Source: Allonocardiopsis opalescens (GTDB taxonomy: Bacteria > Actinomycetota > Actinomycetes > Streptosporangiales > Streptosporangiaceae). Taken from it: a DNA stretch of 64,000 nucleotides. The translations under genes were made by a program, and so were the position numbers. This document shows, piece by piece, positions 1 to 64,000 of this stretch. The stretch lies in NCBI RefSeq assembly GCF_003002095.1, contig NZ_PVZC01000001.1, positions 744,001-808,000 on the forward strand, in the 5' to 3' direction. The notes under the pieces were generated by a model. That model saw only the letters and a program-made list of their open reading frames with translations. It was not told the origin of the DNA and made no database searches. The first letter of the stretch is position 1. Every line of letters starts with the position of its first letter.

Positions 1-52
1 CACCCGGTTCCGCCGGTGCCCCCGCCCGGGGGCGGAGGGGCGGAAGATCGAT

Positions 53-81
53 TTGACGATTAGATAATGAGCAGTCATTAT
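53..81 (+). promoter_or_regulatory. Putative promoter with overlapping palindromic operator
   Basis: TTGACG at 53-58 resembles a -35 hexamer and CATTAT at 76-81 a weak -10 with 17-bp spacing. A perfect 7-bp inverted repeat, ATAATGA-GCAG-TCATTAT (64-81), overlaps the core promoter in an AT-rich island within very GC-rich DNA. A dyad of this kind is typical of TetR/MarR-type operators. The regulator gene is not in the window and may lie just upstream. It would control the SDR gene starting at 122. Confidence 0.5.
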
Positions 82-121
82 TTATTCAGGCGAGGGAGAT
101 CACACCGACGGGGGAGAACCG

Positions 122-1024
122 ATGAAGGAGCAGCCGCTGTACGGCCGGGTCGCGCTGGTGGCCGGGGCCACCCGGGGAGCCGGGCGCGGGATCGCGGTCG
201 AGTTGGGCGCGGCCGGCGCCACCGTCTACTGCACCGGCCGCACCACCCGGTCGCGGCGCTCGGAGATGAACCGTCCCGAGACCATCGAGGAGACGGCCGA
301 ACTGGTGGGCGAGGCGGGTGGGCGGGGCGTCGCGGTGGCCGTCGACCACCTCGAGCCCGGGGCCGTCGGCGCCCTGGTCGAGCGGATCGACCGCGAGCAC
401 GGACGGCTCGACGTGCTCGTCAACGACGTCTGGGGCGGCGATCCGCTGACGGCATGGGGCGTGCCGCTGTGGGAGCACTCCCTGGCGGACGGCCTGCGGC
501 TGCTGCGGCTGGCCGTCGACAGCCACATCATCACCAGCGCCCATGCGCTGCCGCTGCTGGTCCGCCGCCCTGGCGGTCTGGTGATCGAGGTCACCGACGG
601 CACCGACACCGGCGGGTACCGGGGCTCCTTCTACTACGACCTCGCCAAGAGTTCGGTGATCCGGATGGCCGCGGCGCAGGCGGCCGAGCTGCGTCCGCAC
701 GGCGGTTCGGCCGTGGCGCTCACACCCGGCTTCCTGCGCTCCGAGGCGATGCTCGACCACTTCGGCGTCACCGCCGACACCTGGCGGAAGGCCGCGGACC
801 CGCACTTTCGCGCCTCGGAGACCCCTGCCTTCGTCGGCCGGGCCGCGGCCGCGCTGGCCGCCGACCCCGACCGGGCGCGCTGGTCGGGGCAGGCGCTGTC
901 CTCGTGGGGGCTGGCCCGCGAGTACGGCTTCACCGACTCCGACGGCACCCGTCCCGACTGGGGCCGCTACTTCGAGGAGGTGGTGCTGGGCGGCCGGGAG
1001 GCGGACGACACCGGCTACCGCTGA
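122..1024 (+). CDS. SDR family NAD(P)-dependent oxidoreductase
   Basis: A 300-residue classical short-chain dehydrogenase/reductase. The N-terminal Rossmann motif GATRGAGRGIA binds NAD(P). A substrate-proximal VNDVWGGD segment replaces the usual NNAG, and the catalytic YxxxK appears as YDLAK after SFYY. It probably reduces or oxidises a small carbonyl or alcohol in the cytosol; the substrate cannot be inferred. The ATG at 122 follows a GGGGGAGAACC Shine-Dalgarno region. It appears to be a single-gene unit behind an operator-like palindrome at 64-81, so a linked TetR-type repressor may lie beyond the left edge. At about 300 residues it is slightly longer than the 250-residue core, with a C-terminal extension. 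Confidence 0.88.
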   Translation: MKEQPLYGRVALVAGATRGAGRGIAVELGAAGATVYCTGRTTRSRRSEMNRPETIEETAELVGEAGGRGVAVAVDHLEPGAVGALVERIDREHGRLDVLVNDVWGGDPLTAWGVPLWEHSLADGLRLLRLAVDSHIITSAHALPLLVRRPGGLVIEVTDGTDTGGYRGSFYYDLAKSSVIRMAAAQAAELRPHGGSAVALTPGFLRSEAMLDHFGVTADTWRKAADPHFRASETPAFVGRAAAALAADPDRARWSGQALSSWGLAREYGFTDSDGTRPDWGRYFEEVVLGGREADDTGYR

Positions 1025-1200
1025 TCCAGGTCCGGGAGCGGGTGCCGGCCCGCGCCACCGGTGGGGCGGGCGGCCGGGAGTCGGGCGTATCCTGACGAGT
1101 CCCCGCTGCCGCGAGTCGGTACGGTGCCGCCGTCGGGCGTGTGCCATCTCGCCGTTCCGACCCGGCCAGGCCACCCCGACGATCTGGTGGAATGCCATAA

Positions 1201-4200
1201 GTGAGCAGGCCCGCCTACCGACTCGTGCGCCGCGCCGCACCACCCCCGGCGCCGCCGCGGCTGGACGAACAGCAGCGGCGGGTGGTCGCGCACCCCGGCG
1301 GGCCGCTGCTGCTGCTGGCCGGACCGGGCACGGGAAAGACCACCACGATCGTGGAGGCGGTGGTCGACCGGATCGAGCGGCGCGGCCTGCCGCCCGAGCG
1401 GGTGCTGGTGCTCACCTTCAGCCGCAAGGCCGCGCACGAGCTGCGTGAGCGGATCACCGCGCGGCTGCGCCGCACCACCCGGCAGCCGCTCGCGCTGACC
1501 TTCCACTCCTACGCCTACGCGCTGGTCCGGCGCGAACTCCTCGCCCTGGACGACGCGCCGCCGCGCCTGCTGTCCGGCCCCGAGCAGCTGATGGAGATCC
1601 GCGAACTGCTGCGGGGCGAGGTCCAGGACGGTGCGGCGGACTGGCCGCCGGCACTGCGTCCGGCCATGGAGACGCGCGGTTTCGCGGAGGAGCTGCGCGA
1701 CTTCGGGGCCCGTGCCACCGAGCGCGGCCTGGGGCCCGAGGACGTGTCGGCCCTCGGCGCGCGGCTGGGCCGCCCCGACTGGGTGGCGGTCGGCCGCTTC
1801 CTGCGGCGGGCCGGCGACCGCTTCGACATCGCGCCGGTGCCCGCCTTCGACTACGCCGAACTCGTGCGGGTCGCGGTCAATCTGCTGGCCGATCCGCAGG
1901 TCCGGCTGCGGGTGCGGGCCGAGCACGACGCCGTGTTCGTCGACGAGTACCAGGACACCGACCCGGCCCAGGAAGAGCTGCTGCGGGCCCTGGCCGGAGA
2001 CGGCGGCGACCTGGTCGCGGTCGGCGACCCCGACCAGTCGATCTACGGCTTCCGCGGCGCCGACGTGCGGGGCATCCTGGAGTTCCCCGACCGCTTCCGC
2101 ACCGCCGACGGGAACCCCGCCCCGGTGGTCGCGCTGCGCACCTGCCGCCGCTTCGGGCCGCAACTGCTGGCCGCGTCGCGCTCGGTGGCGCAGCGGCTGC
2201 CCGCGGCGCCGAGCCCCGACGGCAGCCGGGTGAACCAGCACCGCGAGCTCGACGCGCCGCCCGGGGCCGATCCGGGAAGCGCGCGGGTGCTGCGTGCCGA
2301 GAGCGCCACCCAGGAGGCGGCGCTGATCGCCGACACGCTGCGGCGGGCCCACCTCGTGGACGGGCGCCCGTGGTCGCGGATGGCGGTGGTGGTGCGCTCG
2401 GCCGTGCGGCAGGTGCCGGTGCTGCGCCGGGCGCTGCTCGCGGCCGGCGTGCCGGTGACGGTCTCCGGCGACGAGCTGCCGCTGGGCGCCGAGCCCGTGG
2501 TCAGGCCGCTGCTGAACCTGATGCGGTACGGCCTGCGTCCCGGGCTGCTGGACGGTGCGCGCGCCGAGGAACTGCTGACCAGCCCGCTCGGCGGCGCCGA
2601 CGCGGTGGGGCTGCGCCGGCTCGGCCGTGCGCTGCGCGAGCTGGACCGGGCCGAGGGCGGACGCCGTCCCACCTCGGCGCTGCTGGTGGCGGCGCTGCGC
2701 CGCCCGGAGGAGCTGACCCTGGTGGCCGACCGGGTCGGCGCGCCCGCCCGCAGGGTCGGCGGCCTGCTCGCCCTGGTCGGCGAGCGCGCCGCCCAGGGGC
2801 GCAGTGCCGAAGAGGTGCTCTGGGAGCTGTGGAGCGCCTCGGGGCTGGCCGATGAGCTGCTGGCGCGCAGCCAGTCCGGCGGGGCGCGCGGCGCGGCGGC
2901 CGACCGCGACCTCGACGCGGTGGTGGCGCTGTTCGAGACGGCCGCCCGCTACGTCGACCGGCTGCCGCCGGGGAGCCCTGAGGGCTTCCTAGACGATATC
3001 GAGGCCCAGGAGATCCCGGCCGACACGCTCGCCGAGCAGGCGCCGGCCGGGGACGCGGTGCGGCTGCTCACTGCGCACCGCTCCAAGGGCCTGGAGTGGG
3101 ACCTGGTGATCGTGGCCGGCGTCCAGGAGGGCGTCTGGCCCGACCTGCGGCTGCGGGGCTCGCTGCTCGGGGTGGAGCGGCTGGTCGACGCGGCGGCGGG
3201 CCGGTTCGACGGCACCGGCGCGGCGCTCGTCTCGCGGCTGCTCGATGAGGAGCGGCGGCTGTTCTACGTGGCGGTCACCCGGGCCAGGCACGAACTGGTG
3301 GTGACCGCCGTCGGCGGAGAGGACACCGAGGAGCGGCCCTCGCGCTTCCTGACCGAGCTGGGCCTGGGCGAACCGGAGCCGGTCTCCACGGGACGGCGCT
3401 GGCTGGCGCTGCCCGCCCTGGTGGGGGATCTGCGGTCGGTGGTCGCCGATACCGGGCGGGACCTCGCGCTGCGCCGGGCCGCCGCGGCGCACCTGGCCCG
3501 CCTGGCGCGGGCGGGGGTCCGCGGGGCGGATCCCGGCGAGTGGTACGCGCTGACCCCGCTGTCGGACCCGAGCCCGGTGGTGGCACCGGACGAGTCCATC
3601 ACCGTGTCGCCCTCGCAGGTCGAGCAGTTCACCAGCTGCGGGCTGCGCTGGCTGCTGGAGGCGGCCGTCGGGGCGCGGGCCGCCGAGAGCGTGCAGCACC
3701 TCGGCTCGGTGGTGCACGCCCTGGCAGTGCTGGCCGCCGAGGGCGCCGACGAGGCGGCGCTCGGCCGCCGCCTGGACGAGATCTGGTCGCAGCTGGACTT
3801 CGGCAGCCGCTGGTACAACGCGCGCCAGCGCGACCGCGCCGAGACGATGGTCCGCCGGTTCCTGGACTGGCACCGCGAGAACCCGCGCAAGCTGACCGCC
3901 GTGGAGGAGCCCTTCGACATCCGGGTCGGCCGGATCCGGATCACCGGCCGGGTGGACCGGCTGGAGACCGACGACTCCGGACGGGGCATCGTGGTGGACA
4001 TCAAGACCGGTTCGGCGCGGCCCGGCGAGGCCGAGCTGAGCCGCCATCCGCAGCTGGGCGCCTACCAGCTGGCCACCATGCTCGCCGCGTTCGAGCGCCA
4101 CGGCCTGACGGAGGCGGGCGGCGCCGAGCTGGTCCAGGTCGGCGACGCCGGCTTCCGGGCCCGGGCCCGGGTGCAGCGCCAGCCGGCCGTGACCGACGAC

Positions 4201-4401
4201 GCCGAGCCGCACTGGCCGCTGCGCCTGGTGGAGACGGTGGCCGACGGCATGTCCGGCTCCGTCTTCGAGGCCCGCCGCGGCGACGGCTGCCGCACCTGCC
4301 CGGTGCGCTCGTGCTGCCCGGCGCACGACGAGGGCGCGCACGTCGGGGAGGCGCCGCCGGAGGGCGAGGGCCAGGGCGGCCCGGCGGGGCGGACGCCGTG
4401 A
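1201..4401 (+). CDS. adnA: AdnA subunit of AdnAB helicase-nuclease (UvrD/Rep-type)
   Basis: A 1066-residue SF1A helicase fused to a RecB-like nuclease. Walker A GPGTGKTT is at residues 41-48 and the motif II region VFVDEYQDTDP near 244-254. A C-terminal PD-(D/E)XK nuclease domain carries the core VDIKTG near residue 931. One Cys near residue 812 (TSCGLRW) plus the C-terminal cluster CRTCPVRSCC (about 1030-1039) fit an Fe-S staple as in AddB-type nucleases. By family knowledge AdnA pairs with AdnB to resect double-strand breaks in actinobacteria lacking RecBCD. GTG 1201 is the first possible start, because an in-frame TAA lies immediately before it. The gene overlaps adnB by GTGA, indicating translational coupling and stoichiometric subunits. 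Confidence 0.88.
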   Translation: MSRPAYRLVRRAAPPPAPPRLDEQQRRVVAHPGGPLLLLAGPGTGKTTTIVEAVVDRIERRGLPPERVLVLTFSRKAAHELRERITARLRRTTRQPLALTFHSYAYALVRRELLALDDAPPRLLSGPEQLMEIRELLRGEVQDGAADWPPALRPAMETRGFAEELRDFGARATERGLGPEDVSALGARLGRPDWVAVGRFLRRAGDRFDIAPVPAFDYAELVRVAVNLLADPQVRLRVRAEHDAVFVDEYQDTDPAQEELLRALAGDGGDLVAVGDPDQSIYGFRGADVRGILEFPDRFRTADGNPAPVVALRTCRRFGPQLLAASRSVAQRLPAAPSPDGSRVNQHRELDAPPGADPGSARVLRAESATQEAALIADTLRRAHLVDGRPWSRMAVVVRSAVRQVPVLRRALLAAGVPVTVSGDELPLGAEPVVRPLLNLMRYGLRPGLLDGARAEELLTSPLGGADAVGLRRLGRALRELDRAEGGRRPTSALLVAALRRPEELTLVADRVGAPARRVGGLLALVGERAAQGRSAEEVLWELWSASGLADELLARSQSGGARGAAADRDLDAVVALFETAARYVDRLPPGSPEGFLDDIEAQEIPADTLAEQAPAGDAVRLLTAHRSKGLEWDLVIVAGVQEGVWPDLRLRGSLLGVERLVDAAAGRFDGTGAALVSRLLDEERRLFYVAVTRARHELVVTAVGGEDTEERPSRFLTELGLGEPEPVSTGRRWLALPALVGDLRSVVADTGRDLALRRAAAAHLARLARAGVRGADPGEWYALTPLSDPSPVVAPDESITVSPSQVEQFTSCGLRWLLEAAVGARAAESVQHLGSVVHALAVLAAEGADEAALGRRLDEIWSQLDFGSRWYNARQRDRAETMVRRFLDWHRENPRKLTAVEEPFDIRVGRIRITGRVDRLETDDSGRGIVVDIKTGSARPGEAELSRHPQLGAYQLATMLAAFERHGLTEAGGAELVQVGDAGFRARARVQRQPAVTDDAEPHWPLRLVETVADGMSGSVFEARRGDGCRTCPVRSCCPAHDEGAHVGEAPPEGEGQGGPAGRTP

Positions 4402-7400
4402 CCGGTGCCGAACCGGTGCGGTTCGGGCCGGTCCAGCTGGCGCGCCTGCTCGGACTGCCGGAGCCGACCGCGGAGCAGGCGGCGGTGATCGGCGCGCCGC
4501 TGCGGCCCGGCGTGGTCGTGGCCGGCGCCGGTTCGGGCAAGAGCGAGACCATGGCCGCCCGGGTGGTGTGGCTGGTGGCCAATGGCCTGGTCCGGCCCGA
4601 GCAGGTCCTCGGGCTCACCTTCACCCGCAAGGCGGCGGCCGAGCTGGCGCACCGGGTGCGCACCCGCCTCGACCAGCTCAAGGCCGCGAAGGTGCTGCCG
4701 CCGACGCCGTCGGGGGAGGAGGGTTCGCCCGACGTGCTCGACGGGGAGCCCACCGTGTCGACCTACCACGCCTACGCGGGCCGCCTGGTCGCCGACCACG
4801 CGCTGCGGGAGGCGGTGGAGCCCAGTGCGCGGCTGATCACCCCCGCCGTGGAGTGGCAGCTGGCCAGCCGGGTGGTGGCCGACTACGACGGCCCGATGGA
4901 CGCGGTCCCGTGGGCCCCCGCCACGGTCACCTCGGGGGTGCTCGAACTCGGCGGCGAGCTGGCCGAGCACCTGCGCGACGGGGGCGAGGTGCGCGAACTC
5001 GGCGACCGGCTGCGCGCCGAGGCCGACGCGCTGCCCGGACGCGTCCCGGCGGCCACCGCGGCGCTGCTGCGCGCGCAGCGGGCCCGCGAGCAGCTGCTGC
5101 CGATGATCGAGCGCTACGCCAAGGCGAAGGCGGCGCGCGAGGTGATGGACCACGGCGACCGGGTCGCGCTGGCCGCGCGGATCGCCCGCGGCCACGCCGA
5201 GGTGGGCAGGATCGAGCGGGAGCGCTTCCAGGTGGTGCTGCTCGACGAGTACCAGGACACCAGCCATGCCCAGCTCGTGCTGCTGCGCGCCCTGTTCGGC
5301 GGCGGGCACCCGGTCACCGCCGTCGGCGACCCCTGCCAGTCCATCTACGGCTGGCGCGGCGCCAGCGCGGGGAACCTGCTGCGCTTTCCCGGCGACTTCC
5401 CCGCCGCGGACGGCGAGCCCGCGCCCGTCGGGCAGCTGGCCACCAGTTTCCGCAACGGCGAGCGGGTACTGGACGTGGCCAAGGTGCTCGCCGAGGACCT
5501 GCGCGCCGAGGCGGCCGCGGTGCCGGTGCTGCATCCGGGCGGGGCCCGCCGCGGCCGGGGCGCGGTGGCCTGCGCGCTGTTCGCGACGGCCGACGACGAG
5601 GCGGAGTGGATCGCGGCGCAGATCGCCGCGGCCCTGGACCTGCCCGGCGGCATCGCGCCCGACGGGCGGCCCTGGACCGACGAGCGCGACGAGGGGCGCC
5701 GGGTGCGGCCGGCGGACGTGGCGGTGCTGTGCCGCAAGCGGGGCCAGTTCGCGCCGATCCGCGCCGCGCTGCGGCGGCGCGGCATCCCGGTCGAGGTCGT
5801 CGGCCTGGGCGGGCTGCTGACCGTCCCGGAGGTCTCCGACATCGTGGCCACACTGCGGATGCTGCACGACGCGGGGGCCGGCGACGCGCTGGCGCGGCTG
5901 CTGACCGGCCCGCGCTGGCGGCTCGGGCCGCGCGACCTCGTGGCGCTGGGCAACCGGGCCAGGGAGCTGGCCCGCCAGGCCCGTCGCGACCTCGACGGAG
6001 CCCGGCTGCCCGAGCCGGTCGACGAGCCCGACCCGCTGCGCCAGGCCGTGGCCGATATGACGGCCGAGGTCGGCAGCCTGATCGACGCGCTCGACGACCC
6101 CGGCGACGCGGAGGGCTACTCGGAGGCGGGGTACGACCGGCTGCTGCGGCTGGGGGCCGAGCTGCGGATGCTGCGCCGCCAGGCGGCCCAGCCGCTGCCG
6201 GACCTGATCAACGAGGTGGAGCGGGTGCTCGGCCTCGACATCGAGGTGGCCGCCCGTCCGGGCCGGGAGCCGGTGAGCGCGCGGGCCGACCTGGACGCGC
6301 TGGTCGACGCGGCCAGCCGCTTCGCCGGCAGCACCGAGGACCCCACGCTCGGCGCCTTCCTGGCGTACCTGGCCGCGGCGCAGGACCAGGAGTTCGGCCT
6401 GGAGGCGGGCCGCGTCGGGGAGTCCGACAGCGTCAAGCTGATGACCGTGCACGCCGCCAAAGGGCTGCAGTGGCCGCTGGTGGTGGTGCCCGGCCTGTCG
6501 TCGGGGCGGCGCGGCACCGTGTTCCCGGCGCGGCCGCGCACTTCGACGCGGTGGAATGACAATCCGCGCAAACTGCCCTTCCCGCTGCGCGGCGACGCGG
6601 GGGACCTCCCGGTGCTGGCCGGTGTGGACGCCGACGCGCTGGCGGAATTCACCGAGGCGTGTGCGCTGCGCGATCAGCGGGAGGAGCGGCGGCTGGCGTA
6701 CGTGGCGGTGACCCGCGCGTCCTTCGGGCTGCTGTGCTCGGGCTACTGGTGGGGCGACGGCGCGGCGCGGCTGGGGCCGTCGGTGTTCTTGGACGAGGTG
6801 CGGGCGGCGTGCCTGGCCGGGGCCGGCCGGGTGGTGCGGTGGGAGGCGCCGCCCGGGGAGGACGCCGAGAACCCCAGACTGGCCGAGCCCAAGCGCGCGC
6901 CGTGGCCGGCCGCACCCGGCGGGGCGGTGCACGCCGGTGTGGTGGAGGGGGCCGACCTGGTGCGTTCGGCGGGCTGGCCGCTGCCGCACGTCGGGGCGGC
7001 GGGCGGTGCGGACGGCGGCGAGGTGCGCGCCGCCACCGCCGGCGAGCTGTGGCTGGACCGGATCGGCCGCGCCACGCTGCCGCCCGGGATGCGCCGCCGC
7101 CTGGACGGCTGGGAGCGCGATGTGGAGCTGCTGCTCGCGCACCGCGAGGCGCAGCGCGACCGCGACGGGGTGCAGCTGGTGGAGCTGCCCGGCCACCTGT
7201 CGGTGTCCTCGCTGGTCACACTGGCGCGCGACCCGGAGGAACTGGCCAGGCAGATCCGCCGGCCGATGCCGCGCCCTCCGGCCCCCTACGCCAGGCGCGG
7301 GACGGCCTTCCACCGCTGGCTGGAGACCCGGTTCGGCCAGCAGGAGCTGCTGGAGCCCGACCAGCTGCCGGGGGCGGCCGACGACGGCGCCGCCGACGAC

Positions 7401-7799
7401 GGCGAACTCGCCGAACTGCGGGAGGCCTTCGAGCGCGGGGCCTGGGCGTCGCGGGTGCCGATCGAGGTGGAGGTGCCCTTCGAGACGATGCTCGGCGACC
7501 GGCTGGTGCGCGGCCGGATCGACGCGGTGTTCGCCGAGACGGGCGATGACGGGCAGGCGCGCTTCGACGTCGTCGACTGGAAGACGGGGCCGATGCCGGC
7601 CACCGGAGCGGAGCGGCGCGCCGTCTCGGTGCAGCTGGCCGCCTACCGGCTGGCCTGGGCCGACCTGGCGCGGGTGCCGGTGGAGCGGGTGGGAGCCGCC
7701 TTCCACTATGTGCGCTTCGACACCACGGTCAGGCCGAGCGACCTGCTGGACGGCGCCGCGCTGCGGGCGCTGCTGGAGGAGCTTCCGGCGGCGGAGTGA
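4398..7799 (+). CDS. adnB: AdnB subunit of AdnAB helicase-nuclease
   Basis: A 1133-residue UvrD/Rep helicase plus RecB-like nuclease. Walker A is GAGSGKSE near residue 40, motif II VLLDEYQDTS near 278, motif V MTVHAAKGLQW, and the C-terminal nuclease core VVDWKTG near 1056 is followed by a QLAAY motif. The proposed GTG start at 4398 overlaps the adnA stop codon (GTGA). An earlier in-frame extension would run backwards through adnA and is not credible. In mycobacteria AdnB is the lead motor of the heterodimer. Separate nuclease residues in both subunits suggest that both DNA strands can be cut. The gene ends before a strong convergent hairpin at 7807-7845. Confidence 0.88.
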   Translation: MTGAEPVRFGPVQLARLLGLPEPTAEQAAVIGAPLRPGVVVAGAGSGKSETMAARVVWLVANGLVRPEQVLGLTFTRKAAAELAHRVRTRLDQLKAAKVLPPTPSGEEGSPDVLDGEPTVSTYHAYAGRLVADHALREAVEPSARLITPAVEWQLASRVVADYDGPMDAVPWAPATVTSGVLELGGELAEHLRDGGEVRELGDRLRAEADALPGRVPAATAALLRAQRAREQLLPMIERYAKAKAAREVMDHGDRVALAARIARGHAEVGRIERERFQVVLLDEYQDTSHAQLVLLRALFGGGHPVTAVGDPCQSIYGWRGASAGNLLRFPGDFPAADGEPAPVGQLATSFRNGERVLDVAKVLAEDLRAEAAAVPVLHPGGARRGRGAVACALFATADDEAEWIAAQIAAALDLPGGIAPDGRPWTDERDEGRRVRPADVAVLCRKRGQFAPIRAALRRRGIPVEVVGLGGLLTVPEVSDIVATLRMLHDAGAGDALARLLTGPRWRLGPRDLVALGNRARELARQARRDLDGARLPEPVDEPDPLRQAVADMTAEVGSLIDALDDPGDAEGYSEAGYDRLLRLGAELRMLRRQAAQPLPDLINEVERVLGLDIEVAARPGREPVSARADLDALVDAASRFAGSTEDPTLGAFLAYLAAAQDQEFGLEAGRVGESDSVKLMTVHAAKGLQWPLVVVPGLSSGRRGTVFPARPRTSTRWNDNPRKLPFPLRGDAGDLPVLAGVDADALAEFTEACALRDQREERRLAYVAVTRASFGLLCSGYWWGDGAARLGPSVFLDEVRAACLAGAGRVVRWEAPPGEDAENPRLAEPKRAPWPAAPGGAVHAGVVEGADLVRSAGWPLPHVGAAGGADGGEVRAATAGELWLDRIGRATLPPGMRRRLDGWERDVELLLAHREAQRDRDGVQLVELPGHLSVSSLVTLARDPEELARQIRRPMPRPPAPYARRGTAFHRWLETRFGQQELLEPDQLPGAADDGAADDGELAELREAFERGAWASRVPIEVEVPFETMLGDRLVRGRIDAVFAETGDDGQARFDVVDWKTGPMPATGAERRAVSVQLAAYRLAWADLARVPVERVGAAFHYVRFDTTVRPSDLLDGAALRALLEELPAAE

Positions 7800-7806
7800 C
7801 GGGCGG

Positions 7807-7845
7807 GGCCGGGCCGCCGCGCCGGTGAGGCGCCGCGGCCCGGCC
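7807..7845. terminator. Strong GC hairpin between convergent genes
   Basis: A 17-bp stem with one mismatch and a 5-nt loop (GGTGA) starts 8 bp after the adnB stop. It lies between adnB (+) and the lipoprotein gene (-), so it could terminate transcription in both directions. No long T-tract follows, which is usual in high-GC actinobacteria. Confidence 0.6.
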
Positions 7846-7868
7846 CGTGGGGAGCGGGCGGACGGCCG

Positions 7869-8261
7869 TCAGCCGCCTTCGCCCTCACCGCCTTCGCCGC
7901 CCTCGCCACCGCAGCCCAGGCAGTTGCTGCTGTAGACCTCCTCGCCGGCCACGGTCGCGGTGAACTCGCCGTTGATCTCACCGGTGACGATCTCCGCGTC
8001 GGCGGTGCCGAGGAACTCCACCGGCTCGCCGCTGTCGGTCTCACCCGTGCAGCTGACCTGCACGGTGGTGACGTCGGAGTCGTCGGCGGAGCCGCAGTCG
8101 AGCCCGCCGGAGAGCTGGACTCCGGCCGAGGCCAGCTCCTGCGCGCCGAGTTCGGCCATCAGCGTGGTGACCGCGGTGTCGATCGCCTGCTCCTGCTGGG
8201 CCTCGCTGCATCCGGCCGCGAGGGCCAGGACCACCAGGCCGGGTGCCGCCCACCGTTTCAT
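7869..8261 (-). CDS. Small secreted lipoprotein, function unknown
   Basis: About 130 residues. The N-terminus MKRWAAPGLVVLALAAGC is a lipoprotein signal peptide: positively charged n-region, hydrophobic core, lipobox LAAGC. The mature protein is acidic with four more Cys residues and ends in Gly/Glu-rich GGEGGEG repeats. The middle region (DVTTVQVSCTG...VEFLGTA) resembles DUF4333-like actinobacterial lipoproteins in layout, but that assignment is only a suggestion. A Met five codons upstream (8276) is also possible; the one at 8261 puts the signal peptide at the extreme N-terminus. It is monocistronic, convergent with adnB and divergent from the hydrolase gene. Confidence 0.75.
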   Translation of the reverse strand: MKRWAAPGLVVLALAAGCSEAQQEQAIDTAVTTLMAELGAQELASAGVQLSGGLDCGSADDSDVTTVQVSCTGETDSGEPVEFLGTADAEIVTGEINGEFTATVAGEEVYSSNCLGCGGEGGEGGEGEGG

Positions 8262-8503
8262 CACAAGGTGCTCCAATCCCGAGTTCCGCCATGTACTTCC
8301 CGTTGTCGCTCAACGCGGAGCGTAGCGCCTCCGGTTCCGGTGTGGCCGCTGCCGGAGGTCCCCGACCGCGCGGACGGGCGCCCGTGGGGCCGGGCGCCCG
8401 TGGGGCCGGGGCGGAGCCGGGCGGCCCGTCGGTGTCGGAGCCGGCCGGTAGCGTGCCGCCAGGCCCGGGTAGCCGACCAGGGTCGGAGCTGCGAGGGGGA
8501 GTG

Positions 8504-9229
8504 ATGGCGGTCTTCGCCGTGGTGCACGGTGGTGGCGGCAGTGCCTGGGAATGGCACCTCGTCGCCGCGGACCTGGCCGGTCGCGGCCATGACGTGGTCG
8601 CGGTCGACCTGCCGGTCGAGGATCCCGGGGCCGGGCTGTCGGAATTCGCCGGTACCGTCGCCGACGCGCTCGGCGCCCGTGCGCGGCGCCGGGACCGGGC
8701 GGGGGCGGAGCTGGTCGTCGTCGGGCACTCCCTCGGCGCCTTCACCGCCGCACTGCTGTGCGGCCGGGTCGAGGCCGACCTGCTGGTGCTGGTGGCCGGC
8801 ATGGTCCCGGCGCCGGGGGAGGCGGCGCAGGAGTGGTGGGAGGCCAGCGGGTACCAGGCGTACCTGCGGGAGCACGGTGCGGCGGCGGAGGCCGCGTCCG
8901 GCTCCGAGGCCGAGGTGTTCACCCACGACGTCCCGCCGGGGCTCGCGGCCGAGGCGCTGCGGCGCTCGCGCGACCAGTCGGCGCGGTCGATGGAGGAGCC
9001 GTGGGGGCTGGTCGCCTGGCCGCCGGTGCCGACCCGGGCGCTGCTCTGCCGCGACGACCGCTTCTTCCCGGCGGAGTTCATGCGCCGGCTGGTGCGCGAG
9101 CGGCTGGGCATCGCCGCCGACGAGATGGGCGGCGGCCATATGCCGATGCTGGCGCGGCCCGCCGAGCTCGCCGAGCGGCTGGACGGCTATGCGCGCTCGC
9201 TCGCCGGGCCTGCTAGAGTTCGAACATGA
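8504..9229 (+). CDS. Alpha/beta hydrolase fold protein
   Basis: A 241-residue alpha/beta hydrolase. An HGGGGSAWEW oxyanion-hole region sits near the N-terminus, the nucleophile elbow is GHSLGAF, an acidic residue lies in the LLCRDDRFFP segment, and the catalytic His is in GGGHMPMLARP. This resembles small esterases of the methyl-salicylate-esterase/EstC type. ATG 8504 (or GTG 8501) follows GAGGGGG. The longer in-frame extension back to 8243 covers the divergent lipoprotein promoter and is rejected. The stop overlaps the next gene by ATGA, so the two are probably co-translated. The substrate is unknown. Confidence 0.85.
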   Translation: MAVFAVVHGGGGSAWEWHLVAADLAGRGHDVVAVDLPVEDPGAGLSEFAGTVADALGARARRRDRAGAELVVVGHSLGAFTAALLCGRVEADLLVLVAGMVPAPGEAAQEWWEASGYQAYLREHGAAAEAASGSEAEVFTHDVPPGLAAEALRRSRDQSARSMEEPWGLVAWPPVPTRALLCRDDRFFPAEFMRRLVRERLGIAADEMGGGHMPMLARPAELAERLDGYARSLAGPARVRT

Positions 9230-9582
9230 GTTCGATCATTGAGGAGGCGAGCGACGATCCGCTCGCCTTCGGCGAGGCGGCGCTGGACACCCTCGCGGTC
9301 GCGGGCGTCGCCCTGCTGGCTCAGGGGGTGCGGCGCTCGGACCGCCCCGACGCCCTCGTACCCGGGGCCGACGGCGCCGAGGGCGGCGTGCTCGACCTGG
9401 AGGCGAGACTCCCGGCGGACGAGCACGCGCTGTTCACCCGGGTGCTCGCCGCCTTCACCGACCCGCCGCGCCGCGGCGACCGCCGCACGCTCGGGCAGCG
9501 CCGCGCGGACGCGGTGGCCGCCATGTCGCGCCGCGCCCTCGACGCCGAGGCCCGCGGCGGGCGGCGGGCCGCCTTCGACTGA
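9226..9582 (+). CDS. Hypothetical protein, possible DUF222-type fragment
   Basis: 118 residues, starting inside the ATGA overlap with the hydrolase. The C-terminal half contains RTLGQRRADAVAAMSRRAL. From memory this resembles the conserved GQRRADAL segment of DUF222/HNH-endonuclease proteins that are abundant in actinobacteria. The rest of that family (about 400 residues with an HNH motif) is missing. It could be a real small gene or a relic captured next to the hydrolase. No signal peptide or membrane segment is visible. Confidence 0.55.
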   Translation: MSSIIEEASDDPLAFGEAALDTLAVAGVALLAQGVRRSDRPDALVPGADGAEGGVLDLEARLPADEHALFTRVLAAFTDPPRRGDRRTLGQRRADAVAAMSRRALDAEARGGRRAAFD

Positions 9583-9740
9583 TCCCCTGCGCCGTCTCCT
9601 GCTCTTTCCCCTCTCCTCCTCATCCTCCGCCTCGGGGCGCCCGCCGCCGCGGTGCGGCCTCGCGCACAGCTCCCCTCCGAGGTGCGGCGCACCCGGTGGG
9701 CGGCCGTAGGCTGCCTGGGAGCGATCGCGAAGGAGCGAGG

Positions 9741-11183
9741 ATGAGTGCGGAGACAGGGACAGGGCCCAGACGCCACGCCGGGGTCGACGGCGACGCCGCC
9801 GTGCGCGCGTACATCGCTGAGCACGCGGGCGACTTCCTGACCGAGCTCAAGCAGTGGCTGGCGATCCCGTCCATCTCCGCCGACCCGGCGCACCGCGGCG
9901 ACGTCGCCGCCTCCGCCCGCTGGCTGGCCGAGCACCTGCGCGGCACCGGCTTCCCGGTGGTGGAGATCTGGGAGACGGCGGGAGCGCCCGCCGTCTACGC
10001 GGAATGGCCGGCCGCCGATCCGCAGGCGCCCACCGCGCTGGTCTACGGCCACCACGACGTCCAGCCGGCCGATCCGCCGGAGGCCTGGCACCATCCGCCG
10101 TTCGAGCCGGTGGAGCGGGACGGCCGCCTGTACGGCCGCGGCGCCTCCGACGACAAGGGGCAGGTGCTCTTCCACACCCTCGGGCTGCGTGCCGCGCTGG
10201 CCGCGTCGGGCGCGGCGGCCCCGCCGGTCACCCTCAAGCTGCTGGTCGAGGGCGAGGAGGAGTCGGGCTCGCCGCACTTTGCGCCGCTGCTGCGGTCGCG
10301 CCTGGACCGGCTGGCCTGCGATGTGGTGGTGGTCTCCGACACCACCATGTGGGCAGCCGACGTACCGTCCATGTGCACGGGCATGCGGGGCCTCACCGAC
10401 TGCGAGATCAGCCTGTACGGCCCTGACGGCGACCTGCACTCCGGCTCTTTCGGCGGCGCGGTGCCGAATCCGGCCGCCGCCATGGCGCGGCTGCTCGCCG
10501 GGCTGCACGACGACGACGGCCGGGTGGCGGTCCCCGGTTTCTACGACGACGTGGTGGAGCTGACCGGCGCCGAGCGGGAGCTGTTCGGGCGACTGCCCTT
10601 CGACGAGGACGCCTGGCTGGCCACCGCGGGCAGCCGCGCCGCGGCGGGCGAGGCCGGCTACACCACGCTGGAGCGCGTCTGGGCGCGGCCGACCGCCGAG
10701 GTCAACGGGGTCTGGGGCGGCTACACCGGCCCCGGCGGCAAGACGATCGTGCCGCGCTCGGCGCACGCCAAGGTCTCGTTCCGGCTGGTCGCCCACCAGG
10801 AGCCGGGCAGGATCCAGCGGCTCTTCCGCGAGCACGTCGAGCGCTCGGTGCCGCCGGGCCTGCGCGCCGAGGTGGTCTTCCACGGGCCGGGGGTGCGGCC
10901 GTGCTTCTCCGACATCGACGCGCCCGAGGTGCGGGCGGCGCGGCGGGCGATGGAGCGGGCCTTCGGCACCGAGGTGCTGTTCACCCGCGAGGGCGGCAGC
11001 GGGCCCGAGGCCGATCTCGCCGAGATCCTGGCCGCGACGCTGGTCTTCGTCGCCGTGGGCCTGGACGACGACCGCATCCACGCGCCCAACGAGAAGGTCG
11101 AGGTCGACCTGCTGCTCAAGGGGGCCGAGGCGGCCGCCTACCTGTGGTCCGAACTCGCCGGGGCCCGCTCCGGCGCCGGCTGA
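9741..11183 (+). CDS. M20 family dipeptidase/metallopeptidase
   Basis: A 480-residue M20 (ArgE/DapE/CPG2) zinc peptidase. VYGHHDVQP gives the first metal His and Asp, RGASDDKGQ the bridging Asp, and VEGEEESGS the Glu pair (catalytic base plus metal ligand). A dimerisation-type insert and a late metal-binding His (DRIHAPNEK) follow. It matches the cytosolic M20 dipeptidase subfamily (beta-Ala-His dipeptidase/CNDP-like), expected to cleave short peptides. ATG 9741 has an excellent RBS (AAGGAGCGAGG). It is separated from nudC by about 70 bp and may be transcribed with it. Confidence 0.9.
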   Translation: MSAETGTGPRRHAGVDGDAAVRAYIAEHAGDFLTELKQWLAIPSISADPAHRGDVAASARWLAEHLRGTGFPVVEIWETAGAPAVYAEWPAADPQAPTALVYGHHDVQPADPPEAWHHPPFEPVERDGRLYGRGASDDKGQVLFHTLGLRAALAASGAAAPPVTLKLLVEGEEESGSPHFAPLLRSRLDRLACDVVVVSDTTMWAADVPSMCTGMRGLTDCEISLYGPDGDLHSGSFGGAVPNPAAAMARLLAGLHDDDGRVAVPGFYDDVVELTGAERELFGRLPFDEDAWLATAGSRAAAGEAGYTTLERVWARPTAEVNGVWGGYTGPGGKTIVPRSAHAKVSFRLVAHQEPGRIQRLFREHVERSVPPGLRAEVVFHGPGVRPCFSDIDAPEVRAARRAMERAFGTEVLFTREGGSGPEADLAEILAATLVFVAVGLDDDRIHAPNEKVEVDLLLKGAEAAAYLWSELAGARSGAG

Positions 11184-11255
11184 CCGGGTCCCGGGGCGGC
11201 GAGGGGCCGTTCCGGCGGGGGCGGACGGCGGGCGGCGCGGTACGAGGGGAGCAGG

Positions 11256-12179
11256 ATGAAGGACGACCGGAGCGCGGCGGAAGCCCGCCGCGGCGGGCTG
11301 CGCCCGGCGCTATCACGGAGCGGCGTCGACCTGGCGGGCTACCGCCGCAAGGACGACGCCTGGCTGGCCGCGGCCTGGGCGGATCCCCGCACCCGGGTGC
11401 TGGTGGTGGCCGAGGGGCACGCGCTGGTGGCGGGCTCGCCGCCGGGGCTGATGCTGGTCGAGCCGGCCGCCGCGCCCGAGGGAGAGCGGATCCTGCTTGG
11501 CGTCGACGGCGAGGGCGTCGCCTACTTCTCGGTGCACGCGCCGCTGCCGGTGGTCGAGGGCGGTGCCCCCGGAGACCTGCGCCGCTACGGCGCGCTGCTG
11601 TCGGACCGCGACGCCGGGCTGCTCACCCAGGCGGCGGCGCTGGACGCGTGGCACGCGGGGAACCGCTTCTGCCCGCGCTGCGGCGGGCCGACCCGGCTCG
11701 CCGCGGCCGGCCATGTGCGGATCTGCGAGCGCGAGGGCATCGAGCACTTCCCGCGCACCGACCCGGCCGTGATCATGCTGGTGCACGACGGCGACCGCTG
11801 CCTGTTGGCGCACAATCCGCGCTGGCCGGACGAGCGCAGGGTCTCGGTGCTGGCCGGCTTCGTGGAGGCGGGGGAGTCGGCGGAGCAGGCGGTGGTGCGC
11901 GAGGTGGCCGAGGAGGTGGGCGTCGCCGTGCAGCGGCCGGAGTTCCTCGGCAGCCAGCCATGGCCGTTCCCGCGCAGCCTGATGCTGGGCTTCACCGCCC
12001 GTGCGACCGGGCGGGCCGAGCGCACGGACTTCGAGGAGATCACGCAGGTGTACTGGTTCACCCGCGCGGAGCTGCGCGAGGCGGTGGACGCCGACCGGAT
12101 CAGGCTGCCGGGCTCGGTCTCGATCGCGCGCAAGCTGATCGAGCACTGGTACGGCGGGGAACTGCCCGGGGAGTGGTGA
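11256..12179 (+). CDS. nudC: NAD(+) diphosphatase NudC (Nudix)
   Basis: 307 residues. A zinc-ribbon segment (FCPRCGGP ... RICEREG) is followed by HFPRTDPAVI. The Nudix box is GFVEAGESAEQAVVREVAEE. The NADH-pyrophosphatase signature SQPWPFPRS follows it and separates NudC from other Nudix proteins. It hydrolyses NAD(H) to NMN(H) and AMP, and in other bacteria removes NAD caps from RNA. The second half of the zinc ribbon has one Cys instead of two, with HFPR in that place, which seems normal for actinobacterial forms. The start at 11256 has a GGGGAGCAGG RBS. Proximity to adnAB and uvrD2 matches mycobacterial synteny. Confidence 0.92.
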   Translation: MKDDRSAAEARRGGLRPALSRSGVDLAGYRRKDDAWLAAAWADPRTRVLVVAEGHALVAGSPPGLMLVEPAAAPEGERILLGVDGEGVAYFSVHAPLPVVEGGAPGDLRRYGALLSDRDAGLLTQAAALDAWHAGNRFCPRCGGPTRLAAAGHVRICEREGIEHFPRTDPAVIMLVHDGDRCLLAHNPRWPDERRVSVLAGFVEAGESAEQAVVREVAEEVGVAVQRPEFLGSQPWPFPRSLMLGFTARATGRAERTDFEEITQVYWFTRAELREAVDADRIRLPGSVSIARKLIEHWYGGELPGEW

Positions 12180-12203
12180 GCCGGGCGGGTGGAGGTGCCG
12201 GGC

Positions 12204-12434
12204 TCAGGCGACCTCGATGTCGAACTCGCCGTCCTTGGCGCCCAGGACGAAGGCGTCCCACTCGCCCTGCGTGAAGATCAGCGGCGGGGTGGGGTCGTTC
12301 GCCTTGCGCATCGCGATGAACTCGCCGACGAAGGCGATCTCGACGGCGTCGGCGTCGGGCGGGCTGTCGGGGCTGCGCAGCCATTCGGCGCCGGAGAGGT
12401 CCAGCTGCTGGGGCGTGGGCTTTTCGTCGCTCAT
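12204..12434 (-). CDS. DUF397 domain-containing protein
   Basis: 76 residues from the Met at 12434. It shows DUF397 hallmarks: an LDLSGAEWLRS opening, VEIAFVGEFIAMR in the middle, and a C-terminal LIFTQGEWDAFVLGAKDGEF. DUF397 proteins are small actinobacterial partners of XRE-type DNA-binding proteins in developmental switches. Here no XRE gene is adjacent, so it is an orphan copy. It is convergent with nudC. Confidence 0.85.
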   Translation of the reverse strand: MSDEKPTPQQLDLSGAEWLRSPDSPPDADAVEIAFVGEFIAMRKANDPTPPLIFTQGEWDAFVLGAKDGEFDIEVA

Positions 12435-12509
12435 AGTGACTGCGATCCTAATGCACGGCCGCGCGGCGCGGCGGGGCTTCACGCGCCGGCTCCAGCGGTG
12501 CGCGCGCCC

Positions 12510-13016
12510 TCAGCGCCTGCGCCTGGCGGCGCCTCCGCCGCCCGGCTGGGGTCTGGCCAGTTCGGCCGGGAGCGGTACCAGCGGATTGGTCGCGCTGGTC
12601 ACCACGTCGCCGGCCACCTCAGCCACCCGCCGACCGCCGGAGCGCGCCACCTGGCGCAGCCGCTCGAAGGCGTCGCGCGGCGAGACGCGGTGCCGCTCCG
12701 TGACGACGCCGATCGCCTGCTCGACGACCACTCGGGTGTTCAGGGCGTGCTCGAGCTGCGCCACCGTGACGCGCAGCCGCTCGGCCTCACCGGCTCCGTC
12801 GGGCGCGCGGGGCGGCCGCCCCGGCGGCCGGCCGCCGGGGTGCTCGGACGCCTGCTCCTCGGCGGCGATGAGGTCGGCGAGGACCATCGCGCTGGTGAGG
12901 TCGCCCAGCTCGGTGCCGCCCACCCGCCAGCCGGCGGAGGTGCGGTGGATCGTCTGCTCGGTCCCCCGGTCGGCGACGGCGACCGCCGCCGCGGAGTGAT
13001 CACTCCTGCTCGGCAA
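12510..13016 (-). CDS. ANTAR domain protein (possible RNA-binding antiterminator)
   Basis: 168 residues from a TTG start at 13016, which is preceded by AAGGAGAAAC inside the end of the mycoredoxin gene. The C-terminal half (LEHALNTRVVVEQAIGVV, then SPRDAFERLRQVAR) is the three-helix ANTAR domain. That domain binds two-hexaloop RNAs to prevent termination. The N-terminal part has no recognisable GAF or response-regulator domain. The 17-bp overlap with the upstream mrx gene implies coupled translation, so its expression should follow the thiol-stress promoter proposed at 13323-13348. The exact start remains uncertain because ATG and GTG codons are available further in. Confidence 0.75.
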   Translation of the reverse strand: MPSRSDHSAAAVAVADRGTEQTIHRTSAGWRVGGTELGDLTSAMVLADLIAAEEQASEHPGGRPPGRPPRAPDGAGEAERLRVTVAQLEHALNTRVVVEQAIGVVTERHRVSPRDAFERLRQVARSGGRRVAEVAGDVVTSATNPLVPLPAELARPQPGGGGAARRRR

Positions 13017-13278
13017 GTTTCTCCTTGATCTGGGCGACGGACGGGTTGGTCAGCGCCGCACCGTCGGCGAAGACGACGGTGGGCACGGTCTGGTTCCCGC
13101 CGTTGACGCTCATCACGAAGCGTGCGGCCTCGGGGTCGCGCTCGATGTCGACCTCGCGGACCTCGATGCCCTCCCGCGACAGCTGGCCCTTGAGGCGCTT
13201 GCAGAACCCGCACCACGGGGTGGTGTACATGGTGATTCTGGCCGTCGTGGCCTCGGCGGGGCTTGCAGGGCTGGCCAT
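13000..13278 (-). CDS. mrx1: Mycoredoxin (glutaredoxin-fold mycothiol-dependent reductase)
   Basis: A 92-residue glutaredoxin-like protein. The active site WCGFCKRLK corresponds to the CxxC of mycoredoxin-1, with the cis-Pro loop QTVPTVVF and a C-terminal NPSVAQIKEKL helix. It uses mycothiol to reduce mixed disulfides on proteins in the cytosol. ATG 13278 has an AAGGAG RBS. A SigR-type promoter (GGAAG-N18-GTT) lies 45-70 bp upstream on the minus strand, consistent with thiol-oxidative-stress control. It is followed by an overlapping ANTAR gene. Confidence 0.92.
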   Translation of the reverse strand: MASPASPAEATTARITMYTTPWCGFCKRLKGQLSREGIEVREVDIERDPEAARFVMSVNGGNQTVPTVVFADGAALTNPSVAQIKEKLAEQE

Positions 13279-13322
13279 GGACGCTCTCCTTGGGGTGAGT
13301 CACCGATCGCGACGCTGCTTGC

Positions 13323-13348
13323 AACGCCCGATATGCCCGCTTCCTTCC
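13323..13348 (-). promoter_or_regulatory. Putative SigR-type promoter for mycoredoxin
   Basis: Read on the minus strand, GGAAG (13348-13344), an 18-bp spacer and GTT (13325-13323) match the SigR/SigH consensus GGAAT-N18-GTT with one mismatch. The spacing gives a short untranslated leader before the mrx start at 13278. Mycoredoxin genes belong to SigR/SigH regulons in streptomycetes and mycobacteria, and sigR itself is in this window at 58.4 kb. Confidence 0.65.
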
Positions 13349-13392
13349 CGGTCGCAGTGCGGTGGAGGCCGCACCGGATGGCCGGAGGCCAC

Positions 13393-13407
13393 GTCACGAC
13401 CCGTGAC
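13393..13407. promoter_or_regulatory. Perfect dyad GTCACG-ACC-CGTGAC in divergent region
   Basis: A 6-bp perfect inverted repeat with a 3-bp spacer lies in the 331-bp region (13279-13609) between mrx1 (-) and the permease-prefix pair (+). It is a plausible operator for the rightward genes. No helix-turn-helix gene is immediately adjacent except PadR at 15.4 kb, whose own site looks different. Apart from this dyad and the SigR-type promoter, nothing else is obvious in the gap. Confidence 0.35.
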
Positions 13408-13609
13408 CCCTTCGTAGAGTATGCCTTCTTTGTCTGGCCTGTTCTGCGAATCCGCGGGTCGGCCGCCGGTGCCCCGCGACCTCGGGCGCGACCGCCCTCG
13501 GGGATGCCTCAGGGTCCGCTCGGGGGTGAACCGGGGGCGGGGGGCCGGGTGCGCGCGGGCGGGCTCGCCTAGGGTAGCCGGTGACGGTGAGTCGCACGGT
13601 GAGGCGAAT

Positions 13610-14341
13610 ATGCACAAGAGGGCGGCGGCCCGCGCGGCCGGGGACCCGGTGGCCGGCTACGTCGGCGAACTCGGCGCGGCCCTGGCGGGTCCGGCCCGCG
13701 CCAAAGCCGACATCCTGGCGGAGGTCTCCGACGGCCTGACCGACGCCGCCGAGGCCTACGAGGCGGCCGGCCTGGACCGCGCGGAGGCGCGGCGGCGGGC
13801 CGTGGCCGACTTCGGCCCGGTCGCCGAGATCGCCGCCGGCTTCCAGGCCGAGCTGCTGTGCGGCCGTGCGCGGCTGCTCGCGGTCTGCGCCGTGGTCGTC
13901 CCGCTGTCGGTACTGGCCTCCACCACCGTGCTGTGGAGCTCCTCCGGATCGCCGGAGGATGCCCGCCGGTGGCGGGAGCAGCCCGACGGGGTGCTGCTGC
14001 TGGCCCAGGCGGTCGACGCCTCGCACCTGCTGTCGGCGCTGGTCGGCGCGGTGGTGCTCGTCCTCCTCGCCCGCAGCGCCAGGCGCGGGGGCGGCGTCGT
14101 GCGGCTGGTGCGCGGGGCCGGTGTCGCGGTGCTCGCGGTCCAGGGCTTCGCCGCGCTCGCCGGCTGGCTGCTGAACGCCGTGGCCGACCTGCCGCCCGAG
14201 CACTACGCCGGCATGATGCCGGCCACACTCGTGTTCGGCGTCGGCACGCTGCTCAACGCGACCGTCGTCGTGCTCGCGGTGCTCTGCGCCCTGGGGTCGG
14301 GGCCCGCGGCCGCCGCCCCCGCCAGGACGGAGGCGGCGTGA
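13610..14341 (+). CDS. Permease-prefix (HAAS-type) membrane protein 1
   Basis: 243 residues. The cytosolic N-terminal about 85 residues (DPVAGYVGELGAAL ... EARRRAVADFGPVAEIA) match the permease-prefix/HAAS signaling domain that usually precedes membrane parts in genes linked to PadR regulators. About four hydrophobic segments follow. There is no ABC or FtsX domain, so a transport role is not supported. ATG 13610 is chosen. It overlaps its paralog by GTGA. The neighbouring PadR gene is in the opposite orientation and converges on the pair. Confidence 0.75.
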   Translation: MHKRAAARAAGDPVAGYVGELGAALAGPARAKADILAEVSDGLTDAAEAYEAAGLDRAEARRRAVADFGPVAEIAAGFQAELLCGRARLLAVCAVVVPLSVLASTTVLWSSSGSPEDARRWREQPDGVLLLAQAVDASHLLSALVGAVVLVLLARSARRGGGVVRLVRGAGVAVLAVQGFAALAGWLLNAVADLPPEHYAGMMPATLVFGVGTLLNATVVVLAVLCALGSGPAAAAPARTEAA

Positions 14342-15087
14342 TCCCGGCCGCGGGCCGGCCGCCCGGCCGCCGGGGCGGCGGCGATCCGGTGGACGCCTAC
14401 GTGCGCGGCCTGGGGCGCGCGCTGGTGGGGGCGCGCCGGGAGAAGGCGGACATGCTGGCGGAGGTGGCCGACGGGCTGACCGACGCGGCCGAGGCCTACG
14501 AGGCCGAAGGGTTGGAGCGCGCGGAGGCGCGGCGGCGGGCCGTGGCCGACTTCGGCACCGTCGCCGAGGTCGCGCCCCACTTCCAGGCGGAGCTGCACCG
14601 CTCCCAGGGGCGCCGGCTGGCCGTGCTGGTGGCGGTGGTGTCGCCGGCCGGGCAGGCGGCCTCCTCGTCGCTGTGGACGGCGAGCACTCCGCGGGAGTGG
14701 CGGCTGTGGCAGGCCCAGCCGGATTGGCTGGTCGCGGTCAGCACCGCGGTGGACGCCGTCCCGCTGCTCGTCGTGCCGGGCGCGGTGGCGCTCTGGCTGC
14801 TGCTGCGGCGCTCGGCGCGCCGGGCGGCCGACCCCGCCCGGCTGGTGGCCGGCACCTCGGCCCTGGTGCTCGCGATGGCCCTGCTGCCGACGGCCACCGG
14901 GGTGGTCTTCGCGCTCGGCGGTGCGGGCGATGTGCTGGGCCACATGCTGCCGAGGATGGCGAGCCTGGTGATGGCGGTGCTGTACCTGGTCCACCTGGTG
15001 CTGGCCGTCCTGGCGGTGCGCTCGCTGGCGGCGCTGGCCGCCTCCCGGCGCGCCGGGAGGCTCAGGCGCCCTGCGGCCGGGGGTTGA
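14338..15087 (+). CDS. Permease-prefix (HAAS-type) membrane protein 2
   Basis: 249 residues, from a GTG overlapping the previous stop. It is a tandem paralog of the upstream gene: the stretch EARRRAVADFG and the surrounding helix are nearly identical, and the protein again ends in roughly four transmembrane segments. The two copies probably arose by duplication and may heterodimerise. The 3' end overlaps the end of the convergent padR gene by 26 bp, so the two transcripts are antisense at their tails. Confidence 0.75.
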   Translation: MIPAAGRPPGRRGGGDPVDAYVRGLGRALVGARREKADMLAEVADGLTDAAEAYEAEGLERAEARRRAVADFGTVAEVAPHFQAELHRSQGRRLAVLVAVVSPAGQAASSSLWTASTPREWRLWQAQPDWLVAVSTAVDAVPLLVVPGAVALWLLLRRSARRAADPARLVAGTSALVLAMALLPTATGVVFALGGAGDVLGHMLPRMASLVMAVLYLVHLVLAVLAVRSLAALAASRRAGRLRRPAAGG

Positions 15088-15451
15088 GCACCTGGCCGAT
15101 GGCCCGGGTGAACTCCAGCCAGGAGCTGCGCTGGTCGGCGAGCTCGGCCCGGCCCGCCCGGGTCAGCCGGTAGGTGCGGCGCCTGCGGCCGCCCACCACG
15201 TCCCACTCGCTGGCCACGAACCCGGCCCGCTCCAGCCGGCGCAGCGCCGGATAGACGGTGCCGGTGGGGAGGTCGAGCGCTCCGCCGCTGCGCTCCTGCA
15301 GGGCCTCGATGATCGCGTAGCCGTGCCTCGGCTCGTGCTCGACCACGGCCAGGATCAGGGCGTCGAGGTGCCCGCGCAGCGTGTTGGGGTCCACGCCAGC
15401 CGAGTCTAGGCGCGCGGGCGCTCCCGCGCTGGGGCCGGTGCGATTTTCCAT
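15062..15451 (-). CDS. PadR family transcriptional regulator
   Basis: 129 residues with the PadR winged helix: LDALILAVVEHEPRHGYAI, then GTVYPALRRLERAGFV (recognition helix) and a GGRRRRTYRLT wing. A C-terminal helix supports dimerisation. The ATG at 15451 is embedded in the left half of a large palindromic operator (15450-15496), so the protein very likely represses itself and the divergent cydABDC operon. The ligand is unknown. Its tail overlaps the permease-prefix pair, and PadR genes commonly accompany such genes. Confidence 0.9.
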   Translation of the reverse strand: MENRTGPSAGAPARLDSAGVDPNTLRGHLDALILAVVEHEPRHGYAIIEALQERSGGALDLPTGTVYPALRRLERAGFVASEWDVVGGRRRRTYRLTRAGRAELADQRSSWLEFTRAIGQVLNPRPQGA

Positions 15452-15496
15452 GTAGCCACACTACATGTAGATTCGCTATATGTAGAGTGGCTACAT
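15450..15496. promoter_or_regulatory. Twin PadR operator between padR and cydA
   Basis: Two 17-bp ATGT-N9-ACAT boxes (15450-15466 and 15480-15496) are near-perfect inverted copies of one another: left ATGTAGCCACACTACAT, right ATGTAGAGTGGCTACAT. Each fits the ATGT...ACAT pattern of PadR sites. The left box includes the padR start codon. The AT-rich centre with TATATG is the only promoter-like sequence before cydA (start 15524). This architecture predicts cooperative binding and simultaneous repression of both divergent genes. Confidence 0.8.
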
Positions 15497-15523
15497 CGAC
15501 GATCGTCCGAAGGGGAGGCCCGG

Positions 15524-16849
15524 ATGGAGGCCCTGGAGCTCGCCCGCACCCAGTTCGCGGTCACGGCGGGCATGCACTTCCTGTTCGTCCTGCTCACGCT
15601 CGGCCTCGCCCCGGCCGTCGCGATCCTGGAGACCCGGTACGCCATCACCCGCAGACCCGTGCTCCTGCGGATGACGCGCTTCTGGGGCCAGGTGTACGTG
15701 ATCAACTACGCGCTCGGCATCCTCACCGGGCTGGTGATGGAGTTCCAGTTCGGCATCGCCTGGAGCGGCCTGGCGCACTTCGTCGGCAACGTCTTCGGCG
15801 CGCCGATCGCGCTGGAGACGCTGCTCGCCTTCTTCCTGGAGTCCACCTTCCTGGCCCTGTGGATCTTCGGCTGGCACCGCTTCGGCGTCTGGACGCACTG
15901 CCTGCTGATCTGGCTGGTGACCCTCACCGCCTACATGTCGGCGGTGTGGATCATGGTGGCCAACTCCTTCATGCAGCACCCGGTCGGCTACGAGATCCGC
16001 GACGGAGTCGGCCACCTCACCGACTTCGGCGCACTGGTGGCCAACCAGAGCACCTGGTACGCGATCCCGCACATCGTCGGCGCGGCCGCCCTCGCCACCG
16101 GCTTCCTGTTCGTCGGCGCGGCCGCCTTCCACTTCCTGCGCCGCCGCGAGCTGCGCCGTGCCGTCGCGAAGAAGCGCCTCGCCGCGGCCCCGCCCGGCGT
16201 CGCCGCCGACCGCGACCTGTTCCTGCGCACGATGCGCTTCGGCGTGCTGCTCGCCGCTTTCGGCTCGTTTCTCGCAGTCAGCGCCGGCTTCGCCCGTTTC
16301 TCCTACGTCGGCGCGCAGCAGCCGATGAAGATGGCGAACTTCGCCCACGCCGAGCCCGGGGACGTCGCGGCCGCCCAGCGGCTGCTGACCGAGCAGTTCG
16401 GCCCCGGCGACTACGAGTTGAGCCCGATGGTGGCCACCGCGTCGATGTTCATGGATCTCAGCGGCAACCTGTATTTCGTCATCGCCAACATGGTCATGGC
16501 GCCGCTGCTGGCGTTCAACACGCTGGCCCGGTTCCGCCCCGTGCTCGCCCTGCTGGTGCTGCTGCCGCCGCTGCCCTTCCTCACCGCCATCGCGGGCTGG
16601 ATCTACCGCGAGATGGGCCGCCAGCCCTGGGTGGTGTACGGGGAGCTGACGGTGGAGCAGGCCGTCTCGCCCATCGACCCGGCGACGCTGACGGCCTCGC
16701 TGGCCGGCTTCACCGTGCTGTTCGGCGTGCTCTTCTGCGTCAACTGGACGCTCATCCTGCGCACCATCGGCCGCGGCCCCGACCGGGTCGCGCTGGGCGC
16801 GCCGCCCCCGGAGGCGGCGCCCGCCCCCGTACCCGCCGCCACCCTCTAG
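15524..16849 (+). CDS. cydA: Cytochrome bd oxidase subunit I
   Basis: 441 residues and polytopic. His18 in TAGMHF matches the haem b595/d ligand. ETLLAFFLESTFLALW corresponds to the conserved Glu-bearing GFFLEATF helix of the proton pathway. The QQPMKMA motif contains the haem b558 Met, and GRQPWVVYG is the CydA signature. The Q-loop is short. It oxidises menaquinol or another quinol and reduces O2 to water without proton pumping, with high O2 affinity. ATG 15524 has a GGGGAGG RBS. It is first gene of cydABDC, directly downstream of the PadR operator. Confidence 0.95.
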   Translation: MEALELARTQFAVTAGMHFLFVLLTLGLAPAVAILETRYAITRRPVLLRMTRFWGQVYVINYALGILTGLVMEFQFGIAWSGLAHFVGNVFGAPIALETLLAFFLESTFLALWIFGWHRFGVWTHCLLIWLVTLTAYMSAVWIMVANSFMQHPVGYEIRDGVGHLTDFGALVANQSTWYAIPHIVGAAALATGFLFVGAAAFHFLRRRELRRAVAKKRLAAAPPGVAADRDLFLRTMRFGVLLAAFGSFLAVSAGFARFSYVGAQQPMKMANFAHAEPGDVAAAQRLLTEQFGPGDYELSPMVATASMFMDLSGNLYFVIANMVMAPLLAFNTLARFRPVLALLVLLPPLPFLTAIAGWIYREMGRQPWVVYGELTVEQAVSPIDPATLTASLAGFTVLFGVLFCVNWTLILRTIGRGPDRVALGAPPPEAAPAPVPAATL

Positions 16850-16894
16850 TGCCGCGCGACGGCACGGACCTGTTCGAGGAAGTGATGGAGAGCG

Positions 16895-17848
16895 ATGGAA
16901 ATCCTGTGGATCGCCGTGTTCGCGGTGCTGGTCGGCGGCTACTTCGTCCTGGAGGGCTTCACGATCGGGGTCGGCGTGCTGCTGCCCGTGGTCGCGCGCA
17001 CCGAGCGCGAGCGCGCCACCGCCGTGGCGGGGATCGGCCCGTTCTTCCTCGGCAACGAGGTGTGGCTGGTCGCCGTGGTCGGCGTGCTGTTCGGGGTCTT
17101 CCCCGAACTGGAGGGGCGGCTGCTGGCCGGGCTCTACCCGGTCGTGGTCCTCTTCCTGGTCGCCTGGGTGCTGCGCAGCGCGGGCCTGTGGATGCGGGCG
17201 CGCGGTGAGTCGGCCGCCTGGCGGGCGGTCTGGGACACCGCCATCACCGCGGGCAGCGTGCTGATGGCGGCCATGTGGGGGGTGGCGCTGGCCAACGCGG
17301 CCGCCGGCCTGCCGGCCGAACCGGGCACTCCCATGCCCGGCCTGCTGCACCCCTACGCCCTCCTCGGCGCGGTCACCATGGTGGCGGTGCTGGCCGCGCA
17401 CGGCGCCGCCTTCCTCGCGGGGCGGGTCGCCGACACCCCGGGGGAGCGGGCCGCGAAGCTGCTGGTGCGGCTGCCGATGGCGGCGCTCGCCGTCCTCGCC
17501 GTGGCCGCGCTGGGCGCGCCGATGGCCGGAGGCCGGGTCGATCTGTGGTGGATCGGGGCCGGGGCTATCCTCATGGTGGCGGCGCTCGCGACCCTGCGGG
17601 CGGCCGCCCTGGTCCGAGGCGGGGGCGGCGGAGCCTTCGGCTACACCGCCGTCGCGGCGGCCGCGCCGGCGCTCGCGGTCGTCACCGGCGCGCTCGGCGT
17701 CCTGCAGGCGCACGCCGCGCCGCAGCCCACCCTGCTGGTCCTCACCCTCACGGCCGGGCCGGTGCTGCCGCTGCTGGCGCTGGCGCAGGTGTGGCTGTGG
17801 CGGACCTTCTGGGGCGTGGTCGACCGCACCACAGCCTCGTACCTGTGA
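16895..17848 (+). CDS. cydB: Cytochrome bd oxidase subunit II
   Basis: 317 residues with about eight transmembrane helices. Typical CydB N-terminal motifs are present: YFVLEGFTIGVG and IGPFFLGNEVWLV (conserved G-N-E-V-W). It has no CydX-like extension. It partners CydA to form the bd oxidase. ATG 16895 is preceded by GGAGAGCG. The 45-bp gap from cydA and 19-bp gap to cydD make one operon. Confidence 0.95.
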   Translation: MEILWIAVFAVLVGGYFVLEGFTIGVGVLLPVVARTERERATAVAGIGPFFLGNEVWLVAVVGVLFGVFPELEGRLLAGLYPVVVLFLVAWVLRSAGLWMRARGESAAWRAVWDTAITAGSVLMAAMWGVALANAAAGLPAEPGTPMPGLLHPYALLGAVTMVAVLAAHGAAFLAGRVADTPGERAAKLLVRLPMAALAVLAVAALGAPMAGGRVDLWWIGAGAILMVAALATLRAAALVRGGGGGAFGYTAVAAAAPALAVVTGALGVLQAHAAPQPTLLVLTLTAGPVLPLLALAQVWLWRTFWGVVDRTTASYL

Positions 17849-17867
17849 CGCGGGGGAGGCGGCGCGG

Positions 17868-19598
17868 ATGACCACGGCCGAAGGGGCGGCGCGGCGGACG
17901 CCGCCGGCGCGCGGGCGGCTGCTCGGTCTGCTGCCGGGCGGCCGCGGCCACGTCCTCGCCTTCGCCGCCGGCTCCACCGTCACCGCCGTGCTGATCGTCG
18001 CCCAGGCCGACCTGCTGGCCGCGCTGCTCGCCGGCGGCTTCGCCGGCGCCGCGCCGGCCTGGCCGCTGATCGCCGCGCTCGCCGCCGTCGTGTGCGTCCG
18101 GGCGGCGCTGTGGTTCGGGCTGGAGGCGCTGGCCCGCCGCGCCGCGGACGCGGTCAAGGCGCGGCTGCGCACGGAGCTGCTCGACCGCGCGCAGCGCGGC
18201 GGCCCGGGCTGGCTGGCCGGACGGCGCCGCGGCGAGCTGGTCACCCTGGCCACCCGGGGCCTGGACGCGCTCGACCCCTACGTCACCGGCTACCTGCCCG
18301 CGCTGGTCCCCGCCGTCGTCGTGCCGGTCGCGATCCTCATCCGGCTGACCGCCGCCGACTGGGGCAGCGCGCTGATCATCCTGCTCACCCTCCCGCTCAT
18401 CCCGGTGTTCGGCGCGCTCGTCGGCGCGCATACCCGCGACGCCACCCTGCGGCAGTGGCGGTCCCTGGAGCGGCTGGGCGGGCACTTCGCCGACGTGGTC
18501 GCGGGTCTGCCGACCCTGCGGGTCTTCGGCCGGGCCCGGGCGCAGGCCGAAGTGGTGCGCCGCATCGCCGACGCCCACCGCGGCGCCACCATGCGCACGC
18601 TGCGGATCGCGTTCCTGTCCGCGCTGGTGCTCGAACTGGTCGCCTCGGTCTCCGTCGCGCTGGTCGCGGTCCCCGTCGGCCTGCGGCTGCTCGACGGGCA
18701 GCTGACCCTGCACGTCGCCCTGCTGGTGCTAATCCTGGCGCCCGAGGCCTACCTGCCGCTGCGCGCCCTCGGCACGCGCTTCCACGCCAGCGCCGAGGGC
18801 CTGGCCGTGGCCGAGCGCGCCTTCGGCGTGATCGACGACGAGACCCGGGTGGCGGCCGCGCCCGGCGCCGCCGGGCCCCCGCCCGGCGCGCGGGCGGGCG
18901 GCGCGCCCGCGGTGCGGCTGGAGGGGGTGACCGTCCGCTACCCCGGGCGCGACCGCCCGGCGCTGGCCGAGGTGAGCCTGGAGATCCGGCCGGGGGAGCG
19001 GGTCGCCCTGGTCGGGCCGAGCGGGGCGGGAAAGAGCACCCTGCTCGCGCTGGTCCTCGGCTTCGCCCGCGCCGACAGCGGCCGGGTGCTGCTCGGGGGC
19101 GCCGACGCGGCCGCCTTCACCGACGCCGACTGGGCGCGCTGGCGCGCCGGGCTCGGCTGGATCGGGCAGCGCCCGCACCTGTTCGCCGGGACCCTCGCCG
19201 AGAACATCGCGCTGGCCGAGCCCTCGGCGCCCTCCGACGCCGTCGAGGCGGCCGCCAGGGCGGCCCGCGTCGACGCCTTCGCCGCCGAACTGCCCGAGGG
19301 CTACGCCACCCGGCTCGGCGAGCGCGGCGCCGGGCTGTCGGCCGGGCAGCGGCAGCGCGTCGCACTGGCCCGCGCGGTGCTGCGCGACCCGCCGCTGCTA
19401 CTGCTCGACGAACCCACCGCGCACCTGGACGGCCGCAGCGAGGCGGCGGTGCTGGCCGCCACCAGCGCGCTGCTCACCGGGCGCACCGCCGTACTCGTCA
19501 CCCACCGCCCCGCGCTGCTCGCCCACGCCGACAGGGTCGTGACCCTCCGCGACGGCCGGATCGCCGCCGCCCGCGCCACCGGGAGCGCCGATGACTGA
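17868..19598 (+). CDS. cydD: CydD, thiol-reductant ABC exporter subunit
   Basis: A 576-residue ABC half-transporter. The N-terminal membrane domain has about six TMs and includes the conserved RLGGHFADVVAGLPTLR coupling region. The nucleotide-binding domain has Walker A GPSGAGKST, signature LSAGQRQR and Walker B LLLLDEPTAHLD. With CydC it exports cysteine/glutathione-type reductants or haem to the cell exterior, needed for bd oxidase assembly. In actinobacteria CydC and CydD are often fused; here they are separate. Its end overlaps cydC by 8 nt (ATGACTGA). Confidence 0.92.
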   Translation: MTTAEGAARRTPPARGRLLGLLPGGRGHVLAFAAGSTVTAVLIVAQADLLAALLAGGFAGAAPAWPLIAALAAVVCVRAALWFGLEALARRAADAVKARLRTELLDRAQRGGPGWLAGRRRGELVTLATRGLDALDPYVTGYLPALVPAVVVPVAILIRLTAADWGSALIILLTLPLIPVFGALVGAHTRDATLRQWRSLERLGGHFADVVAGLPTLRVFGRARAQAEVVRRIADAHRGATMRTLRIAFLSALVLELVASVSVALVAVPVGLRLLDGQLTLHVALLVLILAPEAYLPLRALGTRFHASAEGLAVAERAFGVIDDETRVAAAPGAAGPPPGARAGGAPAVRLEGVTVRYPGRDRPALAEVSLEIRPGERVALVGPSGAGKSTLLALVLGFARADSGRVLLGGADAAAFTDADWARWRAGLGWIGQRPHLFAGTLAENIALAEPSAPSDAVEAAARAARVDAFAAELPEGYATRLGERGAGLSAGQRQRVALARAVLRDPPLLLLDEPTAHLDGRSEAAVLAATSALLTGRTAVLVTHRPALLAHADRVVTLRDGRIAAARATGSADD

Positions 19599-21393
19599 AC
19601 CGACGCCCGGGACGGCCGCCGAGGACGGCGCGGCCGCCGGCCCGGCCGGCACCGCCCGCACCCTGCGCGAGGTGACGCGCGGTCACGGCGGCCGGCTCGC
19701 GCTGGCGGCCCTCGCCGCCGCCTCCGCCGAACTCGCCGGGCTCGGCCTCACCGCGACGGCCGCCTGGCTGATCGCCACCGCCGCCGAGCAGCGGCTCATC
19801 GGCGCGCTCGGCCTGGCGATCGTGGGCGTGCGCGCCTTCGCGCTGGCCCGCGGCGTGCTGCGCTACCTGGAGCGGCTGACCGGCCACGATGTGGCGCTGC
19901 GCGCCCTGGCCGACCTGCGCGGGCGCGTCTACGACGCCCTCGTGCCGCGCGGGGTGCGGCGCTGGCGCCGCGACGACCTGCTGAACCGGATGTCCACCGA
20001 CGTGGACGCCGTGCAGGACCTGCTGCTGCGCAGCTGGCTGCCGGTGGCCGTGGCCGGCGCGGCCGGCGCGGCCGCGGTGGCGGTGACCGCGTTCCTCCAT
20101 CCGCCCGCGGCGCTGCTGCTCGCCGCCGGGCTGCTGCTGGCCGGCGCGGTGCTGCCGCCGCTGGCGGCCGCGCGCTCGGCCGCCGCGGCCGCCTCGGTGG
20201 CCCGCGTCCGCGCCGAACTGGCCGTGCACACCGGCGACGTGCTCGAAGGCGCGGCCGAACTGGCCGTGTACGGGGCGCACGACCGCTTCGCCGCGCGGGT
20301 GGCCGGCGCGGGCGACCGGCTCGCCGCCGCGCAGCGGCGGGCGGCGGGGGCCGAGGCGCTGGCCGGCGCCGGGCAGATCCTGGTCCAGGGCGCCACCGTG
20401 CTGGCCGTCGCGCTCGCCGGCATCGCGGCCGTCGACGTGATCGGCGGGGTGGCCGTCGTCGTGCTCGGCCTCACCGCGCTGGCCGTCTTCGAACCGCTGC
20501 GGCCGCTCCCGGCCGCACTGGTGCAGCTGCGGGCCTCGCGCGCCGCGCTGCGCCGGGTCGTGGCCGTGCTCGGGTCCGCCCCGGGGGAGGCCGCCGCCGC
20601 GCCGGGCGACGGCGGCACCGCCGATCCGGCAGCCGTCGACCTGCGGCTGGACGATGTGACCGTGCGGCTCGACCCGTCCAGGCCGCCCGCGCTGCGCGGC
20701 GTGCGCCTGGACGTCCCGGCCGGGCGGCGCGTCGCCGTCGTCGGGCCGAGCGGCGCGGGCAAGAGCACCCTGATCGCGGCCGTGCTCGGCGAGGTGGCGC
20801 CGGAGAGCGGCACGGTCCTGCTCGCGGGGCGCCCGCCCGCAGGGCGGCCCGACGCCGAGCTGCGCCGCCTGGTCAGCGGCGTCACGCAGGATCCGCACGT
20901 CTTCCAGGTCAGCCTGGCCGAGAACCTGCGGCTGGCCCGGCCCGGCGCCACCGCCGAGCAGCTGCGCGAGGCCGCCCGCGCCGCCGGGCTGCTCGCCGAC
21001 ATCGACGCCATGCCCGAGGGCTTCGAGACCCTGCCGGGCCAGGACGGCGCCCAGCTGTCCGGCGGCCAGCGGCAGCGGCTCGCGCTGGCCCGGGCGCTGC
21101 TGGCCGACCCGCCCGTGCTGGTGCTGGACGAACCCACGGAGGGCCTGGACGACGAACTCGCCGACGCCGTGCTCGGCGATGTGCTGGCCGCCACCGCCGA
21201 CCGGACCACCCTGCTGGTCACCCACCGGCTGACCGGCCTGGAGGCCGTCGACGAGATCGTCGTGCTGGAGGACGGCCGGATCACCCAGCGGGGCGGCCAC
21301 GCCGAACTGGCGGCCCGGCCCGGCTACTTCCGGGAGCGGCTGACCGCCGAGCAGCTGGCGCGGGCGCCGCTGGCCGCGGCGGGCGCCGACTGA
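19591..21393 (+). CDS. cydC: CydC, thiol-reductant ABC exporter subunit
   Basis: A 600-residue ABC half-transporter. The membrane domain is Ala-rich with a typical CydC loop (ARGVLRYLERLTGHDVALR). The ATPase domain has Walker A GPSGAGKST, signature LSGGQRQRLALARALL, Walker B LVLDEPTEGLD and a TLLVTHRL switch region. It pairs with CydD. It is the last gene of the cyd operon, and no strong terminator is visible before the next promoter region (21394-21514). Confidence 0.92.
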   Translation: MTEPTPGTAAEDGAAAGPAGTARTLREVTRGHGGRLALAALAAASAELAGLGLTATAAWLIATAAEQRLIGALGLAIVGVRAFALARGVLRYLERLTGHDVALRALADLRGRVYDALVPRGVRRWRRDDLLNRMSTDVDAVQDLLLRSWLPVAVAGAAGAAAVAVTAFLHPPAALLLAAGLLLAGAVLPPLAAARSAAAAASVARVRAELAVHTGDVLEGAAELAVYGAHDRFAARVAGAGDRLAAAQRRAAGAEALAGAGQILVQGATVLAVALAGIAAVDVIGGVAVVVLGLTALAVFEPLRPLPAALVQLRASRAALRRVVAVLGSAPGEAAAAPGDGGTADPAAVDLRLDDVTVRLDPSRPPALRGVRLDVPAGRRVAVVGPSGAGKSTLIAAVLGEVAPESGTVLLAGRPPAGRPDAELRRLVSGVTQDPHVFQVSLAENLRLARPGATAEQLREAARAAGLLADIDAMPEGFETLPGQDGAQLSGGQRQRLALARALLADPPVLVLDEPTEGLDDELADAVLGDVLAATADRTTLLVTHRLTGLEAVDEIVVLEDGRITQRGGHAELAARPGYFRERLTAEQLARAPLAAAGAD

Positions 21394-21514
21394 GCGCCGC
21401 TCCGCGCCGGGGCCGAGGAACTTCGGCACCGTTCCACCGGAAGATCCGTTTTGTGAGCGTTATGCTGATGCCGTTTGCCGCCCGGACCCCTAGCCACCAC
21501 GGACCGCGACGACA

Positions 21515-22450
21515 ATGGCCGACCTGAACGACCACTTCCCCGGCGACCTGCACGGCGACCCCTACGGAGGCGGCGGCCGGCCGGGTCCGTCCGTGCGCCT
21601 GGCCGCCATCGCCGCCGCCCTGGCCGTGCTCGCCGCCGCGGCCGTCGCCGTCGCCATCGCGCGCATGCCCGCACCCGCCTCCGATCTCGCCGCCCCAACC
21701 GTCATCCCCGGCGGCTACGACCTGGAGGGCGTCTACATCGGCGAGCCCTACCCGCAGGTGGCCGGGAGCGCGCCGGCCTCGGCCGCGTCCAGGGCGCCCG
21801 GCTCCCAGCAGGCCGGCGGCACGGGCGCGCTCAGCGGCGGGCCCGGCGAGTCCGCGCCGGCGCCCACCGAGGAGGCGCCGGGCGTACTGCCCCGGCTGGA
21901 CCAGGGCTGGATCGCCGAGGTCTCGGCGCGCACCGGGGTGCCCGAGCGCGCGCTCCAGGCCTACGCGGGCGCCCACCTGTGGAGCGAGGGCGCGCTGCCC
22001 GGGTGCCGGCTCACCTGGACCACCCTGGCGGGCATCGGCCAGATCGAGACCAGGCACGGCACCTTCGGCGGGGGCGAGATCGACGCCGACGGCGACACCA
22101 CCGTGCCCATCCTCGGGCCGCAGCTCGACGGCGACGGCTTCGCCGCCATCGGCGACTCCGACGGCGGCGTGCTCGACGGCGACACCGAGTGGGACCGCGC
22201 CGTCGGCCCGATGCAGTTCATCCCCGGCACCTGGCGCTCCTGGGGCACCGACGCCGACGGCGACGGGCGGGCCGACCCCCACAACATCGACGACGCCGCC
22301 GTCTCGGCCGCCCGCTACCTGTGCGCCGACGGGCGCGACATGTCGACCGTCGAGGGCTGGCAGAGCGCGGTGCTGTCGTACAACAACTCCGGCGAGTACG
22401 TGACGGACGTGCTGGAGACGGCGAACGGGTACGCGAGCGCGGCGGGGTAG
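21515..22450 (+). CDS. Membrane-anchored lytic transglycosylase (SLT_2/MltB-like)
   Basis: 311 residues. A single transmembrane segment near residues 28-50 anchors a Pro/Ala/Ser-rich linker (about 55-125) followed by a catalytic domain. WTTLAGIGQIETRHG contains the catalytic Glu, GPMQFIPGTWRSWG is the classic motif, and LSYNNSGEYV is near the end. An Asp-rich loop (DADGDGRADPHN) resembles an EF-hand calcium site, also found in MltB relatives. It cleaves peptidoglycan glycan strands at the outer face of the membrane. It appears to be transcribed alone. Confidence 0.88.
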   Translation: MADLNDHFPGDLHGDPYGGGGRPGPSVRLAAIAAALAVLAAAAVAVAIARMPAPASDLAAPTVIPGGYDLEGVYIGEPYPQVAGSAPASAASRAPGSQQAGGTGALSGGPGESAPAPTEEAPGVLPRLDQGWIAEVSARTGVPERALQAYAGAHLWSEGALPGCRLTWTTLAGIGQIETRHGTFGGGEIDADGDTTVPILGPQLDGDGFAAIGDSDGGVLDGDTEWDRAVGPMQFIPGTWRSWGTDADGDGRADPHNIDDAAVSAARYLCADGRDMSTVEGWQSAVLSYNNSGEYVTDVLETANGYASAAG

Positions 22451-22511
22451 CGGGTGAGGCGTCCGCCGGACGGCGTCACACCGCGGGGCCCAGCGTGCCA
22501 CCATGTGAGCG

Positions 22512-23162
22512 ATGAGCCGTGATCCCCGCGGTGAGGACCGACCGCCGGACGCGTCCGGAACGGCCGGCGCCGCTGAGGCGGTGACCTCCGCGCCCTACTC
22601 CGATTGGACCTCCCTGCTGCGCGCTCGGTACGAGACCGGCGCTCCCGAGGGCTGGCGCTCCGAGATCCGCGCGGAGGGCGTTCTCGCGGTCCCCCCGCCC
22701 TCCGCGGCCCACAGCGGCGCGGCGGAGGAGACCCAGTGCGCGCTCTACCGGGTCGTCCCTGCCGAATGGGGCATCTACCAGACCTTGAGCCTGGCATTCC
22801 CCCTTGAGCGGAGGCTGTTCGTCCCCGACCTCGTCGTGGTGCCGAGGACCGCGCTACCCCGCCGCGACGGCCCGGAGTCGCTCACTCCAGGCTCGGCGGC
22901 CCTGCTGGTCGTGGAGATCACCTCGAAGGCGGACGCGGACCACGACAGGATCGTCAAGCGCCGGCACTACGCGCGAGCGGGGATTCCCCTCTACCTCCTG
23001 ATCGACCACTGGGATCCTCGCGGACCCGGTGTGACGCTGCTCTCCCGTCCCGGCGGCGAGGACTACGACGACAGCCACCGCGTCTCGTCCGGGCCGATCA
23101 CCATCCCGGAGCCCTTCAACGTACGGATCGACTCCTGCCGGCTCGCCGGTCCGCCCGCCTGA
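22512..23162 (+). CDS. Uma2 family (DUF820) PD-(D/E)XK nuclease-fold protein
   Basis: 216 residues with the Uma2/DUF820 core: FVPDLVVVPR (catalytic Asp), LLVVEITSKA (E-x-K-like strand), then KRRHYARAGIPLYLLID. Such proteins belong to the restriction-endonuclease-like superfamily; their role is unknown though they are widespread in actinobacteria and cyanobacteria. ATG 22512 is used and its RBS is weak. It stands alone between the transglycosylase and hisS. Confidence 0.85.
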   Translation: MSRDPRGEDRPPDASGTAGAAEAVTSAPYSDWTSLLRARYETGAPEGWRSEIRAEGVLAVPPPSAAHSGAAEETQCALYRVVPAEWGIYQTLSLAFPLERRLFVPDLVVVPRTALPRRDGPESLTPGSAALLVVEITSKADADHDRIVKRRHYARAGIPLYLLIDHWDPRGPGVTLLSRPGGEDYDDSHRVSSGPITIPEPFNVRIDSCRLAGPPA

Positions 23163-23265
23163 GCCCGATCGCCGCTGGGGCCGGACGCCCCCGCGGCGCC
23201 CGCCTCCCGGTACCGTTGGACAGGGCGCCTCAGCCCCGCGCAGCCGACACGGAAAGTCCTCCACC

Positions 23266-24588
23266 ATGTCCGACCAGCAGATCGTCCGACCGGTCCCGAT
23301 CAGCGGCTTCCCCGAGTGGCTGCCCGAGGTCCGGACGGTGGAGCTGCATTGGCTGGACCGCATCCGGGCCACCTTCGAGCGGTACGGCTTCTGCTCGATC
23401 GAGACGCCGTCGGTCGAGGCGCTCGAGGTGCTGCAGGCCAAGGGCGAGACCTCCCAGGAGGTCTACACGCTGCACCGGCTCCAGGGCGAGCCGGGCGACG
23501 ACGCCGCGCGGCTCGGGCTGCACTTCGACCTCACCGTGCCCTTCGCACGCTACGTCGCCCAGCACTTCAACGACCTCGTCTTCCCGTTCAAGCGCTACCA
23601 GACGCAGCGGGTGTGGCGGGGGGAGCGGCCGCAGGAGGGCCGCTTCCGCGAGTTCACCCAGTGCGACATCGACGTCATCAACCCCGACCAGGTGCCGCTG
23701 CACTTCGACGCCGAGCTGCCCAGGATCGTGCACGAGGTGCTGACCTCGCTCGGCATCCCGCCGTGGACGATCAACATCAACAACCGCAAGGTCCTCCAGG
23801 GCTTCTACGAGGGGCTGGGCCTGCCAGACCCGCTCGCCGTGATCCGCGCCGTCGACAAGCTCGACAAGATCGGCGCCGAGGGCGTGCGGCGGCTGCTGGC
23901 CGACGACCTCAAGCTCGACCCCGGGCAGGCCGGCGCGGTGCTCGACCTGGCGTCGGTGCGCGGCTCCGGCACCGGCGTGGTTGACGACATCGCCAAGCTC
24001 GGGGTCTCCTCGCCGCTGCTCAGCACGGGCCTGGACGAGTTGGGCTTCGTACTGGAGGAGCTGGCCGACCTGCCCGAGGGCACGGTCGTGGCCGACCTGT
24101 CCATCGCGCGGGGCCTGGACTACTACACCGGCACCGTCTACGAGGGCAAGTTCACCGACTGGCCCGGCTACGGCAGCATCACGGCGGGCGGCCGCTACGC
24201 GGACCTGGCCGGCTCCTTCATCCGCAGGGAGCTGCCGGGCGTGGGGCTGTCCATCGGCCTCACCCGCATCTTCGCCAAGCTGGTGGCGGAGGGGCTGATC
24301 GAGCCGGGCGCGAAGTCGCCCAGCCGGGTGCTGGTGGTCGTGCCGTCCGACGACCGCCGTGCCGACGCCGTCGCCGCCGCGGCCGCGCTGCGCGGGCGGG
24401 GCGTCAACACCGAGACCTACCACCAGGCCGACAAGCTCGGGAAGCAGATCAGGTACGCCTCCCGCAAGGGCATCCCGTACGTGTGGTTCCCGCCCTTCGA
24501 GGACGGCAGGCCGCACGAGGTCAAGGACATGGCCAGCGGCGAGCAGACCGAGGCCGACCTGATGACATGGACGCCGGCCGGGGCCTGA
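23266..24588 (+). CDS. hisS: Histidine--tRNA ligase
   Basis: A 440-residue class II aminoacyl-tRNA synthetase. Motif 2 occurs in KRYQTQRVWRGERPQEGRFREF, split here around VWRGERP. The histidine-A signature is GLDYYTGTVYEG, followed by GGRYADL and motif 3 GVGLSIGLTR. The C-terminal about 90 residues form the anticodon-binding domain (VLVVVPSDD...). It charges tRNA-His with histidine. ATG 23266 lies 103 bp after the Uma2 gene. The sequence is of the longer YT-G type rather than the short HisZ paralog, which lacks the anticodon domain. Confidence 0.92.
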   Translation: MSDQQIVRPVPISGFPEWLPEVRTVELHWLDRIRATFERYGFCSIETPSVEALEVLQAKGETSQEVYTLHRLQGEPGDDAARLGLHFDLTVPFARYVAQHFNDLVFPFKRYQTQRVWRGERPQEGRFREFTQCDIDVINPDQVPLHFDAELPRIVHEVLTSLGIPPWTININNRKVLQGFYEGLGLPDPLAVIRAVDKLDKIGAEGVRRLLADDLKLDPGQAGAVLDLASVRGSGTGVVDDIAKLGVSSPLLSTGLDELGFVLEELADLPEGTVVADLSIARGLDYYTGTVYEGKFTDWPGYGSITAGGRYADLAGSFIRRELPGVGLSIGLTRIFAKLVAEGLIEPGAKSPSRVLVVVPSDDRRADAVAAAAALRGRGVNTETYHQADKLGKQIRYASRKGIPYVWFPPFEDGRPHEVKDMASGEQTEADLMTWTPAGA

Positions 24589-24664
24589 CCGGCCCGGGGC
24601 GCCCGGGCTGCGCGCCCGCGCGCCCCGGCGGGCCGCGCGCCGTCCGACCTGCCGGAGCAGCGCG

Positions 24665-26761
24665 ATGCGCACGCTGCTGATCGACAACTACGACTCCTAC
24701 ACCTACAACCTCGCCCAGCTGATCGGCGAGGTCTACGGTGAGCCCCCGCTCGTCGTCCGCAATGACGAGATCCCCGACCCGCTGCCCGCGGACCTGGCGG
24801 CGCTGGTCGTCTCGCCGGGCCCCGGCCATCCCGCGACCGCCCGCGACGTCGGAGCGCTGCCCGCGCTGCTGGCCCGCACCGAGCTGCCGGTGCTGGGCGT
24901 ATGCCTGGGCCACCAGCTGCTCGGCCTGCTGGCCGGCGCCGCCGTTCGCCCGGCGCCGGAGCCCAGGCACGGGCACGTCGGCCGCGTCGCGCACACCGGG
25001 GAGGGCCTGTTCGCCGGAGTGCCGCAGCACTTCGCCGCCGTCCGGTACCACTCCCTGTGCGTGGCCGAGCCGCTGCCGCCGGAGCTGGCGGCGACGGCGT
25101 GGGCCGAGGACGGTGTGCTGATGGGGCTGGCGCACACCGTGCTGCCGTGGTGGGGTGTGCAGTTCCACCCCGAGTCGGTCGGCAGCGCGCACGGGGCGCG
25201 GCTGCTGCGCAACTTCCGCGAACTGGCGCTGCGGCACGCCCCGGCGCGCCGCCCGGCCGCGCCGCGCCGCACCGGCACCGGGGCGCCGCGCCGCCCGGTG
25301 CGCACCGCACGGGGCGGCTGGCGCCTGGCGCACCGGCGCCTGGACCGCGAGGTCCCGGCGCCCGAGGCCTTCCAGGCCCTGTTCGGCGCCGACGAGTACG
25401 CGTTCTGGCTGGACAGCGGCGCGCCGGGCGCCGGCAGCGGCCGCTACTCGCTGCTCGGCGCGCCGCAGGGCCCGCACGGCGAGGTACTGCGCTACCGGGT
25501 CGGCGCCGGCAAGGTCGAGTGCCTGGGGCCCGGCGGTACCCGCTATCTGCGCGGCTCGGTCTTCGACGCCCTCGGCGGCCGGATCGCCGAGCGCGCCGTC
25601 AGCCTGCCCGACGGCGTGCCGCCCGAACTGGCCTGCGGATACGTCGGCTACTTCGGCTACGAGCTGAAGGCCGAGTGCGGCGGCGCGGCCGCCCGCACCG
25701 CGCCGCTGCCCGACGCCGTGTGGGCGGCGGCCGGCCGGCTGCTGCTGGTGGACCACCGCCAGGGCGCCACCTGGCTGGCCGCCCTCACCGACGGCACCCC
25801 GGCGTCCGCCGCCGACGCGGAGCGCTGGCTGGACCGCGCCTCGGCCGTGCTCGACGGGATCGGCATGGGCGGCCGGGCGCTGCCGGTCGCCGCCGGGGCT
25901 CCCGATCCCGACACCGTCGTCCCGCGCCGAAGACGCACCGGCTACCTCGCCGACGTGGCGGAGTGCCGGCGGCTGCTGCGCGCGGGCGAGAGCTACGAGA
26001 TCTGCCTGACGACCGCGGCCGACGCCCCCTTCACCGGCGACCCCTTCGCCTTCTACCTGCGGCAGCGTGCCGCCAACCCCGCTCCGTACGCCGCCTACCT
26101 GGCCTTGGGCCCCACCCGGGTGCTGTGCTCCTCGCCCGAGCGCTTCTGCGCCGTCGACGCCGAGGGGTGGGTCGAGTCGCGGCCGATCAAGGGCACCGCC
26201 CCGCGCCACCCCGATCCGGCCGCCGACGGGCGGCTCGCCGCCGGGCTGGCCGCCGACCCCAAGAGCCGGGCCGAGAACCTGATGATCGTCGACCTGCTCC
26301 GCAACGACCTGGGCCGCGTCTGCGAGACCGGCGCGGTGGAGGTCCCCGAGCTGATGGCGGTGGAGTCCTACGCCACCGTCCACCAGCTCGTCTCCACCGT
26401 GCGCGGCCGGCTGCGCCCCGGCGTCGACGCCGTGGCCGCGGTGCGGGCCTGCTTCCCCGGCGGCTCGATGACCGGAGCGCCCAAGCTGCGCACCATGGAG
26501 ATCCTGGACCGGATCGAGGGGCACGCGCGCGGGATCTACTCGGGCGCCCTCGGCTACTTCGGGCTGACCGGCACCGCCGACCTCAACATCGTCATCCGCA
26601 CGGCGGTGGTGCACGACGGCCGCGTCAGCGTGGGCGGCGGCGGGGCGATCGTGCTCGACTCCGACCCGGCGGCGGAGTACGACGAGATGCTGCTCAAGAT
26701 CCGCGCCGCCCTCGCCGGCGGGCGGCGCGGCTCCGCCGCCGGGCCCGCGGTCACGGGATGA
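24665..26761 (+). CDS. pabAB: Fused aminodeoxychorismate synthase (PabA-PabB)
   Basis: 698 residues. The N-terminal class I glutamine amidotransferase (about 1-190) has LLIDNYDSYTYNLAQ, the nucleophile GVCLGHQLLG and HPESVGS. After a basic Arg/Pro-rich linker comes the PabB part, with ESRPIKGTAPRH, RAENLMIVDLLRNDL, FPGGSMTGAPK and the C-terminal GGGGAIVLDSDP. It makes 4-amino-4-deoxychorismate from chorismate and glutamine, the first step to p-aminobenzoate for folate. Such fusions also occur in antibiotic clusters needing PABA, but no such cluster is adjacent. The 3' end overlaps the convergent oxidoreductase by 11 bp. Confidence 0.92.
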   Translation: MRTLLIDNYDSYTYNLAQLIGEVYGEPPLVVRNDEIPDPLPADLAALVVSPGPGHPATARDVGALPALLARTELPVLGVCLGHQLLGLLAGAAVRPAPEPRHGHVGRVAHTGEGLFAGVPQHFAAVRYHSLCVAEPLPPELAATAWAEDGVLMGLAHTVLPWWGVQFHPESVGSAHGARLLRNFRELALRHAPARRPAAPRRTGTGAPRRPVRTARGGWRLAHRRLDREVPAPEAFQALFGADEYAFWLDSGAPGAGSGRYSLLGAPQGPHGEVLRYRVGAGKVECLGPGGTRYLRGSVFDALGGRIAERAVSLPDGVPPELACGYVGYFGYELKAECGGAAARTAPLPDAVWAAAGRLLLVDHRQGATWLAALTDGTPASAADAERWLDRASAVLDGIGMGGRALPVAAGAPDPDTVVPRRRRTGYLADVAECRRLLRAGESYEICLTTAADAPFTGDPFAFYLRQRAANPAPYAAYLALGPTRVLCSSPERFCAVDAEGWVESRPIKGTAPRHPDPAADGRLAAGLAADPKSRAENLMIVDLLRNDLGRVCETGAVEVPELMAVESYATVHQLVSTVRGRLRPGVDAVAAVRACFPGGSMTGAPKLRTMEILDRIEGHARGIYSGALGYFGLTGTADLNIVIRTAVVHDGRVSVGGGGAIVLDSDPAAEYDEMLLKIRAALAGGRRGSAAGPAVTG

Positions 26762-27722
26762 GCACGGTCTTGCCGGTGGTGCGCCGCTCCTCCAGCGCGC
26801 GGTGCGCGGCGGCCGCCTCGGCGAGCGGGAGCGCCGAGCCGGCGGCCGGGCTCAGCTCCCCGCCGGCCGCCAGCGCGAAGGCCCGGTTCCGCAGCCGCGC
26901 CAGCTCGGCGGGCGGCAGCAGCACCGACGCGAAGCCGCGGACCGCGACGGCGCGCCGGTAGAGCTCGGCCGGGTCGAACTCCGGCATCCGCCCGCTCGAC
27001 GCGCCGTAGACGACCATGCGGCCCACGGACGGCGCCAGCAGGCCGAAGGCGGCCGCCGACACCGGGCCGCCGGTGCCCTCGAACACCGCGTGCACCCCGC
27101 CGGGCGCCGACTCGCGGACGCGGTCGGCCCAGTCCGGCGCGGTGTAGTCGACGGCGCGGTCCGCGCCGTTGCGCAGGGCCGCCGCGTACTTCGCCGGGCC
27201 GCCCACCGCCGCGATCACGGTGGCGCCGGCCCGCTTCGCCAGCTGCGCCAGCAGGCCGCCGACACCGCCCGCCGCCGCCTGGACCAGCACGGTCTCGCCC
27301 GGCTCGATCGCGGCGGCCTCGGCGGCTCCGACGGCGGCCGCGCCCTGGCCGAGCAGGGCGAGCGCCGCGGCGTCGTCCAGGCCGTCGGGCAGCGGATACG
27401 CCGCCTCCGCGTCCACCTCGGCGACCTCCGCGTAGCCGCCGCCGAAGACCGCGGCGGCCACCCGCCGGCCGGCCAGGGCCGGGTCGGCGCCCGCTCCGAC
27501 GGCCGCCACCGTGCCGGCCACCTCGAAGCCGGGGGAGAAGGGCAGCGGCAGGTCCGGGAGCATGTCACGGACCAGGCCCGCCCGGATCCGCGTGTCGGCG
27601 AGGCCCACCCCGGCGGCGGCCACCCGTACCAGCAGCCGGCCGGGGCCGGGCTCCGGCTCGGGCACCTCGTCGACCCGCAGCGCCTCGGGCGGACCGTATT
27701 CATGGAAGCGGACGACGCGCAT
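26751..27722 (-). CDS. Quinone oxidoreductase-like MDR protein
   Basis: A 323-residue zinc-free medium-chain dehydrogenase/reductase. An EYGPPEALRVDEVPEPEP N-terminus is typical of quinone oxidoreductases. The NADPH-binding VQAAAGGVGGLLAQLAKR segment and a DYTAPDWADRV specificity region follow. It probably catalyses one- or two-electron reduction of quinones or enals. ATG 27722 has a GGAGAAGG RBS. It is divergent from an HxlR regulator with paired GTATC dyads between, so it is the obvious regulated target. Confidence 0.88.
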   Translation of the reverse strand: MRVVRFHEYGPPEALRVDEVPEPEPGPGRLLVRVAAAGVGLADTRIRAGLVRDMLPDLPLPFSPGFEVAGTVAAVGAGADPALAGRRVAAAVFGGGYAEVAEVDAEAAYPLPDGLDDAAALALLGQGAAAVGAAEAAAIEPGETVLVQAAAGGVGGLLAQLAKRAGATVIAAVGGPAKYAAALRNGADRAVDYTAPDWADRVRESAPGGVHAVFEGTGGPVSAAAFGLLAPSVGRMVVYGASSGRMPEFDPAELYRRAVAVRGFASVLLPPAELARLRNRAFALAAGGELSPAAGSALPLAEAAAAHRALEERRTTGKTVLIP

Positions 27723-27776
27723 GCGCCTTCTCCTTCACCGTAGGGATCAGGGCGGAAGTCCACCCCACCGGCGAAG

Positions 27777-27828
27777 GTATCCATGAGATACTGGTTACTT
27801 CAAAGGTATCCGGCTACCGTGAGGGTAC
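27777..27828. promoter_or_regulatory. HxlR-type operator dyads
   Basis: A perfect dyad GTATC-CATGA-GATAC spans 27777-27791. A second, spaced half-site pair, GTATC at 27806-27810 and GGTAC at 27824-27828, follows. Both lie between the oxidoreductase (-, 27722) and the HxlR gene (+, 27831). GTATC-type half-sites are characteristic of HxlR/YodB-like regulators. Two sites would allow separate control of the two divergent promoters. Confidence 0.65.
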
Positions 27829-27830
27829 TC

Positions 27831-28208
27831 ATGCGTCCGCTCGACCCCGACATGTTCGACCCGTCCTGCCCGAACAGCGCCATGCCGATCCGGATCGGCG
27901 ACAAGTGGTCGGCGGCGGTCATCCGGTGCCTGGAGGAGGGCCCGCGCCGGTTCTCCGAGATCCGGGTGCCGCTGCGCGGCGTCACCCCCAAGGTCCTCAC
28001 CCAGACCCTGCGCGCGCTGGAGCGCGACGGCATGGTCACGCGCACGATCTACGCCGAGGTCCCGCCGCGGGTGGAGTACGAGCTGACCCCGCTCGGCCGC
28101 ACGCTGCTCAAGGTGATCGCCGCCTGCCGGCAGTGGGCCGACGAGCACATGACCGCGCTGCTCGCCGCCAGGGCGGCCTACGAGAGCCGCGGCGAAGCCG
28201 AGCGCTGA
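27831..28208 (+). CDS. HxlR family winged-helix regulator
   Basis: 125 residues from ATG 27831. HxlR motifs are CPNSAMPIRIGDKWSAAVI, GPRRFSEIR, GVTPKVLTQTLRALERDG and VEYELTPLGR. The Cys in the N-terminal SCPNS segment sits where redox-sensing HxlR proteins (YodB/HypR/QorR-type) carry their reactive Cys. With a divergent quinone oxidoreductase this suggests a quinone/electrophile sensor. An in-frame ATG at 27783 would add 16 residues across the operator dyads and is less likely. Confidence 0.88.
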   Translation: MRPLDPDMFDPSCPNSAMPIRIGDKWSAAVIRCLEEGPRRFSEIRVPLRGVTPKVLTQTLRALERDGMVTRTIYAEVPPRVEYELTPLGRTLLKVIAACRQWADEHMTALLAARAAYESRGEAER

Positions 28209-28367
28209 CCTCCGCCGTCGCCCGGCCGGCCGCCGCCCCGGCGCGCCGCCGCGCGGTACGGATGTGGCGCCTGGAGCGAATCGGGCCCGGATGCGGCTCG
28301 CGTTGCCGCCGCTACTTGAGAGGATGGGGAGGGAGCCGGGCGATCACGCGCACGAGGGGAGGCGCCG

Positions 28368-30428
28368 ATGGAGGCCGATCAGGTGCTCGACGGGCTGGAC
28401 CCCGAGCAGCTGGCCGTGGCCCGGGCCGTCCGCGGCCCGGTGTGCGTGCTGGCCGGGGCGGGCACCGGCAAGACCCGCGCCATCACCCACCGGATCGCCT
28501 ACGCCGTCGCGTCGGGGGTGGTGCCCGAGACCGGCGTGCTCGCCGTCACCTTCACCGCCCGCGCCGCCGCCGAGATGCGCACCCGGCTGCGCGCCCTGGG
28601 CGCGCCGCGCGTGCAGGCCCGCACCTTTCACGCCGCCGCGCTGCGCCAGCTCGGCTTCTTCTGGCCCAAGATCGTCGGCGGTCCGCTGCCGAGGCTGGTC
28701 GAGAGCAAGGTGCGCCTGGTGGCCGACGCCGCCCGCACCAGCGGCCTGGCCCTCGGCCGCACCGAACTGCGCGACCTCGCCTCGGAGATCGAATGGGCCA
28801 AGGCCACCCAGACCCGGCCCGAGGACTACGAGAACGCCGCCGCCAAGGCCGGCCGCGCCGCCCCGCTCGGACCGCGCGAGGTCGCCCGGGTGTTCGAGGC
28901 GTACGAGGAACTGCGCCGCGAGCACAACCTGCTGGACTTCGAGGCGATGCTGGAGCTCACCGCCGCCGTGCTGACCGAGCATGCCGACGTCGCGGCGCAG
29001 GTCCGCGAGCAGTACCGCTACTTCGTCGTCGACGAGTACCAGGACGTCAGCCCGCTGCAGCAGCTGCTGCTCGACACCTGGCTGGGCGAGCGCGACGACC
29101 TCTGCGTGGTGGGCGACCCCAACCAGACCATCTACTCCTTCACCGGCGCCACCCCCGGTTACCTGACCGGCTTCTCGGTCCGCCACCCCGACGCCGCCGT
29201 CATCCGGCTGGTCCGCGACTACCGCTCCACCCCGCAGGTGGTCCGGCTGGCCAACGGCGTCATCGGCCAGGCCAGGGGCGCCGCCGCCCGGCACCGCCTG
29301 GAGCTGGTCGCGCAGCGCCCCGACGGCCCCGAGCCCGGCTTCACCGCCTACGACGACGAGGTGGCCGAGGCGTCGGCCGTGGCCGCCAAGGCGGCGGCGC
29401 TGATCGAGTCCGGCGTCCCGGCCCGCGAGATCGCGGTGCTGTTCCGGGTGAACGCGCAGTCCGAGCCCTACGAGCAGGCCTTCACCGACGCCGGGGTGCC
29501 CTACGTGATGCGCGGCGCCGACCGCTTCTTCGACCGGGCCGAGGTGCGGCAGGCCATCCACCTGCTGCAGGGGGCGCGCCGCGCCGACGACGACGCCGCC
29601 ATGGTGGTGGCCGTCCGCCACATCCTGGCCGGGATCGGGCTCAGCCCCGAGCCGCCGGGCGGCGGCTCCGCCCGCGCCCGCTGGGAGTCGCTGGCCGCCC
29701 TCGCCCAGCTCGCCGAGGACGTGGCCGCCGAACACCCCGGCGCCACCATGGCCGACTTCGTCGAGGAGCTGCGCGCCCGCGCCGCCGCCCAGCACGCCCC
29801 GGAGCTGGAGGGCGCCACCCTCGCCTCGCTGCACGCCGCCAAGGGACTGGAGTGGGACGCGGTGTTCCTCGTCGGGCTCACCGAGGGCATGATGCCGATC
29901 GTGTACGCCGACACGGCCGAACAGGTCGAGGAGGAGCGGCGGCTGCTGTACGTGGGCGTCACCCGCGCCCGCGAGCACCTGGCGCTGTCGTGGTCGCTGG
30001 CCAGGTCGCCTGGCGGGCGCAAGAACCGCAGACCCTCGCGCTTCCTGGACGGCCTGCGGCCGGCCTCGCCGTCGCTGGCGGCCGAGCGCCCGCCGCGGCG
30101 CGCCTTCTCCGGGCCGCAGCCGTGCCGGGTCTGCGGCCAGCCGCTCACCGCGGCGGCCGAGCGCAAGCTCGGCCGGTGCGCCGACTGCCCGGCCGACTAC
30201 GACGAGGCGCTGCTCGACCGGCTCAGGGAGTGGCGCGCCGCGGAGTCACGCGAGCAGAAGGTGCCGGCCTACGTGGTGTTCACCGACGCCACCCTCCAGG
30301 CCATCGCCGAGCGCGCGCCCTCGTCGGCGGCGGAGCTCGGGGCGATCCCCGGCGTCGGCGCGGTGAAGCTGAACAGGTACGGTGCTGCGGTGCTGGGGCT
30401 GTGCGGCGCCGACCCGGCGGGCGACTAG
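28368..30428 (+). CDS. uvrD2: ATP-dependent DNA helicase UvrD2
   Basis: 686 residues: an SF1A helicase with Walker A AGAGTGKTR, motif II FVVDEYQDVSP, motif III GDPNQTIYSF, LHAAKGLEWDAV (motif V) and YVGVTRAREHL (motif VI). After the motor come a tetracysteine motif (CRVCGQP ... CADCP) and a C-terminal HRDC domain (about 610-686). This combination is diagnostic of actinobacterial UvrD2, essential in mycobacteria, where the HRDC and tetracysteine parts tune DNA unwinding. ATG 28368 has a GGGGAGG RBS. It is followed 17 bp later by tesB. Confidence 0.92.
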   Translation: MEADQVLDGLDPEQLAVARAVRGPVCVLAGAGTGKTRAITHRIAYAVASGVVPETGVLAVTFTARAAAEMRTRLRALGAPRVQARTFHAAALRQLGFFWPKIVGGPLPRLVESKVRLVADAARTSGLALGRTELRDLASEIEWAKATQTRPEDYENAAAKAGRAAPLGPREVARVFEAYEELRREHNLLDFEAMLELTAAVLTEHADVAAQVREQYRYFVVDEYQDVSPLQQLLLDTWLGERDDLCVVGDPNQTIYSFTGATPGYLTGFSVRHPDAAVIRLVRDYRSTPQVVRLANGVIGQARGAAARHRLELVAQRPDGPEPGFTAYDDEVAEASAVAAKAAALIESGVPAREIAVLFRVNAQSEPYEQAFTDAGVPYVMRGADRFFDRAEVRQAIHLLQGARRADDDAAMVVAVRHILAGIGLSPEPPGGGSARARWESLAALAQLAEDVAAEHPGATMADFVEELRARAAAQHAPELEGATLASLHAAKGLEWDAVFLVGLTEGMMPIVYADTAEQVEEERRLLYVGVTRAREHLALSWSLARSPGGRKNRRPSRFLDGLRPASPSLAAERPPRRAFSGPQPCRVCGQPLTAAAERKLGRCADCPADYDEALLDRLREWRAAESREQKVPAYVVFTDATLQAIAERAPSSAAELGAIPGVGAVKLNRYGAAVLGLCGADPAGD

Positions 30429-30445
30429 CGAGGGAGCGGCGGACG

Positions 30446-31318
30446 ATGGCGAGTGGGCTGGCCGACGTGCTGCGCATCCTCGATCTGGAGCGGATCGAGG
30501 TGAACATCTTCCGCGGCAGCAGCCCGGACGACACCGTGCAGCGGGTCTTCGGCGGGCAGGTGGCGGGCCAGGCCCTGGTCGCGGCGGGCCGCACCGTGCC
30601 CGAGGACCGCCGCGTGCACTCGCTGCACGCCTACTTCATCCGGCCGGGCGACCCCGCGGTGCCGATCGTCTACGAGGTCGACCGGGTGCGCGACGGCCGC
30701 TCCTTCACCACCCGGCGGGTGGTGGCCATCCAGCACGGCAAGCCGATCTTCACCCTCTCGGCCTCCTTCCACGGTTCCGAGCCGGGGCTCAGCCACCAGA
30801 GCGAGATGCCCGAGGTGGCCGGGCCCGATGAGCTGCCCCCCGTCGAGGAGCGGCTGCGCGCGATCTTCGGTGAACTCCCGCAGCCGAACCGGCGCGCCTT
30901 CGACATGCACCCGGTCGGGCCGCTGTCGTGGGAGGTCGAGCGGGATCCCGGGCTGCGGACCACCCGCAACCAGGTGTGGCTGCGCACCGCCGAGAAGCTG
31001 CCCGACGACCCGCTGCTGCACGTCTGCCTGATGACCTACGCCTCCGACGTCACCCTGCTCGACACCACCCTGCTGCCGCACGGCCGCACCTTCAACGGCG
31101 TGCAGATGGCCAGCCTGGACCACGCCATGTGGTTCCACGCCCCGTTCCGGATCGACGACTGGCTGCTGTACGCCCAGGAGACCCCGTTCGGCGGCGGTGG
31201 ACGCGGACTCGCACGCGGCGAGGTGTTCACCGCCGAGGGGCGGCTGGTGTGCTCGGTCGTGCAGGAGGGGCTGATCCGGCCGATGCGGCCGTCCGGCGAC
31301 GCGGAGCGGACCGGATAG
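30446..31318 (+). CDS. tesB: Acyl-CoA thioesterase II
   Basis: A 290-residue double hot-dog thioesterase. The N-terminal RVFGGQVAGQALVAAGRTV and HSLHAYFIRPGD blocks and the C-terminal MASLDHAMWFHAPFR motif (catalytic Asp) are classic TesB features; Gln/Thr partners are in VTLLDTTLLPHG. It hydrolyses medium- and long-chain acyl-CoAs. ATG 30446 has GGGAGCGG upstream. It is probably co-transcribed with uvrD2. A short GC hairpin follows at 31326-31346. Confidence 0.92.
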   Translation: MASGLADVLRILDLERIEVNIFRGSSPDDTVQRVFGGQVAGQALVAAGRTVPEDRRVHSLHAYFIRPGDPAVPIVYEVDRVRDGRSFTTRRVVAIQHGKPIFTLSASFHGSEPGLSHQSEMPEVAGPDELPPVEERLRAIFGELPQPNRRAFDMHPVGPLSWEVERDPGLRTTRNQVWLRTAEKLPDDPLLHVCLMTYASDVTLLDTTLLPHGRTFNGVQMASLDHAMWFHAPFRIDDWLLYAQETPFGGGGRGLARGEVFTAEGRLVCSVVQEGLIRPMRPSGDAERTG

Positions 31319-31325
31319 GTCGGTG

Positions 31326-31346
31326 GCCCGGCCCCGGCGGCCGGGC
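31326..31346 (+). terminator. GC-rich hairpin after tesB
   Basis: GCCCGGCC (31326-31333), a 5-nt loop and GGCCGGGC (31339-31346) form a perfect 8-bp stem 7 bp after the tesB stop. It precedes the whiB7 promoter, so it likely isolates whiB7 from uvrD2-tesB transcription. There is no T-tract. Confidence 0.5.
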
Positions 31347-31415
31347 GGCGCGGAGCGGGACGCGCCGACGGCGGTTCCGAAAAACTTCTGGCCGGGATCG
31401 GCGAAATCGCAGGTC

Positions 31416-31454
31416 AAAAATATGTTGCCGCGATCGGAGCCGGGTGCGTAGGCT
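31416..31454 (+). promoter_or_regulatory. whiB7 promoter with WhiB7-type AT-rich upstream motif
   Basis: AAAAATAT (31416-31423) lies directly upstream of a -35 hexamer TTGCCG (31425-31430). An 18-bp spacer and the -10 TAGGCT (31449-31454) follow. In mycobacteria and streptomycetes WhiB7 binds an AT-rich element just upstream of -35 of SigA-type promoters through its AT-hook and activates its own gene. This arrangement fits that model closely. Confidence 0.72.
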
Positions 31455-31521
31455 TTAGCCGTTCGATCACACGGCCGTGGGAGGGGACTCCCACCGGCGG
31501 ATCTCTTGGAGGTGGTTCCAC

Positions 31522-31863
31522 GTGGCGACGTTGATTAGCGCTCATGCGCAGCTCACCCAGCCGATGTGGGCCACCTCGGTGTGCTCCCTGCGGTATCTGG
31601 TCGCGGCCACTCCGTTCTCGGCTGTGGTGACCGCCGATGCCGGCGTGGACCGTCGCCTTGCCATGGGCGGCGGCATGCCTGCGGTGGCGCGCGACGCGCA
31701 GCAGGTCGCCTCCCGTCCCTTCGCCCCCGTGGCGAAGCGCGTCCGCGGCGTCGGGGAAGACCCGCGCCCCGGCACTCTTCGGGAACTGGGCAGCGCCATG
31801 CAACTGACGGGCATCGGAACGGATGCCCACGAGGGTCCGCGAGATCGGAGGGCCCCGGCCTAG
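31522..31863 (+). CDS. Putative upstream ORF in the whiB7 leader
   Basis: A 113-codon ORF from GTG 31522 with an exact GGAGGTGG Shine-Dalgarno 6 nt upstream. It is situated entirely between the whiB7 promoter and attenuator. Codon use is less GC-biased than neighbouring genes (ATT, GCT, TAT, CTT codons). The product has no recognised domain. Its stop (TAG 31861) is 27 nt before the attenuator stem at 31891. The likely role is regulatory: ribosome stalling here under translation inhibitors would alter leader folding, as shown for whiB7/wblC leaders. A true protein function is not supported. Confidence 0.5.
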   Translation: MATLISAHAQLTQPMWATSVCSLRYLVAATPFSAVVTADAGVDRRLAMGGGMPAVARDAQQVASRPFAPVAKRVRGVGEDPRPGTLRELGSAMQLTGIGTDAHEGPRDRRAPA

Positions 31864-31890
31864 CTACACGGCCGGGATGTCTCCCTCAGG

Positions 31891-31927
31891 CCGCGGACCC
31901 CAGCTGGGGACCGCGGTTCTTTCGTTT
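31891..31927 (+). terminator. Attenuator in whiB7 leader
   Basis: CCGCGG-A-CCCCAG pairs with CTGGGG-A-CCGCGG (31891-31916), a 12-bp stem interrupted by one A-A mismatch. It is followed by TTCTTTCGTTT (31917-31927), an unusually T-rich tail for this genome. It is a good intrinsic terminator located about 90 nt before the whiB7 start, as expected for antibiotic-responsive attenuation. Confidence 0.75.
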
Positions 31928-31930
31928 CCG

Positions 31931-31994
31931 CCCCGATGAGACCGGGGTGGTTTCAGGTCCCTGGCTTGACCACTCGAGCCGCAATCCCTGAAAC
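31931..31994 (+). promoter_or_regulatory. Leader hairpins between attenuator and whiB7 RBS
   Basis: A small hairpin CCCCG-N7-CGGGG (31931-31947) is followed by GTTTCAGG (31950-31957), which pairs with CCTGAAAC (31987-31994). The latter ends shortly before the whiB7 RBS (GTAGGGAGG). These may form alternative structures with the attenuator or shield the RBS. This is inferred from complementarity only. Confidence 0.45.
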
Positions 31995-32017
31995 GACGAA
32001 ACGTAGGGAGGACACCC

Positions 32018-32299
32018 GTGTTCGGGCCCATGGAAGTGGCTCCGTGGCTGGGTGAGGTCGACATCCCGTGCCGCGAGGTGCCGGATCTGTTCTTCGCTGA
32101 GGCTCCGGCCGACGTCGAGGCCGCCAAGGCCATCTGCGGCGACTGCCCCGTGCGCGAGGAGTGCCTGACCGCCGCGCGGGAGCGCCGCGAGCCCTGGGGT
32201 GTGTGGGGCGGCGAGCTGTTCCTGCGCGGGGTGGTCGTGCCCCGCAAGCGCCCGCGCGGCCGGCCTCGCAAGAACGAGGCCGCCGAGGTCGCGGCCTGA
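32018..32299 (+). CDS. whiB7: Transcriptional activator WhiB7
   Basis: A 93-residue Wbl protein. Four Fe-S cysteines occur in the IPCREVPD, ICGDCPVREEC arrangement, with a GVWGGE beta-turn motif and a C-terminal AT-hook PRGRPRK specific to WhiB7. It binds SigA region 4 and activates intrinsic antibiotic-resistance genes, including itself. GTG 32018 follows GTAGGGAGGAC. Long leader, uORF and attenuator precede it. A 55-residue basic ORF follows, and the ABC1-kinase gene lies on the opposite strand nearby, as in mycobacteria. Confidence 0.94.
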   Translation: MFGPMEVAPWLGEVDIPCREVPDLFFAEAPADVEAAKAICGDCPVREECLTAARERREPWGVWGGELFLRGVVVPRKRPRGRPRKNEAAEVAA

Positions 32300-32388
32300 C
32301 GGCGCAGCTCCCGGACGGCGGCGCGGCCCGGCCGCGCCGCCGCCCCTCACCCTCCATCCGCCGTGTGTGACGACTCCAGGAGTGAGAC

Positions 32389-32556
32389 GTGTTCATCAAC
32401 AAGCCCAACTACGAAGAGGACCGCCGGGCGCAGGAGCGCGTCGAAGAGCGCGAGGCGATCCGCTCGGCGCGGCGGCTGCTCGCCAGGCGCCGGGCGCGCA
32501 GGCAGTCCGAGGAGGCCTTAATCCGCCTCTACCGCTCGGTCACGCTCATCCGCTGA
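32389..32556 (+). CDS. Small basic coiled-coil-like protein with a TTA codon
   Basis: 55 residues from GTG 32389, with an AGGAGTGAG RBS. It starts MFINKPNYEEDRRAQERVEE and is then strongly Arg-rich (SARRLLARRRARRQ) and helical. No family is recognised. It contains one TTA leucine codon at 32518-32520, very rare in this GC-rich DNA and in streptomycetes a target of bldA control. It lies 89 bp downstream of whiB7 and ends 18 bp before a strong terminator, so it is probably the second gene of the whiB7 transcript. Confidence 0.6.
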   Translation: MFINKPNYEEDRRAQERVEEREAIRSARRLLARRRARRQSEEALIRLYRSVTLIR

Positions 32557-32573
32557 GCCGGCGCGGCCACCGG

Positions 32574-32617
32574 GGCGGCGGGCCCCCGCCCTACAGGGGC
32601 GGCGGGGGCCCGCCGCC
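32574..32617. terminator. Perfect 17-bp hairpin terminator
   Basis: GGCGGCGGGCCCCCGCC (32574-32590) and its exact reverse complement (32601-32617) flank a 10-nt loop. It lies between the small basic ORF (+) and the zinc-ribbon gene (-), so it can act in both directions. Confidence 0.8.
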
Positions 32618-32631
32618 GTCGCCGTGCCGCG

Positions 32632-32808
32632 TCATGGTTCGCCGCCGGGCCTTCCGGCGCCCGCCTCCGGCCGGCCCGCTTCCGCGCAGTGCGGGCAGGG
32701 CTCGCGCACCCCGAGGGAGAGCATCCGGTCGTAGAGCACGCCGGCCCGCGCCACGTACCGCCAGCGCCGCCCGCCGCAGGCCGGGCAGAGGATCCGTATC
32801 CCGTTCAT
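32632..32808 (-). CDS. Small zinc-ribbon protein
   Basis: 58 residues from ATG 32808. Two CxxC pairs (LCPACGG ... EPCPHCAE) about 30 residues apart make a zinc ribbon. The middle segment WRYVARAGVLYDRMLSLG is amphipathic. The tail is Gly/Pro-rich. No catalytic residues are seen; this type of mini-protein is common next to regulatory genes, role unknown. It is separated by about 165 bp from the ABC1 kinase upstream of it. Confidence 0.65.
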   Translation of the reverse strand: MNGIRILCPACGGRRWRYVARAGVLYDRMLSLGVREPCPHCAEAGRPEAGAGRPGGEP

Positions 32809-32973
32809 GGGCTCAAGGCTAGGCAAGGCGCCGGCGGCGCCGGACGCACTCCGCCGCGAAGCAGCATTCCCCACATTCCGGCCGGCGCCCGGCCGCGGCT
32901 CGCCGACCGGATCGCGTGCCGGAACGCACCTGCGCGACGATCCGTCCCGCCGGCCGCGCGGTGGGCCGAGGGC

Positions 32974-34347
32974 TCAGCCCGGTACGCGGTCGTCGTCGGC
33001 CCGCGCCTCGGACGCCGCCTCCTCGGCCATATCGCGTTCGAGGTCCTCGGGGAAACCGGGCACCCAGCGCTCGAACTCCGAGCGCAGCGGCACCCGCGCG
33101 CCGAGCTGGCAGAGCACGCCGGTGGCGGCGGCGATGACCCGGTGGATCAGCATGTAGGACGGCGGCAGGTTCAGCTGCCTGAGCACCGCGGTGGAGTCGC
33201 GGTCGGCCATCCGCTCCGCCTCCCGCCGCAGCCACTCGCGGCTGAAGGCGAAGGTCTCGTGCCGGGTGGGCTCGGCGCTGGGCAGCAAAAAGTCCAGCAC
33301 GGCCTGGGCGTCGACGTCGACGCCCGGCCGGATGAAGCCCTCGGCCCGCAGCCCGGCCACCACCGTCTCTGCGTCGCCCATCAGGCCGATGCGGGTGAAC
33401 CGGCCCAGCGCCACCGGCAGGCCGTCGGGCAGCCGGTTCACCGCCCCGAAGTCGAGCACGCCGAGCCGGCCGTCGGGCGTCATCCGGAAGTTGCCCGGGT
33501 GCGGATCGGAGTGCAGCAGCCCGGCCCGGGTGGGGCCGGAGAACAGGAAGCGGGCGTAGAGGGTGCCCGCGCGGTCGCGTTCGGCCTGGCTGCCCCGCGC
33601 GATGACCTGAGACAGCGGGGTGCCGTCCAGCCACTCGCTGACCAGCACCCGCTCCGCGGCGGCCAGTACCCCGGGGATGCGGAACTCGGGGTCGCCGGCG
33701 TAGGCGGCCGCGAAGCCGCGCTGCGCGTCGGCCTCCAGGCCGTAGTCCAGCTCCTCGATGATGCGGTCCTTCAGCTCCGCGAGCAGCGGCTTGACCTCCA
33801 GCCCGGGCATCATCACCGCGAACAGCCGGCCGACCCGGGCGAGCTGGTGGAAGTCGCTGCGCAGCGCCCGGCCCGCGCCCGGATACTGGATCTTCACCGC
33901 CGCGGCGCGGCCGTCGTGCCAGACCGCGCGGTGCACCTGCCCGATGGAGGCGGCGGCCGCGGGCCGGTCGTCGAAGTGCGCGAAGCCGTCGCGCCAGTCC
34001 GGGCCGAGGGATTCGGCCAGCACCCGGTGCACGGCCGCGGCGGGCAGCGGCGGCGCCGACTCCTGCAGGCGGGTGAGCGTCTCGCGGTAGGGGCCGGCGA
34101 TCTCGTCGGGCAGCGCCGCCTCGAAGATGGACAGGCCCTGGCCGAGCTTCATCGCCCCGCCCTTGAGCTCGCCGAGCACGCTGAAGACCTGGTCGGCGGT
34201 GCGGCGCTGGATGTCGGCGGCGACGTCGTCGGCCGACTGGCCGGCCATCCTCCTGCCGAACCCCAGCGCGGTCCGGCTGGCGTACCTCAACGGCAGCGCG
34301 GCCAGTTTGGCGGTGCGCGTGACCGCGCGTTGGGGCAGATCGCTCAC
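32974..34347 (-). CDS. ABC1/UbiB (AarF) family atypical kinase
   Basis: 457 residues with ADCK/UbiB hallmarks: the KxGQ motif as GGAMKLGQGLSIF, the Ala-rich nucleotide loop AAAASIGQVHRA, VKIQYPGA with the ATP lysine, LLHSDPHPGN (catalytic loop) and LGVLDFGAVN (metal-binding DFG). It is the positional counterpart of mycobacterial Rv3197, encoded next to whiB7, which has been linked to macrolide tolerance. Whether it acts on quinone lipids or on ribosome-directed drugs cannot be told here. The GTG start at 34347 is chosen because a longer frame crosses the next gene. Confidence 0.88.
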   Translation of the reverse strand: MSDLPQRAVTRTAKLAALPLRYASRTALGFGRRMAGQSADDVAADIQRRTADQVFSVLGELKGGAMKLGQGLSIFEAALPDEIAGPYRETLTRLQESAPPLPAAAVHRVLAESLGPDWRDGFAHFDDRPAAAASIGQVHRAVWHDGRAAAVKIQYPGAGRALRSDFHQLARVGRLFAVMMPGLEVKPLLAELKDRIIEELDYGLEADAQRGFAAAYAGDPEFRIPGVLAAAERVLVSEWLDGTPLSQVIARGSQAERDRAGTLYARFLFSGPTRAGLLHSDPHPGNFRMTPDGRLGVLDFGAVNRLPDGLPVALGRFTRIGLMGDAETVVAGLRAEGFIRPGVDVDAQAVLDFLLPSAEPTRHETFAFSREWLRREAERMADRDSTAVLRQLNLPPSYMLIHRVIAAATGVLCQLGARVPLRSEFERWVPGFPEDLERDMAEEAASEARADDDRVPG

Positions 34348-34430
34348 GGTTTTCAGCCTAAGCGCTGCTCGGACCCGCAGGCGAGTGGGGTGGCGCGCGC
34401 CGCCGGGCGGCGGACGCGCGCCGGAGGCGG

Positions 34431-35507
34431 TCACGGATCGGCGGGAGGCGCGCTCGGTTCCAGCCGGGGCGGCCCGCCGCGCACCCGCGGTCGGCGCCGC
34501 GCGCAGCCGCAGGCCGGGTGCCGCGGCCAGGAGCGGCGCTCCCACCGCCAGTCGGGCCACACGACCTCCAGGGTGCCGCCGACGGCGGCGCTGGCGAATC
34601 CGTCGAGCTGCCCGAGCGCCTGGGTGGCGGCCTGCGCCGCGGTGGCCGCGACCAGCGCCGCCGCCGAGCCGTCCTCGGAGCCGTCCAGCAGCTGCTCGTG
34701 CAGCTTCGGCCACGCGGGGTCGCGGTCGGTGCGCACGGCGTGCATGCAGCCCAGGCAGCTGGAGCCGCCCGGCAGCACCAGCGGCCCGACGATGCCGACC
34801 GCCTCGCGCACCGCCACGGCCAGGTGCGGCACGCCCTCGGCGACGAGTTCGGCGCCGAGCAGCGGGTCGACGTAGCCGCTGGAGGCGAGGACCGCGAGGT
34901 CGGGGACGCCGTCGTCGTGCACGCGGGTGCGCGGACCGGCCCGCAGCACGGCGTCGCGGACGGTGTCGGAGCGCGGGCGGCCGACATCGCTCCAGCCGGC
35001 GGCGCCCGGCCCGACGTCGGCATGGGTGGTCTCGCCGCTGGCGCGGACGGCGATGTGGCCGACGCCGGAGGCGGCCAGGGTGGTGGCGATGGCGGCGCCG
35101 AGGCGGCCACCGCCGTAGATCCGCACCATGCGCCCGCGCCGCCGCCCGATCACCGAGGCGCCGCCGTCGCCGGTGCGCAGCGCCACCGCGACCGCCGCGA
35201 TCTCGGGGGCGAGCCGGGCCAACTCGTCGGGCGGCAGGCCGGCCGGGCGGCGGTGGGCGTCGTCGAGCAGGCCGGCCGCGGCGAGCAGGGCGATGATCTG
35301 GTGCACGCACGCACGCGAGACGCCCAGCCGGCGGCCCAGCCGCAGGATCTCGCTCAGGCCGTGCCGCCCGTCGAGTGCCGCGATGAGGGGGGCGGCACCC
35401 TCGGGCAGGCCGTGCACGGCGCGGGCGCGCCTGGGGTGGGTGCCGATCTGGAGGGTGCCGGGGCTGCGCCAGAGCCGGGCGAGCGTCGGCTTGAGATACG
35501 GGAGCAT
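34431..35507 (-). CDS. ThiF/E1-like protein with N-terminal RRE-like wing
   Basis: 358 residues. The first ~100 (PLIAALDGRHGLSEILRLG ... IIALLAAAGLLDD) look like a PqqD-type RiPP recognition element. The rest is an E1/ThiF fold with a GGGRLGAAIATTLA nucleotide loop and a SSCLGCMHAVRTD CxxC; a CGC lies near the end. This domain pair is seen in ThiF-like partners of YcaO cyclodehydratases (leader-peptide-binding proteins). No YcaO or precursor gene is nearby, so a RiPP role is unproven. It is positionally equivalent to mycobacterial Rv3196. The canonical catalytic Arg and Cys of E1 enzymes are not evident. Confidence 0.72.
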   Translation of the reverse strand: MLPYLKPTLARLWRSPGTLQIGTHPRRARAVHGLPEGAAPLIAALDGRHGLSEILRLGRRLGVSRACVHQIIALLAAAGLLDDAHRRPAGLPPDELARLAPEIAAVAVALRTGDGGASVIGRRRGRMVRIYGGGRLGAAIATTLAASGVGHIAVRASGETTHADVGPGAAGWSDVGRPRSDTVRDAVLRAGPRTRVHDDGVPDLAVLASSGYVDPLLGAELVAEGVPHLAVAVREAVGIVGPLVLPGGSSCLGCMHAVRTDRDPAWPKLHEQLLDGSEDGSAAALVAATAAQAATQALGQLDGFASAAVGGTLEVVWPDWRWERRSWPRHPACGCARRRPRVRGGPPRLEPSAPPADP

Positions 35508-35559
35508 GCGCTCAGCGTGGCAGGCGGAGCGCGGATGCGGTCAGTACCGATTCCCGTCC

Positions 35560-35748
35560 TGTGGATAAGCTCCCTAGAGAATTCGGTTCGCCCTCGCCGT
35601 TTTCCACAGCGCGGCGCCGGCCGGCCCGACGGTGCCGCCCGCGGACATCGCCTGCGGGCGGGCGATGTCCGCGGCGGTGTCCGCATATGTCGCCCAGGCA
35701 AATTATTCCGGCGTGGCCTGGACCGGACCGCCGCCCCCCTGTGGAAAA
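35560..35748. other. Cluster of three consensus DnaA boxes
   Basis: TGTGGATAA (35560-35568), TTTTCCACA (35600-35608) and TGTGGAAAA (35740-35748) all match TTWTNCACA on one strand or the other. They sit in a 267-bp divergent intergenic region with an AT-rich patch AAATTATT (35700-35707) and a perfect 14-bp palindrome. There is no dnaA or dnaN here, so a chromosomal oriC is unlikely. A DnaA-titrating or DnaA-responsive control site is possible. Confidence 0.5.
35639..35674. repeat. Perfect 14-bp inverted repeat
   Basis: CCGCGGACATCGCC (35639-35652), an 8-nt loop and the exact complement (35661-35674). It lies between DnaA boxes, 100 bp before the metallopeptidase start. It could be an operator or an mRNA hairpin. 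Confidence 0.7.
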
Positions 35749-35774
35749 TCCCGCTGGTCAGCTAACGTGCAATT

Positions 35775-36329
35775 GTGCCTGTGGAACCCATCGTCGAGGT
35801 ACGGCGAAGTCCCCGGCGCAGGCGGACCGTGTCCGCCTACCGGGACGGGGACAAGACCGTCGTTCTGCTGCCCGCGCGCCTGTCCCACGCGGAGGAAGAG
35901 CGCTGGGTGTCGCGCATGCTGCAGCGGCTCGCCGCCCGCGAGATGCGGCGCAAACCCAGCGACGCCGAACTGCTCGAGCGGGCCGCCGATCTGGCGGCCC
36001 GCTACCTTGACGGCAAGGCCGCGCCCGTCAGCGTCCGCTGGGTCGACAACCAGAACTCCCGCTGGGGCTCGTGCACCCCCGCCGACGGCTCCATCCGGCT
36101 CTCCAGGCGGCTGGTCGGCATGCCGTCCTGGGTGGTCGACTATGTGCTCCTGCACGAACTCGCGCACCTGCTGGTGCCCGACCACGGACCCGAGTTCTGG
36201 AAGCTCGTCGGCCAGTACCCCAAGGCCGAGCGGGCCAGGGGCTTCCTTGAGGGCGTGGTGGCCGCGCCGCGGCTGGCCGCCCCCGACCCGGCCCTCGCCA
36301 CCCAGGGCGCCGACCCCGCCAAGCGATGA
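35775..36329 (+). CDS. YgjP-like/SprT-type zinc metallopeptidase
   Basis: 184 residues. A WGSCTPADGSIRLSRRLV block precedes the zinc site VLLHELAHLLVPDHGPEFW (HExxH plus downstream His), the signature of YgjP/DUF45 WLM-like metallopeptidases. The substrate is unknown; relatives accompany restriction systems or DNA repair. GTG 35775 is used, and a DnaA-box-like sequence abuts the start. It overlaps the next gene by ATGA. The related position in other actinobacteria is next to the DUF2342 protease. Confidence 0.88.
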   Translation: MPVEPIVEVRRSPRRRRTVSAYRDGDKTVVLLPARLSHAEEERWVSRMLQRLAAREMRRKPSDAELLERAADLAARYLDGKAAPVSVRWVDNQNSRWGSCTPADGSIRLSRRLVGMPSWVVDYVLLHELAHLLVPDHGPEFWKLVGQYPKAERARGFLEGVVAAPRLAAPDPALATQGADPAKR

Positions 36330-36976
36330 GACGTGTCGCCGCGGCGCTCGTCACCGGCCCGAGCACCGCGGCGCCCCCGGGCGTCGACCCGGCCGCCTTC
36401 GCCCTGGCGATGGCCGAGGACGTCTACGACACCCTGGCCGGCCTCGAACTGCTCACCGCCGGCCTGGTGGCCGGCCCCCGCGCCCCGCACGGCCTCGACG
36501 AACTGGTCTGGCCGGGCACCCCGCTGATCCGGCTGCCCGACGACGGCTCCGAGCCCACCCGCGCCGCGCTCGACCAGTTCGCCGCCGCGGGCGCCGACCA
36601 GGCGGCGCTGGTCGCCGCCGACGCCCCCGACCTGCCTCCGCTGCTGGTCGGCAAGCTCTTCCGCGCCCTCGGCTCCGCACCGGTCGCCGTCTGCCCCACC
36701 GCCGACGGCCGGCTCGTCGCCCTGGCCGCGCGACTGCCCGCCCCCGGCTGGCTCGGCCCCGTGGACCTCGACGGCCCCGACGCGATGGGCGCCCTCGCCG
36801 GCGCCCCCCGCCGCCGCGATGTCGCGGTCGGCCCCGGCTGGCACCGCCTCACCGCGCCCGCCGACCTCGCCCTGCTCGACCCGGGCCTGGAGGGCTGGGA
36901 CGCCACCCGCACCCTGCTCTCCCGCCCACCGGCGCCCGCGCCGGATCGGTCCGGCTCGACCACTGGCGGCGGATAG
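36326..36976 (+). CDS. Hypothetical protein, possibly DUF2064/GT-A-like
   Basis: 216 residues, starting in the ATGA overlap. The central GADQAALVAADAPDLPPLLVG resembles the GADCPDLP block of the DUF2064/TIGR04282 glycosyltransferase-like family. However, the N-terminal nucleotide-binding motif (K-x-P-x-x-G-x-x-K-T/S-R) is not evident, so activity is doubtful. The C-terminus is low-complexity (RPPAPAPDRSGSTTGGG). Coupled translation with the metallopeptidase suggests a shared process. Confidence 0.6.
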   Translation: MRRVAAALVTGPSTAAPPGVDPAAFALAMAEDVYDTLAGLELLTAGLVAGPRAPHGLDELVWPGTPLIRLPDDGSEPTRAALDQFAAAGADQAALVAADAPDLPPLLVGKLFRALGSAPVAVCPTADGRLVALAARLPAPGWLGPVDLDGPDAMGALAGAPRRRDVAVGPGWHRLTAPADLALLDPGLEGWDATRTLLSRPPAPAPDRSGSTTGGG

Positions 36977-37370
36977 CCGCCGAGCCCGCCCCGCTCGTGC
37001 TCCGGCAGCCGCCACGGCCGTGCGCCCGCGCGCCCTCGACGCCGCGGAGCTCCGGCGCGAACAGCGCCAGCACCCGCTCGGCCGAGCGGGCCGCCTGCGC
37101 CGGCGCCGGAACGAGCGGTCGCCACCCAGCGTAACGACGGAGGCGCCGCGGTTTCCGGCGGACACGGGAACCGCCATGACCTGGCACAGGGTCCGGAGCG
37201 AGCGGACACACCCGGTGACGAAGCGCACCCGCTCCTGGGCGTATCGACCCGGCTGCCGGCCGAGCCGGGAACCCGGGCCCGCGCGACTTCGGGGACGGCA
37301 CGTCACCGCGCCGCCGCAGCGGCGGAACAGGTCCGCGAGCAGAGCCACCTGCGCGGATGACCCGACCGGC
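36977..37370. other. 394-bp convergent gap with one palindrome
   Basis: No convincing gene is seen on either strand. The only notable element is an 18-bp perfect palindrome CCCGCTCGGCCGAGCGGG at 37073-37090. It has no loop and could be a terminator remnant or a protein-binding site between the convergent DUF2064-like (+) and Nudix (-) genes. Confidence 0.5.
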
Positions 37371-37955
37371 TCAGCCGCCCCGGTCGAAGCGGCTGATGGC
37401 CGCCGCCACCAGCGCGCGCACCGAGCCGTCCACGCCCTCGGGCAGGCCGCCGACCGGGAACCAGGCCAGGTCGTCGGACTCACGGGCGTCGCGGACCGCG
37501 ACGGCCCCCTCCGGGGCCACCATCGCGAACTGCACGTCGAGGTGGAAGGAGCCGCCGCCGCACGGAACGGGGTGCCGGTCGAGGCGGACCGGCCCGCCGA
37601 GCGGCCGCAGCCCGCCGATGCCCGACTCCTCGGCCGCCTCGCGCAGCGCCGCACCGAGCAGGGAGAGGTCGCCGGCCTCGCAGTGGCCGCCCAGCTGGAG
37701 CCACATCCGCAGCCGGGCGTGCAGGGTCAGCAGCACCCGCCGCCCCGAGGCGTCCAGCACCGCCGCGCTGGCGGTGAGGTGGCCCGGCAGGCAGGAGCGC
37801 CACATGGCGTCAGGGTGCGCGGAGAGGTGCGCCAGGTAGTCGCGGCGCAGGGCGTCCTGCGCACCGTCGGGCGGCGGCCAGCCCGCCAGCAGCCGCGCGG
37901 CGTCGGCGTGCAGCCCCTCGGCGACGGAGGGACCGCGCTCCGCCGCGGCCGTCAC
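37371..37955 (-). CDS. Nudix hydrolase
   Basis: 194 residues from a GTG overlapping the upstream stop. The Nudix box GGHCEAGDLSLLGAALREAAEES (GX5EX7REUXEE form) is intact, and an LQLGGHCE lead-in is typical of actinobacterial Nudix proteins of this context. The N-terminal ~50 residues form a helical cap. The substrate is unknown. It is co-transcribed with the DUF2342 metalloprotease (GTGA overlap), an arrangement I recall from other actinobacteria. Confidence 0.88.
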   Translation of the reverse strand: MTAAAERGPSVAEGLHADAARLLAGWPPPDGAQDALRRDYLAHLSAHPDAMWRSCLPGHLTASAAVLDASGRRVLLTLHARLRMWLQLGGHCEAGDLSLLGAALREAAEESGIGGLRPLGGPVRLDRHPVPCGGGSFHLDVQFAMVAPEGAVAVRDARESDDLAWFPVGGLPEGVDGSVRALVAAAISRFDRGG

Positions 37956-39343
37956 CGGTCGTCCGGCCGCTCGCCGCCGGAGTCGGGCCCGGGGTCCTCG
38001 CGCGGCGCCTCGCCGGAGCCGCCGGCCTCCAGCTCCGAGATGTCCAGCGGCGCGGCGTCCTCGTCGGTCTGCCGCCGGACGAAGCCGGCCGGGTCGTCGA
38101 GGTCGTCGGCGGAGGGCAGCAGGTCGGGGTGGTTCCACACCGCGTCGCGGCCCTCGGGACCGCGCACGGCGCCCAGCTCCCGCCACAGCTCGGCGGCCTC
38201 GCGCAGCCGGCGCGGCCGCAGTTCGAGCCCGACCAGGGTGGCGAAGGTGGTCTCGGCCGGTCCGCCGGAGGCGCGCCGCCGCCGCATCGTCTCGGCCAGC
38301 GCGGCGGCGTGCGGCAGCCGGCCGCCCACCGCTTCGTCCACCACCACGGACACCCAGCCCTCGACCAGCGCGAGCACGGTCTCCAACCGGGTCAGCGCCG
38401 CCTTCTGCTGCGGGGTCTGCTGCGGTTCCAGCAGCGCGTCGGAGCCGCTCAGCGCCTGCTGCAGCGACTCGGGGTTGTTGATGTCGACCCGCCCGATCAG
38501 GTCCTCGAACCGGGAAGTGTCGAAGTCGATGCCGCGTGCGTAGTCGGCCACCGCGCCCATCAGGTGGCCGCGCAGCCAGGGCACGTGCACGAACAGCCGC
38601 TGGTGGGCCGCCTCGCGCAGCGCCAGGTACAGCCGCACCTCGTCGTCGGGGATCTCCAGCCCGGAGCCGAACTCCGCCACACCCGACGGGATCAGCACAC
38701 CGGTGCCCGGCTTGCCCAGCGGCAGCCCGACGTCGGTGGACCCGACCACCTCGCGCCCCAGCGCGCCCACGGCCTGCCCCGACTGCTGGGCGACCATCAT
38801 GCCGCCCATCTGCCTGACCAGCCCGAGCAGCGGCCCGGCCACCGCCCGCATCTCCTCGGGCATCCCGGCGCCCATCGACTCCACCACGCGCGCCGCGATT
38901 GGATCGCACAGCTTGGACCAGGTGGGCAGGGTGTTCTCCACCCACTCCGCCCTGCTCCACGCCTCGGTGGTGCGCACCCCGGAGGGCAGGGTGGTGGCGC
39001 TGTCCAGCCAGAGGTCGGCCAGCCGCAGCGCGGACTCCACCTGGGCGCGCTGCGCCGGGCTCACGCTGGGGTCGCCGTGCTCGCTGACGGCGTGGCGCGC
39101 CACGTTCTTGGCGACGTCCCAGTTCACCGGCTCGTCACCCTGCTTGGACATCATGTCGGCGAACTGGCGGAGCATGTCGGCCATCATGTTCGGGTCGAAC
39201 ATGCCGCCGAACGGGTCCTGGGGACCGCCGCCGCCACCGCCGCCTCCGGCACCGCCGCCGGAGCCGCCCGCGCCGCCGCCGCGCCGTCCGGACTCGTCGT
39301 CTGGTTCATTTGGCATACCAAAGCCAAAGGGGACGTCACTCAC
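37952..39343 (-). CDS. DUF2342 zinc-dependent metalloprotease-like protein
   Basis: 463 residues. A Gly-rich disordered N-terminus (about 20-42) precedes a helical domain. The putative zinc motif lies in LREAAHQRLFVHVPWLRGH, a variant HxxxH-like signature of the Zincin_2/DUF2342 family, with EGWVSVVVDEAVG downstream. Family proteins were named F420-biosynthesis-associated by association only. The C-terminus is acidic. It is positionally equivalent to mycobacterial Rv3195. It starts at ATG 39343 and is divergent from the epimerase. Confidence 0.85.
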   Translation of the reverse strand: MSDVPFGFGMPNEPDDESGRRGGGAGGSGGGAGGGGGGGGPQDPFGGMFDPNMMADMLRQFADMMSKQGDEPVNWDVAKNVARHAVSEHGDPSVSPAQRAQVESALRLADLWLDSATTLPSGVRTTEAWSRAEWVENTLPTWSKLCDPIAARVVESMGAGMPEEMRAVAGPLLGLVRQMGGMMVAQQSGQAVGALGREVVGSTDVGLPLGKPGTGVLIPSGVAEFGSGLEIPDDEVRLYLALREAAHQRLFVHVPWLRGHLMGAVADYARGIDFDTSRFEDLIGRVDINNPESLQQALSGSDALLEPQQTPQQKAALTRLETVLALVEGWVSVVVDEAVGGRLPHAAALAETMRRRRASGGPAETTFATLVGLELRPRRLREAAELWRELGAVRGPEGRDAVWNHPDLLPSADDLDDPAGFVRRQTDEDAAPLDISELEAGGSGEAPREDPGPDSGGERPDDR

Positions 39344-39404
39344 GGTTCGACCTCGGGCAGGATGGAAGTATCACATCTGTCACGTTAGCTTGGAGCCGAC
39401 CGGG

Positions 39405-40523
39405 GTGAATACATCAAACGGCCAGGTTCGCCCTCGGCGCAGCACGGCCGAGGCGGGAACCCCCCACCACCGTCCAGTCGTTGCGGTCACCGGAGCGGCC
39501 GATGGAGTCGGCCGCGCACTGGTCGCGCGGCTGGCCGATTCCGACACCGCGGCCAAGGTCGTCGCCATCGACGAGCGGCGCGGTGACGTCCGGGGCGTCA
39601 CCTGGCGGCTCGTCGACGTCCGCGCGCCCCGCCTGGCGGCGCGCCTCACCGGGGTCGACGTGATCGTGCACCTCGACGACGACCGCTCCGTCGAGACCCC
39701 CGCGCGCCGCCGCCGCGCCTACAACGTGCGCGGAGCGCAGACCGTCCTCACCGCGGCCGCCGCCGAGCGCGTCCCCCACGTCGTCCTGGTCACCAGCTCG
39801 ATGGTCTACGGCGCGCGCCCCGACAACCCGGTGCCGATGGCCGAGGGCGAGCTGAGCCGCGCCGACCACGACTCCGGCCTCGTCGGCGACTTCCTGGAGA
39901 TCGAGGAACTGGCCGAGCGGGCCCGCAGGACGCATCCCGGGCTGCGCGTCACGGTCGTGCGCCCGGCCGCGCTGGTCGGCCCCGGCCTGGACAGCTACGC
40001 CACCCGCCACTTCGCCGCGCCGCGCCTGCTCACCGTGCGGGGAGCGCAGCAGCGCTGGCAGTTCTGCCATGTCGACGACCTGGTCAGCGCACTGGAGTTC
40101 ATCGTCTCCCACCGGCTGTCGGGGCCGCTGGCCGTCGGCTGCGACGGATGGCTGGACTCCCAGGAGGCGCTGGAGATCTCCGGGCTGCGCAAGCTCGAAC
40201 TGCCCGCCACGATCACCTTCGGCACCGCGCAGCGGCTGCACCACATGGGCGTCACCCCCGCCCCCGCCGGCGAGCTGGCCTTCATGGTCTACCCCTGGGT
40301 GGTCGACGCGGCCGCCCTGCGCGAGGCCGGCTGGCGCCCCGCCCACGACAACGCCGCCGCCCTGCGCGTGCTCCTCGACGCCCGCTCCGGCCACCACGCG
40401 CTCGGCCGCCACGTCGGCGCGCGAGAGGCGACCATCGCCACCGCCACCGCGGCGGGCGCCACCGTCGCCGTCATCGGCGCCGCCGTGGTGCTGCGCCGGG
40501 CCCGCAGGCGCGGCCGCGGCTGA
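39405..40523 (+). CDS. NAD-dependent epimerase/dehydratase-like protein, catalytic residues missing
   Basis: 372 residues from GTG 39405. The Rossmann motif VAVTGAADGVGRAL and SSMVYGARPDNPVP are typical of extended SDRs. The position of YxxxK is occupied by GLVGDFLEIEELAER, lacking Tyr and Lys. RVTVVRPAALVGPG and a QFCHVDDLVSAL motif remain. A C-terminal hydrophobic segment (ATVAVIGAAVVL) plus Arg tail suggests membrane anchoring. So it is probably an NAD(P)-binding or structural protein rather than a sugar epimerase. The frame is open further upstream through the metalloprotease, but that region is antisense. Confidence 0.78.
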   Translation: MNTSNGQVRPRRSTAEAGTPHHRPVVAVTGAADGVGRALVARLADSDTAAKVVAIDERRGDVRGVTWRLVDVRAPRLAARLTGVDVIVHLDDDRSVETPARRRRAYNVRGAQTVLTAAAAERVPHVVLVTSSMVYGARPDNPVPMAEGELSRADHDSGLVGDFLEIEELAERARRTHPGLRVTVVRPAALVGPGLDSYATRHFAAPRLLTVRGAQQRWQFCHVDDLVSALEFIVSHRLSGPLAVGCDGWLDSQEALEISGLRKLELPATITFGTAQRLHHMGVTPAPAGELAFMVYPWVVDAAALREAGWRPAHDNAAALRVLLDARSGHHALGRHVGAREATIATATAAGATVAVIGAAVVLRRARRRGRG

Positions 40524-40565
40524 CGCGGGGCGGCGCCGGGCGCCGCGGCCGGGTAACGTCGGGGC

Positions 40566-41075
40566 GTGGACGTCATCAGACTGATCGGCCTGAGCGAGGA
40601 CCCCATCACGGCGGACCAGGCGCTCGCCGCCGTCGCCGACCCCGGCGCGGGCGGCATCGCCGTCTTCGTCGGCGCCGTGCGCGACGACGACGCCGGCCGC
40701 CGGGTCGGCGGCCTCGCCTACTCCGCGCACCCCAGCGCCGCCGACCGGCTCAGGGAGGTCGTCGAGCGGGTCGCCGCCGACATCCCGCTGCGCGCCGTCG
40801 CCGCCGTGCACCGGGTCGGCGAGCTGGCGATCGGCGACACCGCCGTGGTCGTCGCCGCGGCCGCCGCGCACCGCGCCGAGGCCTTCGACGGCTGCCGGCG
40901 GCTGATCGACGACATCAAGGCCCAGGTGCCCATCTGGAAGCACCAGCGGTTCACCGACGGCACCGCCGAGTGGGTGGGCGCGGGTGAGGAGCCCGGCCGG
41001 CCGGGGGAGCCCGCGGACGCGGCGAGCGCGCCGACACCTCCCATAGGCACCGGAACCGGCACCGGGTACGCATAA
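40566..41075 (+). CDS. moaE: Molybdopterin synthase catalytic subunit MoaE family
   Basis: 169 residues. AVFVGAVRDDDAGRRVGGLAY corresponds to the MoaE N-terminal strand, and VHRVGELAIGDTAVVVAA, DDIKAQVPIWKHQRFTDG carry the conserved block with the catalytic Lys region. The C-terminal ~35 residues are a disordered Pro/Gly extension. It transfers sulfur from MoaD to precursor Z in molybdenum cofactor synthesis. No other moa gene is adjacent. GTG 40566 is chosen. Confidence 0.88.
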   Translation: MDVIRLIGLSEDPITADQALAAVADPGAGGIAVFVGAVRDDDAGRRVGGLAYSAHPSAADRLREVVERVAADIPLRAVAAVHRVGELAIGDTAVVVAAAAAHRAEAFDGCRRLIDDIKAQVPIWKHQRFTDGTAEWVGAGEEPGRPGEPADAASAPTPPIGTGTGTGYA

Positions 41076-41085
41076 GCTTCGCTGC

Positions 41086-42138
41086 ATGCCTGGCCTACTC
41101 CGCCGATCCCTCACCCTCATCGTCGCGGGCGCGCTCGTCCTGGTGCTGGCGGTGGCCAGCGTGCTGCTGCCCGTGCCGTACATCGTCCTGCAGCCCGGCC
41201 CCACCGAGAACGTCATCGGGGGCGGCGGCGAGCCACCGCTCATCACGGTCGACGGCCACGAGGTGCCCGCCACCGAGGGCGAGCTGCGCATGGTCACCAT
41301 CTCCTACACCGGCGGCCCCGGCAGCCCGCTCGACCTGTTCACGGCGCTGTCGGCCTGGATCGAGCCGGACCGCGCCGTGGTCCCCCAGGAGACCCTCTTC
41401 CCGCCCGACCAGAGCGCCGACGACGTCGACCAGGCCAACCAGCAGATGATGGTCGACTCCCAGACGGTCGCCACCGCCGCGGCCCTGCGCCAGCTGGAGA
41501 TGCCCGTCGAGGCCGCCGTCGCCGTCGGCGGCGTGCAGGAGGGCATGCCCGCCGACGGCGAGCTGGAGATCGGCGACGTCATCACCGAGGTCGACGGCGA
41601 GCCCGTCGACAGCCCCGAGGAGGCGGCCGGGCTGATCCGCGACCGCGAGCCGGGCAGCGAGGTCGTCATCGACGTGGACCGCCAGGGCGAGCCCACCGAG
41701 GTCGAGCTCACCACCGAGGCGGCCGAGGGCGACCCCGAGCAGAGCGTCGTGGGCGTGGTCGTGCAGGCCAGCTACGACTTCCCCGTCGAGGTCGACATCA
41801 CCGTCGAGGACATCGGCGGCCCCAGCGCCGGCCTGATCTTCGCGCTCTCGCTGGTCGACATCATCGGCGGCGAGGACCTCACCGGCGGCCACCACGTCGC
41901 CGGCACCGGCACGATCACGGTCGACGGCGAGGTCGGCCCGGTCGGCGGGGTGCCGCAGAAGCTCGTCGGCGCGGCCCGCGACGGCGCCACCGTCTTCCTG
42001 ATCCCGGCCGGCAACTGCGACGCCGCCGCCGACGCGCCCGAGGGGCTCGACGTCGTCCGGGTGGACACCCTCGACGGCGCCATCCAGGCGCTGGAGACCC
42101 TGCGCACCGGCGAGGGCGAGCTGCCCCGGTGCCCGTGA
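41086..42138 (+). CDS. PDZ domain membrane protease, Lon-like (YlbL type)
   Basis: 350 residues. One N-terminal TM (about 8-28) is followed by an extracytoplasmic region, a degenerate PDZ domain (GMPADGELEIGDVITEVDG) and a Lon-type S16 protease domain with GGPSAGLIFAL (catalytic Ser) and GGVPQKLVGAARDG (catalytic Lys). It is the counterpart of mycobacterial Rv3194c. It is likely an outward-facing quality-control protease. The mature part is strongly acidic. It is followed closely by the PPA1309 gene. Confidence 0.9.
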   Translation: MPGLLRRSLTLIVAGALVLVLAVASVLLPVPYIVLQPGPTENVIGGGGEPPLITVDGHEVPATEGELRMVTISYTGGPGSPLDLFTALSAWIEPDRAVVPQETLFPPDQSADDVDQANQQMMVDSQTVATAAALRQLEMPVEAAVAVGGVQEGMPADGELEIGDVITEVDGEPVDSPEEAAGLIRDREPGSEVVIDVDRQGEPTEVELTTEAAEGDPEQSVVGVVVQASYDFPVEVDITVEDIGGPSAGLIFALSLVDIIGGEDLTGGHHVAGTGTITVDGEVGPVGGVPQKLVGAARDGATVFLIPAGNCDAAADAPEGLDVVRVDTLDGAIQALETLRTGEGELPRCP

Positions 42139-42182
42139 CGCGGCCCGCCCGGTCCGCTCCCGGCAGCGGGCAAGATGGTGGG

Positions 42183-42686
42183 GTGCCCACACTCGCAGAC
42201 GTCGTCCACGACATCGAGCGCCACGCCGCCTCGGGCGGCTGGGACCAGCCGCCCGCGCTGTACGCCCTGGTGCCCACCGGCCGCCTCCGCGAGGAGCAGC
42301 CCGAACTCGCCGCCCAACTCGGCCTCGCCGAGTCCGAGCCCGACGGCCTCACCCCGCTGCGCCAGGACCGGCTGCCCGCCGACGTTCCGCTGGAGACGCT
42401 GCTGGAGCGGATCGCCTGGCCCGAGTCGGTGGCCGGCTGCGCCCTCGTACTGGAGCGGATCATGCTCGACGGCGCCGACGAGCCGCCGGACGGAGCCGAC
42501 CCCGCCGAATGGGCGGCACGGCAGCCCGGCCGCGAGGACGTCCGCATGGTCGCCGCCGTGCTGCGCGACGGCTCCCGCCACTCCGCGCTGCGGATGCGCG
42601 CGCACGACAGCGACGACCAGGTGCTGTCCGGCCCCGACCTCATCCCGGCGCTGACCGCCGCCCTGGCCGTGACCCTGCGCGACTGA
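42183..42686 (+). CDS. PPA1309 family protein
   Basis: 167 residues from GTG 42183. Family features are VHDIERHAASGGWDQPPALYALVPT and the C-terminal DVRMVAAVLRDGSRHSALRMRA, split here by MVAAVLRDG. The function is unknown, but it is conserved in actinobacteria between the PDZ protease and the UPF0182 protein. No signal or TM is seen. A hairpin follows at 42693-42712. Confidence 0.85.
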   Translation: MPTLADVVHDIERHAASGGWDQPPALYALVPTGRLREEQPELAAQLGLAESEPDGLTPLRQDRLPADVPLETLLERIAWPESVAGCALVLERIMLDGADEPPDGADPAEWAARQPGREDVRMVAAVLRDGSRHSALRMRAHDSDDQVLSGPDLIPALTAALAVTLRD

Positions 42687-42692
42687 ACGCTC

Positions 42693-42712
42693 CGGGCGCG
42701 TACGCGCGCCCG
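42693..42712 (+). terminator. Short perfect hairpin after PPA1309 gene
   Basis: CGGGCGCG, loop TACG, CGCGCCCG (42693-42712), an 8-bp GC stem 7 bp after the stop codon. It probably separates the PDZ-PPA1309 transcript from UPF0182. The remaining gap to 42947 shows no other clear signal. Confidence 0.55.
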
Positions 42713-42947
42713 TCCGGCCGCACGGGACGGACACGGCGGAGCGCGGGGGGCGACGCCGCCGCACGCATCTACTACATTGCAGAGACCGAGCGGCTCCCCG
42801 CGGCCGCCGCCCGCGACGCCCGTCCCGCACCCGCGGCGCCCGGGAACCCGGCGGCTCGGCGGCGAGTTGAAGACAAGAGAAGCCATGGCATGCGGCGGTC
42901 ACCACGCCCCGAGCAGCCTGTAGAGATCGACCCTGATAGGGGGAGGC

Positions 42948-45938
42948 GTGACCTTCCGTTCGCCCGGTGGAGCACAGGCGTCGCGAGGCCGCTCGCGGCT
43001 CATCGTGCCGGTGGTCGCCGCAGTAGTGATCCTCGTGATGCTCGTCGTGCTCTACGCGAGCTTCTGGACCGACTACCTGTGGTTCCGCTCGGTCGACTAC
43101 ACCGAGGTCTTCCTCACCCAGCTGCGCACCCAGGCCATCATGTTCGCCGCCGGCGCGGCCGTCATGGGCCTCTTCGTGGGCGTCAACACCTACATCGCCT
43201 ACCGGGTCCGCCCCACCTACCGGCCGTTCTCCCTGGAGCAGCAGGGTCTTGAGCGCTACCGGATGACCATCGACCCCCTGCGCAGGATGATCTTCTGGGG
43301 CCTGGTCGGGGTGCTCGCGCTGATGGCCGGCGCCTCGGCGGCCGGCGGCTGGCAGACCTGGCTGACCTTCTCCAACCAGGAGCCCTTCGGCGTCACCGAC
43401 CAGCAGTTCGGTACGGACATCTCCTTCTTCATGTTCACCTATCCGTTCATCCGGCTGGTGATGTCCTACCTGTTCGGCGGCGTGATCCTCGCGCTGATCA
43501 CCTCCGTCATCACCCACTACGTCTACGGCGGGGTGCGGCTGCAGACCCAGGGCGAGCGCGCCACCCCGGCCGCGCGGGTGCACCTGTCGGTGCTGCTCGG
43601 CATCTTCGTGCTGCTCAAGGCGGTCGCCTACTGGCTCGACACCTACGGCCTGGCCTACTCCGAGCGCGGCTACGTGCACGGCCCGTCCTACACCGACGTC
43701 AACGCCCTGCTCCCGGCCAAGTACATCCTCGCCGGGATCGCGGTCATCTGCGCGCTGCTCTTCTTCGCCAACATCATCCGGCGCGGCGCCATGCTGCCGA
43801 TCGTCGGCCTCCTCATGCTCGGCATCTCCGCCTTCCTGCTCGGCGTCGCCTACCCGGCGATCGTGCAGCAGTTCCAGGTGCAGCCGAACGAGGCGCGGAT
43901 GGAGGAGCCCTACATCGAGCGCAACATCGAGGCCACCCGCGCCGCCTACGACGTCGCCGACGCCGAGATCATCGACTACAACGCCAACACCGAGCTGACG
44001 CCCAACGAACTGGCCAGCGAGGCCGAGACCATCTCCGGCGTGCGGCTGCTCGACCCCAACGTCGTCTCCACCGCCTACCAGCAGCTCCAGCAGATCCGCG
44101 GCTTCTACGAGTTCCCCGAGCAGCTGGACGTCGACCGGTACCCCGACGCCGAGGGCAACCTCCGCGACACCGTGATCGCCGCCCGCGAGATGGGCGCCGT
44201 TCCGGCCGACCAGGACAACTGGATCAACCGCCACCTCGTCTACACCCACGGCTACGGCCTGGTGGCCGCGCCCGGCAGCGAGGTCGACGACACCGGCCGG
44301 CCCGCGTTCATCGAGCGCGACATCCCGTCCAGCGGCGAGCTGGGCATCGACCAGCCCCGCATCTACTTCGGCGAGCGCACCTCCGACTACGCCATCGTCG
44401 GCGCGCCCGAGGGCGCGGCCCCCCGCGAGTACGACTACCCCGACGAGGCCAGCGGCGGCCAGCAGAGCTACACCTACACCGGCGACTCCGGCGTCCCCGT
44501 CGGCGGCTTCTTCAACCGGCTGCTCTACGCCATCGTGCTGCGCGACGCGAACTTCCTGCTCTCCACCAGCGAGCTGAACAGCGAGTCGCAGATCCTGCTG
44601 AACCGCGAGCCCCGCGAACGCATCCAGCAGGTCGCGCCCTTCCTCTCGCTCGACGGCAACCCGTACCCGGCGGTGGTCGACGGCCGGATCGTCTGGATCG
44701 TCGACGCCTACACCGTCTCCGACGCCTACCCCTACAGCCAGCGCGTCAGCTTCGGCGAGGCCACCAGCGACACCTCCACCCAGACCGGCGCCGTCCAGCA
44801 GCAGCCGACCGACCGCCTCAACTACATCCGCAACTCCGTCAAGGCCACGGTCGACGCCTACACGGGCGAGGTGAACCTCTACGAGTGGGACACCGAGGAC
44901 CCCGTGCTGCACACCTGGATGAACGCCTTCCCCAGCGTCGTGCAGGAGCACGAGGAGATCCCGCAGGAGCTGCTGCAGCACTTCCGCTACCCCGAGGACC
45001 TGTTCAAGGTCCAGCGGCACATCCTGGCCCAGTACCACGTCACCGAGCCCGGCGCCTTCTACAGCGGCGGCGACTTCTGGCTGGTTCCCGACGACCCCAC
45101 CCAGGAGTCCGGCATCTCGCAGCCGCCGTACTACCTGACCGTGCAGATGCCCTGCCCGTCGCGGCCCGAGGACAACGCCGAGGCCGCCGAGGGCGGCGGC
45201 GCCGCCGAGGAGCCGCCGTCGGAGACCGAGGGCGCGGAGGCCGACCAGTGCGACCCCGAGCCCCGGTTCTCGCTGACCTCCGCCTTCGTGCCGCGCGACC
45301 GGCCGAACCTCGCCGCCTTCATGGCGGTCAGCTCGGCGCCGGGGGAGGACTACGGCCAGATCCAGCTGCTCCAGCTGCCCACCGACTCCCCGATCCAGGG
45401 CCCCGGGCAGGTGCAGAACTCCTTCAACTCCGACACCGAGGTCGCCGACACCCTGAACGTGCTGCGGATCGGCGACTCCGAGACCATCAACGGCAACCTG
45501 CTCACCCTGCCCTTCGGTGGCGGACTCCTGTACGTGCAGCCCGTGTACGTCCAGTCCACCGAGAGCCAGGCCGAGCCCTACCCGGTGCTCCGCAGGGTGC
45601 TGGTCCTCTACGGCGGCTCCATCGGCTTCGGCACCAACCTCCAGGACGCCCTGAACCAGGTCTTCGAAGGCGACCCCAGCGAGCTCCCCGAGGACCTGGA
45701 AGGCGTCGAGGGCGGCACCGTCAGCCCTGAGGTCCGCGCGGCCCTCAACGACGCCACCGCCGCCTACGAGGCCGGCCAGGAGGCCCTCCAGGCCGGCGAC
45801 TTCGCCGCCTACGGCGAGGCCAACGAAGACCTCGCCGCCGCCCTGGAGCAGGCCGCCCGCCTCATGGGCGGCGGCAGCCAGGTGGACGACTCCGGCACCG
45901 CCGAGCCGTCCCCCGCCCCCAGCCCCGAAGGCGAGTAA
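42948..45938 (+). CDS. UPF0182 family large membrane protein
   Basis: 996 residues. About seven transmembrane helices lie in the first ~310 residues (beginning VVAAVVILVMLVVLYASFW), followed by a large extracytoplasmic region. The family motif RGFYEFPEQLDVDRY is clear, as is NWINRHLVYTHGYG. The tail is acidic/Pro-rich (ends SPAPSPEGE). It is the counterpart of mycobacterial Rv3193c; the function is unknown. A coiled, Ala/Glu-rich segment near 930-975 resembles the end of other family members. GTG 42948 has GGGGGAGGC upstream. Confidence 0.92.
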   Translation: MTFRSPGGAQASRGRSRLIVPVVAAVVILVMLVVLYASFWTDYLWFRSVDYTEVFLTQLRTQAIMFAAGAAVMGLFVGVNTYIAYRVRPTYRPFSLEQQGLERYRMTIDPLRRMIFWGLVGVLALMAGASAAGGWQTWLTFSNQEPFGVTDQQFGTDISFFMFTYPFIRLVMSYLFGGVILALITSVITHYVYGGVRLQTQGERATPAARVHLSVLLGIFVLLKAVAYWLDTYGLAYSERGYVHGPSYTDVNALLPAKYILAGIAVICALLFFANIIRRGAMLPIVGLLMLGISAFLLGVAYPAIVQQFQVQPNEARMEEPYIERNIEATRAAYDVADAEIIDYNANTELTPNELASEAETISGVRLLDPNVVSTAYQQLQQIRGFYEFPEQLDVDRYPDAEGNLRDTVIAAREMGAVPADQDNWINRHLVYTHGYGLVAAPGSEVDDTGRPAFIERDIPSSGELGIDQPRIYFGERTSDYAIVGAPEGAAPREYDYPDEASGGQQSYTYTGDSGVPVGGFFNRLLYAIVLRDANFLLSTSELNSESQILLNREPRERIQQVAPFLSLDGNPYPAVVDGRIVWIVDAYTVSDAYPYSQRVSFGEATSDTSTQTGAVQQQPTDRLNYIRNSVKATVDAYTGEVNLYEWDTEDPVLHTWMNAFPSVVQEHEEIPQELLQHFRYPEDLFKVQRHILAQYHVTEPGAFYSGGDFWLVPDDPTQESGISQPPYYLTVQMPCPSRPEDNAEAAEGGGAAEEPPSETEGAEADQCDPEPRFSLTSAFVPRDRPNLAAFMAVSSAPGEDYGQIQLLQLPTDSPIQGPGQVQNSFNSDTEVADTLNVLRIGDSETINGNLLTLPFGGGLLYVQPVYVQSTESQAEPYPVLRRVLVLYGGSIGFGTNLQDALNQVFEGDPSELPEDLEGVEGGTVSPEVRAALNDATAAYEAGQEALQAGDFAAYGEANEDLAAALEQAARLMGGGSQVDDSGTAEPSPAPSPEGE

Positions 45939-45961
45939 CCCGAAAGCGGACCCGACCCACC

Positions 45962-46002
45962 ACGGAGACCGGGAGCGGCCTTAGGCCGCTCCCGGTCTCC
46001 GT
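45962..46002 (+). terminator. Perfect 19-bp hairpin terminator after UPF0182
   Basis: 19 bp of perfect dyad around the loop TTA, 24 bp after the stop codon. It is the strongest terminator in the window and marks the border to the repeat region. Confidence 0.88.
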
Positions 46003-46125
46003 CGTATCCGACGACGCAGGCGTGCCCCCATCCCAACGCCGCCACGACCGAGGGAAGCGCAGCACGCCCCGAACCACAGCCGTCCCTCACCGGTCCGGTT
46101 CACGCCAAGCCACCACCGTGAACCC

Positions 46126-46498
46126 TCAACGTCATAGGGACGAGGTGCGCACCCCCAGAACCAAGAACAACGGCCGACGGCCCACCGGATTCAGTTCCCC
46201 CACACCGCCAACGCGAGAGCCCACTGGTATGGCGACGCGGCCCACAACCCCAGAACCACGAACATCAGTCGACCCCCCACCAGGTCCCGGCGCACCCCAC
46301 ACCACCGAGATGAAAACCCAAGGCCACCAGGACCGAAAAGCACCGCCCTCGCGAACACAAGCGAACCACCAAGCGGGTCGAGCCCCCACCTCGCCGAGGC
46401 GAGCCCGCAAAGGTGCCAGCGGAAAATGCAGCCTCAAGGCCGTGAACACCGCGTGCTGCTGCCCCCGGTCCGGTTTCCCCCCATCGCGGGGGGAGACT
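46126..46498 (+). repeat. Degenerate copies of the ~98-bp repeat
   Basis: Units beginning near 46126, 46208 and 46306 keep recognisable pieces (TCAACG start, GAACAACGGCCGACGGCCC, CCACCGGATTC, TTCCCCCACA) of the conserved repeat to the right. They carry many substitutions, and the Gs of the hairpin are eroded. No gene is evident in 46003-46498. Confidence 0.6.
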
Positions 46499-46988
46499 TC
46501 AACGGTGTCCAGGGGGTGAGGGGCGTAGCCCCACAGTGGTGAACGACGGCCGGTCTCCCACCGGGTTCCGCTTCACCCACGCCGCGGGGGTGCGGCCTCA
46601 ACGGTGTGCGGGGTGAAGGGCGCAGCCCCACAGTCGCGAACGACGGCCGGTCACCCACCAGGTTCTGGTTCTCCCCACATCGCGGGGTGGGTCCTCAGCG
46701 GTGTCCGGGGGTGAGGGGCGCAGCCCCACAGCCGTGAACGACGGCCGGTCACCCACCAGGTTCTGGTTCTCCCCACATCGCGGGGTGGGTCCTCAGCGGT
46801 GTCCGGGGGTGAGGGGCGCAGCCCCACTGTCGTGCACGACGGTCGGTCACCCACTCGATTCCGGTTCCCCCACATCGCGGGGTGCGGCCTCAACGATGTG
46901 CGGGGGCGAGGGGCGCAGCCCCACAGTCGTGAACAACGGCCGATCCCCCACCGGGTTCTGGTTTCCCTCACATCGTCGGGGTGCGGCC
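46499..46988 (+). repeat. Tandem array of five ~98-bp repeats
   Basis: Units start at 46499, 46598, 46695, 46793 and 46890 (spacing 97-99 bp), with a partial sixth at 46989. Each contains a GTGAGGGGCGCAGCCCCAC hairpin, an ACGACGGCCGGTCACCCACC block and a CCCCACATCGCGGGGTG block. The unit length is not a multiple of three and all frames are interrupted, so it is non-coding. Confidence 0.88.
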
Positions 46989-47080
46989 TCGACGTTGTGG
47001 GGGTGGGGGGTCCAGGGGGGCGCCAGCCCCCCTGGTGTGGGGGGCTCCGGGGGGCCATGCCCCCCGGGCAGACACGCGAA

Positions 47081-47127
47081 GGGCCCGGCGGTGAAGCAAG
47101 CAGAAGGCTTGCGAACACACCGGGCCC
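47081..47127 (-). terminator. tRNA terminator hairpin (left copy)
   Basis: Mirror copy of the structure at 49219-49265: an outer GGGCCCGG/CCGGGCCC stem with an inner GCAAGC-CTTCT-GCTTGC hairpin, 9 bp downstream of the tRNA 3' end on the minus strand. Confidence 0.65.
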
Positions 47128-47135
47128 AGGGCACG

Positions 47136-47209
47136 TAGCGGGGGCAGGATTTGAACCTGCGACCTCTGGGTTATGAGCCCAGCGAGCTACCGAACTGCTC
47201 CACCCCGCG
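47136..47209 (-). tRNA. Initiator tRNA-fMet (CAT), copy 1
   Basis: 74 nt. The acceptor stem is CGCGGGG/CCCCGCT with a C1-U72 mismatch, an initiator hallmark. The anticodon stem is CTGGG/CCCAG with three G:C pairs next to the loop CTCATAA (anticodon CAT). The T-arm is GCAGG-TTCAAAT-CCTGC. CCA is not encoded. It is identical to the copy at 49137-49210, in opposite orientation. Confidence 0.96.
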
Positions 47210-47324
47210 TCGGGATGCCTTCAGTGTAGGGGGTGGGGGGCGCGGGTCCAAATCGTTTCACCGCAACCGCGCCCGCTGTGCGGTCGGGGCGGTGCCGTCG
47301 TCCGGTGGCGGGGGCGCGGGTCGG

Positions 47325-48380
47325 CTAGTTGGGCTGCGGTCTGGCGGTGTGGTGGTCGCGGGTGGTGCTGAAGCGCGCTTCGGTGGCGTGGCCGGGGAGC
47401 GGGGTGAGCTGGGCGCCCAGGCGGCGGGCGAGGGTGAGCATGGGGCCGTTGCCGGCGTCGGTGACGGTGTGGATCTCGGCGAGGCCGTGGTCGCGGGCGA
47501 TGTGGAGGAGGAGGCGGGCCAGGTGGGTGCCGAGCCCGCGGCCCTGCCAGTCGTCCCGGACGAGGAGGGCCAGCTCGGCGGTGCCGGGGCGGTCCGTGTA
47601 GAGCAGGTGGCCGACGGCGGCGGCCTCCGACGCGCCTTCGGGGCGGGCCACCAGGCTGATGCCGCGGCCCGGATCGCAGAAGCCCTCGAACATGCGCGGT
47701 GTGAGGGCGTCGACCGCGCCGCCGTAGCGGGACCTGCGGCTCTCCGGGCTGCAGCGGTCGTGCAGCCGCTGCAGCTCCGACAGGTCGGCGGCGTCCAGCT
47801 CGCGCACGGTCAGACCGGCGCCGTCCGCCAGCCGGAGCCGGTGCACCCGTGACGGGGTGGCCGCGGAAGGGAGGACCGCACGCACCATCGCGTCGGCCCG
47901 GGCGGCCTCCGTCAGCGTGAACGGCATGGCGGGCCTTCGCAGCCGGATGTGCCGCGCGCCGCCCACCCGCACCAGCAGCTCCCCGCCGCCGTCCTGCTCA
48001 AGGTCGTCGGCGGACGCGGCGCCGTCGACCCAGGCGGCGTCCTCGGCACGCAGCAGATCGCGCAGCACCTCGGGCAGCGCCTGCGGACTCGCCTTCAACC
48101 GCGACGCGAGCAGCAGCACCCGGGTGGGTTCGTCGACCAGCTCCGCCGGACTCGCGGGGACCGCCGCGATCGTCTCCGCCGACGGCGCCTGGCGCAGCGC
48201 GTCCATCAGCGGCCCCGGATCACGCGGCCCCGTCACCAGGAACTCGTCGATCACCCCCGCCGAATCGATCTGCGCCGTGATCCCGAGGATGTTCTCCTTC
48301 GCGGCCGCCAGCACACGCGTCAGCCCGGCCAGGCGGCCAGGGCGGTCCTCCACCTTGACTCGGATTCGCCACAGAGGCAC
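47325..48380 (-). CDS. ACT domain-GNAT acetyltransferase fusion
   Basis: 351 residues from GTG 48380 (AAGGAG RBS). The N-terminal ACT domain (RIRVKVEDRPGRLAGLTRVL, about 5-75) may bind an amino acid. A middle linker precedes a GNAT domain (about 185-340) with the acetyl-CoA loop VRDDWQGRGLGTHL. It probably acetylates a protein or small molecule under amino-acid control. It is the larger of two genes in the cassette between inverted tRNA arms, and is followed by nothing before the left arm. Confidence 0.85.
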   Translation of the reverse strand: MPLWRIRVKVEDRPGRLAGLTRVLAAAKENILGITAQIDSAGVIDEFLVTGPRDPGPLMDALRQAPSAETIAAVPASPAELVDEPTRVLLLASRLKASPQALPEVLRDLLRAEDAAWVDGAASADDLEQDGGGELLVRVGGARHIRLRRPAMPFTLTEAARADAMVRAVLPSAATPSRVHRLRLADGAGLTVRELDAADLSELQRLHDRCSPESRRSRYGGAVDALTPRMFEGFCDPGRGISLVARPEGASEAAAVGHLLYTDRPGTAELALLVRDDWQGRGLGTHLARLLLHIARDHGLAEIHTVTDAGNGPMLTLARRLGAQLTPLPGHATEARFSTTRDHHTARPQPN

Positions 48381-48420
48381 GACAGCTCCTTCGTCCGATC
48401 ACTCCAGCCGACGGCGCGGC

Positions 48421-48840
48421 CTACGGCAGCCCGACCTCGACCCGGCCCGCACGCACCTGCACCGGATAGACCTCCACCGTCCGCGCACCCTCCAGATCCA
48501 GGCACCGCCCTGTGCACAGATCGAAACGCCGCCCCGACGACGGCGACCACACCGACGGGACACCCCCCACATCCGCGACCGCACCCGAACTCAGGCCGTA
48601 GGCGCCGCTCACCGGATCGAAATCGTCCAGCGCGTGCACCGTGCCCGCCGGAGTGCGGAACACCGCGATCTGGCAGCCGCGCAGCAGCGCCCGATGCCCA
48701 TGGCCCGCCACCAGATCCGCCACCGGGCCCGCATCGATCCAATCGCCCAAGGCGATCGCACCCCAGTGCAAGCGCCCCGTCGACGGCGAGGCCAACGGAT
48801 CAGGCACGGACAGCACCCGGACCATCGTCGGAACGGACAT
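48421..48840 (-). CDS. nirD: NirD-like nitrite reductase small subunit (orphan)
   Basis: 139 residues from ATG 48840 (GAGGGAG RBS). The Rieske-like NirD fold is seen in QIAVFRTPAGTVHALDDFDP, SPSSGRRFDLCTGRCLDLEG and the final VEVYPVQVRAGRVEV. Like E. coli NirD it lacks the 2Fe-2S ligand Cys-His pairs. NirB, its catalytic partner in NAD(P)H-nitrite reductase, is not in the window. It could serve a distant nirB or have a new role. It is 40 bp upstream of the ACT-GNAT gene and probably co-transcribed. Confidence 0.8.
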   Translation of the reverse strand: MSVPTMVRVLSVPDPLASPSTGRLHWGAIALGDWIDAGPVADLVAGHGHRALLRGCQIAVFRTPAGTVHALDDFDPVSGAYGLSSGAVADVGGVPSVWSPSSGRRFDLCTGRCLDLEGARTVEVYPVQVRAGRVEVGLP

Positions 48841-49136
48841 CAGCGGCTCCCTCGGTGTCGAAGCGGACGCGGCACGGACAGGCAAGAGCTCATAGCCCAC
48901 CGCGACCCCGCCGACCCGCCACCGGCACCCGCCGACAGCGCCAACCGACCCGAACCCCGGAACCCGCCCGCACCGCCCACCGCACTTGTGGAGCGGCGGA
49001 CGGCACCGATCCTCGCCCCCCGCTGTTTCCCGACCGGGTCTCCGCGATCACCACCAGGTAAAACCCGCCCCGCCCCGCACCGCCCCGAACCGATTTGCGG
49101 TGACCATCCGCAGGCCATAGAGTTACGGCATCCCGA

Positions 49137-49210
49137 CGCGGGGTGGAGCAGTTCGGTAGCTCGCTGGGCTCATAACCCAGAGGTCGCAGGTTCAAATCCT
49201 GCCCCCGCTA
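49137..49210 (+). tRNA. Initiator tRNA-fMet (CAT), copy 2
   Basis: 74 nt, identical to the copy at 47136-47209: C1-U72 mismatch, three G:C pairs in the anticodon stem, loop CTCATAA, no encoded CCA. The upstream sequence up to 10 bp is shared with copy 1; beyond that the promoters differ, so the two genes may be expressed differently. Confidence 0.96.
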
Positions 49211-49218
49211 CGTGCCCT

Positions 49219-49265
49219 GGGCCCGGTGTGTTCGCAAGCCTTCTGCTTGCTTCACCGCCGGGCCC
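49219..49265 (+). terminator. tRNA terminator hairpin (right copy)
   Basis: GGGCCCGG (49219-49226) pairs with CCGGGCCC (49258-49265). Inside, GCAAGC (49234-49239) pairs with GCTTGC (49245-49250). It lies 8 bp after the tRNA. Further G/C hairpins follow (e.g. GGGGGGC-ATG-GCCCCCC near 49281-49297). Confidence 0.65.
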
Positions 49266-49360
49266 TTCGCGTGTCTGCCCGGGGGGCATGGCCCCCCGGA
49301 GCCCCCCACACCAGGGGGGCTGGCGCCCCCCTGGACCCCCCCACCCCCACAACGTCGAGG

Positions 49361-49760
49361 ACTCACTCCGACGATGTGGGGGGAAACAGAATCGGGTCGG
49401 GACATCGGTCGTCGTTCACGGCTGTGGGGCTGCGCCCCTCGCCCCCGGGACATCGTTGAGGTCTCACCTCGGCGATGTGGGGTGAAGCGGAACCTGGTGG
49501 GTGACCGGTTGTCGTTCGCGGCTGTGGGGCTACGCCCCTCACCCCCGGACACCGTCGAGGACCCACCTCGGCGATGTGGGGTGAAGCGGAACCTGGTGGG
49601 GGATCGGCCGTCGTTCACGACTGTGGGGCGCTCCTCACCCCGCACACCGTTGAGGCCGCACCTTGACGGTGTGGGGGAATCTGGGGGCCGGAACCCGGTG
49701 GGAGGCCAGCCGTTGTCCAGGGCTGTGGGGTGCGCCCTCGCCTCCGACGGGGTTGAGAGC
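49361..49760 (-). repeat. Tandem array of ~100-bp repeats, inverted relative to the left array
   Basis: Four units end near 49461, 49560, 49655 and 49758 and carry the same blocks as 46499-46988 on the opposite strand (GTGGGGCTGCGCCCCTCACC hairpin, GTCGTTCACGGC, GATGTGGGGTGAAGC). The last two are shortened or degraded. It is non-coding, and no gene is seen in 49211-49793. Confidence 0.85.
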
Positions 49761-49793
49761 TGGTGAGGAAGAACCGTTGTTGTGCCTGGGCGG

Positions 49794-50201
49794 TTACGAG
49801 GGCTCTCGGGTGCTTTGGAGGAGCTTGCCGGAGCCGTCGGCGAGGACCCAGAAAGTCCAGCCGTTGCGGTTGGGGTTGACGTCGGGCTTGTAGTGGGTCA
49901 CCACGGCGCGGGCGGCGCCGGTCGGGGACTTGAAGCTCTGGCCGGTGAGCGGGCCCGACGTGATGTCGATTCGCGAAGTGCTCGGGTCGTACCTGCCCTG
50001 CGTGCGGTGTCCTTCGTAGTCGGCGTACACCGGCAGGCCGCTGGCCGTCTCCGGATGCTCCATTTCCTCTGTTTTCGCAGACGGCATGCTCGCGGAAGCC
50101 ACCAGTCGTGCAACCACCTCGCCTGCGGTGCAGCCGCTCATGCGGGCTGCGAACTCAAGTGAGCGGTAGGTCTGCTCATCTACTTCGATCGTCGTGGGCA
50201 T
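49794..50201 (-). CDS. Small RAMA/DUF4357-like protein with N-terminal ribbon-helix-helix-like segment
   Basis: 135 residues from ATG 50201 (GGAAGGAG RBS, 5-nt spacing). The N-terminal PTTIEVDEQTYRSLEFAAR resembles an RHH DNA-binding strand-helix. The C-terminal SPTGAARAVVTHYK and RNGWTFWVLADG match the RAMA/DUF4357 domain found with restriction-modification and toxin-like proteins. It may be a DNA- or modified-base-binding protein. No methylase or nuclease gene is adjacent. Its Arg/Lys content and less biased codon use suggest mobility. Confidence 0.7.
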   Translation of the reverse strand: MPTTIEVDEQTYRSLEFAARMSGCTAGEVVARLVASASMPSAKTEEMEHPETASGLPVYADYEGHRTQGRYDPSTSRIDITSGPLTGQSFKSPTGAARAVVTHYKPDVNPNRNGWTFWVLADGSGKLLQSTREPS

Positions 50202-50365
50202 CGCCACTCCTTCCTCGCGAAGAAGTTAGCGACGAAAAAGAAGAATTTCAAGCAGTTGGAGGAGGGGAAAGTTCGGGGCTGTGCGGTTCAGGGGCAGGGG
50301 CTCGTGGTTCGGAGATCGCGTCCTTGCGCCGTACGAGCCGGGGGGTACGCAGCGAGGGGGCGGTT

Positions 50366-50863
50366 CTACTCCAGTTCGAAGCCGTCGCAGGAGACGAAGG
50401 TCTCGCCGTCGGGGCCGGTGGTGTACCACAGGACGGTGTAGACGCCTGTCGAGATCTCCTCGGGGGTGGGGGTGTAGTCGGCGGGGAAGGCGGTTTCGGC
50501 CCATTCGGCGGCGGCCGCGGTGGCCTCGGCGGTGAAGACGGTGCCGTCGGGTGAGGTGACGCGGGCCTGGACGGGGATCTCGGCGGAGCCTTCGGCGTCG
50601 CGGAGCGCCACCCGGACCTCGGCGTCGGTCCCGACAGGGCTGCGGGGGGCGGCGGTCTGCCAGGAGCCCGCCACGGTGGTGGTCAGGTGCGGCTCGCAGG
50701 TCATCGTCTCGGGGGAGAAGGCGATGTCCGGGGGCACCTCGACCGCCTGGGGCGTGGCGTTGTCGGCGGCCGCGGGCTCGTCGGCGGCGGGTGCGCCGCA
50801 AGCGGCGGCGAGCACGAGTAGCGCCGCGGCGGGGGCGGTGAGGAAGCGCGATGCGAGGTTCAC
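50366..50863 (-). CDS. Putative secreted lipoprotein
   Basis: 165 residues from GTG 50863. The signal peptide ends in a lipobox (LVLAAACGA). The mature part has a Cys pair (MTCEPH ... FVSCDG) and a predicted beta-sandwich-like sequence (RVALRDAEGSAEIPVQARV). No known domain is recognised. The RBS is weak, and an alternative start further upstream is not favoured because the frame would lose the signal peptide. Confidence 0.7.
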   Translation of the reverse strand: MNLASRFLTAPAAALLVLAAACGAPAADEPAAADNATPQAVEVPPDIAFSPETMTCEPHLTTTVAGSWQTAAPRSPVGTDAEVRVALRDAEGSAEIPVQARVTSPDGTVFTAEATAAAAEWAETAFPADYTPTPEEISTGVYTVLWYTTGPDGETFVSCDGFELE

Positions 50864-51174
50864 GGGCGGCAGCGTAGCCAACCAGGCGCGAGCGTGGGGC
50901 ATACGCGCGCGATTCGGACGACCGTGAGGACTGCGCCCCCTGAGGCGCGCGCACGGGAAGCGGATCCAGCGCGGGGCGGCACCGGAGAATTCGATCAGGG
51001 AGCACAGGAACCGGCCAGGGAACTGGACCGGGTGCCGGCGTGCCGCCGAGGCACCGGACGTACGCACGGCCGCGTCGGGGTGCGGACGGACCGCGCCCCC
51101 AGGCCACCACCCGAGGGCCGCACACCAGGGCCGCGAGCCGCGCACCACCATCCGGAAAACCGGCCCCTCCGCCG
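50864..51174. other. Intergenic stretch without recognised feature
   Basis: 311 bp between the lipoprotein gene and the DnaA-box inverted-repeat arm. It is GC-rich, and no credible gene, tRNA or strong hairpin was seen on either strand. It contains the lipoprotein promoter region. Confidence 0.5.
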
Positions 51175-51348
51175 CCCCCGCGGCGGTCCCCCTCCCGCCC
51201 GGGGGGACGACCCCAACACCATTTTCGCGCGCATCGCGGTCCGACCGCGAGAGCCGGGCGGGGGCTGTGGACAACACCGCCCACGCCGCCAGCAAACTGT
51301 GGACAACCCGGCCGGAACGGCACGCCCGTGCACCAGATGGTGTAGGCG
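51175..51348. repeat. DnaA-box inverted-repeat arm (left)
   Basis: 174 bp, highly similar to the reverse complement of 53167-53340. It contains two TGTGGACAA boxes (51266-51274 and 51298-51306), the reverse complement of the actinobacterial DnaA box TTGTCCACA, 32 bp apart. It also has a GTCCCCC...GGGGGAC hairpin. Confidence 0.88.
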
Positions 51349-51370
51349 GAGATCGCGAGTAGAGCGGGGG

Positions 51371-52174
51371 TCAGGCCAGGCGGAGTTTCGGGTCGCCGCC
51401 GAGTCGGGCGAGGACCTCGGCGTGCAGGTGGCCGTTGGTGCAGACGATGCTGCCGCCGTCGACGCTGTTCTGGCCGTTGAGGTCGGTGTAGGTGCCGCCG
51501 GCCTCCTCCACGAGGACGGTCAGCGCGGCCATGTCCCACAGGGACAGTTCCGGCTCGGCCGACACGTCGACGGCGCCCTCGGCGACCATGACGTGTGACC
51601 AGAAGTCGCCGTACGCACGGGTGCGCCAGACCGAGCGCGTCAGGTCGACGAACTGGTCGAAGCGGCCCGCGGCCTCCCATTCGGCCAGGTCGGAGAAGGA
51701 CAGGGAGGCGTCGCTGATCTTGGAGACGCCCGACACCTGGCAGCGCGACGCCTTGGCCAGGCTCCGGCCCGACCAGGCGCCGCCGTTGCGGGCGGCCCAC
51801 CAGCGGCGGTTCAGGGCGGGGGCCGAGATGAGACCGACGACGACTTCGGGGCCGTCCATCAGGGCGATCAGCGTCGCCCAGACGGGGACGCCGCGCACGT
51901 AGTTGCGGGTGCCGTCGATCGGGTCGAGCACCCAGCAGCGGGTGGCGCGGCCGGTGCGGCCGTACTCCTCGCCGATGACGGCGTCGCGGGGCCGGGCGCG
52001 CTTGAGGATGCCGCGCAGCACCTCCTCCACGGCGCGGTCGGCGTCGGTGACCGGCGTCAGGTCCGGTTTGGTGTCGATGGTCAGATCGAGGGCTCGGAAC
52101 CGGCGAGTGGAGACATCGTCGGCCGCGTCCGCGAGGACGTGGGCGAGACGCAGGTCATCGTCAAAGGCCGCCAT
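51371..52174 (-). CDS. hisN: Inositol-monophosphatase family, likely histidinol-phosphatase HisN
   Basis: 267 residues from ATG 52174. Metal motifs are VIGEEYG, WVLDPIDGTRNYVRG and SLWDMAALTVLVEEAGG. The sequence matches actinobacterial HisN (mycobacterial Rv3137-like) better than generic IMPases because of the short loop after GTRNY. It dephosphorylates histidinol phosphate in histidine synthesis. It is divergent from a HAD phosphatase and bounded by the DnaA-box repeat arms; no other his gene except hisS is in the window. Confidence 0.85.
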   Translation of the reverse strand: MAAFDDDLRLAHVLADAADDVSTRRFRALDLTIDTKPDLTPVTDADRAVEEVLRGILKRARPRDAVIGEEYGRTGRATRCWVLDPIDGTRNYVRGVPVWATLIALMDGPEVVVGLISAPALNRRWWAARNGGAWSGRSLAKASRCQVSGVSKISDASLSFSDLAEWEAAGRFDQFVDLTRSVWRTRAYGDFWSHVMVAEGAVDVSAEPELSLWDMAALTVLVEEAGGTYTDLNGQNSVDGGSIVCTNGHLHAEVLARLGGDPKLRLA

Positions 52175-52283
52175 GCCGCGAAACGCTACCGTGCTTGGCG
52201 CTTCGCCAGTAGATCCACCACCCCGGAGAGGCGTGTCCGCACCGCAACGGCGGACCGCGCGCCGTCGCTGCGACACTGGGGCC

Positions 52284-52979
52284 ATGAGCGAACAACTGCG
52301 CTATCAGGAGATCGCGCCGCCGGCCTTCCTGTTCGACCTCGACGGCACGCTGATCGACAGCGTCTACCAGCACGTGATCGCGTGGCGGACCGCGCTCGCG
52401 GAGATGGGGATCGACCTGTCCGTCTGGCGGATCCACCGCAGGATCGGCATGAGCGGCGGCCTGTTCGTGGCGGCGCTGCTCCGCGAGACGGGGGTGCGAC
52501 TGAGCACCGAGCAGCTCGAGGCGCTGCAACGCGCCCACGCGCGCGAGTACAACGCCCAGATCGACTCGGTGCGCGCGCTGCCCGGCGCCCCCGAACTGCT
52601 GCGCAGCCTGACCGAGCGCGGCATCCCGTGGGCCATCGCGACCAGCGGCCGCGCCGAGACGGCCAGGTCGGCGCTCGGCACGCTCGGACTGCCCGAGGAC
52701 ACCCCCATGGTCACCCGCGACCTGGTCCGCTACGCCAAGCCCGACCCCGACCTGTTCCTGGCCGCCGCCTCCCTGCTCGGCGTCGACCCGGGCAACGCGA
52801 TGGTGGTGGGCGACAGCGTCTGGGACCTGCTCGCCGCCCGCCGCGCGGGCGCCCTCGGCGTCGGACTGCTCTCCGGCGGCTACGGCCGCGAGGAACTGGA
52901 GCGCACCGGCGCCTTCCGCGTCTACACGGACCCCGCCGACCTGCTCCAGCGCCTGGACGAGCTGGGCGTCCGGCAGTAG
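52284..52979 (+). CDS. HAD family phosphatase (phosphoglycolate-phosphatase-like)
   Basis: 231 residues from ATG 52284. Motif I is FLFDLDGTLIDSVYQHV, motif II AIATSGR, motif III KPDPDLFLAAA, motif IV VVGDSVWDLLAARRAG. A C1 helical cap (residues about 25-85) makes it a beta-phosphoglucomutase/Gph-type enzyme. The substrate is unknown. It is divergent from hisN with a 109-bp intergenic region. Confidence 0.88.
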   Translation: MSEQLRYQEIAPPAFLFDLDGTLIDSVYQHVIAWRTALAEMGIDLSVWRIHRRIGMSGGLFVAALLRETGVRLSTEQLEALQRAHAREYNAQIDSVRALPGAPELLRSLTERGIPWAIATSGRAETARSALGTLGLPEDTPMVTRDLVRYAKPDPDLFLAAASLLGVDPGNAMVVGDSVWDLLAARRAGALGVGLLSGGYGREELERTGAFRVYTDPADLLQRLDELGVRQ

Positions 52980-53166
52980 CGGCCGGAGTGCGGGGATGGT
53001 GCGGCGGGCCGGGCGCGCAGGCTCGTGCCGCGCGGTCCGCCGACTTCCGCCGCCCGCTGCGAGCGGTGGTCCGTCCGACCCGTCGCGCCGTGACCAGGCA
53101 CGGGCCGGCACTGCTTCCTCCGGCCGCGTGAACGGCCCCAGTGCCGGGACTGGCTCTACTCGTGGT

Positions 53167-53340
53167 CGCCTACACCATCTGGTGCGCCGGGTGCTCCGGT
53201 GCGCGGGGTTGTCCACAGTTTGTCGGTGGCGTGGGCGGTGTTGTCCACAGCCCCCGCCCGGCTCTCGCGGTCAGACCGCGATGCGCGCGAAAATGGTGTT
53301 GGGGTCGTCCCCCCGGGCGGGAGGGGGACCGCCGCGGGGG
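53167..53340. repeat. DnaA-box inverted-repeat arm (right)
   Basis: 174 bp. TTGTCCACA is at 53209-53217 and 53241-53249, again 32 bp apart. Flanking ACACCATCTGGTGC and the CGCGAAAATGGTGTTGGG block are shared with the left arm. The segment between 53188 and 53208 differs from the left arm. 52980-53166 and 53341-53568 show no gene. Confidence 0.88.
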
Positions 53341-53568
53341 TTGGGGGATCCGCTGGACGTGGTTCGCGGGCCCCGGGGGAGTCGAGTATCCGGTGCGCCC
53401 CTCTTCGCGATGTCCGGGGATACGGTCCGCTGACAGGGCCCTGAGGGCAGGACCACCTGGTGTGCCCTCTGGGGGTCTGGCTCCGTGACCCTGGCGTCAA
53501 CGGGTTCACCCCGGCCCGCTCCAACGGTACGGCTCCGCGCACCACGGCTCGCGGATGCCGCTACGCCC

Positions 53569-54558
53569 TCACGGTTCGTCGTCAGGGCGGTTGGTCAGGA
53601 GGCGACGGAGCGAGTCGAGGCGGGTGGCGCGGGCGTTGCCGCGGGCGACCCAGGCGTCCAGGGCGCAGTCGGGGGTGAGGTGGTCGCAGCCGGGCGGGCA
53701 GTCGGCGGTGGCCTCGACCAGGTCGGGGAAGGCGGCCGCGACGGTCTGCGGGTCGACGTGGGCCAGGCCGAAGCTGCGGACGCCGGGGGTGTCGACGATC
53801 CAGCCGCCACCGGAGTCGGCGGGCAGCGGGAAGGCGACGGCGGAGGTGGAGGTGTGCCGACCGCGGCCGGTCACCGGGTTCACGCCGCCGACGGCCCGGT
53901 CGGCGTCCGGTACCAGCGCGTTGACCAGGGTGGACTTGCCCACTCCTGAGGAGCCGATGAACACGCTGGAGCGGCCGGTGAGGTGGGTGCGCAGTTCGTC
54001 GAGGCTGCCGCCCCGGCCGGTGACCACGCAGGGCACCTCGAGTTCGCGGTAGAGGTCGGCCAGGTCGCCCGGCTCGGCGAGGTCGGACTTGGTGAGGCAG
54101 AGCAGCGGCAGCAGGTCGGCGTCGAAGGCGGCGACCAGGCAGCGGTCCACGAACCTCGGCCGGATCGGCGGGTCGGCCAGCGAGGTGACGATGACGAGCT
54201 GGTCGGCGTTGGCGACGATCACCCGCTCCACCGGGTCGGTGTCGTCGGCGGTGCGGCGCAGCACCGAGGCGCGGTCCTCCACCCGCACCACCCGCGCCAG
54301 CGTATCGGGGCGGCCCGAGAGGTCGCCGACGAGCCGCACCCGGTCGCCCACCACGATGCTGCCCCGGCCCAGCTCGCGGGCCTTCATCGCGGTGACGGAC
54401 CGCTCCTCGACCAGGCAGGTGTACCGGCCCCGGTCCACGGTGACGACGCGCCCCTCGGCCGCGTCGTCGTGGCTGGGCCGGGTGCGGGTGCGCGGCCGAG
54501 AGCCGGGGCGCGGGCGGACCCGGACGCTGTCCTCGTCGACGTAGCGCCGGCGGGTCAG
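53569..54558 (-). CDS. rsgA: Ribosome small-subunit GTPase RsgA
   Basis: 329 residues. A circularly permuted GTPase: LCLTKSD (G4) precedes [10 protein letters not shown] (G1) and [12 protein letters not shown] (G3). An OB-fold N-terminus and a C-terminal zinc knuckle ([14 protein letters not shown]) complete it. It matures the 30S subunit. No ATG/GTG start fits. A CTG at 54558-54556 overlaps the aroA stop as CTGA, with a GGGGGA Shine-Dalgarno 6 nt upstream, giving the family-typical N-terminus [10 protein letters not shown]. It probably starts at that CTG. Confidence 0.85.
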
Positions 54559-55847
54559 GACGCGTCCCCCAGCATCGACGCCCACATCCCGGGGAAGTCG
54601 GGGAGGGTCTTGCCGGTGGTGGCGATGTCGTCGACCGCGACGCCGGGCCTGACCAGGCCGATCACCGCGCCCGCCGTGGCGAGGCGGTGGTCGTCGTAGC
54701 TGCGGAACAGGCCGCCGCGCAGCGGCCGCGGCCGGATCTCCAGGCCGTCGTCCAGCTCGGTCACCTCGCCGCCGAGTCCGTTGATCTCGGCGGCCAGCGC
54801 GGCGATCCGGTCGGTCTCGTGCCGGCGCAGGTGCGCCACCCCGGTCAGCCGGCTCGGGGAGTCGGCCAGCGCCGCCACGGCCGCGATGGTGGGGGTCAGC
54901 TCGCCGACGTCGTGCAGGTCGGCCTCGATGCCGTGGACGGCGCCGCCGCCGCGCAGGGTCAGGCCGCCGTCGGAGAAGGCGACCTCGCCGCCCATCCGGG
55001 CGAAGATCTCGCGCAGGGCGTCGCCGGGCTGGGTGGTCTCGGCGGGCCAGCCGGGGATGGTGACGGTGCCGCCGGTGACCAGCGCCGCGGCCAGGAACGG
55101 GGCGGCATTGGAGAGGTCGGGTTCCACCTCGATCCGCGCGGGCCGCAGCTCGCCGGGGGCCACCCGCCACAGGTCGGGCGCCGACGCCTCGACCCGCGCG
55201 CCCGCCGCCCGCAGCATCTGGAGGGTCATCTCGATGTGCGGCTGCGAGGGCACCGGCGGGCCGGAGTGGCGCACCTCCACCCCCTTGTCGAAGCGCGCGC
55301 CGGCCAGCAGCAGGCCCGACACCAGCTGCGAGGAGCCCGAGGCGTCCAGGGTGACGGGGCCGCCGGCCAGCGCGCCGCGGCCGCGGACGGTGAGGGGGAG
55401 CGCGCCGCGCCCGCCGTCGTCGATCTCGGCGCCGAGCGCGCGCAGTGCCCCGAGCAGCGGGCCGATCGGCCGCTCGCGGGCGCGGGGGTCGCCGTCGAAG
55501 GCGACGGGCCCCGAGGCCAGTGCGGCGAGCGGCGGGACGAAGCGCATCACCGTGCCGGCATTGCCCACGTCGACGGCGGCCGGGCCGCGCAGCGGGCCCG
55601 GAGTGACCTGCCAGTCGGCACCGGAGGCGTCCGCGACGTCGACGCCCATCGCCCGCAGCGCTCCCGCCATCAGCAGGGTGTCGCGGCTGCGCAGCGGCGC
55701 GTGCACGCGTACGGGGGCGGCGGCCAGCGCGGCCAGGACCAGGGCGCGGTTGGTCATGGACTTCGACCCGGGCAGCCGGACGGTGGCGCGCACCGGGGTG
55801 CGGGCGGTCGGCGCGGGCCAGTGGCCGGGGTGCTGGGTCTGCTGCAT
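54555..55847 (-). CDS. aroA: 3-phosphoshikimate 1-carboxyvinyltransferase (EPSP synthase)
   Basis: 430 residues from ATG 55847. EPSPS signatures are [18 protein letters not shown] (N-terminal), [18 protein letters not shown], and [14 protein letters not shown] near the end. It adds enolpyruvate to shikimate-3-phosphate in the shikimate pathway. In actinobacteria aroA and rsgA are regularly adjacent, as here, supporting translational coupling through CTGA. Upstream in-frame extensions (to 55904) are not supported by an RBS. Confidence 0.93.
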
Positions 55848-55878
55848 GGGCACCAAGTCTAGGCGAGGTGCCCCGCCG

Positions 55879-56469
55879 TCAGCGGGGAAGCAGCCGCTCC
55901 GCACCGGTCCGCGCCCGGCGCACGGTGCGGCGGGAGCGGGCGCGTACCTCGCGGGTGCCGCCGCGCACGCTCTTGGAGACGTTCCTGGCGTTCTTGGAGA
56001 CGCTCTTGGAGAGGTCTTCGGCGCCCTTGGAGACGTTCTTGGACAGCTCGCCGGCGCCGCGCCGCAGCGAGCTCGGCCGCTTCTTCGGCTCGGTGGCCAC
56101 CATCAGCACCGCGCCGAGCAGGCCGAGGTCGCGGGCGAGGCGGTCGGAGCCGCCCTTGCGCTCGCCGTCCTCGCCCCGCAGCCGGTACTCCACCAGCAGG
56201 TTCGGCACCATGTGCACCGCGAGGGCGGCGCAGGCGAGCCTGCGGTTCCAGCCGAGCAGGAGCAGGGCGCCTCCGGCGACCCCGAGCGCGCCCTGGAGCC
56301 GCACCACGGTCTCGGGGTCGTCGGGCACCCACGGGTAGCGGCCGGAGAGCCGCCGCAGGACGGGGGCGAGCGCGTCGGCGGGCGGGCCCGGTTCGCGCAG
56401 CTGCTGAACGCCGCTGAGCACGAAGGGCACCGCGAGCATCCGCTGCGCCTGACTGCGTAGGAGTCCCAT
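55879..56469 (-). CDS. DoxX family membrane protein with repeat tail
   Basis: 196 residues. Four TM-like segments in the first ~125 residues fit the DoxX fold ([12 protein letters not shown] ... [15 protein letters not shown] ... [11 protein letters not shown]). The C-terminus carries a Ser/Lys repeat, [18 protein letters not shown], continuing to NVSKSVRGG, then Arg-rich ends. DoxX proteins are linked to thiol/redox functions in actinobacteria. ATG 56469. It lies upstream of aroA with a 31-bp gap, possibly in one operon. Confidence 0.82.
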
Positions 56470-56624
56470 GTAGGTCTATCTGGCCGCTGCGCCGCCGGGC
56501 AAACCTCGGCTCCGCGCGGCCGCGCGGAGACCCGCGGACGGGGGCGCGGCGCGGGCTCCCAGGGGAGCGGGCGGGAAGGGCGGGTCCGGCCGGTGCGGGC
56601 GCGCGGGTCCCCTAGGCTGGCGGC

Positions 56625-57386
56625 ATGTGCGGCAGGTACGCCCTGGCCCGGACGCGCGGACAGCTGCAGATGGAGTTCGGCGCGGAGTGGGCCGTCCCCG
56701 AGGAGCTGACCCCCGATTACAACGTCGCGCCGACCAAGCGCGTCTACGCGGTGCTGGAGCGCCGCGTCGCGCCCGGCGCGCCGCCGCGCCGCGAGCTGCG
56801 CGACCTGCGCTGGGGGCTGGTGCCCTCCTGGTCGAAGGACTCCGGCGGCGCGGCGAAGATGATCAACGCGCGGCTGGAGTCGGTCGCCGAGAAGCCGGCC
56901 TTCCGCGGCGCCCTCGCCCGGCGCCGCTGCCTGGTCCCGGTCGACGGGTACTACGAATGGCTGGTGGAGGGGGCCGACCGCCCGCGCTCCCAGCAGCGGC
57001 GCCACCCTTACCACGTCAGCTTCCGCGGCGGCCGCCCGCTCGCGCTGGCCGGACTCTACGAGCTGTGGCGCGATCCCGTGCGGCCCGACGGCGACCCCGA
57101 CGCCTGGTGGCGCACCTGCGCGATCATCACCACCGAGGCCAATCCGGAGATCCGCGGCATCCACCACCGGATGCCGATGCCGGTGGCCCCGTCGGTCTGG
57201 GACCGCTGGCTCGATCCCGCCCTCACCGACACCGACGAGGTGCTGGGGCTGCTCCGGCCGCCGCCGGAGGGCTCGCTGGCGGCGCACCGGGTCGGCGACG
57301 CCGTCAACAGCGTGCGCAACAACGACCCCTCGCTGCTGCGGCCGCACCAGCCCGAGCCGGAACCGGAGGAGGCGCAGCTGTTCTAG
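56625..57386 (+). CDS. SRAP domain protein (YedK/HMCES-like)
   Basis: 253 residues. Met-Cys2-Gly-Arg-Tyr N-terminus (the Cys crosslinks abasic DNA after Met removal), PDYNVAPT, WSKDSGG ... MINARLE (Asn), VPVDGYYEW (Glu) and IHHRMPMPV (His) are all present. It shields abasic sites in single-stranded DNA as a covalent thiazolidine. ATG 56625. Its 3' end is 11 bp from the convergent methyltransferase. Confidence 0.93.
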   Translation: MCGRYALARTRGQLQMEFGAEWAVPEELTPDYNVAPTKRVYAVLERRVAPGAPPRRELRDLRWGLVPSWSKDSGGAAKMINARLESVAEKPAFRGALARRRCLVPVDGYYEWLVEGADRPRSQQRRHPYHVSFRGGRPLALAGLYELWRDPVRPDGDPDAWWRTCAIITTEANPEIRGIHHRMPMPVAPSVWDRWLDPALTDTDEVLGLLRPPPEGSLAAHRVGDAVNSVRNNDPSLLRPHQPEPEPEEAQLF

Positions 57387-57397
57387 CGGTCCGCGGC

Positions 57398-58138
57398 TCA
57401 GGGCTTGCGGGCGCTGGCGACCAGGTGCATCCCGCTGAACTCCGCGGAGTCGGCCGCCTCCAGCTCCGCCTGGACCAGGCGGGGCAGCGCGCGCTCGTTG
57501 GACGACAGCACCAGTTCGACCGTTGAGGCCGACAGCACCGTGCGCGGCTTCATCCACTCCAGTTCGAGGCCGGTGTCGGAGACCAGTTCGCGCAGCTGGT
57601 CGCCGGTGAAGCAGCGGGTGATGGTGCCGTCGGGCCAGGGGACCAGCAGCACCTCGGCCGCGGCCGCGTTGGCGAGTTCGCGCCAGCGGTCCTGCTCGGC
57701 CAGCAGGGCCATGCCGAGCACCACGGAGTCGACGCACAGCAGCGCCCGGCCGCCGGGCCGCAGCACCCGGGCGATCTCGCCCATCAGCGCCTCGGTGACC
57801 AGCTGCCGCGACAGCACCTGGCTGTCGGCGATCACCGCGTCGAAGGATCCGTCGGTGAAGAAGGACAGGAAGGTGCCGTCACCGATGACGGGGTGCAGCC
57901 GGGAGTCGAGGGCGGGGAGGTCGGCCGGCTTGCGCGGGTCGACCACGGCCACCACGTCGTGTCCGGCCAGCACGGCGTGCCGGGTGCTCGCGGAGTTCAC
58001 GCCGGACAGGTCGAGCAGGCGGCCCGGCGGGCGCGGCAGCCAGCGGTTCAGCTGGGCGGACGCGACCGCCCAGTAGAACCGCCAGTACGCCGAGGGCGAG
58101 TCGCTCGCGGCGAAATGACTCGCCGGGGATGGGCGCAC
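57398..58138 (-). CDS. Class I SAM-dependent methyltransferase-like protein
   Basis: 246 residues from GTG 58138 (GGGGAGGAG RBS). The first glycine-rich loop is LLDLSGVNSASTRHA, an unusual variant of DxGxGxG. The second acidic strand is VVAVVDPRKPADLP, motif IV FDAVIADSQVL, then RPGGRALLCVDS. The variant SAM loop leaves activity uncertain. Divergent from sigR. Confidence 0.72.
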   Translation of the reverse strand: MRPSPASHFAASDSPSAYWRFYWAVASAQLNRWLPRPPGRLLDLSGVNSASTRHAVLAGHDVVAVVDPRKPADLPALDSRLHPVIGDGTFLSFFTDGSFDAVIADSQVLSRQLVTEALMGEIARVLRPGGRALLCVDSVVLGMALLAEQDRWRELANAAAAEVLLVPWPDGTITRCFTGDQLRELVSDTGLELEWMKPRTVLSASTVELVLSSNERALPRLVQAELEAADSAEFSGMHLVASARKP

Positions 58139-58214
58139 GGGTGCTCCTCCCCATGAGGGTTGTCCTTACTCTGCCACGCCACCGCGCCGGCGTCATGCGA
58201 TGCCGCGGCCTCCG

Positions 58215-58240
58215 GGAATCATTGCCGCACCGGCGCTGTT
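58215..58240 (+). promoter_or_regulatory. SigR autoregulatory promoter
   Basis: GGAAT (58215-58219), 18-bp spacer, GTT (58238-58240): a perfect match to the SigR consensus. It precedes both possible sigR starts (58292 and 58442), as the autoregulated promoter does in Streptomyces coelicolor. Confidence 0.85.
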
Positions 58241-58441
58241 GACACCGGTCGCAGCGATTCTCATGTTCGACGCCGGGAGGTACGCGAACCCATGACCCTC
58301 GCCCCTTGCCTGACGCGCGGCGCGGCGACACCCACCGGCTCGGCCGGGGCGGATGTGTCATCGCCGCGGTACGCGTCATATGGTTCTCAGGAGTCGGGTG
58401 CGGTCGCCCCGCGCCGGGAGGGCCGGCCGGGCGGACGTCCC

Positions 58442-59088
<647 letters not shown>

Positions 59089-59092
<4 letters not shown>

Positions 59093-59388
59093 GCTGCGGC
59101 AAACCGCACGAGGTGCCGTGTAGTGAGGTCTTGGCCGTCGTCTACCACTACCTGGACGGCGAACTGGACCAGCGCAACTGTTCCCAGGTGCAGGAGCACC
59201 TGGACGAGTGCGGGCCCTGCCTGCGCGAGTTCGGCCTGGAGGAGTCCGTCAAGCGGCTGGTGGGCAAGCACTGCGGGTGCGACCCGGTGCCGCCGGACCT
59301 CCGGGCCAAGGTCCTGGGCAAGATCGAGCAGGTCCAGGCGGAGCTGAGCGAGCGCCCCCCGGCCGAGCAGTCGACGGCGGCGGAGTAG
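59089..59388 (+). CDS. rsrA: Zinc anti-sigma factor RsrA
   Basis: 99 residues, ATGA overlap with sigR. The ZAS motif H-x3-C-x2-C is HLDECGPC, with Cys3, Cys11 and Cys31 upstream that can form the redox disulfide. The C-terminal tail is acidic and disordered. It holds SigR inactive when reduced and zinc-bound; disulfide stress releases it. A 10-bp inverted repeat follows at 59440-59492. Confidence 0.93.
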
Positions 59389-59439
59389 CGCCGGGCCCGC
59401 CGGGCGGCTCCCGTCCGGAGCTGCGCCCTTGCATTGCGT

Positions 59440-59492
59440 CACGGTTTACACCTGATCGCACGAGTTTGGCCGGATTAGGCCAGTAAACCGTG
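59440..59492. promoter_or_regulatory. Perfect 10-bp inverted repeat in AT-richer gap
   Basis: CACGGTTTAC (59440-59449) and GTAAACCGTG (59483-59492) flank a 33-bp centre that itself contains GGCC-GGATTA-GGCC. GTTTAC/GTAAAC halves and AT-content differ from the surroundings. It is an operator or paired protein sites, or a weak terminator for rsrA. The rest of 59389-59779 shows no gene. Confidence 0.45.
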
Positions 59493-59779
59493 CGGTATAC
59501 GAACACGTCTGCGCGGAAACGCCCGGCCCCCGCCGTTTCCGGCGATCTTCGGCGGCTTCACACCTGAATTGAGCTGGGGATTGCCGGTCGCCTCCCGTTT
59601 TGCGAGGGGATTGGCGGATGTTTTCCGTACGTTTGGCTCCGGGCGGGACCGGATGCTGCGGGCTATGCGCGGTTCGCGTTACGCTTGGCTGCGCGTCGGT
59701 ATCAGTCGTTGAAGTACAGAGCGTCCCCGCAGGCACACACGCCGCCATAGCACCCCACCCTCCCCCCTGGAGGCCACAC

Positions 59780-59824
59780 ATGGCGGCAGGCTGGGCAGTG
59801 TTCGGCCGCCGCTGGGCGCATTAG
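59780..59824 (+). CDS. Possible 14-residue leader-type peptide
   Basis: ATG 59780 with GGAGG 7 nt upstream encodes MAAGWAVFGRRWAH and a TAG stop. It is two Trp in 14 codons, basic, with no domain. It ends 15 bp before the next mini-ORF. It may be a translated leader or accidental. Confidence 0.3.
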   Translation: MAAGWAVFGRRWAH

Positions 59825-59839
59825 GGAGGCCGGGTTCCC

Positions 59840-59920
59840 ATGAGATGGTGGATGTATCAGGCGCTTTACCTGGTCGTGCTGATCGTTGTATTCCTGGTCC
59901 AGACCTGGACCTGGGATTAG
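59840..59920 (+). CDS. Possible 26-residue single-pass membrane peptide
   Basis: ATG 59840 (GGGAGG about 10 nt upstream) encodes MRWWMYQALYLVVLIVVFLV and ends QTWTWD. It is a hydrophobic helix flanked by Trp residues, the pattern of tiny membrane proteins. It lies between rsrA and the HD-GYP gene; the function is unknown. Confidence 0.4.
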   Translation: MRWWMYQALYLVVLIVVFLVQTWTWD

Positions 59921-60091
59921 ACGTATCCGAAGTAAGGGCACGTTCCGCGCGAGGGCAGGCCGCACCCGCGCCATCGTTCCCGGGCGGCCGCGTCGGCACT
60001 AGTTGCCGACGTGCCGCGACCTTTCGTGCCGAGGGCTTATGTCTCCTGGGTCGTATGCGAGGATTGCGTCGCCCGGAATGAGGAGGTCTCG

Positions 60092-61438
60092 TTGCGCGGT
60101 CTGCCACTCGGAGCACAGGCCTACATCGGCTCGGTCGTGGTGCTCTCGGGTGTGCTCATCGCACTGGGGCCGCTCGATGACATCGACTTCATCGCGGTCG
60201 TCTCGATCGCGATCCTGTTCTTCATCGCCGAAGAGGTGCGCACCCCGCTCGGCAAGCCGGCGGCCGCCATCTCCCCCAGCCTCTCGGTCGCGCTCGCGTC
60301 GGTGGTGTTGACCGGCCCGATCGGAGCGGCGCTGGTCCACGTGCTGGCCGCCCTGTCCAACCGGCACCGCCCCATGGTCAAGGCGGTCTTCAACGTCGCC
60401 CAGGGGGCGCTGTCGGCCTACGCGGCCGGCACCGTCTACCTGTACCTGGGCGGTGAGATCGGCGTCCCCGACATCCGCAGCTTCCCGTGGATCCTGGTGC
60501 CCTTCGCCGCGGCGGCCGTCACCTACGCCCTGGTCAACGGGGTGCTGGTCATCCTGGTGATCTGGCTGACCACCGGGGTCCGGCCCTTCTCGCTCAACAC
60601 CATCCGCTGGCAGCCGCTGATCGCGCTCGAACTCGCCTCCCTGGGCTACGGGATGCTCGGCCTCTTCGCCGCCGTGCTGTGGGCTATCGTCGGCCCCTTC
60701 TCGGTGGTGCTCCTGCTGCTGCCGCTGCTGATCGCCAAGTGGACCCTGGACCAGTGCCTGGAGCAGCAGCGCGCCTACGACGCCACCGTGGCGACGCTGT
60801 GCCAGGCGGTGGAGACGAAGGACTACTACACCCGCGGCCACTGCATGCGCGTCTCCCAGGGCTCGGTGCTGCTGGCCAAGGAGATCGGGATGCGGGCCGA
60901 CCGGGTCGAGGCCATCAAGATGGCTGGGATGCTGCACGACGTGGGCAAGCTGGGCGTGCCCACCCGGGTGCTGCAGAAGCCGGGCGCCCTCACCGAGGAG
61001 GAGTACGCGGCGATCCAGCTGCACCCGATGCGCGGCTACGACATCGTCCGCGAGATCGGCTTCCTGCACGAGGCGCTGGCCGGGATCATGCACCACCACG
61101 AGCGGATGGACGGGCGCGGCTACCCGATGGGGCTGGCCGGCAAGGAGATCCCCGAGTTCGCCCGGGCGATCGCGGTGGCCGACGCCTTCGACTCCATGAC
61201 CTCCACCCGCTCCTACCGCAACGCCCGGTCGATCGACGAGGCCGTCGCCGAGCTGCGGCGCAGCGCCGGCAGCCACTTCGACACGGCCATGGTGGACGCC
61301 TTCATCAAGGCGATCAGGCGCGAGGGCTGGGAGCTGCCCGACATCCCGCAGGTGCCCGACATCGGCATCGAGGTGACCCAGCAGGACCACGACGACCCGA
61401 GCACCCCGATCCGGGTCGCGGGCGAACCCGGCAGATGA
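60092..61438 (+). CDS. Membrane HD-GYP domain protein
   Basis: 448 residues from TTG 60092, with an ideal AGGAGG 5 nt upstream. A GTG at 60011 would add 27 residues but has no such RBS. About seven to eight TM helices (residues 10-230) are followed by an HD-GYP domain: RGHCMRVSQG, AGMLHDVGKLGVP, IMHHHERMDGRGYP. It is predicted to hydrolyse cyclic di-GMP or a related nucleotide in response to a membrane signal. It overlaps its paralog by ATGA. Confidence 0.88.
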   Translation: MRGLPLGAQAYIGSVVVLSGVLIALGPLDDIDFIAVVSIAILFFIAEEVRTPLGKPAAAISPSLSVALASVVLTGPIGAALVHVLAALSNRHRPMVKAVFNVAQGALSAYAAGTVYLYLGGEIGVPDIRSFPWILVPFAAAAVTYALVNGVLVILVIWLTTGVRPFSLNTIRWQPLIALELASLGYGMLGLFAAVLWAIVGPFSVVLLLLPLLIAKWTLDQCLEQQRAYDATVATLCQAVETKDYYTRGHCMRVSQGSVLLAKEIGMRADRVEAIKMAGMLHDVGKLGVPTRVLQKPGALTEEEYAAIQLHPMRGYDIVREIGFLHEALAGIMHHHERMDGRGYPMGLAGKEIPEFARAIAVADAFDSMTSTRSYRNARSIDEAVAELRRSAGSHFDTAMVDAFIKAIRREGWELPDIPQVPDIGIEVTQQDHDDPSTPIRVAGEPGR

Positions 61439-62715
61439 ACCGGTCGTCGGCCCCCCGCTGGGCCCTGCAGCGGATCGACACCGGCACGCTCCTGCTCGCG
61501 GCGGCGGCGCTGGTCGTGGTGGCCGTGTCGCTCTCGGCCACCGCGATGGCGGGGCTGCGCGACCCGGCCACCGCCTTCGGCTTCGGGGTGCTGGTGGCGG
61601 TGGGGGAGCTGACCCGGATGACGCTGCCCGGCAACCGGGAGGTCGCGCCGATCAGCTCGGCGGGGGCGCTCGGCTACACCTTCGTCCTCACCGTGGCCGG
61701 GGTGCCCGCGGTGCACTCCGCCACCCAGGTGATCTCGGTGTGCGCGCTGGCGACCCTGCTGGGCGCCCTGCCGCACCTGGTGGTCAACCGAGGTCCGCAT
61801 CTGGACGCGGTGGCGCGGCGGCTGCTGGTCGTCGCCCTGGTCGCGGTCGTCTACCGGCCGTTCCTGGAGTGGGCGCGCCCGCTGGAGCACCACGTATGGG
61901 TGGCGATCGCCGCCATGGCGGTGCTGGCCACCCTCGTCTGGCTGGCCGACTGCGTCATCGCGGCCGGGCTGCGCGCCGACGCGCTGCGGGCCCGCTTCGG
62001 GGTGACCGTCCGCGACGAGCTGCGGGCGCAGGCGCCGATCGGGGTCGCGGTCGCCACCTCAGGGGTGCTGCTGGCACTGTCGGCCAGCGTGATGGGGCTG
62101 ATCGCGCTGGTGGTGTTCAGCGCCCCGCTGCTCGTCACCCACGTCGCCTTCCGCCGCTACGCCGAGATCCGGCTCACCTACGCGCAGACCGTGCGCGCGC
62201 TGTCCCGGGTCACCGAGGTGGGCGGCTACGTGGAGAACGGCCACTCCCGCCGGGTCAGCCAGCTGGCGGTGATGGTCGGCCGCGACCTCGGCCTGCGCGA
62301 GGCGGAGCTGCTGGACCTGGAGTACGCCGCGCTGATGCACGACATCGGGCAGCTGTCGCTGCCGCGGCCGATCCCGGGCGGCGCCACCGTGCTGGCCGCG
62401 CGGGAGGAGCAGGTGCGCATCGCCGAGCTCGGGGCGAGCGTGATCCAGCAGACCGGGGTGCTGGACCGGGTCGCCGAGATGGTGCGCCGGCAGAGCGACC
62501 CGGCGGCCGGCCGTGCCGAGGACGGCCCGCCGCCGCTGGGCAGCAGGATCATCAAGGCCGCCAACGCCTTCGACGACCTGGTCGGCGGCTCGCGGGACCG
62601 CGACCGGGCGGCCGCCGTGATCGAGCGGCTGCGCCTGGACTCGCGCTGCGAGTACGATCCGCGGGTCATCGAGGCGCTGGAGCGGGTGCACGACCGCCCG
62701 CCGCGCCGGGTCTGA
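61435..62715 (+). CDS. Membrane HD domain protein, degenerate HD-GYP paralog
   Basis: 426 residues from ATG 61435, with about six to seven TM helices then an HD domain (NGHSRRVSQLAV, YAALMHDIGQLSLP). The GYP part is absent and the Lys after HD-x-G is Gln, so nuclease activity is doubtful. It is translationally coupled to the HD-GYP protein and likely forms a pair in which one partner senses or regulates. The C-terminal DPRVIEALERVHD helix completes the fold. Confidence 0.82.
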   Translation: MNRSSAPRWALQRIDTGTLLLAAAALVVVAVSLSATAMAGLRDPATAFGFGVLVAVGELTRMTLPGNREVAPISSAGALGYTFVLTVAGVPAVHSATQVISVCALATLLGALPHLVVNRGPHLDAVARRLLVVALVAVVYRPFLEWARPLEHHVWVAIAAMAVLATLVWLADCVIAAGLRADALRARFGVTVRDELRAQAPIGVAVATSGVLLALSASVMGLIALVVFSAPLLVTHVAFRRYAEIRLTYAQTVRALSRVTEVGGYVENGHSRRVSQLAVMVGRDLGLREAELLDLEYAALMHDIGQLSLPRPIPGGATVLAAREEQVRIAELGASVIQQTGVLDRVAEMVRRQSDPAAGRAEDGPPPLGSRIIKAANAFDDLVGGSRDRDRAAAVIERLRLDSRCEYDPRVIEALERVHDRPPRRV

Positions 62716-62741
62716 ACCGGCCGGCGGGTCCCAGGCCGGGC

Positions 62742-64000
62742 TCAGATGCCGTGGGTGGAGCGCGGGTAGGCGGCGTCGGGGTCGGTGGCGATGTTCACCA
62801 GGTAGGGCACCTGCGCCGCGAAGGCGCGGCGCAGGGCCGGGGCGATGTCGCCGGGGCGGGTGACCAGCTCGCCGCCGCCGCCCAGGGCCCGCACCACCTC
62901 GTCGTAGCGGGTCTGCGGCGCCAGGTCGGCGGCCACGTCGTAGCCGTACAGGAAGCGCATCGGGTTCTTCTCCAGCCCCCAGATGCCGTTGTTGCCGACG
63001 ACCATGACCATGGGCAGCCGGTGCCGGACCGCCGTGTCGACGTCCATCAGCGAGAAGCCGGCCGCGCCGTCGCCCAGCAGCAGCACCACCTGGGCGGACG
63101 GGCGGGCGATCCTGGCGGCCAGGGCGTAGCCCAGGCCGGTGCCCAGGCAGCCGTAGGGGCCGGGGTCCATCCAGGTGCCGGGGCGGTGCTGCTCGACGTA
63201 CTTGCCCGCGAAGGAGACGAAGTCGCCGCCGTCGCCGATGACCACGGCGTCGTCGTCGAGCTGCCGGTTCAGCTCGTGGTAGATCCGCGCGGGATGGACG
63301 GGATCGGCATCGCTGAGCAGGATCCCGGCGTCCTTGGCGGCGGCCTCGCGCACCGCCTCGGCCAGCCGCTCGCACCAGGACGCCCGCGCGCCGGGCCCGC
63401 CCGCACCCTTCGCGTCGGCCAGCGCGGCCAGGATCAGGCCCAGGTCGCCCGCCGCCACCGCGGCGGTGGCGGCGTGGGACGACAGCTGGCCGGGGCTGTC
63501 GGCGATGTGCACCACGGGGGCGGGCGCGGCGCCGTCGCGGCCGCCGAAGACGCCGAAGCCGAGCCGGAAGTCCAGCGGCGCGCCGACCACCACCACCAGG
63601 TCGGCCTCGCCGAAGGCGGCGCCGCGGGCGCGGGTGGCGAGCAGTTCGTGGCCGTGCGGCAGGATGCCGCGGCCCTGGCCGTTGGCGACCACCGGCACCC
63701 GCAGCGCCTCGGCCGCGGCCCGCGCCTGCTCCTCGGCGCCGCACAGCCAGATGTCGGAGCCGAAGACGAACACCGGCCGCTCGGCCGCGGCCAGCAGCGC
63801 GGCGACGGCCGCGACCTGGTCGGGGTCGGGCGCGAGCCGATCCACCGGGGCGGGCGGCGGCAGCTCGGTCTCGGCCTGGCCGTAGAGGTCGTCCATCGGC
63901 ACGTCGAGGAAGACGGGGCCCTGGTGCGGGCTCAGCGCGGTGCGGAAGGCGTCGTCGCTGGCCGCCGCGACCTGGTCGGCGCCGTAGACGGTGCCGGCGT
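62742..64000 (-). CDS. Thiamine diphosphate-dependent enzyme, acetolactate-synthase-like (partial)
   Basis: The 3' end of the gene is at 62742; the 5' end lies beyond the window. About 419 residues are visible. The central FAD/acyl domain (DQVAAVAALLAAAERPVFVF) and TPP domain (GDGAAGFSLMDVDTAVRHRL ... NNGIWGLEKN) are clear. Residues fit acetolactate synthase-like or oxalyl-CoA-decarboxylase-like enzymes; the subgroup is undecided because the N-terminal substrate-binding part is missing. Convergent with the HD pair (26-bp gap). Confidence 0.82.
   Translation of the reverse strand, partial: AGTVYGADQVAAASDDAFRTALSPHQGPVFLDVPMDDLYGQAETELPPPAPVDRLAPDPDQVAAVAALLAAAERPVFVFGSDIWLCGAEEQARAAAEALRVPVVANGQGRGILPHGHELLATRARGAAFGEADLVVVVGAPLDFRLGFGVFGGRDGAAPAPVVHIADSPGQLSSHAATAAVAAGDLGLILAALADAKGAGGPGARASWCERLAEAVREAAAKDAGILLSDADPVHPARIYHELNRQLDDDAVVIGDGGDFVSFAGKYVEQHRPGTWMDPGPYGCLGTGLGYALAARIARPSAQVVLLLGDGAAGFSLMDVDTAVRHRLPMVMVVGNNGIWGLEKNPMRFLYGYDVAADLAPQTRYDEVVRALGGGGELVTRPGDIAPALRRAFAAQVPYLVNIATDPDAAYPRSTHGI

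Follow-up and report, generated by a model that had tools for sequence, protein, structure and literature searches.

A dispersed, high-copy family of elements carrying paired DnaA-type boxes in Allonocardiopsis opalescens

The window, by which we mean the whole stretch of 64,000 nucleotides analysed here (window coordinates are those of contig C1 minus 744000), contains hisN, the gene for histidinol-phosphatase (51371..52174, minus strand; TIGR02067, 289 bits, over the cut-off). Beside it lies a gene for a HAD-type phosphatase (52284..52979, plus strand), to which HAD families match under their curated cut-offs, the best being TIGR02009 at 95 bits. Both genes are enclosed by two arms. The left arm, taken over its whole extent of similarity, spans 51175..51365 on the plus strand (self-BLAST and repeat search), and the right arm 53153..53340 on the minus strand (self-BLAST). 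An earlier sequence-only reading of this DNA had described two 174-bp arms in opposite orientation, and this description is confirmed: the arms align as an inverted pair (51175-51365 against 53340-53153) at 91% over 192 columns, and a genome search with the right arm returned a 174-nt match between them at 93%. Their inner 138 nt (51175-51312 and 53203-53340) are 96% complementary and a further 24 nt 92%.

Each arm contains two exact copies of TTGTCCACA, with a start-to-start distance of 32 nt in either arm, as had been reported. These DnaA-type boxes lie on the minus strand in the left arm (box 1 at 51266..51274, box 2 at 51298..51306) and on the plus strand in the right arm (box 1 at 53241..53249, box 2 at 53209..53217). 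The GTCCCCC hairpin common to the arms is also real and forms part of a GC-rich hairpin block, here termed block I, delimited from the sequence and from an alignment (A1, below) and consisting of the GC hairpin and a CCA..T.TC.CGCG stretch (51187..51229, plus strand, on the left; 53286..53328, minus strand, on the right). The similarity between the arms extends about 12 nt ahead of block I and about 55 nt past box 2. The segment between the boxes, whose divergence had been used to argue for selection on the boxes, is not strongly diverged: the arms differ at 3 of the 41 nt of the box-to-box stretch, boxes counted in. The earlier count of seven consensus boxes in the window was likewise too high: five have the canonical sequence, and the sites near 35.6 kb are one TTATCCACA and two TTTTCCACA. 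One-mismatch box matches number seven in the window, a marginal excess (mean 3.4, with 5 of 100 shuffles reaching 7). At 35560-35608, TTATCCACA and TTTTCCACA stand face to face with their starts 40 bp apart; there is no match there to the model R2 described below, so this site is not a copy of the family. Elsewhere in the window, 46459-47219 and 49127-49746 pair as the arms of a large inverted repeat (87.5% over 618 nt). A tRNA-Met(CAT) gene lies in each of these arms, and after it comes a tandem series of units about 98 bp long, in 5.5 and 3.5 copies.

The search suggested in the sequence-only reading, for further copies of the arm in the genome (6,970,775 bases in 22 contigs), gave at least 33 matches with the right arm as query when 40 of 160 candidates were scored. 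Turned hairpin-first, these matches share one layout, with the GC hairpin block followed by a gap of loose sequence, CTGTGGACAA, about 20 nt, and CTGTGGACGA. We aligned 29 of 30 copies, leaving out L021, into A1, whose rows were picked by similarity to the arm and not by their boxes, and built from it a sequence-only model, R1. This model finds at least 128 matches at E up to 1, at least 116 at 20.8 bits or more and at least 92 at 38 bits or more, all of them lower bounds, as 150 of 17,963 candidates were scored. Twelve of the 128, with E above 0.003, were set aside, and the 24 weaker copies (20.8-38 bits) are counted apart from the 92 strong ones, most of which are full length. The copies in the window, read hairpin block first and boxes last, are 51187..51309 on the plus strand (R1 match C1:795187-795309, 79.5 bits; R2 match 51187-51274) and 53207..53328 on the minus strand (R1 match C1:797207-797328, 80.1 bits; R2 match 53241-53328). 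The arms are thus two members of an interspersed repeat family, closely related to each other, and not a structure special to hisN and the HAD gene. The possibility named at the outset, that they might prove to be a common unrelated repeat, is half right: the repeat is common, but the boxes and the hairpin block are its conserved parts. The conserved unit consists of block I, a gap of near-fixed length and DnaA-type boxes, usually two here and one in other genera.

Near-identical pairs occur in this genome, namely the two arms themselves and C1:985090/1089783, as do recent direct or head-to-head duplicates. On contig C3, which carries oriC, variant copies form clusters (L221, at C3:16336-28277, L226, L228 and L230), some arranged in tandem, others head to head with one large palindrome in common; in several of the copies the second box is inverted. 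By eye, we saw no conserved ends or terminal repeats beyond the unit in the copies of this genome, and palindromy over most of the element is absent, with only the hairpin block self-complementary and no excess folding elsewhere. An origin from phages or plasmids was considered and rejected: IMG/VR holds no exact match to the core, phages gave no match to the element, and plasmids gave three short matches from Streptomyces, each covering 28-31% of the query.

The same gene arrangement was found in relatives. A HAD gene stands beside hisN in 11 of 80 hisN loci, and the ten of these 11 that were printed and looked at show the order aroA-rsgA-HAD-hisN, with HAD opposite to hisN, in the same order and orientation as here. 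R1 finds no match at E up to 0.1 in the 80 loci (901,401 bases). Because the orientation of the segment is the usual one in these ten relatives and their hisN loci are free of R1 matches, the arms are extra DNA on both flanks, and the idea that the segment inverts was not borne out.

Within the family, conservation is block-wise. At box 1, all 29 rows of A1 agree in the columns T.TGGA. Counting as a box any exact TGTGGA, or any site with no more than one mismatch to CTGTGGAC, we recognise a pair in 81 of the 92 strong copies; its spacing is 29-33 nt in 80 of the 81 (mode 30; the remaining one at 11). Box 1 reads TGTGGA in 80 of 81, a constancy of the box core that is partly circular given the box rule. 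The other 11 strong copies, several with TCTGGA, have no second box by this rule and stand outside the box counts. From the end of the G-run to box 1 there are 57-59 nt in 81 of 89 copies (89 of the 92 entered this measurement and the folding test described below), while the gap sequence itself is loose, its mean majority base reaching 0.54 compared with about 0.40 expected from base composition alone. A loose gap of near-fixed length is, we infer, the trace expected of a protein complex on DNA and not of a merely decaying repeat.

In this genome the strict direct pair TGTGGAYR-N19-26-TGTGGAYR was counted 85 times, and in a reversed-pattern control 0 times; the next highest count among 341 genomes of the taxonomic family is 17, and a single genus whose genomes are large (g4) supplies most of the higher counts. 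For single TTRTCCACAG sites the count is 92 in this genome (control 3), and none of 59 relatives exceeds 55. The earlier reading is supported in part, namely in the box type, in the spacing kept across the family and in the strict pairs. Of nine strict-box pairs read from outside our list of copies, seven are 28-31 nt apart (three direct, four inverted) and two are 17 and 21 apart; no block I was seen at those seven. At four loci (L324, L325, L333 and L339) a second motif, GGCGGCAACGTGACCGCCAC with its complement, lies near pairs of DnaA-type boxes, and in two genomes of genus g34 tandem arrays of 15-bp units carry one TGTGGAYA box per unit (G090:C2:445285-445382 and G091:C29:48896-48993). The origin beside dnaA (C3:174.7-175.1 kb) is made of the same box type as the element, and PMC4285127 lists TTGTCCACA as the DnaA box of high affinity in Streptomyces coelicolor and Mycobacterium tuberculosis. 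The boxes of both arms, exact copies of TTGTCCACA, therefore match the DnaA box of the lineage, and their earlier designation as DnaA boxes holds at the level of sequence.

The strong copies are placed non-randomly with respect to genes. Called by a simple composition script, whose single starts may be wrong, the gene on the box side points away from the copy, which thus lies upstream of its start, in 74 of 92 cases (p 1.6e-9 against one half), and the gene on the hairpin side ends towards the copy in 70 of 92. All strong copies are intergenic except one of the 92 that lies inside a called ORF. A TTGAC stands within 60 nt after box 2 in 28 of the 85 copies counted (of the 92), compared with 1 of 85 on the other strand, at an offset from box 2 of 15 nt in 17 of the 28 and of 22-25 nt in nine. 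The weaker copies show the opposite arrangement, with the box-side gene ending towards the boxes in 19 of 24; thirteen of these 24 lie on the oriC contig C3, and many have another hairpin. The downstream genes are mixed and include urease alpha, NuoM, a Mur ligase, IlvD, the ribonucleotide reductase small chain, a RecQ-type helicase, regulators and transporters. Two copies stand within otherwise tight gene series: one lies in a 320-bp gap between nuoL and nuoM, in a series whose neighbouring nuo genes are separated by 2 bp or overlap by 4; the other lies between ureB and ureC, which are 184 bp apart. Both look like insertions into compact operons. One strong copy (L219, C2:575769) is located at the start of the ribonucleotide reductase small-chain gene; in E. 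coli, nrdAB is under DnaA regulation according to the excerpted text of PMC8203912.

In other genera the element is found in a version with one box. The 23-base core of block I, with up to two mismatches, is present in 59 of the 341 genomes; this genome has 26 occurrences, the others mostly one or two. Its control gave single matches in a few genomes, and some two-mismatch matches outside the genera of the element may be due to chance. Among 32 distinct occurrences of the core in fetched loci, 21 lie in frame in dnaX, five in an AtuA-family gene and one in a lipoyl-type E2 gene, identities that were confirmed for one gene of each kind, and the remaining five include copies between gnd and recF as well as one from the own genome. 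In the own genome, a copy adjoins the AtuA orthologue instead of lying inside it. Each of the 31 copies from other genomes has one box, and from the start of the block to the end of that box there are 88 nt in 28 of them and 87 or 89 nt in three. The coding copies encode the peptide QPPPAQGGDPTSSVQ...SVDN and retain rare codons: in the 27 of the 32 occurrences on which codons were counted, ACT is kept in 26 of 27 and AGT in 18 of 18 synonymous cases, although the same genes use ACT for 3% of Thr and AGT for 4% of Ser codons; the dnaX copies are largely orthologues, so these counts are not independent. Since the rare codons are kept and the codons past the block drift, selection is seen acting on the nucleotides, with the caveat that many of the copies are orthologues. 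A shorter pattern, scanned across the order, lacked selectivity, matching 89 of 150 genomes with up to two mismatches, and was not used. An R1 scan of 59 relatives gave two weak matches. One, L093, is by eye without block I; the other, L094, lies in another family, is plausible as a single-box copy and is matched again by R2 at 1.1e-5.

The family has multiplied in at least two lineages. A second model, R2, whose alignment A2 takes 45 of 86 candidate sequences, was run on 20 chosen genomes with 150 candidates scored in each. Nineteen have a match and one (G021) has none, and copy number is very uneven across genera, with at least 76 copies in G064, at least 41 in G065, at least 10 in G265 and 1-4 in the 16 others. 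G064 and G065 belong to one other genus, and from them we read 30 of the 76 and 10 of the 41 copies. The cores of G064 are 92% identical on average (28 ungapped cores, with a minimum of 0.38 given by one out of register), and among its 30 copies an end resembling CCTGTCTCGAAGTC (up to 3 mismatches of 14) is present on the left in 21, on the right in 17 and on both sides in 13; the same end probe hit one left and no right end in the ten G065 copies. Most of the 30 are preceded by arrays of units of about 15 bp that vary by locus. These arrays (L383-L412) are homogeneous within a locus, different between loci and abut the hairpin block, and seem to be a minisatellite growing out of the element. 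Unlike the strong copies here, 26 of the 30 have a box-side gene that ends towards the boxes. The G064 copies look like a recent MITE-like burst carrying the module, for which BrickBuilt, the minisatellite-bearing MITE of Porphyromonas gingivalis, as outlined in the excerpted text of PMC4596501, offers a likeness.

Taken together, these observations lead us to favour, with roughly even confidence, the explanation that the family is a module of DnaA boxes, spread in the manner of a repeat and preserved through selection on its motifs, with binding by DnaA predicted from the boxes. DnaA would bind the boxes, two molecules sitting together on a pair about three helical turns apart. The module would have spread as a repeat, in at least one relative by a MITE-like route, and its copies would be kept because they titrate the DnaA they bind or let it act on genes close by; titration would be the joint effect of the copies, and individual ones may adjust promoters in their vicinity. 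DnaA is described as acting at known promoters in the excerpted text of PMC8203912. Counting against a DnaA module are the gene-end placement of the weaker copies and of those in G064, which misfits a promoter role, the uneven copy number across genera, the relatives with a single box and no pair, the strong copies in which the second box is missing, the mixed character of the downstream genes, and the copies within compact operons, a position typical of insertions.

The main rival, and a serious one, is a purely selfish interspersed repeat of the MITE, REP or RPE-like kind, which we consider a real possibility while judging it short of probable. Its hairpin block and boxes would be recognised by a mobilising machinery, or DnaA would aid its replication, the host would gain nothing, and placement would reflect where insertions are tolerated. 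The uneven and independent amplification, the homogeneous G064 cores with their terminal-repeat-like ends, the interruption of compact operons, the gene-end placement in G064, and the near-identical pairs and recent duplicates of this genome all speak for it. It fits less well with a genome whose copies, by eye, lack conserved ends or terminal repeats beyond the unit, with old, diverged copies that retain blocks and distances as the gap drifts, with the rare codons retained in dnaX, and with the strong orientation towards the downstream gene seen here. A DnaA module and a selfish repeat are compatible in nature, as one and the same mobile element bringing in DnaA sites can fit both descriptions.

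It is unlikely that the boxes are sites of another protein of similar recognition sequence, such as a transcription factor whose regulon the family marks. The upstream position of most strong copies and the TTGAC at fixed distances past box 2 would suit such a factor; the box sequence, however, is that of the oriC boxes beside dnaA and of the published actinobacterial DnaA box, and the downstream genes lack a theme. A Pfam search of 70 of the 71 distinct downstream genes (E 1e-5 and 1e-10; L230:7616-8143 left out) revealed no functional theme, and a regulon defined by gene content was rejected on these grounds. A riboswitch, attenuator or terminator transcribed with the genes is very improbable. 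The conserved hairpin block and the co-orientation with the downstream gene would be expected of an RNA element, but the A1 consensus has six pairs with almost no covariation, the boxes are inverted in some weaker copies, and folding is no better than in shuffles or flanks (mean z -0.22 for the gap and -0.14 for the whole element, the flanking controls giving -0.30 and -0.33, with 28 rows in the upstream one). At gathering level Rfam reports two tRNAs only in the window, and for the arm it gives one chance-level Guanidine-II match below the cut-off (15.3 bits against 32); RNA structure was therefore rejected. Inspection by eye had suggested that the gap contains a second covarying hairpin; folding against shuffles gave it no support. 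A local invertible segment bounded by box-bearing arms is the least credible reading of all, for although the arms are inverted and 96% identical in their inner part, the genome holds many further copies elsewhere and gene order in the relatives looked at, with its identical orientation, speaks against an inversion of hisN and HAD.

In its broader form, the favoured explanation of a selected DnaA-box module would describe a dispersed titration and response network, which we put forward tentatively and with considerable doubt: a mobile module of paired DnaA sites, with about 100 copies mostly before genes, might tie much of the genome to the level or nucleotide state of DnaA, a one-box version being held by selection in the clamp-loader gene dnaX of related genera. 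A genome with about 100 standard two-box modules, beside scanned relatives most of which have a few, lets one ask, as a natural experiment, if additional DnaA sites alter the timing of initiation or gene expression. It is also uncommon to see a repeat within coding DNA whose nucleotides themselves are visibly retained. That chromosomal boxes titrate DnaA is a long-standing model, discussed mostly in terms of scattered boxes. Among the titles and abstracts that our searches of open PMC papers brought up, none reports a module of this kind, with DnaA-type boxes in pairs, a high copy number and a related version in dnaX.

Among known systems, the DnaA-box clusters datA, DARS1 and DARS2 of E. coli are alike in having several DnaA-type boxes at fixed spacing outside oriC; the boxes here have the actinobacterial sequence. 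DnaA-binding loci outside oriC number one or few per genome in the excerpted account of PMC4585315, as do datA and DARS, whereas about 100 standardised copies with a hairpin block are found here. MITEs, BrickBuilt among them (excerpt of PMC4596501), are similarly short, non-coding, intergenic and multi-copy, and many of the G064 copies read have terminal-repeat-like ends and a tandem array beside the core. The element of this genome differs from MITEs in its conserved box geometry, and by eye no terminal repeats were seen in it; BrickBuilt differs from it in having 23-nt units, with no DnaA boxes mentioned in the abstract of that paper. The palindromic elements of Rickettsia, as presented in the excerpted text of PMC10969869, are comparable in being about 150 bp long, dispersed and located in frame inside unrelated genes, as seen here in dnaX, atuA and E2 of other genera. 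The present element departs from them in being intergenic in its own genome, in carrying DnaA-type boxes, and in coding copies that keep their nucleotides at synonymous sites.

REP- and ERIC-type repeats are high-copy, intergenic and found between operon genes. The family described here resembles them in all of these respects, and differs in its paired DnaA-type boxes at fixed spacing and in its strong co-orientation with the downstream gene.
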